From NCBI GenBank assembly GCA_030754585.1, contig JASMAB010000004.1, positions 1-47,216 on the forward strand: a stretch of 47,216 bases of DNA. The letters are read 5' to 3'. Made by a program: the position numbers and the translations under genes. The notes under the pieces were generated by a model. It saw only the letters and a program-made list of their open reading frames with translations. It was not told the DNA's origin and searched no databases. Position 1 is the stretch's first letter. Each line of letters begins with the position of its first letter. Source of the stretch: Nitrososphaerales archaeon (GTDB lineage: Archaea > Thermoproteota > Nitrososphaeria > Nitrososphaerales > JACPRH01). This document shows, one piece after another, positions 1-47,216 of the stretch.

Positions 1-614
1 GAATTACTTATCTAATTTTTTTTGAGTCTGGTGTATCAACTATTTTTTTATCTTCAAACTTCGGGGATGATTTTAAATCAAAAGTTTCTAATGATTTGAT
101 TCTTTACACCGGTGATTCACAGCCTATAACCCCTGAGGCAGATTACCAAGTAGCCGATAAGATATTGGAATTAGCTAGTGAATTTGGCACTAAAAAAATA
201 TTCAGCCTTGCAGCGTATATTACAGGAGGCTTTGTAAAGGAACCAAAAGTATATGGTACTGCTACTGAGATCTCAGCAGCAAATGATCTTTCTAACTATG
301 GTGTAATTTTGATGAAAGAGGGGGCAATCACAGGAATGAATGGATTATTGGTTGGCTTAGCTAAAGTCAGAGGTATGTTAGGGCTATCGTTGTTAGGTGA
401 GACCTCAGGATATATAGTTGATGCCAATGCATCCAAAGCTGTTTTAACCATTTTCAGCAAGATTATGGATATTGAAGTCGATATGACACGTCTCATTGAG
501 CATGCAAAGAATAGCGAAAAGATTGTCAAGAAACTTGGTCAATTAAGAAATAGTCAAGATAGTCATCCTGAAGTTGGAAAACAGAATAATAAAAACCTAG
601 GATACATCAGTTGA
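1..614 (+). CDS. PAC2 family protein (proteasome assembly chaperone-like), 5' truncated by window edge
   Basis: Frame is open leftwards from the listed start at 96 to base 3 (ITYLIFFESGVSTIFLSSNFGDDFKSKVSNDLILYTGDSQPITPEADYQVADKILELASEFG); PAC2-like TGDSQP...LAAYITGG pattern. Confidence 0.75.
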   Translation, partial: ITYLIFFESGVSTIFLSSNFGDDFKSKVSNDLILYTGDSQPITPEADYQVADKILELASEFGTKKIFSLAAYITGGFVKEPKVYGTATEISAANDLSNYGVILMKEGAITGMNGLLVGLAKVRGMLGLSLLGETSGYIVDANASKAVLTIFSKIMDIEVDMTRLIEHAKNSEKIVKKLGQLRNSQDSHPEVGKQNNKNLGYIS

Positions 615-622
615 ATATCTAA

Positions 623-2086
623 TTATCCTTTAACTACGCCTAATGGTTTCAATCTTACTACTTTAGTGGCAATTCCTACTTTATCTGATACATTGGCAAC
701 AGTATCTACATCCTTATAGGCCCCTGGTGCCTCTTCTACTATCCCTTTCCAACTCGCAGATTTGACTAGTATTCCATTTCTTCCAAGGTCCCTTTTAACG
801 TCTTCAGCTCTATAAGTTCTGATAGCTGCAGAGCGAGACATCATCCTGCCTGCCCCATGAGCTGTTGATCCGAAGCTATTCTCCATTGATTTGGGTGTGC
901 CCAGAAGAACCCAGCTAGCCGTTCCCATAGATCCTGGTATCAGAACTGGTTGCCCAATATCTCTATACGCATTTGGAATATCTTTACTTTCTCTTGGAAA
1001 AGCTCTTGTTGCACCTTTTCTATGAACAACAACCTTGCGTTTTTCACCATCGATATTATGTTCTTCAACCTTAGCAATATTATGTGCTACATCATAAATT
1101 AAATTTAATCCAATTTCGTTTTCAGACATTTTGAAGATATTCTGCATAACCTTCCTAGTCCAATGTGTTATCATCTGTCTATTCGACCATGCATAGTTTA
1201 AAGCTGCACCCATTGCTCCAAAATAATTCAAAGCTTCCTTGGAATTATTAGGTGCACAGGCAAGTTCTCTATCCGGTAGATGTATGTTATATTTGTGTGA
1301 AGCTGATTCTATTACCTTAAGGTAATCACTGCAGACTTGGTAACCTAAACCTCTTGAACCAGTATGTATCAGTATCATAATTTGCCCTTCTTCTCTTATA
1401 CCAAAGCGTTCAGCAGCTTTATTGTCAAATACTTTATCGACTTTCTGAATTTCCAGAAAGTGATTTCCAGACCCTAAGCTCCCAAGTTGGGGTATTCCTC
1501 TTGCCTTCGCTATAGGCGAAACTTTGTCAGGATCTGCACTATCCATTTTGCCGTTCTCTTCACAAAATTCTGCGTCCTGCTTTGTTCCATATCCTGCTTC
1601 GATAGCCCAATTTACGCCCTCTCTAAGTACATCATCTAAATGGTTTGGTGATAACTTTAACCGCCCTTTACTGCCTAATCCTGATGGAACTGCTTGAAAT
1701 AGATCAGATAGTATCTGTTTTAATTTGGGCCTAACTTCATTTTCGGTAAGATTTGTTTGCAGTAGACGGACTCCACAATTGATATCGTATCCTACGCCAC
1801 CAGGAGAGATTACTCCAGTATCTGCATCTGTTGCAGCGACTCCTCCAATAGGAAAACCATATCCCTCATGCCCATCTGGTAGTACAATCGCATGTTTGAT
1901 GATTCCAGGGAGGTGAGCTACGTTTATTGCTTGATCTATAGTTCTGTCGGTTAGCATTTTTTTAAGCAGATTCTCATTAGCATATATTGAAACTGGAACA
2001 TTCATTCCTGGTTTTGCATCTGACTCAATTCTATACTCTACTTCACTTACTTTTGTTATTGGATATTTTGAAGTTGGTTGAGCCAA
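623..2086 (-). CDS. rtcB: RNA-splicing ligase RtcB
   Basis: 487 aa; characteristic LPDGHEGYGFPIGGVAA, GGVGYDINCGVRLL, GSGNHFLEIQ and HTGSRGLG motifs. Confidence 0.97.
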   Translation of the reverse strand: MAQPTSKYPITKVSEVEYRIESDAKPGMNVPVSIYANENLLKKMLTDRTIDQAINVAHLPGIIKHAIVLPDGHEGYGFPIGGVAATDADTGVISPGGVGYDINCGVRLLQTNLTENEVRPKLKQILSDLFQAVPSGLGSKGRLKLSPNHLDDVLREGVNWAIEAGYGTKQDAEFCEENGKMDSADPDKVSPIAKARGIPQLGSLGSGNHFLEIQKVDKVFDNKAAERFGIREEGQIMILIHTGSRGLGYQVCSDYLKVIESASHKYNIHLPDRELACAPNNSKEALNYFGAMGAALNYAWSNRQMITHWTRKVMQNIFKMSENEIGLNLIYDVAHNIAKVEEHNIDGEKRKVVVHRKGATRAFPRESKDIPNAYRDIGQPVLIPGSMGTASWVLLGTPKSMENSFGSTAHGAGRMMSRSAAIRTYRAEDVKRDLGRNGILVKSASWKGIVEEAPGAYKDVDTVANVSDKVGIATKVVRLKPLGVVKG

Positions 2087-2164
2087 GAAGATCCTCTTTA
2101 GATTTTTTCCTTCAAATTGTCTTGATTCTTAGAGGGATATAAATGATTATCAGATTTACAGAAT

Positions 2165-3505
2165 CTAAAGTCGCATTTTTTGGATGTATTTCTGAATTTT
2201 AGAGCTATATTGCATTGCTTTTTTTGGTTTGAAAACAATATTTTCAGGTAGTCCAGCCCTTAATGCTGCTTCTCTAAGAACAATCTTTCTACTGTTTTTT
2301 TCAATATTCATTTTAAGACTGGGATGTAATGTTATTGCATAATTAGCAAGGTCAAATGAGGCATATGGTAATCGTAATTCTGTGAAGAATGAAGCAGCTG
2401 CTTCATCCCTTTGAAAATTAGCTTTATATGCTGTTTTTATGTCGTGCATCATCATAGATTGTGATTCTTCATACCCTTTCTGTTCATATGTTTTTAAATA
2501 CTTCATATATCCCCCAAAAAGTTCATCTGCAAGCTGACCCAAAATAATCGTGTTGCATCCTTCTTTCCGGGCAGCAAATGCTATTTCATTAACGACTACT
2601 CCAATAGATAAATCCATAGGACTTTTTCTTTCAATATGTGTGAAAATATTAGTTACTAACTGCTTTATCCTTTCTTTACTTAAGCATATTTCAATCAAAT
2701 CCAAACCAAGACTTGCTGCCGATGCTTTAGATTCATACTCGTCAATAGAACCAGGTGTAAACACAGATATCAACCTAATATTACTTATCTTACTTGCTAG
2801 ATGCGCCAACAAAGAGCTGTCTAATCCCCCTGAAAATCCTATCGCAATATTCTTGCCCTTAATTCTTGTTTTTATGGATTTATTTAGAAGCCGAAGTACA
2901 TTCTCAGCCCCCTCATTAGCGTCTGAATTCCAATCTCTTCCTCCTTCAATACTCTTTATCACAAATTTATCTAACCTCGCTAAATCTGTAGAGTAAACAA
3001 AACCTGGAGAAACAGCTTCCGTCTCCATCCCCACGGCTCTAAGAGCATTGGAATCAGTGGCAACCCCTAAAACTCCTTCTCGTCTTCCTATGAAAAGAGG
3101 TTTTACACCAAGAGGATCCCGTCCAAAAACAATTTTATCTTTATCTAGGCAAGAAAAAGTGTATTCACCATCGGCATCTCTTAGAAATTCTGCAAGCTTA
3201 GATGGTTCTTGGCCTAGATGTTTTATTCTTGATCCGATATGAGTTCCCTTACTCCCGTAAATAGTTCCATGAATCAGAGTGTCTTCTTTATCATAAAAAT
3301 CAGTTGCAAGACAATATCCTGATATCGACTTGGCTGATAACGATTGTTGATGTAATTCTTGGGAGTTTTTTGCTTTGATTAATTTTTTTCCTTCAATAAG
3401 ATAGCCCGCCCAAGCACGGTGACTCATCTCTTGAAGAGCATTTATGAGATATGGGTAGATATTCTTTCTTCCTAAGAAAGTTGCAAAGCCATTAATCAAT
3501 ACCAT
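2165..3505 (-). CDS. Asparagine synthase-like protein (degenerate N-terminal glutaminase domain plus PP-loop synthetase domain)
   Basis: FSGGLDSSLLAHLA PP-loop and LGQLADELFGGYMKY motif; N-terminal Ntn-like region starts MVLINGF without MCGI. Confidence 0.85.
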   Translation of the reverse strand: MVLINGFATFLGRKNIYPYLINALQEMSHRAWAGYLIEGKKLIKAKNSQELHQQSLSAKSISGYCLATDFYDKEDTLIHGTIYGSKGTHIGSRIKHLGQEPSKLAEFLRDADGEYTFSCLDKDKIVFGRDPLGVKPLFIGRREGVLGVATDSNALRAVGMETEAVSPGFVYSTDLARLDKFVIKSIEGGRDWNSDANEGAENVLRLLNKSIKTRIKGKNIAIGFSGGLDSSLLAHLASKISNIRLISVFTPGSIDEYESKASAASLGLDLIEICLSKERIKQLVTNIFTHIERKSPMDLSIGVVVNEIAFAARKEGCNTIILGQLADELFGGYMKYLKTYEQKGYEESQSMMMHDIKTAYKANFQRDEAAASFFTELRLPYASFDLANYAITLHPSLKMNIEKNSRKIVLREAALRAGLPENIVFKPKKAMQYSSKIQKYIQKMRL

Positions 3506-3512
3506 TTATATT

Positions 3513-5675
3513 TCAACCGCTTATCTGCGATTTAACTTTCCGGGCAACAGCTGGTCCTATTTTTTCCACAGATGCAATCTGATTATAAGAAGTTGCTCTC
3601 AATTTAGCTAGGTTTCTTAACCCAGCGTTGAAGAGTGACCGTGCTCTTACTCTGCCTATTCCTTCAAGAGTCGTTAGAGATAATAACTCAGACTTTACAC
3701 CATATTTTATTCGTCTTCGAAGCAAATCTATTTCTATTAGAAAATTCGTTCTACCAATAATCTTGCAAACTTCAGCAAGAGAATATAAAAGCCAGTCAGC
3801 ATTTTCAACTGCCCTATGGAGGTCTCCTGGTTCAATGCCAAACTGCTTCAATATCATCTCTTCAGATGCTTCATCTATCCAATGGGACAATGCCATTAGT
3901 GCTCGAAATTGTTGTAAGAACTCATCATAAGATTCAAAGTCAGATCCCTCGGGAATAGGAATAATAAACTCTGATTTATGATCTTCAAGGAAAAGATTGG
4001 CGTTCTCCAAATCTACTTTTCTCATAAAAAATCTGGGGGTAAAATCAGGAACAGTCACAATTAAGTGGAGGATTCCTGTTATTTGTGAAGAACTTCTTTC
4101 AGCATATCTAATAGCCTGTCTGAACTCTATTCCAGTTACTGGGTCGATATATAGCATTGATATTCTCTTTCCGAATTCAGTAGCTAAGAAACGTTTACCT
4201 CTCATTTCAATGAGATTTTCTGTTATCAAGAAATCGATGGCGGCATTCATCTTTCTTTTTACTGTATCACTACTATTTTGGTTGGCAAAAAGTGTCTTAA
4301 AAAATAACATATCCATCTCAGAATCTGTCATTCCAGGAAGTGTAGATATTGCGGCTAAGATATGTGTACGAAGCGCCCCCTTTCTTGCCAATTGAGAGTA
4401 TATTGGTTCTGGTTCTCCTTTGACGTACCGTGCATAAATATCATCAGCCTCTTCCTCAGTCAGTGATGGTAAAACGGTTTCACCTACAGTATCAAATTTG
4501 GGTCTACCTGCCCTGCCACACATCTGTTTATAATCCAGAACAGAAATATGTGTCTGACCTCCAAGATCAGAATTGTACCTAAAGAGACTACTTAAGACCA
4601 CCCTCCTTGCAGGAAGATTGACACCTGCAGCTAAAGTAGACGTAGAAGTTAAAATTTTTACTACACCACTTCTGAACCCTTCCTCAATCAGTTGTCTGTG
4701 CTTTGGATTTAATCCTGCATGATGAAAAGCGGCACCATGTTCAACTGCTCTAGAAAGTTTTCGGCTTAATTCGGTCTCTTCACCTGTGAATAATATTTTC
4801 CTTGCCATATTACTTGCCTTTTTTATATCATCTTTCGTTAGATACTTAGGAACTACTTCTGCTGATTTAAGGGCCAAGCTGACAGATCTTCTTCTAGTCT
4901 CGGTGAAAATAAGCGACTGTCCACCATACTTTACTGTGTCTGCAGCTATATCGATTGGAATACCTCTATTGGTTGAATCTATCTTTTTTGTTGTATCATC
5001 TGAATAAAATATTTCACCATACAGATAAACCCCTTCAATTAGTTTCACAGGTCGCCATTGTGTATCTACTAGTCTAGCTCCCAGCCATTTTGCCAGTTCT
5101 TTAGCATTTCTTATTGTTGCGCTTAAAGCCAATATTTGGGCTTCAGGAGCTAAGCTGAGTATCTTGGTAAGAATAGTTTCAAGAGTCGGGCCTCTATAAG
5201 TATCTCCAACAAGATGGACTTCATCTGCAATGAAAAGCTTTACTTCATCTATCCAAGGAATGCCATGTCGTAATAAGGAGTCAAACTTTTCATTGGTTAA
5301 AATAATGATATCTCCGTTTCTTAGATATTTATTTGATGAATCATAATCACCAGATGATAATACAACTCGAATATTATCTCCATTTAACTTTTCAAGAGTC
5401 TTAAATATCTTGAATTCTTCATACTTTTCTTTAGCTAAGGCTCTGAGTGGGCTCAAATAAACAATCTTCCCTCCTTTTTCAAGAATAGTTTTTCCTGCAG
5501 TAAGAATGGCGATTAGAGTTTTTCCACTAGCAGTAGGGGTAGTCAATAACATGTTTTCCCCAACTAATACATTGCCTTTCACGGCTTCTTCTTGTGTGGG
5601 GTAAAGCTCACTGTATCCTTGCTTGAGAAGCATTTCAGATAAATTTCTAGGTATTGGAAGCGTTGATATTTTCAC
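3513..5675 (-). CDS. hel308: Ski2/Hel308-type ATP-dependent DNA helicase
   Basis: 720 aa; TPTASGKT Walker A, DEVH, SATIRN, QMCGRAGRP motif VI, C-terminal HhH region (LEGIGRVRARSLF). Confidence 0.9.
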   Translation of the reverse strand: MKISTLPIPRNLSEMLLKQGYSELYPTQEEAVKGNVLVGENMLLTTPTASGKTLIAILTAGKTILEKGGKIVYLSPLRALAKEKYEEFKIFKTLEKLNGDNIRVVLSSGDYDSSNKYLRNGDIIILTNEKFDSLLRHGIPWIDEVKLFIADEVHLVGDTYRGPTLETILTKILSLAPEAQILALSATIRNAKELAKWLGARLVDTQWRPVKLIEGVYLYGEIFYSDDTTKKIDSTNRGIPIDIAADTVKYGGQSLIFTETRRRSVSLALKSAEVVPKYLTKDDIKKASNMARKILFTGEETELSRKLSRAVEHGAAFHHAGLNPKHRQLIEEGFRSGVVKILTSTSTLAAGVNLPARRVVLSSLFRYNSDLGGQTHISVLDYKQMCGRAGRPKFDTVGETVLPSLTEEEADDIYARYVKGEPEPIYSQLARKGALRTHILAAISTLPGMTDSEMDMLFFKTLFANQNSSDTVKRKMNAAIDFLITENLIEMRGKRFLATEFGKRISMLYIDPVTGIEFRQAIRYAERSSSQITGILHLIVTVPDFTPRFFMRKVDLENANLFLEDHKSEFIIPIPEGSDFESYDEFLQQFRALMALSHWIDEASEEMILKQFGIEPGDLHRAVENADWLLYSLAEVCKIIGRTNFLIEIDLLRRRIKYGVKSELLSLTTLEGIGRVRARSLFNAGLRNLAKLRATSYNQIASVEKIGPAVARKVKSQISG

Positions 5676-5728
5676 TTCTTATTACCTTATCCGCATTGAT
5701 TGATGATGAATATTCTATTGATTCTCAG

Positions 5729-7774
5729 TTAGAGTTTTCTATACGAACCCGGCTTGACTTCATATATTGCTCCACTTCGATTCAGGGTTTGTAGCATCTT
5801 CTTTGCTTCATCGTTATTCATCTTTCCAGTACCCATCAACTCTTCTACGAATCTGTTACCTTCAACAGGTTTCTTCTCAGGGCCTTCCAAACTCTTAAAG
5901 ATATCCAGAGCAAGTTCTAGAAGATTGCGTTCACTAAGCGGTTTTCCATGCAGAACACCTAGATCCACTTGACCTGTTTTTACATCAACCCCGACAGTTT
6001 CGTACATCCGTTTAATCAGGGAAACTGCCCTAATGGCATCATCTTCAGTTACTTTCTCATGAAGCATTATTCTAGCTCTGGCTGTAGCTAGACGAATAAG
6101 CCCCTCTAGTTGTCTTGGAGTTACTGTGATCATATTTTCATCACTCATTCCTCTCATTCTTAGATAATAGTCCATGATCTTATCTTCTGCTTCCGGAGTA
6201 AGTTTTGGAGCTAAATTCCGTGCATATGCAAGATACTTGCGAAGAGTTTCATATTCAATTGGTGGGGATTTTACATATTTTCCTGTTCTGTGAATTTCTA
6301 AAACATGCTTAGCTAATTCTCTATCACGGGCCATATCTGCTTTATCTCTGAGAATAAAAATCAGATCAAATCGTGTAAGAAGTGGGGTTGGTAGATTTAC
6401 ATTATCCGTAATATTTCTGTAGTCATCATATTTCCCAAGAGCTGGGTTAGCTGCAGCAAGTATTGAAGTTCTAGCATTTAGAGTAGCTACAATACCTCCC
6501 TTTGCGATGCTTACAGTCTGTTGTTCCATACATTCATGAAGAGCGGATCTATCTTCAGTTCGCATTTTGTCAAATTCATCAATACTCGCAATTCCAAGAT
6601 CAGCAAGAACAACCGCTCCTGCCTCAAGCATCATCATACCATTTTTCTCGCGAACTACAGCTGCTGTCAATCCTGCGGCAGTTGATCCTCTTCCTGAAGT
6701 GTATAATCCTCTTGGAGCCAGATGTGAAGCAAATTTTAATAGTTCAGATTTTGCTGTTCCCGGATCTCCTACTAATAGAACGTTTATGTCTCCTCGAATA
6801 GTTGTTCCATCCAATAATTGTTGCCTTGGCGCACCTGTCATCATAAGCAATATAGCTTCTTTATGAGTTTCATGACCATGAATTGCCGGTGCAATAGATT
6901 CAATTAAGCGTTCGTAAACATTCGGTTCATTAGAAATAGTCTTAATTAATGCTTCATCCTCTTTTGAGAGATGTATTATTTCGGGTTCTTTACCCATTAC
7001 TTCAAGATAATTTCCCTCAATAATGGATTGAAAAACTCTTAGTTTTCCTCGCCCCTGGGAATATTCAGGTTCAGCTCTAACTATGCCTGTAAGTGTTACT
7101 CTATCTCCAGGACGAGTAATATTTACAAGATCTCTTACTAGTGATACATCATAGGATTGTGGAAGTTGACCTGCAGGCAGTTCTTCAGGCAGTTCTTGCA
7201 TTCTTATTACTTGATAATCAATAAAAACCGTTTCCTTTTCATCTAGCTCAAAATTTCTAACTTCTTCACATTCTTCACAACTTCTTGGATGTCGAAGAAT
7301 CATTTTATCCTGAGGAATTTGGTTTGTGTGACCGCATTTGACACATTTGAATGCTGCTGTAACTACCAGTGGCTTAATATCTGATGTTCTAACTACTACT
7401 CCTGTTATTTCTGTCAGCTTATCTAGGTGCTCTATTCCCACTTTTCGTATAGGTACCCTATCTTGAAGATTTCTTATTCTAACAGTCAGATCGTTTCTTA
7501 TTTTCTCGGCATAGGATGGATTTTCAGTTCTAAGAGTTTCGACAGTTGCTTTCTTGAAGCTCTCAAGTACTTCATCCGGTTCAGTAAGGAGCCTATTAGC
7601 CAAATCAACATTATGTATTAATAAATCATTAAAGTCCACAATAAGAGATTTACTTCCAGATGCTACTATCTGGGAGATTCTGACTCGATAAATATGTCCA
7701 CCAGGCTTGGACTTGAAGCTCTTAAGAAACTTCTCTAATAACTCACTTTGCTTAGATTGGGTTAGCTCACTCAT
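5729..7774 (-). CDS. mcm: Replicative helicase MCM
   Basis: 681 aa; zinc ribbon CxxC/CxxC, GDPGTAKSELLKF Walker A, SIDEFDKM Walker B, LLTRFDLIF arginine finger region. Confidence 0.97.
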   Translation of the reverse strand: MSELTQSKQSELLEKFLKSFKSKPGGHIYRVRISQIVASGSKSLIVDFNDLLIHNVDLANRLLTEPDEVLESFKKATVETLRTENPSYAEKIRNDLTVRIRNLQDRVPIRKVGIEHLDKLTEITGVVVRTSDIKPLVVTAAFKCVKCGHTNQIPQDKMILRHPRSCEECEEVRNFELDEKETVFIDYQVIRMQELPEELPAGQLPQSYDVSLVRDLVNITRPGDRVTLTGIVRAEPEYSQGRGKLRVFQSIIEGNYLEVMGKEPEIIHLSKEDEALIKTISNEPNVYERLIESIAPAIHGHETHKEAILLMMTGAPRQQLLDGTTIRGDINVLLVGDPGTAKSELLKFASHLAPRGLYTSGRGSTAAGLTAAVVREKNGMMMLEAGAVVLADLGIASIDEFDKMRTEDRSALHECMEQQTVSIAKGGIVATLNARTSILAAANPALGKYDDYRNITDNVNLPTPLLTRFDLIFILRDKADMARDRELAKHVLEIHRTGKYVKSPPIEYETLRKYLAYARNLAPKLTPEAEDKIMDYYLRMRGMSDENMITVTPRQLEGLIRLATARARIMLHEKVTEDDAIRAVSLIKRMYETVGVDVKTGQVDLGVLHGKPLSERNLLELALDIFKSLEGPEKKPVEGNRFVEELMGTGKMNNDEAKKMLQTLNRSGAIYEVKPGSYRKL

Positions 7775-8348
7775 CTTCAGTTTCCTCTAATACTGTATTT
7801 TTCCATTTTTGAACTATGTTTCTCACCTCGTTGAAAAGAGTTTGCTCTTCTAACGTTACTTTCTGCATTATTTCCGGAGTGTCTTCTCCTACAGTTAGTG
7901 GAAGTAATTTTACAGTTCTGATCTTAAATAGATCCATTGCCTTAAGATATAATTCATCATAATCTTGCTTTGATACATTCTTGTTTTCAGTATCTTCCTT
8001 TAACCGTCTAAGATATCGATTCAATTTTAAGTAGAAATCACCAGTTAAAGTAGAAATCTGATTTGACCCTTGAATCCGTTCTCTGCTCAAAGCCTTGAGC
8101 ATTTCAACTTCAAAGCTTTCTTCTTGAATTTCCGCGAACCCAAGTTCTGCAATTTCTTCAGCTGCCCATCTTGGAAGTTCTATGATATCTCTTTCCTTAG
8201 ATTCCTTAATTTCAAAAGAATCCATCGTTATTTTGGGTAGATTATGTTTTACGATTAACTTTACAGGATGAAGTAAATATTCCATTTCTCTATCCTGTAT
8301 AAATGTGGATTTACTGATTCTTTGATGTAACATATTCTTGTCCAACAA
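7767..8348 (-). CDS. gins23: GINS complex subunit, Gins23 type
   Basis: 193 aa; N-terminal B-domain-like segment (IELPRWAAEEIAELGFAEI) followed by helical A-domain-like segment; overlaps the start of mcm by 8 bp, an arrangement known from Crenarchaeota. Confidence 0.75.
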   Translation of the reverse strand: MLDKNMLHQRISKSTFIQDREMEYLLHPVKLIVKHNLPKITMDSFEIKESKERDIIELPRWAAEEIAELGFAEIQEESFEVEMLKALSRERIQGSNQISTLTGDFYLKLNRYLRRLKEDTENKNVSKQDYDELYLKAMDLFKIRTVKLLPLTVGEDTPEIMQKVTLEEQTLFNEVRNIVQKWKNTVLEETEDE

Positions 8349-8534
8349 GTTTTTATCGTCATATCTTTTTTAATGTTGTTAAATCATTTGATGATGTACT
8401 CTTTATCAAACTTGTTTTACACTGTAAATTAATGATTGGGTTTTGTAGGTGTTTTCCTTCTTAACTCTAATCAATTACATCATTTTTTCTAGTGGCTTTA
8501 AATATAATAAGGCATGTGATTCACCCTGAACAAG

Positions 8535-9533
8535 GTGCAAGTTATGTCAAAGAGAGATATACACGAATCTATAATGTGGGCTGAGAAATATAGGCCCTTA
8601 AAAATCGGAGATATCGTGAATCAGATTGTAGCTGTTGAGCGCCTTAAGTCTTTGCTTAAGTCACCCGGAAATATGCCGCACCTTCTATTTGTAGGGCCAC
8701 CTGGAACAGGCAAAACAACAACAGCTCTATGTATAACAAGATACATAATGAAAGATTATTGGCGAGATTTCACATTAGAGCTGAACGCTTCAGATGAGAG
8801 GGGTATTAACACTATCCGAGATAGAGTGAAGACCTTTGCAAGATATACAGATAGGCGACAAGATATCCCCTTTAGAATAATCATACTGGATGAGGCAGAC
8901 GAAATGACAAACGACGCTCAAACCGCTTTAAGAAGGATTATGGAGACATACTCCAAAGGTACTCGATTTATTCTTATTGGGAATTATTCTTCTAGAATAA
9001 TTGAACCCATTCAAAGCAGATGTGCCATATTCAGATTCATAAGACTTGGCGAAGAAGATGTTGTAAATTATCTTGCAGAAATATCAAAGAAAGAAGGAGT
9101 TAAATTCGAAAAAGATGCATTATCTTCCATATATAAAGTAACAACAGGAGATCTTAGAAATGCGATTAATATTCTGGAATCAGCAGCTGCTTTAGGATTT
9201 GTAAACGAAAATAATGTTCAGAAGACTGCCGGAATATCGGGTAAAGCTAAAGTGAAAGATGTTATTACTATGGCATTAGAAGGAAAGTTTAATGATGCTT
9301 GGATATTGCTAACCGAGCTTATTCGTGTTTATGGTATGGCTGAAAAAGACTTCCTGAAGTATGCAAATGAATATCTTTCTAGACAAGAATTATTGAATCA
9401 AGGAAATATTGCAGAAGTTATGGCAAAGTATGACTATCGGATAATTGTAGGTGCCAATCCCGAAATACAACTCACTGCATTACTCGCTGAATTGGGTAGA
9501 ATAGGTCAAGAATTAGATCAGAATATCAGGTAG
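8535..9533 (+). CDS. rfcS: Replication factor C small subunit
   Basis: 332 aa; WAEKYRP, GPPGTGKTTTALC, LDEADEMT, SRC motif (IQSRCAIFRF). ATG at 8544 is a likely alternative to the GTG at 8535. Confidence 0.96.
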   Translation: MQVMSKRDIHESIMWAEKYRPLKIGDIVNQIVAVERLKSLLKSPGNMPHLLFVGPPGTGKTTTALCITRYIMKDYWRDFTLELNASDERGINTIRDRVKTFARYTDRRQDIPFRIIILDEADEMTNDAQTALRRIMETYSKGTRFILIGNYSSRIIEPIQSRCAIFRFIRLGEEDVVNYLAEISKKEGVKFEKDALSSIYKVTTGDLRNAINILESAAALGFVNENNVQKTAGISGKAKVKDVITMALEGKFNDAWILLTELIRVYGMAEKDFLKYANEYLSRQELLNQGNIAEVMAKYDYRIIVGANPEIQLTALLAELGRIGQELDQNIR

Positions 9534-9546
9534 GTATGCTTCATAT

Positions 9547-10821
9547 ATGGATCTGTCTTTGCCACGTGGATTACGTGATTTGGGGCCAGATGATTATGAG
9601 GCACTGGAGAGAGTGAGGTCTACCTTCATTGCTGTTGCTAAAGTGTTTGACTTTAGGTTAATGGAGCCTTCTCCCATAGAAAAACTTCATATTTTAGAAT
9701 CTAAAAGTGGGCCAGGTATAAGAGAAGAAGTATATCATTTCAAAGATAAAGGTGGTAGGGAGGTAGGATTGCGATTTGATCTTACAATTGGGCTAACAAG
9801 ATATATATCCTCAGACCGTGGACTTCCACTTCCTGTCAAATTAGGTGCCTTCTCTAGTATGTGGCGGTATGATGAACCACAGTACGGTAGGTATAGATGG
9901 TTCTATCAATGGAATGTTGAGATATTTGGTACTAAAAATGTAGATTCAGATGCTGAGATTATTGATTTTACTTCAACTCTCTGCAATAAACTTGGATTAA
10001 GAGGGTTATCATTCGAAATAGGTGACCGAACCATTATTGACGAGTTCATATCTACCAAACTAGGCATTCAAAGAAATGATGAAGTGACTACCTTGTTGAG
10101 AGTAATTGATAAACTTGAAAGAAAAACAGAAGAGGAAATACTTGATGAATATAGTTCTAAAGGAGTGAAAAGAGATGCTCTGATAAAAATGATGAATTTT
10201 GGTGGTTTGAAAGGTGAACCTGATTTTGTTCTCAGGTCTTTAAAAGAAGAAGGTCTAACTAATACCAAGAGCTTAGAATATTTGATAGATACTCTAAAGA
10301 CACGGGGAGTAGATGGGGTAACCTTGAATATGGGAATCGTGCGTGGTTTGGACTACTATACTGGAATTGTGTTCGAGGTATTTGCGGAGGCACGAAATCT
10401 TGGCGCGTTGGCAGGTGGTGGACGTTACGATATTTTACCCGAAATATTCGGCAGAAAGGATAGTGGTGCAACTGGAGTTGCGGGTGGTGTAGATAGAATG
10501 TTATTAGCTCTACAAAATTCTAAAATGGATAGAAGTGAAGATAATAAAGTATTTGTGGGATATGTTGGTGAAAAGATGGCAAGTGTAGCTACCGAAATAG
10601 CTTCATTATTAAGGAATAACGAGATACCCACAATTCTAGAAATTTCAGGTAAAAATCTTAGAAAACAGTTTGAATATGCTTCCGGGATTGCATCTTTTTT
10701 CGTGATTGTTGGGCCTATTGATTACAAAGAAGGAAAAGTGACTCTGAGAGATTTGAGTAGCGGAGCAGAGATAAAAATATCCAAGAAAGATATTGTTGAA
10801 AGAATAAGAAGTGGTTTTTAG
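9547..10821 (+). CDS. hisS: Histidyl-tRNA synthetase
   Basis: 424 aa; class II aaRS motifs: LRFDLTIGLTRYI, WRYDEPQYGRYRWFYQWNVEIFG, RGLDYYTGIVFE, LAGGGRYD. Confidence 0.95.
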   Translation: MDLSLPRGLRDLGPDDYEALERVRSTFIAVAKVFDFRLMEPSPIEKLHILESKSGPGIREEVYHFKDKGGREVGLRFDLTIGLTRYISSDRGLPLPVKLGAFSSMWRYDEPQYGRYRWFYQWNVEIFGTKNVDSDAEIIDFTSTLCNKLGLRGLSFEIGDRTIIDEFISTKLGIQRNDEVTTLLRVIDKLERKTEEEILDEYSSKGVKRDALIKMMNFGGLKGEPDFVLRSLKEEGLTNTKSLEYLIDTLKTRGVDGVTLNMGIVRGLDYYTGIVFEVFAEARNLGALAGGGRYDILPEIFGRKDSGATGVAGGVDRMLLALQNSKMDRSEDNKVFVGYVGEKMASVATEIASLLRNNEIPTILEISGKNLRKQFEYASGIASFFVIVGPIDYKEGKVTLRDLSSGAEIKISKKDIVERIRSGF

Positions 10822-10840
10822 AGATATCATTATCTTTTTC

Positions 10841-10860
10841 TCTTAATCTTAAGATTAAGA
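10841..10860. repeat. 20-bp perfect palindrome downstream of hisS
   Basis: TCTTAATCTT|AAGATTAAGA, exact self-complement with no spacer. Confidence 0.85.
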
Positions 10861-11032
10861 TAAAAATGACCAGATGTTTTCATAATCTTTTCGAAGAGCC
10901 CAACATTAGAAAGGAAACACAGATAACCGTAAATTTTCTTCGCTTTTGATTATTAAGACTGTTTGACTTTTATATCCCAGGAAGTTGACAATGCAATATT
11001 TTCATTGGCGATGATAATTATTAATTGTAGTC

Positions 11033-11479
11033 TTGGGTTCAGCGAAAGATTCAGGTCTCCCATTTCGGGATAGTACTTCATATAGTTACGAATCTATAAG
11101 GTATTGGAATCACTTTGTTGATCTCGCCACTATTATTTGGCTTGCAGCATTCATGATTAGTTTATTGGGATCTGATCTAGGATTCATAATAATTGATTCT
11201 AGCATATTATATCTAGCTGATACAATAACCCTTTTCATATTACCTATATTCATTATAGATCTAATGATTAAGTTTTATTCTTTTGGGCACTCAAAATCTT
11301 TCTTCAAGGAGCACTGGATCTCCATTATTATGGTAGTGCCATACTTTCGAATTTTTAAAATATTGAAGTTAGTCAAGGTAGTAGGACTTATCAGATTCAA
11401 TCGTATTCCACAAGCAATAAAGAGTATTTTGAATTTAGCAAAGATGGTCTATAAGGTTTTGAATTTTTCTAAGCATTAA
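11033..11479 (+). CDS. Voltage-sensor-domain-like membrane protein without pore domain
   Basis: 148 aa; four hydrophobic segments, S2-like IFIIDLMIKFY, S4-like RIFKILKLVKVVGLIR with basic residues every third position; ends shortly after the S4-S5-linker-like stretch. Confidence 0.55.
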   Translation: MGSAKDSGLPFRDSTSYSYESIRYWNHFVDLATIIWLAAFMISLLGSDLGFIIIDSSILYLADTITLFILPIFIIDLMIKFYSFGHSKSFFKEHWISIIMVVPYFRIFKILKLVKVVGLIRFNRIPQAIKSILNLAKMVYKVLNFSKH

Positions 11480-11758
11480 ATTCTTACGATTAATAATCAA
11501 TATCTTAATGGGTAGTGATCTAACTTCTTCTCTTTAAAGTTAATATGTAGTTAAAGTCATAACCAGTTTTTAAGAAGGTCTGTTTTCATATATTTTTTCA
11601 AGTGTTAGATTTGTTCATCTCTGGAAGAATATTTTTCACATCGATTTAAAGAATATTTAAATTGTTTTTTCACCAATCTGATTATTAAAGTTAAGCGTAA
11701 AGTTAAAACAGAACATTCAAAGAATGAGGCGGTATGGGACCGTAGCTCAGCATGGTTA

Positions 11759-11779
11759 ACTGAGTGATCTCAGGCCTAG
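11759..11779 (+). other. tRNA intron 1 (D-loop/D-stem boundary), 21 nt
   Basis: Internal hairpin CTGAG-TGAT-CTCAG; flanking GGT/GCC pairing; bulge-helix-bulge-like, boundary uncertain by about 1 nt. Confidence 0.75.
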
Positions 11780-11788
11780 GAGCGTTCG

Positions 11789-11817
11789 AATGGTGATAGT
11801 AATGTTTCCATGGCGAT
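11789..11817 (+). other. tRNA intron 2 (anticodon stem, about 30/31), 29 nt
   Basis: BHB: CGTT-CGA-ATGG...CCAT-GGCG-ATG-CT, with ATGG/CCAT intron helix and CGTT/GGCG central helix. Confidence 0.85.
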
Positions 11818-11830
11818 GCTGATAACCGAA

Positions 11831-11851
11831 TTGGTGTACAAACCACGGGAA
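11831..11851 (+). other. tRNA intron 3 (anticodon stem/variable loop, about 43/44), 21 nt
   Basis: TGGT-GTACAA-ACCA intron hairpin, CCG/CGG central helix, AAT and AAA bulges; removal restores AGGTC variable loop. Confidence 0.8.
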
Positions 11852-11888
11852 AGGTCCCCGGTTCAAATCCGGGCGGTCCCATACGAGT

Positions 11889-12662
11889 TTATTTTAGACG
11901 GTATATCGTCTTTGAATATACCTTCTTGAACCCATTATTCCTGTAAAAGCTTTCTAAGTTATTTTTTTGAAGAAATTGTAGAATTAGAGAATCATTATTT
12001 CGCTCTTTAGATCGTGTTACAGCAGCCTTTAAAATACTTGACACAATACCTCGGTTTCTAAACTCCTTAAGAGATCCAAGAACATAGATACCTCCTACAC
12101 TATTCTTGGAATATAGTGCAGCACAACCAGCTGCTTTTCCGCCAATATATGCAATATAGAAGTCAATGTCAGAACGAGGGAAAAGAAACCTATTTCTTAC
12201 GGAATATTCCTGAACCTGAGAAAGAGGAATCTCAAAAGAACTCGCAAAGATTCTGATCCATTTCTTTATCGCTTCCATACCGACCCGTCTTACCCGAATA
12301 TTATCGTCATTAAAATCAGATTCTGGGCCTACATATTCCATAATATTGAGTTGATCCCACTCCTTAAATCCGTTATCTTCGAGTATCCTTTTAAAATCAC
12401 TAGGAGAAGTGAGTGGCGATAAATAGAAACATTGAATAATTCTTTTTCTTCTGAATTTGGAAGCTATTCTATTCAGAACTTCAACAGCTTCTTGAGATGC
12501 ACAATTGATACTGGTAGCATGATTATACAGTGGATCGTCTGCAAGTTTTTCATTTATGAATATCTGTGCATATCCAACATCTTGGAAGACAGAAAAAAAA
12601 GAAAACCAAGAATTTTCATTTTCTTCAAACTGCTTTAATTTGTTCAAAGAATCCATATTCAT
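11889..12662 (-). CDS. GNAT family N-acetyltransferase
   Basis: 257 aa; C-terminal GNAT core (AAGCAALYSKNSVGGIYVLGSLKEFRNRGIVSSILKAAV...FYRNNGFKKVYSKTIY). Confidence 0.7.
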   Translation of the reverse strand: MNMDSLNKLKQFEENENSWFSFFSVFQDVGYAQIFINEKLADDPLYNHATSINCASQEAVEVLNRIASKFRRKRIIQCFYLSPLTSPSDFKRILEDNGFKEWDQLNIMEYVGPESDFNDDNIRVRRVGMEAIKKWIRIFASSFEIPLSQVQEYSVRNRFLFPRSDIDFYIAYIGGKAAGCAALYSKNSVGGIYVLGSLKEFRNRGIVSSILKAAVTRSKERNNDSLILQFLQKNNLESFYRNNGFKKVYSKTIYRLK

Positions 12663-12667
12663 TCACC

Positions 12668-13873
12668 TTAAGCCTCAAGACCTAGTATTGCAAGCATTTT
12701 CAGAAGTTCATTTAGCAAATCCTGATTCACACCTACCATATCTTTATCTACCGCCCTTATCAAAAATATTAATGCGTTAAGAGCTTTTGGAATATCAAGG
12801 TCATTCTCTAGGGACCCGTAAAAATTACTGATATGGTTCTGGAAACGTGTTTGTACATTAGAATTATTGTGGTCCCTTCTGGAATTAATTACTCTTTTTC
12901 TTAAACGTTTAACTGTGTTTCTGATTAGAGTAACTTGTCCTTCAAAATCTTTAATATCATTCCTTCTCAAATTGAATGTTTCACGATAGTGACGTGAAAG
13001 GAGGCAAAGTTTTAAGACGTCAGGATCCCATTGATCAAGAGCATCTTTCAATGAAATAATATTGCCGAGTGATTTTGACATTTTTTCGCCTTCTAAGAGG
13101 AGTAGCCCTGTATGAATCCAGTATTTCACAAATGGATGCTGACTAATAAAAGATTCACCTTGTGCAATTTCTGCTTCATGATGCGGAAAAATCAAATCCA
13201 CTGCTCCACCATGAATATCATATCCTCCTCTGAAAACAGATAGAGATATGGCGGTATCTTCTATGTGCCACCCAGGTTGTCCAATCCCGAACTTACTCTT
13301 AAAATATTGGGGTTTTCCAATTCCACTTCTCCAGAGGAGAAAGTCTCTCTGATCTCGCTTCTTTGGATCTGGATTTAATCTTCTAAGCATTAGTTCACAT
13401 GGTGTTTGATTTGATAGTAATCCATAGTCGGGAAAACTAGATACGTCAAAAAAAATGTCTCCATCCACTTGATATGCATGCCCATTCTTGATAAGATGAT
13501 CTATCTGGTATTCTATTTCATTAAGGTAATTAGATGCTTTATGGAAGGCATTTATACTATTTATCCTGAACCTTTCTAAGCTTGTGATGAATTCTTGAGT
13601 GTATCTTTCCGCTAAATCTTCAAAATTTATTCCTTCCATTTCAGCTTTTTCAAATACTTTGTCGTCAAGATCTGTTATATTTACAATAAAGATTGTTACG
13701 AAACCCTTCATCTTTAGATACCTAACTAGCACATCATAAACTAAGTAGGTTCGAGCATGTCCTAAATGGGTGCTGTCATAAACTGTAGGGCCACATACAA
13801 ATATTTTTACAACACCATCTTCTCGTGATTGAAACTCCTCATTTTCACCTGATAAGGTATTATATAATTTCAG
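12668..13873 (-). CDS. cysS: Cysteinyl-tRNA synthetase; N-terminus extended beyond the ORF track to a putative CTG start
   Basis: ORF track covers 12668-13732 only. The same frame continues upstream as LKLYNTLSGENEEFQSREDGVVKIFVCGPTVYDSTHLGHARTYLVYD (HLGH = HIGH motif), then joins LVRYLKMKG...; EKMSKSLGN = KMSKS motif. Confidence 0.85.
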   Translation of the reverse strand: MKLYNTLSGENEEFQSREDGVVKIFVCGPTVYDSTHLGHARTYLVYDVLVRYLKMKGFVTIFIVNITDLDDKVFEKAEMEGINFEDLAERYTQEFITSLERFRINSINAFHKASNYLNEIEYQIDHLIKNGHAYQVDGDIFFDVSSFPDYGLLSNQTPCELMLRRLNPDPKKRDQRDFLLWRSGIGKPQYFKSKFGIGQPGWHIEDTAISLSVFRGGYDIHGGAVDLIFPHHEAEIAQGESFISQHPFVKYWIHTGLLLLEGEKMSKSLGNIISLKDALDQWDPDVLKLCLLSRHYRETFNLRRNDIKDFEGQVTLIRNTVKRLRKRVINSRRDHNNSNVQTRFQNHISNFYGSLENDLDIPKALNALIFLIRAVDKDMVGVNQDLLNELLKMLAILGLEA

Positions 13874-13978
13874 TTTATTGCCACACTGAACCTTTAAATT
13901 GAAGTATTCATAAGATTTCGGATATTACTAATATATTGAAACGTTATTGATAAGTTATTCCTATTAGTATCTATTGGT

Positions 13979-14308
13979 GTGCGGAAAAAATTCCAAGAGA
14001 GACAGATAAAAAGCATCGTAGAATTGACGAAAATAATTGGGGCTATGGAATTAGATGATGGAGTGAGGTTATTGGGATGTAATGAAGACTTGCAGGGTGG
14101 TGGTTTCATCTTTATTTCAATTGTGCATTCATTAATCAAATCCAATCAGAAATATTGTATTAATACTACTGAGCGTATTTTTAATAAAGAGTCAGGAATA
14201 TATTTACCTGGTGGAGAAGAGAAGTTTCTATATGCTTCGGATGTTGAAGAGGTGATGAAGCACATTGAGAAGAATGCTTTGAAGCCTCTAGAAGCTTGGT
14301 GTTACTGA
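13979..14308 (+). CDS. Hypothetical protein
   Basis: 109 aa ORF with GTG start; convergent with nth and overlapping its 3' end by 7 bp; no family recognised. Confidence 0.4.
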
Positions 14309-15018
14309 GATTTTTTTACTTTCAAAATGTAGTATGCGCAGTGTATTCTGAGATTACATATTATACATCTGGGACCAATTGGTTTACATATAGTCTTTCC
14401 GAATCGTACAAATATATCATTAAGATTCAACCAATATTTTTTATCAATTATCTCTGTCAGTCTAACTTCTGTTTCTTCAGGAGTTCTAGTCTGGACAAGG
14501 TTTAGGCGATTTGATATGCGGTGAACATGTGTATCAACAGGTATGGCAGGCTTTTTAAAACCATAGACAAGTACACAGTTAGCTGTTTTGCGACCTACTG
14601 AAGGTAATGATAAAAGACTTTCCATATCTTCAGGAACCTTACCGTTAAATTTAACGAGCAACAATTGTGATACTTGCTTAATCCGTCTAGCTTTCACCCT
14701 ATAGAATCCGGTTGATCGGATAAGACTCTGAACTTCTTCATCATTTGCTTCTGCAAGGTCTGAAGGTGTGTTAAATCTCATAAAGAGTTGTTCTGCGGCT
14801 TTTGAAGTCATTTCATCTTTAGTTCGATGTGATAATATGGTGCCTATCAGAACTTTGAAAGGATCACTACCCCAGTTGACACTTATCTGATTTAGAGCAG
14901 TTTGATTACCCAAATATTCTTTCAGCATTTTAGAGACTTCGATTAAAACTATCTTTACGGGTGGCGGTTTTAGTACTTTCAAAATATTTTGTTGTTCTTT
15001 GATTGTTAAGGTGTTCAA
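14302..15018 (-). CDS. nth: Endonuclease III (HhH-GPD DNA glycosylase/AP lyase)
   Basis: 238 aa; [17 protein letters not shown] HhH with catalytic Lys, PVDTHVHRI catalytic Asp, C-x6-C-x2-C-x5-C FeS loop ([17 protein letters not shown]). Confidence 0.93.
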
Positions 15019-15256
15019 ATATATTTCATCTGCGTTTTCTTTTTTTAGGTCTTTTTACGGTTTAGTTTTTTAATATGTTTTAGTACGAATTCTGTGATGT
15101 TGAAGATACCATATCCGGCACAATCATAAGATATTCATTATAGTATAAATAGTAATTATAAATTTAAAATGATAAACAGTTATGTGGTTATTTTTAATAC
15201 ACATGTCTCTTAGTTAGATATTGCTGTATTTGATATTTTCTGGCTAGTGTCCCGGC

Positions 15257-15921
15257 CTGAAGATATCTTGGGTTGGTCATGACTGCTTCAGGATAGAAAA
15301 TGATACAGTAAATTACACAGATCCATTCAACATAAATGGAGGAAGATGTGTCGATTTTGATTCTGGTAGCATAGCCGAATTTTGATCACTTCAGTCCAGA
15401 TGATATTCAGAATATATCTTCAGAATCGACCGCAATAGTTGTGCCTCAAGACTGTATATCATGTTTGGAGTATACTGACCTGATGGAAGTGAAGACTGGG
15501 GTATCTGACGAATGGATAGATGCATTTGGAGTGAATGTAAAAGCTGTACCAGCATACAATGTCAATAAATTCAGTCCATATGGAGTCCCGTTTCACCCTA
15601 GTCAAATGGGAGGGGTTGGTTTTGTATTCAAAGTGGGTGAGATGATCTTTTATCATACTGGTGATACTGACTTCATACCAGAGATGGATGGGTTATATGT
15701 AGACTTGATGTTGATACCTGTAGGTGGAACGTATTTTATGATTTATGAAGAAGCACATGCAATTGAAAAAAAATAATCCAAAACTCGCTTTCCCAATGCA
15801 TTTTGGAAGTATAATAAGAAATAGAGTTGATGCCCAGAAATTCAGTGATCTTGCAAGCAGTAGAGTTAAGATTCTGGAAAAAGGAGATGTAGATTATCTA
15901 TTTATTTCTGAGACACAATAG
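15257..15921 (+). pseudogene. UPF0173-like metallo-beta-lactamase-fold hydrolase, frameshifted
   Basis: Three consecutive frames carry collinear family segments: LKISWVGHDCFRIENDTVNYTDPFN (frame from 15257), NFDHFSPDDIQNISSESTAIVVPQDCI...HTGDTDFIPEMDGL..DLMLIPVGG (15378-15776), NPKLAFPMHFGSIIRNRVDAQKFSDLASSRVKILEKGDVDYLFISETQ* (15775-15921). Confidence 0.8.
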
Positions 15922-15953
15922 AAGTACTGTTAATAGAAGTTAGATTACGGTGT

Positions 15954-17168
15954 ATGGAGATAAAAGGGGGGGAAAATATTCATAAAATTTTATTAAAACC
16001 CCTTGTATTGCTAAGTGTAGTTACTTTCCTAATATTCTTCAGTTTTGCCTTGCAACGACCATTTATTCCAGTTTTTATGGAAGAAAAACTTGGCGCTTCA
16101 ATTCTTGAGGTTGGTTATGCAGCTTCAATTCTTGGATTGACAGGTGTTCTCTTAGCCGTTCCAGCAGGTTTTATTTCAGATCGAATAGGTAGACGTATAC
16201 CCATTATCATTGGTACCTTTTTTTGGACAGGCTCTCTAGCGTATATATCGATCGCCACAGATCCATTACATGTAATATTAAGCTTCGCAGTTGCAGGTGC
16301 AGGAACTGTACTTTTCGATGCATCAATATCTGCTTATGTAGGAGATATCTCCTCCCCAGATAAACTTGGTAGAGTATATGGAATATTTAACGCTGCTATT
16401 CAGGCGGGCTTTGCAACCGGTCCAATAGTGGGAGCATTACTTATTATGCAGATGGGTTATAGAGATACATTTCTAGCGACTGCAGTACTACCAATGATAG
16501 CTATCGTTATTGTTATTGGTACAAGAGCTCATAGTAATGTTAATGCTAATGAAAAGATTGAAGATTCGTTAAAGCCCATCAAGATTTACCGAAGTGGAGT
16601 TATTTGGACAGGTTGGATATCGATTTTCTGTTTCAGCCTCTTGCTAGCAGGTGTTGGCGTATTAGCTCCTCTTTATGTCAAGTTTCTAGGATTTAATGAG
16701 TTTTTTATAGGCGCCCTTTTTACTACTCAAGCTCTTACTGGTGCATTTGGACGACTCCCGTTCGGACGTCTTATTGATAACACAAAAAGAATCACCCATT
16801 TTATGGAATGGGGATTGTTGATTATGGCGATGTCCACCATAGGATTTGTTTTATCTTCAGATGGAGGATGGTTGTTGCTCATGATGGCTTTGTTTGGTCT
16901 TGGATTTTCCTTAGCTTTTATGAGCGCTACTGTGAATATTGCTCGTGGAACCAATGTTTCTAATCGTGGATTAGCAATGGGGTTTGGAAGTATGTTTAGG
17001 TTTGCAGGTTTTACGGTTGGACCTTGGATTGGCAGTCTTGTGGCATCGAGCCAGGATTCTCTTAATATGGGATTTACTAATGGATTTATTGCTATGGCAT
17101 TTTTTTCTCTTATCAGTATACCTCTACTTCTAATAATTGAAAACTGGCATAAAGGTAAGGATATGTAA
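15954..17168 (+). CDS. MFS transporter
   Basis: 404 aa, about 12 hydrophobic segments; GFISDRIGRRIPIIIG between TM2 and TM3. Confidence 0.9.
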   Translation: MEIKGGENIHKILLKPLVLLSVVTFLIFFSFALQRPFIPVFMEEKLGASILEVGYAASILGLTGVLLAVPAGFISDRIGRRIPIIIGTFFWTGSLAYISIATDPLHVILSFAVAGAGTVLFDASISAYVGDISSPDKLGRVYGIFNAAIQAGFATGPIVGALLIMQMGYRDTFLATAVLPMIAIVIVIGTRAHSNVNANEKIEDSLKPIKIYRSGVIWTGWISIFCFSLLLAGVGVLAPLYVKFLGFNEFFIGALFTTQALTGAFGRLPFGRLIDNTKRITHFMEWGLLIMAMSTIGFVLSSDGGWLLLMMALFGLGFSLAFMSATVNIARGTNVSNRGLAMGFGSMFRFAGFTVGPWIGSLVASSQDSLNMGFTNGFIAMAFFSLISIPLLLIIENWHKGKDM

Positions 17169-17381
17169 TAAAAAATCCTATTTAGGTTTTCTCGATATTC
17201 ACTCTTGTAATAGATTTCTGCACCTTTGGTTAATATTGAGAATTCAATTAAATAGCAATATTCCTGGAACTATATTTTAAGAATATTTATAGAAATCCAT
17301 CATCAATAATAAGATTATAGTGTCAATAGTAGATATGAAAGGTTTATATGGTTTATTCATTGCCTATAACGACTGAATAGA

Positions 17382-18428
17382 TTGATACATAGAAGTTCAT
17401 ACATATTATCTTTGGGATTAGTTGTTACCATATTAGGATTAATGGCTATAAGTTTTGGTCAAATAGATTCATCTTCCTTTATGTCTATGGACAAGCCTTC
17501 TAGTATTGCTTGGAGTGAAACTGGATTTATAGTTGGTTTAGGTGATGATGGTGCAAGGATCAACTTAGCGAATCCTCGAACAAAAACAGTTGAGCTCTTT
17601 GCAGGTGCTTTTAAAGGTGGAGAAGAGACTCATATAGCAGTCAGTCTTGGGATGACCTTTCCTTATGGAAACGTCTATGTGAATAAAGGAGATGCAATTT
17701 TTGAGCTCTCAGAAGATGGTCTATCAAATAGGAAATTTGTGGTTCCCTCTCCAGGAAGTAATATCGCTGGCCTTACCTTTGATATTGTGAAAACCTGGAG
17801 CTATAGGTTGATAGCAGTCACAGATGATGGCTCTGTTTGGGCGATTGATGAAACAGGTCAAGTTGAACACATTACAAACTTAGGTAGTAATGTGGGTCCA
17901 AGTGGCTTAATGATAGCTCCACCTGATTTTGGGGATTTCAGTAGCGACATTTTAGTATCATTAGCAAATGAAAATAAGATAGTGGGTATTTCAAATATTG
18001 ATCATAGTGTATCAGTTTTGCATGAGTTTCAGGGAGAAAAACCTGGGATATTACTACATAATTTTCAGCGCAGTACTCTCTATGTTTCAAACCATGATGG
18101 AGGAGAGATAGTAAAAATTGATCCGGAAGTCACAAAACCATATTGGGCACAAGTTTTGTTGGTCACTGAAGATGAACAAGGGGGATCACACAGCGTTAAA
18201 TTCATTAGGTCAACAAGATTAGCAGTAGAGATTTCTGAACTTGCATCTGGGGTTACGAACCCTGACTTTGCTGGAGCAGTATTTGTTGGTGATGCAGAAT
18301 GGGAAAGATCTCTCGAAGAACCAGAAGATGAAGTTCCGGACATAGATCCTCGGTTGATAATATATCCACTTCTCATAGTAGTAGTTATAGGTATAGTTGC
18401 TGTTATTTGGAGATTCCGTGGATTCTAG
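17382..18428 (+). CDS. Secreted, C-terminally membrane-anchored beta-propeller-like protein
   Basis: 348 aa; N-terminal signal/TM, SIAWSETGFIVGLGDDG and DGSVWAIDETG repeats, C-terminal TM IIYPLLIVVVIGIVAVIWRFRGF. Confidence 0.55.
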   Translation: MIHRSSYILSLGLVVTILGLMAISFGQIDSSSFMSMDKPSSIAWSETGFIVGLGDDGARINLANPRTKTVELFAGAFKGGEETHIAVSLGMTFPYGNVYVNKGDAIFELSEDGLSNRKFVVPSPGSNIAGLTFDIVKTWSYRLIAVTDDGSVWAIDETGQVEHITNLGSNVGPSGLMIAPPDFGDFSSDILVSLANENKIVGISNIDHSVSVLHEFQGEKPGILLHNFQRSTLYVSNHDGGEIVKIDPEVTKPYWAQVLLVTEDEQGGSHSVKFIRSTRLAVEISELASGVTNPDFAGAVFVGDAEWERSLEEPEDEVPDIDPRLIIYPLLIVVVIGIVAVIWRFRGF

Positions 18429-18580
18429 ATAATATTTCTGACTTAAAACTTTACATAATGATATTGAAAAATTGAATGTTTTGCATATAGGATATTTTCT
18501 ACAAGAAAAAATATGTTAAACTTTATTCGATATTAATACAAATATACATAAATTACTTGAAAGTAATTGGGTTATGGTAT

Positions 18581-19729
18581 ATGAAAACAATATACAATAT
18601 ACTGATTCTTGCATTAGTAGTATCGATTATGGGTGCTGGAACACTAGATATTGGTAGTGCTTCTGCTTTAACTGGTTGTTATCGTCCGACTGGATGGTAT
18701 GCATCTGAATTCATTTTAAATAAACCAAGTCTTAAATTTAATTTAGACCCAATAGGAGAAAGTGAAAATGTAACTGTTATAAGAGAATCAGTAATTTATA
18801 GATCACATTATAATGAGTCCTTAGCCGTTATTCTTACTCCATTTGATCTATTTGAAGAGAAGGGTCTAGATATTCGGTTGCAGATGCCAACGAGGAACAT
18901 TACAACAGGGACACAGTTTATTGTTCTTGAAACTGATGATATGGAAACAAGGCTTTTAGATCTAAATATGATGGGAGGAAGAGGTAAAGGTTGGGTATTG
19001 GATATTTCGTATATGCAATTGCTTCCAGAGCAACCGCCTACCCAGATTTCAAATTTGACTAAAGGTAACCTGAAAGTTACTTTAGTACCTCATATTAACG
19101 AAACACTTCCAGGTATTTACATTGCAATTTCAGCTGAAAATGCGACTGGTTTAAGCAATGAAAACATGACTGAACTTTCTAATATCTTCGATGGAATTGG
19201 TTACCCTATTAGCTTCAATATGTTGACAAGAGAGTTTGAGTCTAAAATAACCATAGAGGAAGAGCACGATCTTGAATCTACATTAGGGATATCCCCTGAT
19301 GATTTCGATTGGTTTGAAGCAATGAAAATAGAGTTAGAGTGGTTAAGAGATAATCGAGTTGTAACCGGACTGGCAGATGAGGATATTGAAGATATTGCCA
19401 CTATTGCGAAAGATACAGTTGGTGAACATAATCTCAGAGGTAGGTATTATAATGATAATTGGATCCAAGGTATAACTGAAGAGATGCTGGAAAATGAGGT
19501 CACTAAACTATATACTGGTGAACCGACCTGTGATGGATTCTCTGAAGAAATTCTTCCATCCTTTAACTTGCAGGATTTTAACACTGGTTTTCGTCCTTTA
19601 GAGATAATATTTGAATCTTCTATTCAAGGTCAAACAATAAGGATTGGTTTAATCGGTATTAGCATCCTGTTTGTAAGCGTATTTGTTTTGCGTTGGCGAA
19701 AACGTTTACGGAAAAGAAAAAGACGATAA
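18581..19729 (+). CDS. Secreted, membrane-anchored protein of unknown function
   Basis: ATG at 18581 gives MKTIYNILILALVVSIMGAG signal; C-terminal TM followed by RWRKRLRKRKRR. ORF track start is TTG at 18557. Confidence 0.55.
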   Translation: MKTIYNILILALVVSIMGAGTLDIGSASALTGCYRPTGWYASEFILNKPSLKFNLDPIGESENVTVIRESVIYRSHYNESLAVILTPFDLFEEKGLDIRLQMPTRNITTGTQFIVLETDDMETRLLDLNMMGGRGKGWVLDISYMQLLPEQPPTQISNLTKGNLKVTLVPHINETLPGIYIAISAENATGLSNENMTELSNIFDGIGYPISFNMLTREFESKITIEEEHDLESTLGISPDDFDWFEAMKIELEWLRDNRVVTGLADEDIEDIATIAKDTVGEHNLRGRYYNDNWIQGITEEMLENEVTKLYTGEPTCDGFSEEILPSFNLQDFNTGFRPLEIIFESSIQGQTIRIGLIGISILFVSVFVLRWRKRLRKRKRR

Positions 19730-19813
19730 CAATAATTCATGTAATATGTTATGTAAGTGATTTAGAGATTTCTCTGAAAAAGAAATTACACGCACTGAAT
19801 GGTACCTATTTTA

Positions 19814-20104
19814 TTAATCTAAATCTTCTTCTGAAACATAATCTCTTTCTCTTTCTGCCGGAGGTACATATCTGTAGCATCTAAAACCAATAAAAATTAG
19901 AGCGACACCAAAGCCTCCCATTCCATATCTCTGGAAATTGGTTTGGCCTCTTACTTCAGAAAATTCAACTGGTTGTCCAGGGATATTGAATTCAAATTTT
20001 GAGGGCTCTGAGATAAGCGCAAAAGCAATAGTCCCCACTCCAAGTATAGCAAGAACTATTCCTGCAGCTTTAAACATCGGTCTTTTTGAGGATGTTTTGG
20101 ACAT
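19814..20104 (-). CDS. Small two-TM membrane protein
   Basis: 96 aa, two hydrophobic helices, directly downstream of the ABC permease on the same strand. Confidence 0.5.
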   Translation of the reverse strand: MSKTSSKRPMFKAAGIVLAILGVGTIAFALISEPSKFEFNIPGQPVEFSEVRGQTNFQRYGMGGFGVALIFIGFRCYRYVPPAERERDYVSEEDLD

Positions 20105-20129
20105 TTTGTCTTATACGACAAGTGGTAGC

Positions 20130-20969
20130 CTATATATCTTTCTTAATGAATGTTACAAATGCGGTTATTGTTGGAGCAAGTATCCATACGGCCATTGATG
20201 TATATAGGAATGGAAGTATTCCTTCTGCACCAAAAATTTTCACCATTGCTATACCAAGAGGTCCTAATGTTGCAAGGTTAACAGCGAAATCTTCACCAAC
20301 CAACAACGCATATATTGTTATCTGCCTTACCAACTCAAGAGGATTTATTGCCACTATAGGTATCAAGTAGACAGGGTCAAAAGCTACAGTGACTACTAAA
20401 CTCAAGAATCCCATATCGATAAGTACAGCGAATAGGAACCAAAAGAATAGCGCAATACCCAACGCCATTGATCTATCCTTGCTAAAAGCAGATATCATTA
20501 AGGCCAAACCTAACATAGCTGCCGTTAATCCATATGCTATTACAAGGACAGAGAAATATTCCAATGTAGGTGCTTCCATAATTACTAAGGCTGCCACACC
20601 CATTCCAATAGAGATAGCTGCAGATACAGCGAAAAACATTCCAAAGAATTTTCCTACAAACACGTTAATTTTCGATATTGGTTGTGAAAGAAGCAGTTCA
20701 AGGGTATTTCGATCTCTCTCCCCTACTAGTGCTGCGGAACCAATTGGAAGCGCAATTAATGGTAAAAATGGATAAACAATTTCACTAGTTCCAGCAATGA
20801 GTGTTTGTATAGTGGGTGCCATTAAGCCTAAGGAATAGGCCACTACGAATGGAAGTCCTATGACGAGAAAGAATGTGATTACGGTGAATGCTATTAGCCA
20901 ACGGCTTCTAATAGAATCTGAAAATTCTTTCCTAATGATATAAATAACTGGTGGTAACATTTCAATCAC
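20130..20969 (-). CDS. ABC-2 type permease, NosY-like
   Basis: 279 aa; VGERDRNTLELLLSQPISKINVFVGKFFG motif typical of NosY-type ABC-2 permeases; overlaps the ATPase gene by 4 bp. Confidence 0.8.
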   Translation of the reverse strand: MIEMLPPVIYIIRKEFSDSIRSRWLIAFTVITFFLVIGLPFVVAYSLGLMAPTIQTLIAGTSEIVYPFLPLIALPIGSAALVGERDRNTLELLLSQPISKINVFVGKFFGMFFAVSAAISIGMGVAALVIMEAPTLEYFSVLVIAYGLTAAMLGLALMISAFSKDRSMALGIALFFWFLFAVLIDMGFLSLVVTVAFDPVYLIPIVAINPLELVRQITIYALLVGEDFAVNLATLGPLGIAMVKIFGAEGILPFLYTSMAVWILAPTITAFVTFIKKDI

Positions 20970-21928
20970 TTCTTCGTTACTTTCTCCGTAGTCGTTTTAA
21001 GGTCATCTGAAGTCATTTGCATAAATGCTTTCTCAAGGCTAGGCTCTTCAACTCTGAAGCTTTCTGGTGTAAATCCTTTATCGCTCAATCCCTTAAGTAT
21101 CGTGAATTTTTCCTCATGATTACACTCAACAACTATCTGTGCTTTATGTACCTCTGCCTCCTTGAAACCCAAATCTCGCACAACTTTAACCATAGCGTCG
21201 GGTTTATTTTCACCTGTATCAATAAAAAGATGATCTTTTAGTTCAGCATCTTTCATAAAGTCTTCAACACCTCCTGCTTGAACTACTCGTCCTTTATTAA
21301 CAACTAAAACATGCCCTTTAAACAACCTGATCTCATGAGCCTCTCTGAGCAAGTGTGTTGAAACTAGGACACATTTCCCTTTATCCAAGATCTCTCCCAG
21401 AAGTTGTCTGAACTCTAATTGTCCTTGGACATCAAGATTAGCAGTAGGCTCGTCAAGAATCAATATAGGCGGATCTGATAACTGAGATATTCCTAACATA
21501 AGCCTTTGCTTCATTCCTCCTGAGAGGGCTCCAGCTTTCCGGTCTCTGAACCTTGTGAGTCTAATCTCTTTTAGGCTTTCCTCGACACGGTTAGAGTTTA
21601 TTCCTTTCAAACCAGCGTAGAACTTTAGATTAGCCTCAACAGACATATCGTCATATGGTGAAGAATGTTGGGGTAAATACCCGACTTGGCCTCTTATCCA
21701 TTTTCCTCCTTTCCTTACATCATTTCCATCTACAGTAATAGATCCTTCAAAGTTTAGAAGCCCGAGCATACATCTGAAAAGTGTAGTCTTACCGGCACCA
21801 TTTGGACCTAAAACTGCGTGTATTTCTCCACGATCAGCTGTAAATGATGCGTCACGTACTGCTTTAAAGCGTCCATATTTCTTTGTAACATGATCCACCT
21901 TTATCAATTGGTCTGCCAAGATAGTCAT
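20966..21928 (-). CDS. ABC transporter ATPase, NosF-like
   Basis: 320 aa; GPNGAGKTTLFR, LSGGMKQRLMLG, LILDEPTANLD. Confidence 0.88.
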   Translation of the reverse strand: MTILADQLIKVDHVTKKYGRFKAVRDASFTADRGEIHAVLGPNGAGKTTLFRCMLGLLNFEGSITVDGNDVRKGGKWIRGQVGYLPQHSSPYDDMSVEANLKFYAGLKGINSNRVEESLKEIRLTRFRDRKAGALSGGMKQRLMLGISQLSDPPILILDEPTANLDVQGQLEFRQLLGEILDKGKCVLVSTHLLREAHEIRLFKGHVLVVNKGRVVQAGGVEDFMKDAELKDHLFIDTGENKPDAMVKVVRDLGFKEAEVHKAQIVVECNHEEKFTILKGLSDKGFTPESFRVEEPSLEKAFMQMTSDDLKTTTEKVTKK

Positions 21929-22086
21929 ATGAAAAAGTAAATGCGTTATAAACTTTGCTTACTAGTACATATTATAATTACAATTTTATCATATAAAACG
22001 TAAAATCTTTATGAAATTATCTAAATATTTCAGAAAATAATGTATCATAAGGCAAGATTGAAAAAATATCTATGAATATTTACGTA

Positions 22087-22836
22087 TCAAGACTTTGGTT
22101 TACGTAATGCTATTACTGCGACACTAATTAAAACTGCAACAACTGCGAGTGTTGCAAGTGGATATGTCATGTCGTTTACTTGATCAAATCCATCAAGCGT
22201 TGTTTTTTGGTTAATGGTTGAAGTCTTGGTAGTTAATATTAGGGTAGTGGTTATTTCAACTGTGGTTGCTGTAGTTACAGTTGTAGATGTAGTAGATATA
22301 GTGGTTATAGTAGTTGTAACCGTTTGTGCTGGACCCGGGTTTCCAGGGCCTGCAGGGGCTGGAGCAGGTTCAGGGGCAGGAGCAGGTTCAGGGGCAGGAG
22401 CAGGTTCAGGGGCAGCTGCACCACTTACAGTTATTTTCAAGGGTTTGGTCTTGTCTTTTACTACTCCTGCAGGATCTGTTGCTCCTATGGTTAATTCTAT
22501 TTCGCCTTCAGGGACTGTTGAAGCAACCTCAATAGTTACGACAGATGCTCCTACATCAAATCCAGGTACAATAACGGGATTAGGTTCAAATGTACCGGTT
22601 ACACCGGCAGGCGGATCAATTAATGTTAGATCTACCTTTCCTTCAAAACCTTCTTCTGAATAAATAGAGACTGTGACAGTTGCAGAACCTCCAGCTGCAA
22701 CTTCTACACCAAGAGGCGGTGTGAGGCCAAGAGCAAAATTCGGAGCTCCTGGCGCCAATGCCAAAACTACTTGAGGAGCTAATAGCATAAGTACAAGCGA
22801 GTAAGATATAATAATCGTCTTTTTAGTCGTTTTCAT
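22087..22836 (-). CDS. Surface protein with Ig-like domain, PAPEP repeat linker, Thr-rich stalk and C-terminal TM
   Basis: 249 aa; signal peptide, beta-rich domain, (PAPE)n, TVTTTITTISTTSTTVTT stalk, C-terminal TM with KPKS tail. Confidence 0.65.
   Translation of the reverse strand: MKTTKKTIIISYSLVLMLLAPQVVLALAPGAPNFALGLTPPLGVEVAAGGSATVTVSIYSEEGFEGKVDLTLIDPPAGVTGTFEPNPVIVPGFDVGASVVTIEVASTVPEGEIELTIGATDPAGVVKDKTKPLKITVSGAAAPEPAPAPEPAPAPEPAPAPAGPGNPGPAQTVTTTITTISTTSTTVTTATTVEITTTLILTTKTSTINQKTTLDGFDQVNDMTYPLATLAVVAVLISVAVIALRKPKS
22355..22420. repeat. 18-bp tandem repeat encoding the Pro/Ala/Glu linker
   Basis: ggagcaggttcagggGCA unit repeated about three times. Confidence 0.75.
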
Positions 22837-22842
22837 CGCATC

Positions 22843-23184
22843 TTACCCTGCAGGTCCAGCTAAACATAAACCTGCCGGATAGTGACAGACATAGTCATTG
22901 CTACCACTAATATTACCACAAACAAGGCCTGAAGGACAGCCACTATCAAAAGCACAATTCTGACAGTCTTCTCCTGGATCAATTATGCCGTTACCACACG
23001 TAAGTTTTAGTTGAGCACACTCTGAAGCAGGTTGACCATCGGAACAAGCGTATTCAGGAGCGTTTGGTAACATTGATACCACTGTTGTACTATTTGTGTT
23101 ATTTAGTGCAAATACTGAAATACTTACTCCCATTATTAGGGCTGCGATAGTTACTCCAACAATTAAGAACTTTTTTTGGATCAT
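22843..23184 (-). CDS. Secreted small Cys-rich protein (CGNGIIDPGEDC type)
   Basis: 113 aa; signal/TM then CGNGIIDPGEDCQNCAFDSGCPSGLVCGN with regularly spaced Cys. Confidence 0.6.
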   Translation of the reverse strand: MIQKKFLIVGVTIAALIMGVSISVFALNNTNSTTVVSMLPNAPEYACSDGQPASECAQLKLTCGNGIIDPGEDCQNCAFDSGCPSGLVCGNISGSNDYVCHYPAGLCLAGPAG

Positions 23185-23198
23185 TCTAAGAACTCCTT

Positions 23199-23700
23199 CT
23201 ATAAATTAATAGAGTTGAACTTATTAATAAAACTTCTGTCAGGTATTGCAATATAAATAGCTATAAGATTGTAGTTATTTGGATATGTGGATAGTCCAAT
23301 AATTATACTATTTATTGTGTTTGTATCCGGAGATAATGAGAACAAGTATCCAGAATATTGTACAAATGAGTATAAGAATGGCGTTCCAGCAACTATCTGA
23401 ACAAGAGACCAATTACCATATACGTCAGCATCCATAATCTAGGGATAAAGAATAGCGGGATTACCGAAAGATTTGGTTAACACTGGAGAACCTGTTTCAG
23501 CATTAAAAATATGTAGAGAACCATCGGGCGTATGTTGATAGATTAGATCTCCACTGACGGTTATTCCTACACTTAAATCAATTCCATCGAAGAAATGACT
23601 CCACTTCACATCGTCAGTGGATTCATCAATAGCATATAGAGAAGAACTCGTAGGACCGACATTTTCAGAGTTGTTTTATGTCAACTATACCTATACCACC
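23199..23700 (-). pseudogene. PQQ-like beta-propeller (quinoprotein-type) remnant
   Basis: Reverse-strand reading NSENVGPTSSSLYAIDESTDDVKWSHFFDGIDLSVGITVSGDLIYQHTPDGSLHIFNAETGSPVLTKSFGNPAILYP*IMDADVYGNWSLVQIVAGTPF; in-frame stop and disrupted 5' part. Confidence 0.6.
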
Positions 23701-23708
23701 TATTTTTT

Positions 23709-24365
23709 TTAATTGGAGCTACGTTGATTACGAAAAACTAGTCCAATGAATATCGTTATGCCCACTGTCAAGCCAATAATATATGGAAAATAGTCAGACA
23801 TAAAATTTGATTCATTTATAATTCTAAATGTGCCTGCAGTAACTGAGAAAGATTCATATGTCGTGGAAGGCAGTTGCTCAACAAGAAAGGGATTATTTAC
23901 GAATTCTGCAATATTCACCCTTGCATAAATGGTAGCATCTACTGCTCCTCCAAAAGGAATATTGATAGTTTCGTTTGATAGATCTATAGTGAATGTGTTT
24001 GGTCCCCAGCGGCTACCAGGGTATAATCGTTCAGGTTGTTCTCCGATGGGGTAACCACCAAATGATATTGTTCGTTTTATTGATGAACCAGTATCTGTTT
24101 CTATAGTTAGCTCTATTGTTGAATAGAAGAAATATTGTTTGTATTTATCCATATGATCTAGAAGGAGTGACGTAGTTATGGTTAAGTTCGTATTTCTGGT
24201 CACTTCGTCAGGGCTATCTAAAACAAGGGTGTACGTGCTTTTTCCATCATAGGTGTCAAAAGATCTTGTCCATTTGCCACTGAAACCGCTTGCAGGTAGT
24301 GTAAATACTGGTAATAATGAGAATAACAAAATCATTGAAAAAAGAATTGAGAAGTAGTGTTTCAA
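23709..24365 (-). CDS. Secreted membrane-anchored protein of unknown function
   Basis: 218 aa; N-terminal signal, beta-rich middle, C-terminal TM YIIGLTVGITIFIGLVF. Confidence 0.5.
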   Translation of the reverse strand: MKHYFSILFSMILLFSLLPVFTLPASGFSGKWTRSFDTYDGKSTYTLVLDSPDEVTRNTNLTITTSLLLDHMDKYKQYFFYSTIELTIETDTGSSIKRTISFGGYPIGEQPERLYPGSRWGPNTFTIDLSNETINIPFGGAVDATIYARVNIAEFVNNPFLVEQLPSTTYESFSVTAGTFRIINESNFMSDYFPYIIGLTVGITIFIGLVFRNQRSSN

Positions 24366-24379
24366 TTTTTTTTACTCAC

Positions 24380-25873
24380 CTAGAATTTGAAGACGGGTCC
24401 CACTTTATCTATCTCTTCTTGTATTTGCTTTATAGCCTCACGTGGGGTTAATGTTGAACTCCAGCATTGTGAAAGACTTCTACTTAAAATAAGTCTAATT
24501 TGAGGCCAGGCTGGAAAAGATATTAGAGTTGCAACATGGCTCTCTGCCATAATATCCTTAATCACCTTAAGATAATCTAGATTACCAGTTTCTATCTTCT
24601 GTTGGATTACTGGATCATTGTAGACTTTCATTCTGGTGGGTACAGAATGATGTAGTGGATCCTGTATAACCATTTTCTGGGTTCCCAAGCTAGTAGCCCA
24701 TTGTAGCCAAAGCCAAGCTGCTTCAGGGTTACGGGAGTAGCGAGAAACTCCAACCCCTGCGCCAGCGAATGTGGAAAAGGAGCCTTCAGGTCCTTCTGGC
24801 GTTTTTAGATAACCCCATTTTCCGGGTGTTTTTGATTGTATTGGATTATTGACTGTTGAGGCGTAATCTGCAAATTGAATTGCATTTACTACTCTACCAA
24901 CAGTCATCATTAATCCAACTTCTGCCCAAGTTGAGCTACTGGATACAGGATCAGAATATTGTTTGAGTTGTACATAATTTTCAAGTGCTGTTATAGCTTC
25001 ATCACTGTTGATTACACATCTTATCCCATCTTCATCTATCTCCCAGATTTTTCCACCAAAGCTATGAAGATGGTTTAGGTATTCAAATATTATAGAGATG
25101 TGGGAGAATGCCATGCTAGCACCCCCAAAATAACCTGCTGATGAATCGTTAAACATTCTTAGATCTTCACGGTATTCTTCCCAGGTTTTTCCAGGAGTTA
25201 TTCCTTCGTTCTCATAAAGGTCTTTTCGATAGAAACGAACCATCATAGGCATATCCTGTGGCCATTCGAATACCTTTCCATCAAGATGCTTTCCGTATGG
25301 TGGGAATATGAGATCCTGAGGGTATTTGGAAGAGAATGCCCACGCTGAATCAAAGAAGTCATCTGTATCTAAGTTCGGAAAGGTGATTTCTGGGTATCGT
25401 TCAGCCAATTCTTGTGGAGGAATCAAGTGATCTTTGAATCGGGCTAACTGAGAGTTATCTACATTAATCAAGTCATATGTAGGTGCCTGCGTTGATATTG
25501 CCAAGGTTGTGTTCAAGAGGTTTTGTGTATAGGGTGCAAGTTCATATCCTACATCTATCCCTGTATGCTTAAAGTAATCAGGGTCCATTCTCTGTAACCC
25601 AAGAGGAGAAGGCTCCAACTCAAATGCGGTTACTAACTTTTTACCTTTGTACGGTTTTGATACATCTTGTAACCATTCCATTAATTCAAGGTATTCAGGA
25701 GGTTTATAACGTGCATCAAGGTCATCAACTACAGGCATATTGGAAGGTGTGGGATCTGTCGCGGAGGATCTTGAAGAAGTGGATAATAGATATTGGGTAG
25801 ATAGAGTCGTCGCTGATCCACCTATAAGAGCTGCAGTTGCATATTTGAGAAAATTTCGTCTAGATATAGCCAT
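24380..25873 (-). CDS. Extracellular solute-binding protein (sugar-type), Tat signal
   Basis: 497 aa; MAISRRNFLKYATAALIGG twin-arginine signal; family 1 SBP-like pattern (RFYRKDLYENEGITPGKTWEEY, GVGVSRYSRNPEAAWLWLQWA). Confidence 0.85.
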   Translation of the reverse strand: MAISRRNFLKYATAALIGGSATTLSTQYLLSTSSRSSATDPTPSNMPVVDDLDARYKPPEYLELMEWLQDVSKPYKGKKLVTAFELEPSPLGLQRMDPDYFKHTGIDVGYELAPYTQNLLNTTLAISTQAPTYDLINVDNSQLARFKDHLIPPQELAERYPEITFPNLDTDDFFDSAWAFSSKYPQDLIFPPYGKHLDGKVFEWPQDMPMMVRFYRKDLYENEGITPGKTWEEYREDLRMFNDSSAGYFGGASMAFSHISIIFEYLNHLHSFGGKIWEIDEDGIRCVINSDEAITALENYVQLKQYSDPVSSSSTWAEVGLMMTVGRVVNAIQFADYASTVNNPIQSKTPGKWGYLKTPEGPEGSFSTFAGAGVGVSRYSRNPEAAWLWLQWATSLGTQKMVIQDPLHHSVPTRMKVYNDPVIQQKIETGNLDYLKVIKDIMAESHVATLISFPAWPQIRLILSRSLSQCWSSTLTPREAIKQIQEEIDKVGPVFKF

Positions 25874-26016
25874 AATAACAACTAACCTCGATACAACGTG
25901 ATTAAATAAATATATCGAGTTATGTGGGATTTAGCTTTCGATAATTATTATAAAGAACATTATGGTTTTAATATACTAATAGTCTGTTAGTTTGATGTAG
26001 GATAGATATATCTATA

Positions 26017-26937
26017 TTGATTGAAGTTGAAAATTTATCAAAGAGATACGATAAGATCAAAGTCATCTATGATCTCAACTTTAAAATTGAGAAAGGGGAG
26101 GTTGTAGTGTTGATTGGTCCTAATGGTGCAGGTAAATCTACATTACTGAAATGTATACTTGGATTAGTACGATATAATGGCAATATACTTGTGGATGGAT
26201 TAGATGTTAAGAAAAAAGGGAGAGAAATAAGGAGAAAGACTACCTACATTCCTCAACAGTTTATGTTGTACCCTAACCTAACTGTCATAGATAATTTGAA
26301 GTTTTATGCGGACATTAAAGGGATTGCAAAGAATGCTGTAAACCAAAGTATTGAAAAAAGTAAACTTGAACACTATGCAAACAAACCTGCCAAAAATCTT
26401 TCTGAAGGGTTACGCCAGAGGTTAATGCTTGCAATCACAGGGTTGGCAGATAGCCCTATCCTACTTTTTGATGAACCAACTGCAAATCTTGATTTAAAGA
26501 GGGTTTTGGAGTTTAAGGAGATGATAAAAGCAGAGTCAAAGAAGAAAAAAACTATTCTTCTTTCAACTCATCTGCTTAGTGATATAAATGAGATAGCTGA
26601 AAAAGTAATGGTGATGAATAAAGGAAGGCTTCTATTTATAGGGAATACAGATGAGTTACATAGAAAAATGAAGATGAAAACTACCATCACATTAACTATT
26701 CAAAAGAATTTGAATCCTAAGTCAATTGATAATGTTAAAGATCTTCTTCTCAAGTCTGGAGCTGAAAATGTATCCGTAAAAGATGAGTTCGTGATAGTTT
26801 CAACCGAATCCATAAGAAAGATTTCTGTTTTGAAAGCTATAGGAGAAATGGGATCGGCGATTAAAAATTTTAAGATATCTGAGCCGAATATGGAAGAGGC
26901 GTTTCTGAAGATTACTGGTGGAAGTGAGGAGTGGTGA
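26017..26937 (+). CDS. ABC transporter ATPase, NosF-like
   Basis: 306 aa; GPNGAGKSTLLKC, LSEGLRQRLMLA, LLFDEPTANLD. Confidence 0.88.
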   Translation: MIEVENLSKRYDKIKVIYDLNFKIEKGEVVVLIGPNGAGKSTLLKCILGLVRYNGNILVDGLDVKKKGREIRRKTTYIPQQFMLYPNLTVIDNLKFYADIKGIAKNAVNQSIEKSKLEHYANKPAKNLSEGLRQRLMLAITGLADSPILLFDEPTANLDLKRVLEFKEMIKAESKKKKTILLSTHLLSDINEIAEKVMVMNKGRLLFIGNTDELHRKMKMKTTITLTIQKNLNPKSIDNVKDLLLKSGAENVSVKDEFVIVSTESIRKISVLKAIGEMGSAIKNFKISEPNMEEAFLKITGGSEEW

Positions 26938-27775
26938 TGAGTTGCCGGTTTCATCTATCCTAGCAATAGCTAAGAAAGAGTTTAAAGAATCCATTAGTAA
27001 CAGATGGTTTCTGGTTCTATCCGTTATTTTCTTTTTACTTATCCTGCAGATCCCGTACATAGTACTGATGCTTTTGGGATTTTTTTCTTACTCCAATATT
27101 CCTGGAAAAACCGGGATATTTCTAGCACATGCTATATCTTTTGGTGGATTGATTACGTTAATTGTTGGCTCGTTAAGTATAGTTACTGAGAAGGAACAAG
27201 ATACTCTTTCATTTCTGCTAACCCAACCTATTAGGAAACTTGAAATTATTATTGGGAAATTCTTTGGGCTACTTCTAGTGATTTCTTTAATGATGGGCAT
27301 TGGGTTTGGGCTTGCAATGCTTCCATCAATTGGAGAAGAAGAAATAATCAGTATTGGATTTTTAAATTTTATTTACAGTATATTGGTTATGGTTGGTTCA
27401 GCATCAGTTATGATAGGGCTAGCTATAGCCATTTCAGTAATATCTGCAAGTAGAACGATGGCTGTCTCTTTAGCTTTATTTACTTGGTTATTCTTTACAC
27501 TAATCTATAGTAGTGGATTTTTAGGATATATGCTCATAACGGTGAATGAGACACAAGCCTATTTCTACTTCATATTTCTAAACCCAATTGAGATTTCTAA
27601 TACAATTATGCATCTAATATTAAATCCTATTTTATCTCCATCGCTTCCCGCACGCTTTATGGTAAATTACTTTGGAATTGGTGGGTCCTTCGTGCCTCTT
27701 GGCATAGGATTATTGATTTGGTCTGCGGCACCAATCGTATTTTCAATTATAGAATTTTATTCAAGAGAATATTAA
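26918..27775 (+). CDS. ABC-2 type permease, NosY-like
   Basis: 285 aa; VTEKEQDTLSFLLTQPIRKLEIIIGKFFGLL; overlaps the upstream ATPase. Confidence 0.8.
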   Translation: MEVRSGDELPVSSILAIAKKEFKESISNRWFLVLSVIFFLLILQIPYIVLMLLGFFSYSNIPGKTGIFLAHAISFGGLITLIVGSLSIVTEKEQDTLSFLLTQPIRKLEIIIGKFFGLLLVISLMMGIGFGLAMLPSIGEEEIISIGFLNFIYSILVMVGSASVMIGLAIAISVISASRTMAVSLALFTWLFFTLIYSSGFLGYMLITVNETQAYFYFIFLNPIEISNTIMHLILNPILSPSLPARFMVNYFGIGGSFVPLGIGLLIWSAAPIVFSIIEFYSREY

Positions 27776-27782
27776 TCGTAAT

Positions 27783-28580
27783 TTAGGTTGAAGGAAACTT
27801 CATTATTAAGGAGCTCTTTAGTGATTCTATAGCACTAACTACGGGTGAATCAGGAGCAAAATCTATAGGCGCTACTCTTGCCATATCTGCCTGCTCAATT
27901 GATTCATCGTAGGGAATTGTCGCCAGAAGAGGTATTCTCAATTCAGCTGAAACCTTTTTTAGAAAAACATGTTCTGAATTATTTTTCATCTTATTGCCTA
28001 CAATAAGTAGTGACTTTACACCTAATTCTTTGGAGAGATCCTTAATTCTTCGTGCTGTATCAATGGATTGCATTCTAGGTTCTACTACACAAAGCATTGC
28101 GTCTACACCTCTCACAGTACCTCTTCCAAGATGTTCAAGTCCGGCTTCCATATCCATAACTACAGCTTCTTTTGCTGATACCATTAGATGTCTAACAAGT
28201 GCTTTAGCCAACGAGTTTGTAGGGCACATGCATCCAGCGCCAGCTGCTCTTACAGTTCCCATTACCAGAAGCCTGATTCCATCTGGACCGGCTATTCCAT
28301 ACTTCTCAGCTATATCGTTAACGGTTGGATTTAGGCTGAATACTCCGCCTGACGAGCCTGGGGTTACACCTGTCCGTTCTGCTATAAGCGAATGGTTTTC
28401 CGATAAAGGTGTTATTTTAGAAGCGATATTAGATGATATTCCAAGAGAGTAAGCAAGATTCATTGAGGGGTCTACATCTATTGCTAATGTCTTGTAGCCT
28501 TCTCTGCCTAATTGTCTAGCAAGCGTTCCAGTAATACTAGTCTTCCCTACACCTCCTTTGCCTACTACCGCTAATTTCAC
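27783..28580 (-). CDS. cooC: CooC-like nickel-insertion ATPase (MinD/SIMIBI family)
   Basis: 265 aa; KGGVGKTS deviant Walker A, GAGCMCP CxC motif, MDMEAGLEHLGRGT. Confidence 0.85.
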   Translation of the reverse strand: MKLAVVGKGGVGKTSITGTLARQLGREGYKTLAIDVDPSMNLAYSLGISSNIASKITPLSENHSLIAERTGVTPGSSGGVFSLNPTVNDIAEKYGIAGPDGIRLLVMGTVRAAGAGCMCPTNSLAKALVRHLMVSAKEAVVMDMEAGLEHLGRGTVRGVDAMLCVVEPRMQSIDTARRIKDLSKELGVKSLLIVGNKMKNNSEHVFLKKVSAELRIPLLATIPYDESIEQADMARVAPIDFAPDSPVVSAIESLKSSLIMKFPST

Positions 28581-29362
28581 CTAGAGATTTCACCTTTGGG
28601 AACCTCAGGTATTTCGAGTTTCTTTATGAGTTCAGTAACGCCTTTCAATGCTAATGATGATGCAGGAAGATCTGGAATGGGTTTACCATTTAAATCGAAT
28701 TCTTGAACCAATGGATCTTCAGGGATTACAGCAATGCATTCTAATCCCGAAGTTTTTTCTAGATCCTTTACTTTATCCACAAATCTAGGAGGGAGTCTAT
28801 TTACCACTAGGTAGGCTTTGCGAATATTTGTGTTGAGAGTTTTGATTAGTTCCTGAATTCGTTTGGCAGTTAATACACCTTTAGCAGTTGGGTCAGTTAC
28901 AACTAGCAGTATATCGATATCCCTGGTTGTTCGCCTACTAAAATGTTCAAGTCCAGCTTCTGTGTCCAATATCATTAGTGGATATTTATCTGAAAGATCA
29001 TCCACCATTTTTCGAAGAAGATTGTTTACGTAACAATAGCATCCTGGACCTTCAGCATTTCCCATAATAATAATATCGAAGCCATCGAACTCTTCTACGG
29101 AGCTTTGGAATAGATAGTTGAAGTAATCCTCTTTTCTTTGATATGGTCCTAGTTTATCTTTATTCTTGAGCAACATTTCACGTGCTTTTCCAACTGACAT
29201 TGTAGCATCAACTCCTAGAGCTTCATTCAGATTGGAATTGGGATCAGAGTCAATACCAAGTATTGGTTGTCCTCCATAGTTTTTTAAAAGATGCACAAGC
29301 AAAGCTGACACCGTAGTTTTCCCTGTACCACCTTTTCCTGATATCGCTATACTGAATGTCAT
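28577..29362 (-). CDS. cooC: CooC-like nickel-insertion ATPase, second copy
   Basis: 261 aa; KGGTGKTT deviant Walker A, GPGCYCYVNN CxC motif, LDTEAGLEHFSRRT. Confidence 0.87.
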   Translation of the reverse strand: MTFSIAISGKGGTGKTTVSALLVHLLKNYGGQPILGIDSDPNSNLNEALGVDATMSVGKAREMLLKNKDKLGPYQRKEDYFNYLFQSSVEEFDGFDIIIMGNAEGPGCYCYVNNLLRKMVDDLSDKYPLMILDTEAGLEHFSRRTTRDIDILLVVTDPTAKGVLTAKRIQELIKTLNTNIRKAYLVVNRLPPRFVDKVKDLEKTSGLECIAVIPEDPLVQEFDLNGKPIPDLPASSLALKGVTELIKKLEIPEVPKGEISR

Positions 29363-29402
29363 TTTTTATATATCTCTCCTTAAAAATTTAGATTCATTAT
29401 TG

Positions 29403-29612
29403 CTAATGATGATCAGAATGAATGGTGTGATGAAGCACTAATCGTTCAGCCTCCACATCCACTTCAATAATATCTACATTATCAATAGTTACTTGGTTAC
29501 CTAGTATTGTTTTTAGGACTACTGAACCCCCAGTGTTTTTTGCGTATACTATATCTTCAGCCACTGTTTCCTCTTTATTCTCATTCTTTAAATAGACTTT
29601 AAATTCGCACAT
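29403..29612 (-). CDS. cooT: CooT-like nickel-binding small protein
   Basis: 69 aa, starts MCEFKVYL; internal DIVYAKNTGGSVVLKTILGNQVTIDNVDIIEVD; upstream of cooC genes on the same strand. Confidence 0.75.
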   Translation of the reverse strand: MCEFKVYLKNENKEETVAEDIVYAKNTGGSVVLKTILGNQVTIDNVDIIEVDVEAERLVLHHTIHSDHH

Positions 29613-29659
29613 ATGAATTCATTTCCATATTATTATATAAAATTGAAATATTTATAGAT

Positions 29660-30583
29660 ATGGTAAAAGCATTATTCATTTCGGTTATAGAAGGGTTGAA
29701 TGTTAAACGATTACCATATCTATTTATTATTCCTACAATAGTAGTACTTTTACTGGTTGAAGGCTACCCAATCGTTTATTCTATTTATCTGAGTTTAACT
29801 GAATTCAATCCCGCAACTTCTGAACCTGTATTCATTGGATTGGACAATTATGTGAGAATGGTATCTGATGGAAACTTCTGGATATCTCTTAGAGTTACAT
29901 TACTCTATGTCTTTGGATCAGTGAGCTTAGCTTTTATTTTGGGGTTATCTTTTGCTGTACTTCTCTTTAGAGATTTTGAGTATAGAAAGCGTCTTCAAAC
30001 TGTTTTAATTCTACCTCTTGCTATTTCACCTTTGATAGCTGGGGTCTTCTTTTCACCGGCGGCGATATGGGATGATATCAATGTAGTTCTGAAATTTGTT
30101 CTAGGGCTTCCCATGGTAGATGTACGCAATGCCAATTTTGCTTTCTCATTGATAATTGTAGCTGATGCGTGGCTTTGGGCACCACTTTTTATGCTTGTAT
30201 TTCTGAGCGTACTGCAATCTATTTCCAAGGAGACCTTTGAAGCAGCAGAAATTCATGGAGCATCTTCATTTCAGATTTTTAAACGTGTAACGTTTCCTCT
30301 AATAATTCGGTCACCGGTTACTTTCGTTATAATCACGATCAGAACCATTGATGCATTCAGATCCTTTGAGATACCATTCACTTGGTCAGGATGGATTGGA
30401 GCTGAAAGTCTTGGTTCACCAATAGACACATTGAGTCTATTCATGTATAAGCTGTTACTCTTTCCAACATACGGTACTCCGTTTTCGTATATTGCAACAA
30501 TTGCACTCACGATGTTGGGAATAAGCCTAGCAATAACGGCAGTTCTCATAAAGTTTAGCAACAGTCTCTGGGAGAAGAATTAA
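29660..30583 (+). CDS. Sugar ABC transporter permease (MalF/UgpA type)
   Basis: 307 aa; EAAEIHGASSFQIFKRVTFPLI EAA loop. Confidence 0.9.
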   Translation: MVKALFISVIEGLNVKRLPYLFIIPTIVVLLLVEGYPIVYSIYLSLTEFNPATSEPVFIGLDNYVRMVSDGNFWISLRVTLLYVFGSVSLAFILGLSFAVLLFRDFEYRKRLQTVLILPLAISPLIAGVFFSPAAIWDDINVVLKFVLGLPMVDVRNANFAFSLIIVADAWLWAPLFMLVFLSVLQSISKETFEAAEIHGASSFQIFKRVTFPLIIRSPVTFVIITIRTIDAFRSFEIPFTWSGWIGAESLGSPIDTLSLFMYKLLLFPTYGTPFSYIATIALTMLGISLAITAVLIKFSNSLWEKN

Positions 30584-30586
30584 ACA

Positions 30587-31462
30587 ATGGGTGAAGGATT
30601 TGCACAAACCCTGAAGAAAGGTAGACGATACATTGTTTACATTGTAATACTACTCTGGATACTTTGGCCTATCGCAATCATGATACTTGAGAGCTTCCGT
30701 ATTGACTTAAGCCCATTACTTGCAGGGAGAGGGGTACAATGGGTTGGAGGAGTTCCTTTCTATAGCGGTGGTTTCCGTCCCAGTACAATCAATTATTTTG
30801 AAGCTTTTTCATTCGTCGCATTTCCTAGATTGGTCGTTAATAGCACCATTATTGCTCTAACAAGTGTGATATCATGTATCTTAATAGGCACTCCTGCAGC
30901 TTATGCGCTTGCTCGGTTCACGTTCAGAGGAAAGAGCTTGCTACAATTTTCATTAATGGCTTTGAGAACGATCTCGCCTTTTGCAGTAATAGTGCCCTTC
31001 TATTGGATTTATGGACAGTTGAATCTCTGGAATACATATTATGGTATGATGGTTGTTTATTGGGTGATAAATCTCCCTGTTGTTGTTTGGATGATGCGTG
31101 GTTTCTTTAATGACATACCTAAGAATATTTGGGAGGCTGCAACTGTTTACGGAGCATCTGAATTTAAAATATTTCGAAAAATTGCTCTGCCGTTGGTGGT
31201 ACCAGGCTTGATCGCTACAATAATATTCGCCTTTGTACTAACATGGAATGAATTCCTTTTTTCGTCTATCTTAACTGGTCCAGATACTGGAACGGTTACC
31301 AAAGGAATATGGTTCGGGATGGGGGAGGCTGGTGGGTTTAAAATAGTGGAATGGGACGATATCAATACAGGTGGAGTATTGGCTTTTCTACCGGCGGTGG
31401 CATTAATCTTGGTTATCAGGAGGTATCTTGTTCATGGCTTCACTATGGGTTCATATCGCTAA
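30587..31462 (+). CDS. Sugar ABC transporter permease (MalG/UgpE type)
   Basis: 291 aa; EAATVYGASEFKIFRKIALPLVVPG EAA loop. Confidence 0.9.
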   Translation: MGEGFAQTLKKGRRYIVYIVILLWILWPIAIMILESFRIDLSPLLAGRGVQWVGGVPFYSGGFRPSTINYFEAFSFVAFPRLVVNSTIIALTSVISCILIGTPAAYALARFTFRGKSLLQFSLMALRTISPFAVIVPFYWIYGQLNLWNTYYGMMVVYWVINLPVVVWMMRGFFNDIPKNIWEAATVYGASEFKIFRKIALPLVVPGLIATIIFAFVLTWNEFLFSSILTGPDTGTVTKGIWFGMGEAGGFKIVEWDDINTGGVLAFLPAVALILVIRRYLVHGFTMGSYR

Positions 31463-32552
31463 TTAATTCAGAATTGTTCGTTCCTAAGAATATATGGGAT
31501 CTATCCCATTCAAATGAGATATACACTTGGTCACCGACCTCAATCTTAAACCCAGGTTTTGTTTTTGCCCTTATTATTGTGTCAACAACTTTCAACGAAA
31601 CTATAAGACTGTCGCCCGTAGGCTCTAGAAGATGAACTTTAGCTTCACAAAAGAGCCCAGATTTTTGGGTTTTACTTATCTCAATATCTTCCGGTCGAAC
31701 TCCTAGAGTAAATTGAGTTCCATCCTTTTGATCTTTTAATTTTTTCATAATATTCAAAGGAGATTGTGGAGTAAAACATGATGCTGCGATAGCTCTAATC
31801 CCCTTCTTATCAATAAGCTTGCAACTAAAGAGATTCATAGGCAGATTCCCTACAAAACTTGCAGACCAGATATCTCTAGGATGCTCATAAATCTGTTCAG
31901 GCGAACCTATCTGGATTAACTTTCCATGCCTCATAAGTGTGATTCTATTTGACATTGTCATAGCTTCAGTCTGATCATGAGTTACAAAGAGAAGAGTAGT
32001 CTTTATATCTCGCTGGAGCTCCTTCAACTCAGCCCGCAGATATGCTCGGGTTTTTGCATCTACATTTGATAGAGGCTCATCCATTAATAATACATCAGGT
32101 TTTCTCACAATTGCTCTTCCTACAGCAACACGTTGTTGTTCACCACCACTCAACGCTTTTGGTTTACGTTCTAAGAGATGTGACAATTGTAGAAGATCTG
32201 CAACTTCTTTGACTCTTTCATTAGTTTTCTCTTCAGGATTTTTTCGGACAACAAGAGGAAATCCTATGTTTTCAGCAACAGTCATATGCGGGAAAAGAGC
32301 ATAGCTCTGAAAGACCATAGCCACATTTCTATCTCTCGGAGGTACTTCATTGACCACCTTATCGTTAAAGAGAATTCGCCCCTCTGAGACAGGTTCTAAC
32401 CCAGCTATTAATCGAAGCAAAGTGGTTTTTCCGCAGCCTGAAGGACCAAGTATAGACATGAATTCTTCATTGTTTACCTCCAAGTTGAATTTATCAACAG
32501 CTGTTGTTCCGTTGAAGTGTTTACTGACGCCATCAAGAACAACCTTAACCAT
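31443..32552 (-). CDS. Sugar ABC transporter ATPase (MalK/UgpC type)
   Basis: 369 aa; GPSGCGKTTLLRLIAGLE, LSGGEQQRVAVGRAIVRKP, C-terminal TOBE-like GVRPEDIEI. Confidence 0.93.
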   Translation of the reverse strand: MVKVVLDGVSKHFNGTTAVDKFNLEVNNEEFMSILGPSGCGKTTLLRLIAGLEPVSEGRILFNDKVVNEVPPRDRNVAMVFQSYALFPHMTVAENIGFPLVVRKNPEEKTNERVKEVADLLQLSHLLERKPKALSGGEQQRVAVGRAIVRKPDVLLMDEPLSNVDAKTRAYLRAELKELQRDIKTTLLFVTHDQTEAMTMSNRITLMRHGKLIQIGSPEQIYEHPRDIWSASFVGNLPMNLFSCKLIDKKGIRAIAASCFTPQSPLNIMKKLKDQKDGTQFTLGVRPEDIEISKTQKSGLFCEAKVHLLEPTGDSLIVSLKVVDTIIRAKTKPGFKIEVGDQVYISFEWDRSHIFLGTNNSELISDMNP

Positions 32553-32609
32553 TTATCCAATACTTCCTATTTTTTATCATAAGAATACATAATATAGAAA
32601 TACTGCATT

Positions 32610-33068
32610 TTATGGTTTTACGATAACTACACCCCTTTCAACGGAGTGATCTACTAACTGGTTGATAGTTTCCCCACGGAAATCAACGTAGGTGTATGTT
32701 TCCTCGGGGCGTACATCTCTGAAAACGAATGTTCCAGCTTTTGTGGGTGTGAACTCTATGGAGGTAGATTCGAATGGAGCGATAGACTCGGTTTCAATAT
32801 TCAATTCAGGTATTGAGAATTGGTGCGATTCTATATCATCATTATTCACAAAAACGAGTGTAACAGGTACACCCACAGTGAATATGAGAGTATCAGGCTC
32901 CATGCTTCGCTGCTCATTTTGAAGCATTATTCCTCCTTCAACTGGCGGATTTGTTGTTATCAGCCGGACAATAACAGCTGTATTTGAGCCTCCAAAGAAG
33001 AAGTATCCTACACTTAAAGCCATAATTATAGTAACAACAGCTGCAATTATCTGTATTTTTTTATCCAA
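32610..33068 (-). CDS. Cupredoxin-fold protein, membrane anchored, incomplete copper ligand set
   Basis: 152 aa; N-terminal TM, FVNNDDIESHQFSIPEL, EFTPTKAGTFVFRD without the Cys ligand loop. Confidence 0.6.
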   Translation of the reverse strand: MDKKIQIIAAVVTIIMALSVGYFFFGGSNTAVIVRLITTNPPVEGGIMLQNEQRSMEPDTLIFTVGVPVTLVFVNNDDIESHQFSIPELNIETESIAPFESTSIEFTPTKAGTFVFRDVRPEETYTYVDFRGETINQLVDHSVERGVVIVKP

Positions 33069-33234
33069 AGTTAAAGGATGTATGAATACTGTGTGTAAAT
33101 AATTCTTTCGCTTGTTGAAAGTGAATTATTCTTCTGAATATACTTAGACTTTTATGAGTTTTAAGGCTCTTTAGTGTTGAAAAGATGAGTGTGTATTCCA
33201 ATAATGTGTAGAACTATTGATTAGCTATTGCGAT

Positions 33235-33282
33235 CCTTGGGGAAAAATGTGGTGTAGGAATGTGGATCCTACACCCCCCAGG
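33235..33282. other. Long intergenic stem-loop
   Basis: Perfect 9-bp inverted repeat GGTGTAGGA-ATGTGGA-TCCTACACC extended by CCTtGGGG/CCCCAGG across an 8-nt one-sided bulge. Confidence 0.75.
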
Positions 33283-33398
33283 GGAATTTATGGATGTTCT
33301 GGGCAAGACTTCCACAATTTTAACATTACCGCATTTGGTCAATGAACAAATTGAATATATACGGGTCCCCTAAGTAAGATAATATTAACTCCCTGCAT

Positions 33399-33431
33399 AT
33401 AATGATTTTCGCTAGCGAATATTTTCATTAT
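33399..33431. repeat. Nested inverted repeat
   Basis: ATAATGA...TCATTAT (7 bp) enclosing the perfect 12-bp palindrome TTCGCTAGCGAA. Confidence 0.75.
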
Positions 33432-33539
33432 AAAAATATGGCTGTACGCTCTAATCCAAGTAATATCAGAAGCTAGCAAGAATGACTACAATACTTTACA
33501 TTTCCAGTAATAGAATTCTTAGATTTTTTTAGAAGACTT

Positions 33540-34262
33540 CTACTCGCCTACAACTATTATTCCTGATTCGATGCAGGAAGGCGATAATGATTCTTCAAAC
33601 TCTTCTACTGCTTCTTCTAATATTATAGATAATTCCAAGACAGAGTCCATTGTTGATACGTCCTCCAATTCCTTTATTACTTCTATAATATCATCAGGTG
33701 CTACTACTTCATATTGTATCATCAATCCGCTAAGTTGAGTTACCACACTTTTTACTTCATCGATAGTTTTTGCCTCTATCAATTTTTCCGTTTCTCTTTC
33801 TAGGTTGAATGAGAGGTCTCTCCTCGATACTTCTTCTGGTGGAGCCTTTTCGCAACCTAATAATGATTCTGGAGTGTTGAATAAGAATTCTCCTACCTCA
33901 TCGAACTTAATGTTTATGGTTATCTGTTGATTAACAGGAGGTATTGGGTCGGTTAATATTTCAAGATCTGGAATTGAGAGTCTATGCTCGAATTCATCAT
34001 CCCCGTTTACTATTGTCAACTTTACATTGTCGCCTTTCTTTACATTGATTTCTTGTGGAATCCATGCTTCTTCACCTTCACTGACTTCTGATAGTGTCAG
34101 TGTAATTTCTTTGCTTGTGGTTTCTTGGTTTCCATTCGAGAAGTAAGTGAATCCTAAAATGGTGATAAGAATAGCGATAGATACAACAATAAGAGCGGTT
34201 GTTCTGGAATTCAATTCGTCAATTCCCCCTCTTTTGATATATATAAAAATATATTCATTCAT
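33540..34262 (-). CDS. Cupredoxin-like protein with long helical insertion before the last strand
   Basis: 240 aa; cupredoxin half EINVKKGDNVKLTIVNGDDEFEHRLSIPDL...FDEVGEFLFNTPESLLGC, then about 90 mostly helical residues, then SPSCIESGIIVVGE. Confidence 0.6.
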   Translation of the reverse strand: MNEYIFIYIKRGGIDELNSRTTALIVVSIAILITILGFTYFSNGNQETTSKEITLTLSEVSEGEEAWIPQEINVKKGDNVKLTIVNGDDEFEHRLSIPDLEILTDPIPPVNQQITINIKFDEVGEFLFNTPESLLGCEKAPPEEVSRRDLSFNLERETEKLIEAKTIDEVKSVVTQLSGLMIQYEVVAPDDIIEVIKELEDVSTMDSVLELSIILEEAVEEFEESLSPSCIESGIIVVGE

Positions 34263-34387
34263 CCAGCTATTTCATATAATTGTAATATGAAGGGTGAAAA
34301 AGTATGTGAACTCTTCAATTAAGAATAAATGAATTATTCCATTTATTCAAAAAGTTTAATTAATCACAGAAAGGTAGCCAAATTAAA

Positions 34388-35470
34388 TTGGCGACGGTTT
34401 CTATTCAAAATATTACGAAATATTATGGTGACATACGAGCAGTAGATGGTGTTAATCTGGATGTTAAGGATAAAGAGTTTCTAACGATCCTTGGTCCTTC
34501 AGGCTGCGGAAAAACCACTTTGCTTCGCCTTCTTGCAGGATTAGAGGCTCCCACTAAGGGCGACATATTGGTTGATGGTATTTCAATTATTGATATTCCT
34601 ACACGAGAAAGAGATGTTGCAATGGTCTTTCAGAGTTACTCATTATATAATCATATGACGGTTTATGATAACATTGCTTTTCCATTAAAGATGCGAAAAC
34701 TATCTGCGCAAGATATTGAATCTAAGGTTAAGGCTGCATCAGAACTTCTTGAATTGCAGGATGTCTTGAAGCGTAAACCAGGTAAGCTAAGTGGAGGAGA
34801 GCAACAACGAGTAGCTCTTGGGAGATCTATAGTTAGAGAACCTAAAGTTTTCCTAATGGATGAACCTCTGACCTTTCTAGATCCAAAGATTAGAACCCAA
34901 ATGAGAATAGAAATCAAGAGTTTGCAGCGTAAATTGGGAGTAACAACTATCTATGTTACTCATGATCAAGTCGAAGCTATGACAATGTCAGACAGGATAG
35001 GTCTATTAGATAAAGGAATTCTCCAACAGGTTGGCACTCCAAGTGAGGTTTATCGTAAACCTACAAATACATTCGTGGGAAGTTTTCTTGGTTCCCCAGC
35101 GATAAATTTTATGAATTGTAGTTATTTGGAGAAGGATGGTAAAGTGTTTCTTGATGCAGATTATGTTAAGATTGATGTTACTTATTTGAAAGAACTAATT
35201 GGGAAAAAAAATGGTAGCGAACTTATTTTAGGGGTTAGGCCAGAAGAAATAGCAATAGTAAAAGAGAAATCTGCAGATTCAATCGAAGCAGAGGTATTTA
35301 TGACTGAACCTCTCGGCTCAGAGATAATAGTAATTCTGAAAATAGGTGAAAATATCGTAAGAGCCAAAGTAGAACCTGGAACCATTATCAAGATTGGTGA
35401 CAAAGTAAATCTCAATATTAACAAAAAGAAGATTCACATATTCAACAAATCTGGTGAAGCCATCTGTTAG
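34388..35470 (+). CDS. Sugar ABC transporter ATPase (MalK/UgpC type)
   Basis: 360 aa; GPSGCGKTTLLRLLAGLE, LSGGEQQRVALGRSIVREP, GVRPEEIAIV. Confidence 0.93.
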   Translation: MATVSIQNITKYYGDIRAVDGVNLDVKDKEFLTILGPSGCGKTTLLRLLAGLEAPTKGDILVDGISIIDIPTRERDVAMVFQSYSLYNHMTVYDNIAFPLKMRKLSAQDIESKVKAASELLELQDVLKRKPGKLSGGEQQRVALGRSIVREPKVFLMDEPLTFLDPKIRTQMRIEIKSLQRKLGVTTIYVTHDQVEAMTMSDRIGLLDKGILQQVGTPSEVYRKPTNTFVGSFLGSPAINFMNCSYLEKDGKVFLDADYVKIDVTYLKELIGKKNGSELILGVRPEEIAIVKEKSADSIEAEVFMTEPLGSEIIVILKIGENIVRAKVEPGTIIKIGDKVNLNINKKKIHIFNKSGEAIC

Positions 35471-35484
35471 TATTAACGTTTACA

Positions 35485-36276
35485 TCATAAGTTTTCATCT
35501 AAATATCTTAGAAGGTCACCAAAGGCTCGTAGGTCTCTATGTAATAGGGAAAGACCTGCAGCACGTACTGCTGGACTTTCTGGTCTGTAGAGCCTAACCA
35601 TCTTTGGTTCTTCTGCCTGATCTATCAATGGTTGGATATTGATTCGTTGTGTATCTAGAAATTGGAAGAGAATAGAATGGGGTTTGAAGTTATCTTCACC
35701 CAATAATGGAGGGACATTTGGGTCATCTAAACCTCCAGAAATACCCTTTCCTAGGAGGATGGAGTCAATCTCAACAGCAGGGGAAATTACAATTGACACC
35801 TTGATTTCATCGATGTAAGCTGATGCTGCATACGCAATTGTTCCACCAAGCTGACCCCCAACAATACCTATACTATCAGATTGCACATCAGGATTGTTTA
35901 ACAACCAAGAAACTGCTCCTTCAACATCTTTAATGATTACATCATAGAAGTCACCTGATTTTGGTACATTTTGACTGCTTCCAAATCCTCTTATATCATA
36001 AGATAGAGCTGCATATCCTCTTTCTATGAAACCTGATATGAAGGGGTCCCAATCATGTCTATCTCCATTGAATTCATGAACCAAGATTACTGTTTTGAAA
36101 GGTGTTTGTCCCTTAAGGGGTGTATACCATGTGGCACTAATCATTTTATTATCCGGGGTTAAAAATGATACTTCTTCAGAGAAATAATTAAGTTCCTCAC
36201 TTGGATTAATGAGTATCCATCCAATTATGGCGAAAGAAGCTACCAACGCTATCAAGAAATAGGTTTGCTTCATCAA
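35485..36276 (-). CDS. Alpha/beta hydrolase-fold protein, membrane anchored, nucleophile Ser replaced
   Basis: 263 aa; VILVHEFNGDRHDW, YDIRGFGSS, nucleophile elbow reads IGIVGGQLGGTIAY. Confidence 0.75.
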   Translation of the reverse strand: MMKQTYFLIALVASFAIIGWILINPSEELNYFSEEVSFLTPDNKMISATWYTPLKGQTPFKTVILVHEFNGDRHDWDPFISGFIERGYAALSYDIRGFGSSQNVPKSGDFYDVIIKDVEGAVSWLLNNPDVQSDSIGIVGGQLGGTIAYAASAYIDEIKVSIVISPAVEIDSILLGKGISGGLDDPNVPPLLGEDNFKPHSILFQFLDTQRINIQPLIDQAEEPKMVRLYRPESPAVRAAGLSLLHRDLRAFGDLLRYLDENL

Positions 36277-36321
36277 AGTGATTGTTTAGAGTACCATGAT
36301 GGTTTTTAACTTCTTCGTTAA

Positions 36322-36615
36322 TTATACTATTAATAATGGTGAAAGAAATATTGTCAATAGAAGTACCAAGATGGAGAAACCTAAAATTGATACTGCCTTA
36401 ATTATAGCCTTTCCAGTATTTTCCTCTTCTGGAATTATGCTTCCTAAAAAGTAAGTTATTGCACCTATAACCAGTATGTAAAATCCGTAAGTATAAAGTA
36501 ATAATGTAAATGGTTGCAGGATAGATACTAGCCCCGTTAGGGAAATAAATAAGCCAACCTGCTCTATCCTCAGCTTAAAATTTATCAAATTTGAATTGCC
36601 AATTTCTTTAGCCAA
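36322..36615 (-). CDS. Small membrane protein
   Basis: 97 aa, three hydrophobic segments, located just downstream of the permease genes. Confidence 0.5.
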   Translation of the reverse strand: MAKEIGNSNLINFKLRIEQVGLFISLTGLVSILQPFTLLLYTYGFYILVIGAITYFLGSIIPEEENTGKAIIKAVSILGFSILVLLLTIFLSPLLIV

Positions 36616-36618
36616 CGC

Positions 36619-37506
36619 TTAATCTACCTCCTTATTTATTGTTCCAGCCGAGAAACCGAGTAGTAGATAACGTTGAATTAGGAATGCAAAAATGAATGAA
36701 GGAAGCATGTGAACTATCGACATAGATGTCAGTGGTCCTGGTGTAAGTACACCTACTCTAAGCAGGTCGTCGAAGAAATCAGCCAAGAAAACGAATGTTG
36801 ATGCATTAGTTTGAGTGAGTGTAAGTGTAAAAATAAAGTCATTCCAAGCTATTGTGAACGCAAATATCGCAGCCACTGCTAATCCAACTCTTAATTGGGG
36901 TAGTGTAATCCTGAAAAGAACATCAAGAGTGGATGCACCATCTACTTTCGCAGCCTCTTCGATAGTCTTTGAAAAATTATTAAAGAAGTTTCGTAATATC
37001 CAGACTGTAAGAGGGAGTGCAAATGTTGCATAGATTAATGAGAGCCCAAGATGTGTATCTTGTAGACCTAGATTTTGAAACATAATGAAGAGAGCAGGTG
37101 TAAAGACAATAGGTGTAACTGTATGAATAGTGAGCATTAATGCGAGAAGTGCTGTTCCACCCATAATCTTGAATTTTGAAAGAGAATAAGCTAATAATAA
37201 TCCTACACTTAGAGCAATTGTAGTGCTGAATAATGTAATTATTATGCTATTTCCAAGATATCGTGGGAATTGACTTGCTATTCCGGCAAATATTGGTTCA
37301 TTAGTATATGGGTCTATGACTTCTGCACCAAATTGGTAGTTCTGCAATGTGGGTGTAAAGAGAAAAACTGGAGTTTGGGAAAGTGTAGCTTCTGTGGGTT
37401 TAACGGATGTTAGAGCTATCCAAAATAATGGAAATAAGATTATAATTAACCAAATTGCGATAATTATGAATCGAAGATTCTTTATCTTGAAATATGAGTT
37501 ACTCAT
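36619..37506 (-). CDS. Sugar ABC transporter permease (MalG/UgpE type)
   Basis: 295 aa; EEAAKVDGASTLDVLFRITLPQLRVG EAA loop. Confidence 0.9.
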   Translation of the reverse strand: MSNSYFKIKNLRFIIIAIWLIIILFPLFWIALTSVKPTEATLSQTPVFLFTPTLQNYQFGAEVIDPYTNEPIFAGIASQFPRYLGNSIIITLFSTTIALSVGLLLAYSLSKFKIMGGTALLALMLTIHTVTPIVFTPALFIMFQNLGLQDTHLGLSLIYATFALPLTVWILRNFFNNFSKTIEEAAKVDGASTLDVLFRITLPQLRVGLAVAAIFAFTIAWNDFIFTLTLTQTNASTFVFLADFFDDLLRVGVLTPGPLTSMSIVHMLPSFIFAFLIQRYLLLGFSAGTINKEVD

Positions 37507-38419
37507 GTTTTTCTATCCTCTTCAAATATCTAAGATACGTATATACTAAAACTAATGACATTACTACCATAATTATTGCAGTCGCCATCATTTCACTGCT
37601 TTTGAATGCGCGAAATGCTAAAGCGTATAGATATGAAGGCAACATGTCAATACCCAAAGGATCAGGTCCTACTGGTGGAGGCACTTCAAGAAATTCTCGT
37701 ATTACTTCCCAAGTCCTAAAAGAATCTGCAAGCCTGAAGATAACTGCAAGTAACATGAAGGGACGAGCGTATGGAAATATTACATATCTGAATCTGGCCC
37801 ACCACCCAGCTCCATCCACATCAGATGATTCTAATACAGATTTAGGTACTGATGATAATCCTCCAATTATCATTAGCATTATAAATGGTGTCCAAGTCCA
37901 AACGTCAACCGACACTACTGAGAAAAATGCATCTTTCCCATATCCTTCATATGGAATTGCTAATAATTTCATCAAATAATTAACGAAACCAATATCAGGT
38001 CGAAACATAACCATTTTGAAGACCATAGCTGTTATTTCTGGTGCAATCATCATTGGGAGGACACATAATGTAAGGATCAGTCTGCGCCCTCGAAAATGTT
38101 CGAACAGCAACATGGCCAGCATTAGGCCAAAAAGAAACTCTATTGTCACAGCTGTTACTGAGAATTTAGCCGTATTCTGAAAACGGAGCCATATATCCGG
38201 ATGAGTCATCAATATCTCATAGTTTTGTAAGCCAATGAAGTCAGGAGTCCTTCCGAATATTGAAACCGAATAATCATAGAAACTCATTCCAAATGTCCAT
38301 AAATATGGTATGATTGCAAAAACTGTAAGTAAGATAAGAGCCGGTAAAACAAATAACCACTTCAAATATTTGTCTTTAATATCGAATGTAACTGCCAATT
38401 GTTTTACACCAAAGTCCAT
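37499..38419 (-). CDS. Sugar ABC transporter permease (MalF/UgpA type)
   Basis: 306 aa; ESSDVDGAGWWARFRYVIFPYARP loop; overlaps the next permease by 8 bp. Confidence 0.9.
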   Translation of the reverse strand: MDFGVKQLAVTFDIKDKYLKWLFVLPALILLTVFAIIPYLWTFGMSFYDYSVSIFGRTPDFIGLQNYEILMTHPDIWLRFQNTAKFSVTAVTIEFLFGLMLAMLLFEHFRGRRLILTLCVLPMMIAPEITAMVFKMVMFRPDIGFVNYLMKLLAIPYEGYGKDAFFSVVSVDVWTWTPFIMLMIIGGLSSVPKSVLESSDVDGAGWWARFRYVIFPYARPFMLLAVIFRLADSFRTWEVIREFLEVPPPVGPDPLGIDMLPSYLYALAFRAFKSSEMMATAIIMVVMSLVLVYTYLRYLKRIEKHE

Positions 38420-38760
38420 TCATTTCATACTAGATATATATATTCTATATCTTTAATTATTTGATAGATAAGAGACGTTTTAAGAGAGACTTCTGTTTTT
38501 AGTTTAAGGCCTATTTTTTTCTCTTTTTTGATATATGATGAGATTATTTGTTTTATCTTTGTTCGATCTAGTTGTCCCAATAAGTTTTCTGATTCAAGGA
38601 GTATTTAAAATCAACAAACTGGTACCATCTAACAAACCTAAACTGGATAAATGTTCTAAGAGAATCTTATTGAATTCAGTACTTTTAGAGATTGGTTCGT
38701 AGATAGATATCAGATTTGAAGAAGTAATCTCCCTTTTCTTTTATATCTCTATCAATAATA

Positions 38761-39033
38761 ATGACTGTACACTTTTGTGATGCATGTTCAAGAATCTGTC
38801 AAGCAAATAAAATACAGCAAGTTCCTGTTGATTCACCTGAAGAACTTATTTTTTGGCCTCAAAGATGTGTAGATTGCTATGCATGTAAAATATTATGTCC
38901 TGAAGATGTTCTTGCCATAAAGAGAAGATTCATTCCAAAAATTATTGGTAACATAAAAGATGTTAAAATAAAAGATTCAATCGCCACCTGTGAGAAATAT
39001 GGTGATTCAATAGGGTCATATCAAAATATCTAG
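38761..39033 (+). CDS. Small ferredoxin-like 4Fe-4S protein
   Basis: 90 aa; CVDCYACKILCP (CxxCxxCxxxCP) plus N-terminal CDACSRIC. Confidence 0.7.
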   Translation: MTVHFCDACSRICQANKIQQVPVDSPEELIFWPQRCVDCYACKILCPEDVLAIKRRFIPKIIGNIKDVKIKDSIATCEKYGDSIGSYQNI

Positions 39034-39176
39034 AAAATTAAAAAAAATACTGGTAAAAGAAGGCAATGTCCATTTGACCAATATGTTTTATCTGTGTAGA
39101 AATTGCAAAGGTCTTCTCTAATGATAATTAAATTCGATTAATGAACATCCGTTATAGTTTATCTAGGAATAACAAG

Positions 39177-39683
39177 TTAAGGAGCTGGAGCATAACGGCT
39201 AAGATCTGCTCCTTCTGGAATGGGTATATGACAGTCGAAGCATCGGCTTTGGAGGGCCTCTCTAGCAATGCCAAATTGAAACTTATGTTCCAAATGGCAA
39301 TTTGTACATCTTACTCCAATATGAGGACCTTCCTGATGGGCGTCAACCTCTTGTAAATACGAAGCCCAATCCCAGTTAAATTTAGTGCTGGAACCGTTAT
39401 CACGACGATAGTCATCCTCATGACAAGTCAGGCAATCTTTATCTTTAATAGGACTGGAATATTGATGACAGTTCATACAAGTGACGTCTCCATTACTGTG
39501 TGATGAATTTTTGTATCCTTCTACATATGGAACTTCGCCATGACAATTGGCACAGGTTTCTGAATCTGAACTATAAGCTATGCCCCCCACAGATAACGAT
39601 GAAGCAATTGAAATTGTGATTAAAGCAATAATAACTACTAAAGAGATAATGCCAGCTATCTGCAAAATGTTACCGTTTTTCAA
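39177..39683 (-). CDS. Membrane-anchored pentaheme c-type cytochrome (NapC/NirT-like)
   Basis: Five CxxCH motifs (CANCH, CMNCH, CLTCH, CTNCH, CFDCH); N-terminal TM. TTG at 39683 gives LKNGNILQIAGIISLVVIIALI; the longer listed start at 39848 overlaps the divergent gene. Confidence 0.85.
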   Translation of the reverse strand: MKNGNILQIAGIISLVVIIALITISIASSLSVGGIAYSSDSETCANCHGEVPYVEGYKNSSHSNGDVTCMNCHQYSSPIKDKDCLTCHEDDYRRDNGSSTKFNWDWASYLQEVDAHQEGPHIGVRCTNCHLEHKFQFGIAREALQSRCFDCHIPIPEGADLSRYAPAP

Positions 39684-39787
39684 CCCAATACCTCTACTAT
39701 AATATTGAGATTTGTATATATTAAAGATATATGTCTTTCTTAGAAATAATAAAAGAGTTATAACAGGTAATTCTTTGATTAAAGATA

Positions 39788-40606
39788 ATGTTGCACGATA
39801 TACTTCAAATTTCAGGAGTTCCGTTTCGTATTGATGATTTTCTTGCATTATCTATAATTTTCGCTGCAATATTTGGTATTGTTATTCACTTCATAAGAGA
39901 GATAGTGTTTGGAAGACGAGGGAAACGGTGGGATATGAAATTTGATGAGGTTGAAAGGTATAGTAAGGTACAGATTGTTGTTCATTGGCTATTTCTAATA
40001 TTTCTATTCGCTCTTCTTATAACAGGCATAATTATCTTCAAAATTGATTATTTCAATACAGTATATCCTCCAATAGGAGAAATGGGTCTCAGAATGTTAG
40101 TTGCTTATCATTGGTATTTTTCAATCGCATTATTGGATTTAGCAATTTTTCACATTATATATGATTCAATTATCATACGCAAATATGATAATTTTTGGTT
40201 TACTCGAGTTGATATTCATAATTTAAAGACGATTGTACGAAACTTCTTTGGTGTGTCACAGGAATATCCAAGAATACAAAAGCTTCACCCTATGCAAAAG
40301 ATCTTTCATTTTGGTTTGGCTATCACAGTCTTTCTGTTAGGGTTTACAGGGCTGACGATATGGGAACCATTTCTTATCTTTACCCGCAATATAGGATTAG
40401 GACCTATAGAAAGCTGGTTATATATCCAAAACAGCAGATATCTGCATGATGTATTCACATTTGTCCTTATATCTTTGATGATTGGGCATTTCTACTTCAG
40501 CGTATTAATACCTACCAACTGGAAAGTCTTCAGAGGAATGACTCACGGAAAACTAGACTTAAAGTCCATTGAGGAAAATAAAAAAGATAATTCAAAAAAG
40601 AAGTAA
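39788..40606 (+). CDS. Membrane cytochrome b (FdhC / b-type quinol-cytochrome family)
   Basis: 272 aa; multiple TM segments with His (VQIVVHWLFLI, MLVAYHWYF, IFHFGLAITVFLLGFTGL, YLHDVFTFVLISLMIGHFYF). Confidence 0.8.
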   Translation: MLHDILQISGVPFRIDDFLALSIIFAAIFGIVIHFIREIVFGRRGKRWDMKFDEVERYSKVQIVVHWLFLIFLFALLITGIIIFKIDYFNTVYPPIGEMGLRMLVAYHWYFSIALLDLAIFHIIYDSIIIRKYDNFWFTRVDIHNLKTIVRNFFGVSQEYPRIQKLHPMQKIFHFGLAITVFLLGFTGLTIWEPFLIFTRNIGLGPIESWLYIQNSRYLHDVFTFVLISLMIGHFYFSVLIPTNWKVFRGMTHGKLDLKSIEENKKDNSKKK

Positions 40607-40843
40607 TTTCTCAACCCAGAATATATAACAAAAAAATGTTTTTGGGAAAATGAAGATATTAACCTCAAAAATAATTGGAATAATCTGATATCTATGCATG
40701 CAATACTAAACGTTATTATGCATAATTAATTTATAGAGAAAAGGGATTTCTATTTGTTCCCTTGATCTAGAAATTAAGAGTAAAATTGCAACTGCGGCTA
40801 GTAAAGAATATCTATATATCCTATTCATTACCACATTTAATAG

Positions 40844-41500
40844 ATGCATAAAAACGCTGTAATTTTGGCAGTTATTGTTATTTTTATAGGGTTGAACATA
40901 TCTATAGGATACATAGCTTTTGCGGCCGAGCCAGATTACATTATCTCTATGGTGCCCAACGTTAACTCTGTTTATCGAGGAAATTCCCTTTCATATGATT
41001 TAACTCTCACTTCCATAAGGGATTTTGAGTCCAAGATAGATGTAAAAGTTAATGATGTACCTGAAGGCGTTGATGTGGTTGTTGAAAGTAAAGGTGCCAT
41101 GCTTTCAAGTGAAGAGGATCTAATTTTTAAGGTAAATGTAAAAGTAGATTCAGAAGCTCCTGCGGGCCTTTATGATATTGTAATTGAAGCAAATGGCAAC
41201 GGACTAGTTCGTTCTGCTACATCGCAGTTAAACATTATCGGTACAGACCAAATAATAGTAGTTATAGAGGATTTCTGGTATTTTCCTAACAATTTGACAA
41301 TTAGGGCTGGTAGTGAGGTGATATGGGTCAACAAGGATTTTGCTGCACACACTGCTACAGCTAATAATGGTGAGTTTGATACCAAATTACTCCAGCAAAA
41401 TCAAGTTTCTTTGGCGATAGTTTTTGATAAGGTTGGGATATATCCTTGGTTTTGTGTTCCTCATCCTCAAATGGTAGGAGCAGTAAAGGTTGTAGAATAA
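40844..41500 (+). CDS. Secreted type I blue-copper protein with N-terminal Ig-like domain
   Basis: 218 aa; AAHTATANNGEFDT and WFCVPHPQM give a His/Cys/His/Met ligand set. Confidence 0.85.
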   Translation: MHKNAVILAVIVIFIGLNISIGYIAFAAEPDYIISMVPNVNSVYRGNSLSYDLTLTSIRDFESKIDVKVNDVPEGVDVVVESKGAMLSSEEDLIFKVNVKVDSEAPAGLYDIVIEANGNGLVRSATSQLNIIGTDQIIVVIEDFWYFPNNLTIRAGSEVIWVNKDFAAHTATANNGEFDTKLLQQNQVSLAIVFDKVGIYPWFCVPHPQMVGAVKVVE

Positions 41501-41513
41501 TCATTCTGTTTCT

Positions 41514-41972
41514 TTATCCTTTTTCTTCAACAACAACATATGCTCTCATATCTTCGTGTCCTATACCACAATAAAAGATGCAATAAAACTCGAATTTCCC
41601 AACTTTATCAGCTGTAAATTCAATAGTTTCAGTTTGATTAGGTGAAACATTTGATGTAATATTCCATGCTTCTAAGTAAAATCCATGTGGAACATCTATG
41701 CTAGTTAAGTGGATTATCACATTATCACCTTCAAGAACTCTTATTTCTGTAGGATAATATTCCCACATTAAAGCTGTAACATAGAAAACTTTTGTATCTT
41801 CTTCTCCAAGAACTGGAAATCTAGATGTCTCATTCCAATATACAACTCCATATACAGCTAACATTATTATGATTAATATGAATATGCTCATGAAACGTTC
41901 GACCCAGCTTTTCTTAACTTTAGTCTGCTTTCCCAATCTAATCACTTTAGATATAGAACCATACATACACAA
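41514..41972 (-). CDS. CuA-domain (Cox2/NosZ-C-like) membrane protein
   Basis: 152 aa; TM anchor, VPHGFYLE and CIFYCGIGHEDM = C-x3-C-x3-H-x2-M. Confidence 0.85.
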   Translation of the reverse strand: MCMYGSISKVIRLGKQTKVKKSWVERFMSIFILIIIMLAVYGVVYWNETSRFPVLGEEDTKVFYVTALMWEYYPTEIRVLEGDNVIIHLTSIDVPHGFYLEAWNITSNVSPNQTETIEFTADKVGKFEFYCIFYCGIGHEDMRAYVVVEEKG

Positions 41973-43356
41973 TTGCTATAGCTGTTGTTAGTATTGCAAA
42001 AGGAATTAATGCTCTCACTGCTTGTTTCCTATTAGGATATATTGCAATCAATGAATTATATCCTACTTTCAGAGATAACAAGACACCTGATAATGCAAAA
42101 GCTACTTCTGCGATCGGGATAGGTAATGCGATCGGCATCCAAGGAAGATGTGTTGTTCCCAACAGATTCCAACCTGCACCAAATGGATCTGAAAGAACAA
42201 CCGGAATGTATGACCATTCTATCATAAGGAGTGAAAAGTTGAAACCTACCCAAAGCATCAGTCCTAATGGGATATAGGCATAAGCATAGTTTACAAAAAG
42301 TCTCTTTGTCGAGATGTCTTTAGTCCCTGATAATAGTTTGGACCCCATTGAAGCTAATAAATGTAATCCAGGTATAATTCCCAGCACAATATCAATAATT
42401 AAGATTATGTAAAAAAAGTGTTGAACCATACCAACAGAATTAGTATAGAGCAGAAGGTCTCCCCAGCTTTTTATCCATGCCCAGGGGCCAAATAAAACGG
42501 CTGTATATACCAATGGAAATGCTAGTAAAATTAGGGCTCTCCATGCCTCATCTGGCTTCCTTCGCATAGATTCTGATTTTAATTCTGCCCCAAAAGGTCT
42601 GGCATTAAGAGCTATATTGTCGCGTGGGCAAGTCTTAAAACATTCCGTACAAAGGCCGCAGTCAATGTTTGAGACCATATTTTGTGGGAATTCGAACCAA
42701 GGACACCCATATCCATTCTCACTTCCAGAATAACATTCTTTTTCACATCCACCCTCTGAAGTTGGTGTAAGACAAATATTCCTATCTTTCACCCTAACTT
42801 CAATAGGAGAGTAAGCTGAATATAACCCAATGAAGAGACCAGGTGGACATAAATAACGACAGAAACTTCTTCGAGGAAAGAGAATGAAGGTCACGGTTGC
42901 ACCTGTGATCAGCATAATTACCGCTATTGCTGTTACGAATGGTTGAGTTACTAGTACTACCATCCAAATCCCGAAGAAGATAAAGATAAAAATCTGGAGC
43001 CAAACATTTTGTAATATCTTTGGCCATCTTAAATTCATAAGTTTGGAGCTTCCAAATCTTTTCCATAGCTTTCTCTGAATCAGCTCTCCAGGCCAGACTA
43101 TTGGACATAAGAAACACCAACTTCGTCCAAGAAATGGTACTAAGAGTAGAGCAAGCAGAACAGACCAGAGTATCCAAGTGAATACTACCGAGAAGTTTTT
43201 GGCTCCTGAGCTTATTCCGATTATTCCAGTAACTGCTACGAATATGAAGGGAGCAAAGGCCAAAAGTGTTGCAATGGGTTGAAGATTTCTGCTAAGAATA
43301 ATGCGTTTGAGTAACTTATTCTTTAGGAGATTACGTCTCTTATATGGTTGCTCCAT
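41947..43356 (-). CDS. NosR/NapH-like membrane polyferredoxin
   Basis: 469 aa; CFLCP, CRYLCPPG, CGLCTECFKTCP and multiple TM segments. Confidence 0.85.
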   Translation of the reverse strand: MEQPYKRRNLLKNKLLKRIILSRNLQPIATLLAFAPFIFVAVTGIIGISSGAKNFSVVFTWILWSVLLALLLVPFLGRSWCFLCPIVWPGELIQRKLWKRFGSSKLMNLRWPKILQNVWLQIFIFIFFGIWMVVLVTQPFVTAIAVIMLITGATVTFILFPRRSFCRYLCPPGLFIGLYSAYSPIEVRVKDRNICLTPTSEGGCEKECYSGSENGYGCPWFEFPQNMVSNIDCGLCTECFKTCPRDNIALNARPFGAELKSESMRRKPDEAWRALILLAFPLVYTAVLFGPWAWIKSWGDLLLYTNSVGMVQHFFYIILIIDIVLGIIPGLHLLASMGSKLLSGTKDISTKRLFVNYAYAYIPLGLMLWVGFNFSLLMIEWSYIPVVLSDPFGAGWNLLGTTHLPWMPIALPIPIAEVAFALSGVLLSLKVGYNSLIAIYPNRKQAVRALIPFAILTTAIAIVYVWFYI

Positions 43357-43830
43357 CTAATCCTCTTTCCTCATCCAAACATATGCAATGAATGAAACAG
43401 ATAACCCTGAAATAACAAAAAAGCTTCCAATAAATCGGAGGTTAGGCTGGACCTCCAGTTGAGCCATCATGAATGGATGTAAAGACCCACATATCGTAGA
43501 ACAGTGTATCCTAAACATCCCCATTCTATCAGCCACAAATGATACAGTTTCAGGTGAACCAGGGGTTATGAAATCCTGTCTCACTTCGTAATCCTCTATA
43601 TAAAATCCATGAATTGCATCTACAGACTCTATTGTGATAACTACAATATCCCCTTGATTCACAACTAATCTCGCAGGTTCAAACCCGAATCTAAACGCTT
43701 TCAAGGTAAATTGCTTTACATAACTATCCTGCTGTTGAGCTGCAGCGAGACCCATACCCACTGTTCCCACTGCAATTCCAATTACAATCAATACTAGTAA
43801 CATTTTATGCCGATTCAATAGATCTATCAA
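43357..43830 (-). CDS. CuA-domain (Cox2-like) membrane protein, second copy
   Basis: 157 aa; signal/TM, IHGFYIED, CSTICGSLHPFM = C-x3-C-x3-H-x2-M, C-terminal TM. Confidence 0.85.
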   Translation of the reverse strand: MIDLLNRHKMLLVLIVIGIAVGTVGMGLAAAQQQDSYVKQFTLKAFRFGFEPARLVVNQGDIVVITIESVDAIHGFYIEDYEVRQDFITPGSPETVSFVADRMGMFRIHCSTICGSLHPFMMAQLEVQPNLRFIGSFFVISGLSVSFIAYVWMRKED

Positions 43831-44136
43831 TTACCTGAAAGTCAGTATCAGAGCTTCCTTATGGAATAAATAAATAGATTTATGGATAGAAAAACCTATT
43901 GATAATCAGTCCTTTCAGCCGACCGGTGCCGATAAATAAGTACCTAACCACCTTTTTTTCTTGGTTTTATTTTACTACACTAAGTGTTTTATTGTGGAAT
44001 AACTAGGAGTAAATACTCTAAACTGATTTAAAACTAAAAATTGAGACTAAAATTTGTTCTCACTGTCCTACTGCCAGCCCAAGAGCGCCTTTGTCTAAGC
44101 ACTTTAATACATTAACCATCTAACATTACTTCACTA

Positions 44137-45594
44137 TTGTTCCTTGGAAGACAGGCTGTTATCAGGACTCTTGCAGAATACTGCTTAGTAATCACTCTAC
44201 TCGCCGGGGGTTTCACGCTGTACTATTGGATTTTTACCAGAGGACCAATTATGCCGGGGATTGATGGACCATACTATCTGATCCAAGTTAGAAGTATCCT
44301 CGAGACAGGTGTGATGATATATGATGATCCACCTTTAACATTCTACCTATTCGCCCTCTTCTCCAAGTTTCTAGGAGATGTGTATAATGGAGTGATAATA
44401 GGAGTATCAGCCCTAGCCGCCCTCTCAGCTGTCCCAATCTATTTTTTCGTGCGGAAAGTCACAGGGAGTAAACTATCGGCTATAGCGTCCATCATCCTCT
44501 TCATCTACTCCGCATATCATGTGAGACTGGTCGCAGATCTCATGAAGAATGCTGTGGGAGTACTATTCCTAGCAGGTTTTATTTATTATCTTCACGACAC
44601 CGCATTTAACGGGTACAGAAAAAGAAGCCTCATTCTTTCCATCATCTTTTTGACACTCACCACCCTCACCCATATACTCGATCTAGGAGTCGCTATCCTC
44701 TTTCTCATCCTCTACACTATCCTGATACCTCTTTTTCAGAGGAGGAAACGGTTCTTGAAATCTGCGGGTATCATGTGGTCGTTTCTCATCACCCTACTCT
44801 TCGTAGGCAGCATGGTCACACCATTCTACTTCACCGACATTGGAAAAGGAATAGCCTTCGCAGAAGACCTGCTTCAACCCAACCCATCCTCACAAACAGG
44901 GCCACAACTCCCTCCACCTAGAGAACAAGCCCCACCACCTGGAGGACAAGCCCTCCCACGTCGAAACCGGTCTGACATCTTGAATGACCGAATGTGGTGG
45001 GCCATTCCCTTCCTTATTGCAGGGGCAGTAATGTCAGGCAAAGAGCTGATTGAGGGAAACAAGCAGAAGGCGACTGTCCTGATAGTGGCGACAACAGTTG
45101 GAATGCTTCTTATTCTGCCGTTCATACCGCAAAAATGGCTCTGGCGCTTCACACTCATGGAGTTTATCCCCTTATCAATAATTTTTGGATTGATATTGTC
45201 CAGAGTAAAGAAGAAGACGATAATTATAATCCTCTGCGTATTCATACTTACACCTGTAGGCATACAGGCAGTTCAGGCTGTAGATTCTATTCCAGAAAAA
45301 TCCATAACCGAAGAGGGATACAGAGATCTGGAGGCGATGAAAAGTATGGTGCCTTCAGACTCTGTTATAGTAGTATCCAACAAAGGGGTCGCTTACTGGG
45401 TGGAATACCTTCTTCGAGTCGAGACTATAACCGGCCTTTCTCCCAGCTTAGACACCAATTATGAAAACATATTCATCATATCTGACTCGAGGATAAGGCG
45501 TCCTCTACCTCCTCAGACTCAACTAATCTATAGCGGCGAGGAAATGATATTGGGCAAGATTACTGATAGATTACCTGAACCTCCTAGAGGATAA
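44137..45594 (+). CDS. GT-C family membrane glycosyltransferase-like protein (PMT/ArnT-like)
   Basis: 485 aa; multi-TM, N-terminal PGIDGPYYLIQVRSILETG and DDPPLTFYLFALF loop. Confidence 0.65.
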   Translation: MFLGRQAVIRTLAEYCLVITLLAGGFTLYYWIFTRGPIMPGIDGPYYLIQVRSILETGVMIYDDPPLTFYLFALFSKFLGDVYNGVIIGVSALAALSAVPIYFFVRKVTGSKLSAIASIILFIYSAYHVRLVADLMKNAVGVLFLAGFIYYLHDTAFNGYRKRSLILSIIFLTLTTLTHILDLGVAILFLILYTILIPLFQRRKRFLKSAGIMWSFLITLLFVGSMVTPFYFTDIGKGIAFAEDLLQPNPSSQTGPQLPPPREQAPPPGGQALPRRNRSDILNDRMWWAIPFLIAGAVMSGKELIEGNKQKATVLIVATTVGMLLILPFIPQKWLWRFTLMEFIPLSIIFGLILSRVKKKTIIIILCVFILTPVGIQAVQAVDSIPEKSITEEGYRDLEAMKSMVPSDSVIVVSNKGVAYWVEYLLRVETITGLSPSLDTNYENIFIISDSRIRRPLPPQTQLIYSGEEMILGKITDRLPEPPRG

Positions 45595-45765
45595 GACAGG
45601 AGACTGCATTTATTTATGATATCAAAAGACATTATACAGGAAATTTACGAGAATCTGTTTTTTACCCCTAATTCTAGAATATCTTGCAAGAGTTTTTAGG
45701 TTTGGATTTACTAGTTATCTCTATAGAAGTATTCATATATCATTTATAATGTCATATCAAAAGAA

Positions 45766-46977
45766 TTGATTAGTAAATCTTTAACGATTGTTGCAGTGAT
45801 CGGTATTATTGCGATTGCTTTTTCTGGTGTGAATAGTTATCTTTTGTATAATCATCTTCAATCAGAACAAGATTTACAGGATATTATAGATGAGATGAAT
45901 AGTAAAATCAATCCAGTTGAATCTGAACAATCATCTTTAAGCAATCAGATTTCAGATATTCTTGAAGCCCTTAGTTCAGATAATGATGAATTAAGAGAAA
46001 TAATAGAATCTCTTCAAACACAATCTCCTAAAGATGTCTATGAGACAGTTCATAAGTCAGTAGTAGTCGTTAGAACAGATTCAGGGCAAGGTTCAGGATT
46101 TTTATTTGGGGCATCAGATGATAATTATATCTTAACGAATTGGCATGTAATTGAAGGTGCATCAGAGATTGAGGTTGAATTTTATGATCGAACAATAAGT
46201 AATGCTGTTCTAATAGGAACTGATGCGTATTCTGATGTTGCTGTAATTATGTCTGAAAAAACTCCTATTGATTCTAAGCCTTTGCGATTAGTTAATTCTT
46301 CAAATCTCAGTATTGGGCAACAATTAGTTGCGATAGGCAACCCTCTTGGGAGAGAAGGATCTTTATCATCAGGGATAGTTAGCCAAATAAATATGAAACT
46401 TAACTTGGAAGAGGTACCTATTCTTGTTCCTGTTATTCAGATAGACCTTACAATAGCTCCGGGTAATTCTGGAGGTCCACTTTTAGACCTCAATGGAAAT
46501 GTGGTAGGTATAACTAATGCAGGAACCGATTATGGCTTTAATTTTGCAATTCCTTCAAATATAGTTAGTCGAGTATCTTCTTCAATAATTGAAAAGGGCT
46601 ATTATAACCACGCATTAGTTGGAATTACCCAGATCACTTTAACCCCTGAGAATATACAGACAAATAATATGAAAAATATTAAATCATCCCAGAAAGGGAT
46701 GTTGATAATTTCTGTTATAGAAGGGATGCCTGCTGAAGATGCAGGACTTATTCCCGCTATCATTACTTATAATGATGATGGTTCAATTAATCAGATAGAT
46801 GCACAAGATATCATATTGGCAATCGATAATCACACGATTATTGATGATATAGACTGGCAAGTGTATGTGGCAGAACATGTATCACCAGGTCAAGATGTAA
46901 TCTTAACTATATTGAGATCTGGTGAAATCATTTACATTGAAGTTACTCCAACAGTTAGAGAACAGTATCAAGAATAA
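45766..46977 (+). CDS. HtrA/DegP-like serine protease with PDZ domain, membrane anchored
   Basis: 403 aa; TNWHVI (His), DAYSDVAVI (Asp), APGNSGGPL (Ser), C-terminal PDZ-like MPAEDAGLIP...DIILAIDN. Confidence 0.92.
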   Translation: MISKSLTIVAVIGIIAIAFSGVNSYLLYNHLQSEQDLQDIIDEMNSKINPVESEQSSLSNQISDILEALSSDNDELREIIESLQTQSPKDVYETVHKSVVVVRTDSGQGSGFLFGASDDNYILTNWHVIEGASEIEVEFYDRTISNAVLIGTDAYSDVAVIMSEKTPIDSKPLRLVNSSNLSIGQQLVAIGNPLGREGSLSSGIVSQINMKLNLEEVPILVPVIQIDLTIAPGNSGGPLLDLNGNVVGITNAGTDYGFNFAIPSNIVSRVSSSIIEKGYYNHALVGITQITLTPENIQTNNMKNIKSSQKGMLIISVIEGMPAEDAGLIPAIITYNDDGSINQIDAQDIILAIDNHTIIDDIDWQVYVAEHVSPGQDVILTILRSGEIIYIEVTPTVREQYQE

Positions 46978-47216
46978 ACTATTACTATTTTCTGAATTAT
47001 GTATTAGACTCATTAAAGATATGTGTGGGGAACATTATGTTGGATTATGCGAATGTATTTATCGAATCCCTTTTTAATCAATAATGCTATTCAAGAGTAG
47101 CAAACCCCAGTGGACTCGCCTAATCATCATTATGTTGTAGTTCCCAATTCGTAATGGCTTCATTTGGGGATACTGTGGATATTATGAAGTCTTTTAAACA
47201 ACCATTTGAGAGTTTA

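Follow-up and report, generated by a model that had tools for sequence, protein, structure and literature searches.

Several described electron-transfer systems are built around a membrane polyferredoxin. NosR, with its Cys-Pro motifs and its FMN-binding periplasmic domain, is encoded alongside nosZ. NapH acts with NapG as the menaquinol dehydrogenase of the periplasmic nitrate reductase, and the cupric reductase CcoG/RdxA is likewise a membrane polyferredoxin. In methylamine oxidation, the blue copper protein amicyanin is paired with MauN, a member of the NapH/MauN family. How NosZ is supplied with electrons in lineages without NosR is, to our knowledge, unsettled in many cases. The CuA site belongs classically to two enzymes, the oxidases and NosZ, but the small copper protein PmoD/AmoD has one outside the oxidases (PMC6189053). 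In this report, we analyzed a 47,216-nucleotide stretch of DNA from an uncultured Nitrososphaerales archaeon (the window) and found that it encodes a polyferredoxin between two CuA proteins. No published description of this trio was found in the literature searched, with subscription papers mostly outside our reach.

The trio lies on the minus strand and comprises, in order, CuA-2 (43357-43830), the polyferredoxin (41947-43356) and CuA-1 (41514-41972; start candidates TTG 41972 and ATG 41966 or later). Because CuA-2 and the polyferredoxin are spaced by 0 nt and the open frames of the polyferredoxin and CuA-1 overlap by 26 nt, the three genes constitute one tight operon (43830-41514), as a first-pass annotation of this DNA had proposed; all six genes that it had assigned to the cluster lie where it placed them. 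The remaining three are neighbors of the operon. Convergent with the trio is the secreted copper protein noted earlier, here recognized as an amicyanin-like type 1 protein (40844-41500, plus strand). It matches the Copper-bind (1.2e-6) and amicyanin (2.5e-8) models, its 34.2 bits falling below the curated amicyanin cut-off of 110.2, and has the type 1 ligands His, Cys, His and Met (CVPHPQM and an upstream His). Next is a membrane cytochrome b561/FdnI-like protein (39788-40606, plus strand; Ni_hydr_CYTB, 1.7e-18) with conserved His residues in its TM segments. The last is a membrane-anchored pentaheme cytochrome c (39177-39683, minus strand). Its five CxxCH motifs bear out the earlier call, but the open frame that runs to 39848 and overlaps the cytochrome b gene need not be real: a paralogue on contig C59 suggests TTG 39683 as the likelier start (about 168 aa), and therefore no overlap is required. 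Two ABC pairs had also been described as NosFY-like. This label is loose, given that both belong to the broad permease family PF12679 and that the window yielded no NosD-like gene. One of them, an ABC-2 permease with its ATPase (20130-21928, minus strand; PF12679 and PF00005), has a possible link to the trio; in the G003 module (L058), homologues of its genes (72% and 69%) lie close to the one for amicyanin. A PHROGs search gave no match.

Both CuA proteins are membrane-anchored. CuA-2 has an N-terminal anchor, a CuA domain (CSTICGSLHPFM) and a C-terminal TM helix; CuA-1 has a single N-terminal TM anchor followed by its CuA domain (CIFYCGIGHEDM). These proteins contain the only two occurrences of the motif C-x3-C-x3-H-x2-M in a six-frame translation of the whole window. 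The best solved-structure match of CuA-1 is the CuA domain of Thermus thermophilus ba3 oxidase (2lln, E = 4e-17), and CuA-2 matches CuA domains of cytochrome c oxidase subunit 2 (6ptt, E = 1e-12; 2lln, 2e-12). In an alignment to 2lln, 2cua and 6ptt, all of the CuA ligands (His, Cys, Cys, His, Met) align in both proteins, and they are kept in relatives. Profile searches matched CuA-1 to the NosZ C-terminal CuA model (2.6e-19) and CuA-2 to COX2 (6.4e-10) and the NosZ C-terminal/CoxB CuA models. The curated CoxB cut-off of 147.7 bits is not reached (about 49 bits), and the match to the NosZ model is confined to the last ~95 of its 578 positions, with no beta-propeller/CuZ domain ahead of CuA. The PDB and profile E-values, together with synteny, rule out chance similarity. 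Nor do we regard these proteins as fragments of Cox2 or NosZ; their ligands are intact, yet the oxidase or propeller part is absent.

The polyferredoxin (469 aa, about 9 TM segments) joins a NapH/NosR-like core to a C-terminal TM region bearing the conserved loop LSDPFGxGWNLxGT. It is weakly NapH-like: its best curated match, the NapH/MauN model, gives 34.1 bits against a cut-off of 213. Fer4_5 is the sole domain found; the search gave no FMN-binding domain of the NosR type. Its AlphaFold2 model (pLDDT 88) had no fold match in a Foldseek search of the PDB. The core motifs are CxxCP, CxxxCP, C-x8-C-x3-C-x9-CP and CxxCxxCxxxCP; thus one canonical CxxCxxCxxxCP is present and the second is altered, against the two expected of NapH. 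Eleven Cys residues are invariant in 46/46 relatives. Every one of the same 46 also offers a His or Cys as candidate fourth ligand in the altered motif (C-x2-H-...-C-x9-CP). In the window's family the motif His has been lost and an extra Cys inserted, a pattern that speaks for selective maintenance of a functional cluster. Among the His columns, this candidate Fe-S ligand alone is conserved in half or more of the alignment rows. Haem b in the polyferredoxin was rejected, as no His is conserved family-wide in the TM segments.

The archaeon's own genome, which is 62% complete, contains a second copy of the module on C59 (polyferredoxin 85% identical) and a fused third copy. The first-pass statement that a catalytic subunit is missing is correct for the cluster itself, and searches of this 62%-complete genome did not turn up cox1, nosZ or a bd oxidase. 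Among the family genomes, Cox1 is also missing from G001 and G003, full-length NosZ was found in none of the five, bd oxidase was found only in G002, and a multicopper oxidase partner was found in none of G000, G001 and G003. The neighborhood comparison suggested earlier revealed that trio synteny is conserved within the family and across phyla. Syntenic homologues of the amicyanin gene occur in G002, G003, G004 and C59, and those of cytochrome b561 in C59, G002 and G004; the trio and amicyanin are kept together in three family genera, and the trio and cytochrome b561 in two. No counterpart of the pentaheme cytochrome turned up where the module lies in G002 and G004. We do not favor the trio as a substitute for a bc complex, in that a bc-type cytochrome b is encoded besides the trio in G002 and G004 (and, as a fragment, in G003).

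Beyond the family, the CuA-polyferredoxin-CuA order is kept in at least about ten bacterial and archaeal phyla; the loci listed are mostly from Chloroflexota, toward which our sample (the best 80 loci among the matches listed) is biased. The cultured bacterium Desulfoluna limicola is named among the carriers. Two loci, L083 and L141, have the same-strand order CuA-polyferredoxin-CuA-NosZ-NosD-NosF(-Y); these nosZ-operon trios come from one Chloroflexota genome and one unclassified bacterium. In the archaeon Geothermarchaeum (L108), the trio is divergent to a complete nosZ-L-D-F-Y cluster. In Hakubella (L144), NarG/H-like subunits, a chaperone and a heme b subunit precede the trio on one strand, and in two archaeal loci (L061 and L145) members of this same Nar-like type II molybdoenzyme family adjoin it. 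In the polyferredoxin tree, the sequences from L108, with NosZ, and L145, with the Mo enzyme, are sisters, which points to a swap of partner. A long branch (1.56) leads to the window clade, whose role may therefore have shifted.

On balance, and with somewhat more confidence than doubt, we read the trio as a modular transmembrane relay that would replace NosR and through which membrane electrons would reach exchangeable partners outside the cytoplasm. This reading rests on the gene complement, the completeness of the CuA and Fe-S ligand sets, family synteny, and the linkage to nosZ and Nar-like operons elsewhere; fusions of the downstream CuA protein to cytochrome c in bacteria also count in its favor. 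The polyferredoxin, in the manner of NapH or of NosR's membrane half, would take up electrons at the membrane, with quinol the most likely donor by analogy to those proteins. With its clusters and the CuA sites presumably loaded, it would pass electrons outward to the two anchored CuA proteins on the outer face, and these would reduce an extracytoplasmic redox partner, which in other lineages would be NosZ or a type II molybdenum reductase. The trio probably donates to enzymes on the extracellular side, such as the nitrous oxide-destroying one. In the window archaeon, the partner gene is not beside the trio; the partner may be a PQQ dehydrogenase or an oxidase, with which the amicyanin-like protein likely exchanges electrons as a soluble carrier, and the roles of the cytochrome b and pentaheme cytochrome are putative. 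The first-pass notion of an electron conduit that lacks a catalytic subunit of its own is retained, but not that of a conduit peculiar to this organism or always partner-free, given the nosZ and type II molybdoenzyme operons elsewhere. Within the window's family, no terminal reductase is linked to the window clade's trio. We also count against the relay the long branch of this clade, the copper-gene neighborhoods in Chloroflexota and the absence of the trio from G001, which is of the same genus as the window and 88% complete.

The main rival, which we hold to be unlikely, is copper reduction or maturation: a CcoG/RdxA-like polyferredoxin would send electrons outward to reduce Cu(II) or CuA cysteines, and the CuA proteins would act as copper chaperones or as targets through which oxidases and blue copper proteins are loaded. 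Most of the Chloroflexota copies among the listed loci do have genes for copper handling or of unknown role (PCYCGC, DUF1573, Cu P-type ATPase) as neighbors and not reductases, and HMA and cupredoxin genes also occur near copies in this phylum. On C59, moreover, CuA-2 has a DsbA-like thioredoxin beside it, with a homologue likewise placed in G002 and G004, and NosY-like ABC genes lie near the G003 module. However, the CcoG model has no match to the polyferredoxin at E up to 0.01, fusions of the downstream CuA protein to cytochrome c are frequent in bacterial relatives among the loci listed, no copper client is encoded in the Nar-like molybdoenzyme operon that includes the trio, and the trio occurs in genomes without Cox1 or NosZ. 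These last genomes also bear on the doubtful proposal that the trio is an accessory operon of an ordinary heme-copper oxidase or NosZ hidden in the missing 38% of the genome. The low completeness favors that proposal, as does Cox1 in G002, G004 and 18 of 22 other module genomes. Yet Cox1 in G002 and G004 is on a contig other than the trio's, with its own CuA protein adjoining; G003 (88% complete) has the trio and neither Cox1 nor full NosZ; and four module genomes of other phyla, including a 2.69 Mb one recorded as a single chromosome, also have neither. The trio is thus not simply a Cox2 or NosZ accessory. Of the two findings that the first-pass annotation had named as pointing to one, a nosZ or cox1 gene in the genome and the cluster flanking a known oxidase in relatives, only the second had a counterpart, in the nosZ and type II molybdoenzyme operons, and only outside the window's family.

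Equally improbable, in our estimation, is reversed flow in the window's family, in which extracytoplasmic PQQ dehydrogenases would pass electrons via the amicyanin-like protein and CuA to an oxidase or the membrane chain, the trio being an entry point and not an exit. Transfer from CuA potentials to a low-potential polyferredoxin would be uphill. PQQ-type dehydrogenase matches are nonetheless numerous in G002 (59) and G004 (56), with 5 in G000, and none was found in three other module-bearing genomes of the order that were searched. One such gene adjoins the second copy on C59, a DsbA-like gene between them, but this adjacency was seen only at C59; an AFOR-type enzyme takes its place in G002 and G004. 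Further, blue copper proteins have been proposed as PQQ dehydrogenase acceptors in heterotrophic marine Thaumarchaeota (PMC7300363), which counts in favor of this direction.

We see an even prospect that the trio is an undescribed relay family of about ten phyla that replaces NosR/NapC-type donors and works with changing partners (NosZ, Nar-like Mo enzymes and perhaps PQQ dehydrogenases), in some genomes without cytochrome oxidase or NosZ. If so, CuA would be used outside its two classical enzymes. The trio's presence in nosZ operons and opposite an archaeal nosZ makes it a concrete, testable candidate for the NosZ donor. It also offers a lead on how PQQ-rich, non-ammonia-oxidizing kin of ammonia-oxidizing archaea may couple extracytoplasmic oxidations to respiration.

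Each of the known systems resembles the trio in part. With CcoG/RdxA it has in common a link to copper biology, but its polyferredoxin goes with CuA proteins, and in other lineages NosZ and a Mo enzyme are linked as well. As with amicyanin and MauN, a blue copper protein is paired with a NapH/MauN-family protein, but no methylamine dehydrogenase is seen here and the score is far under the amicyanin cut-off. The pentaheme cytochrome has the anchor and family match of NrfH/NapC (NrfH model, 9.9e-10; 38.6 vs. 134.2 bits) but five haems to the four of NrfH. PmoD/AmoD differs from the trio in that a homodimer builds its site, from a different set of ligands, and no polyferredoxin is noted (PMC6189053). 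The CuA domains of ba3 cytochrome c oxidase subunit II and NosZ share all ligands with ours and are the closest solved structures; here, however, the CuA proteins stand alone, anchored, without Cox1 or a NosZ body. The Fe-S domain and membrane Cys-Pro motifs are like those of NapH, but C-x2-H-...-C-x9-CP replaces one CxxCxxCxxxCP and CuA proteins take the place of NapG. Finally, NosR is also a membrane polyferredoxin with Cys-Pro motifs; in the protein described here no FMN-binding periplasmic domain was found, its C-terminal TM region is additional, and it is accompanied by a pair of CuA proteins. The nosZ linkage typical of NosR is absent in the window's family but present in L083, L108 and L141, where the trio occupies the position expected of NosR beside nosZ-D-F.

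The window is contig C44 of a 62%-complete, 696 kb metagenome assembly from an archaeon of a Nitrososphaerota lineage, which is presumably not an ammonia oxidiser. Profile searches of the window established that the six genes placed at 39177-43830 by the first-pass annotation are real, with accurate coordinates. Its proposed operon also held: CuA-2 (43357-43830), a polyferredoxin (41947-43356) and CuA-1 (41514-41972) form a single minus-strand unit, here termed the trio. As it had described, an amicyanin-like gene (40844-41500, plus strand) converges on the trio, and the genes for cytochrome b561 (39788-40606, plus strand) and a pentaheme cytochrome c (39177-39683, minus strand) diverge; the start of the latter is probably better placed at about 39683. 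Near the pentaheme gene, 38761-39033 (plus strand) encodes a small ferredoxin-like protein (90 aa) that contains Cys motifs and has a family score about at the cut-off. Two further cupredoxin-fold proteins (32610-33068 and 33540-34262, both minus strand), beside a sugar-type ABC transporter, contain zero and two Cys, respectively, and thus have no ordinary type 1 copper site. A short, Cys-rich secreted protein (22843-23184, minus strand) has a 34% homologue (L068, 9342-9716) near a NapH-like protein in another genome, G039.

In a six-frame search of the window, the motif C-x3-C-x3-H-x2-M occurred just twice, once per CuA gene. CuA-1 matches the CuA domain of Thermus ba3 (E 4e-17), whereas the matches of CuA-2 are to CuA domains of cytochrome c oxidases (E 1e-12); alignment to solved structures reveals that both retain all ligand positions. 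Their scores against Cox2 and NosZ models are far under the cut-offs. The polyferredoxin matches the NapH model weakly, and profile searches detected in it neither an FMN domain nor a match to the CcoG model. Its AlphaFold2 model is confident (pLDDT 88, pTM 0.89), and a search of the PDB with this model returned no similar entry. Among 46 aligned polyferredoxins, 11 Cys are invariant. The first cluster motif, C-x2-H-...-C-x9-CP, is present in 36; the His is replaced by Cys in six, and in one a Cys lies one position on. In the remaining three, all from the window family, the His is gone and an extra Cys is inserted (GGC), which offsets the loss, such that all 46 have a candidate fourth ligand. 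The positive-inside pattern suggests that the Fe-S domain is cytoplasmic and that the conserved LSDPFGxGWNLxGT loop lies outside.

The window's own genome carries a second full cluster (contig C59; polyferredoxin 85% identical) and a third, diverged copy (C60) in which a CuA domain and the polyferredoxin are fused. The order [DsbA-like]-CuA-2-polyferredoxin-CuA-1-[amicyanin]-[cytochrome b561] is retained in C59 and in two genomes of the same family, G002 and G004; G003, also of this family, retains the trio and amicyanin, with CuA-2 cut by the contig end. On the far side of the DsbA-like gene, G002 and G004 encode an enzyme of the AFOR type together with Fe-S and cytochrome b subunits, and C59 has a PQQ dehydrogenase in place of the AFOR gene. 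The conserved set adjoining the module (AFOR-family enzyme, Tat-like Fe-S protein, cytochrome b561; L056, 4972-8494, and L057, 13003-16490) resembles the E. coli YdhV group. Elsewhere, window positions 17382-21928 encode an ABC-2 pair and an anchored protein of 348 aa that belongs to no Pfam family; homologues of all three adjoin the G003 module (L058, 2855-5809). Class-wide, matches at 1e-30 occur in 10 of the 300 genomes sampled (the window's own included), which represent 9 of 70 genera. This sample yielded none at that threshold in f9, a large family with complete genomes of 1.5-1.8 Mb, whose members are taken to be ammonia oxidisers.

When 85,462 species genomes were scanned, the matches listed included polyferredoxins of "Nitrososphaerota archaeon XS84Bin3" (76%) and "Thaumarchaeota archaeon NC_groundwater_674" (70%). 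The best 80 loci among those listed are mostly from Chloroflexota, with Planctomycetota, Desulfobacterota, Bacteroidota, Rokubacteria, Geothermarchaeota and others also represented; where ORFs are intact, most retain the trio. Fusion of the downstream CuA to c-type haem motifs, either one or two, is seen in many bacterial loci of this set. At L116, L119, L129, L132 and L148 (Planctomycetota, Desulfobacterota, Bacteroidota), the motif of this downstream CuA overlaps a haem motif (CTSMCGDCHFYM), and haem may therefore replace or join the CuA site. The G020 locus (L060) retains the module but has lost CuA: the Cys ligands are gone from its second CuA protein (14883-15296), and no CuA motif is present in the fused N-terminal part of its polyferredoxin. 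At L063 (3548-5752), an N-terminal polyferredoxin half is in frame with an unrelated multi-TM protein, possibly a misassembly or a true fusion.

The trio is followed on the same strand by nosZ-D-F-Y at L083 and nosZ-D-F at L141, and nosZ-L-D-F-Y diverges from it in Geothermarchaeum (L108). A rough estimate that assumes NosZ in about one-quarter of module genomes, 5 Mb genomes and a 16 kb flank puts the number of loci expected by chance to have nosZ this near at below 0.1 in 80; the observed number is three. In Hakubella (L144), a type II DMSO-reductase-family (Nar-like) operon runs into the trio, and an enzyme of that family also adjoins it at L145 and L061 (the fused copy of G004). The L108 and L145 polyferredoxins are sisters in the tree, though their enzymes differ. 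Because of this operon evidence, an electron relay to extracytoplasmic enzymes is the best account of the trio, which the first-pass annotation had suggested could be part of a conduit without a catalytic subunit. Less probably, the trio may function in maturation, a role compatible with the nearby DsbA-like gene and the copper-handling neighbourhood in Chloroflexota. Most Chloroflexota loci among the best 80 have a PCYCGC protein instead of such enzymes, often with DUF1573 and sometimes a copper ATPase. One such copper-linked PCYCGC/CuA/polyferredoxin operon, of a kind present in many Anaerolineae, is L081 (5704-13637: PCYCGC lipoprotein, CuA, DUF1573, polyferredoxin, CuA-cytochrome c, Cu-ATPase, cupredoxin).

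What might such a relay serve in the window archaeon? Cox1 was not found in its 62%-complete genome, in G001 (same genus, without the trio) or in G003; in G002 and G004 it lies on contigs other than the trio's. No full NosZ was found in the family genomes. Only G002 among them carries a bd oxidase; G002 and G004 both encode a cytochrome b of the bc type, and G003 has a fragment of one. Of 22 other module genomes, two of which (those of L083 and L108) were chosen with nosZ already known, 18 have Cox1, seven NosZ and four neither. PQQ-type dehydrogenases are plentiful in the window family, and none was found in three other members of the order searched. The PQQ dehydrogenase of the second copy and the amicyanin-like protein are leads to the trio's partner; blue copper acceptors have been proposed for such dehydrogenases (PMC7300363). 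The direction of electron flow, quinol use and metal content presented for the trio are all inferred.

We found no account of a CuA-polyferredoxin-CuA trio in the literature searched, where most subscription journals fell outside coverage. NapH homologues scattered in ANME archaea have been discussed without mention of cupredoxins (PMC9012536), and PmoD is another small CuA protein (PMC6189053). The trio is likely akin to NosR and NapH in how it works, but by the features tested it is a member of neither family.
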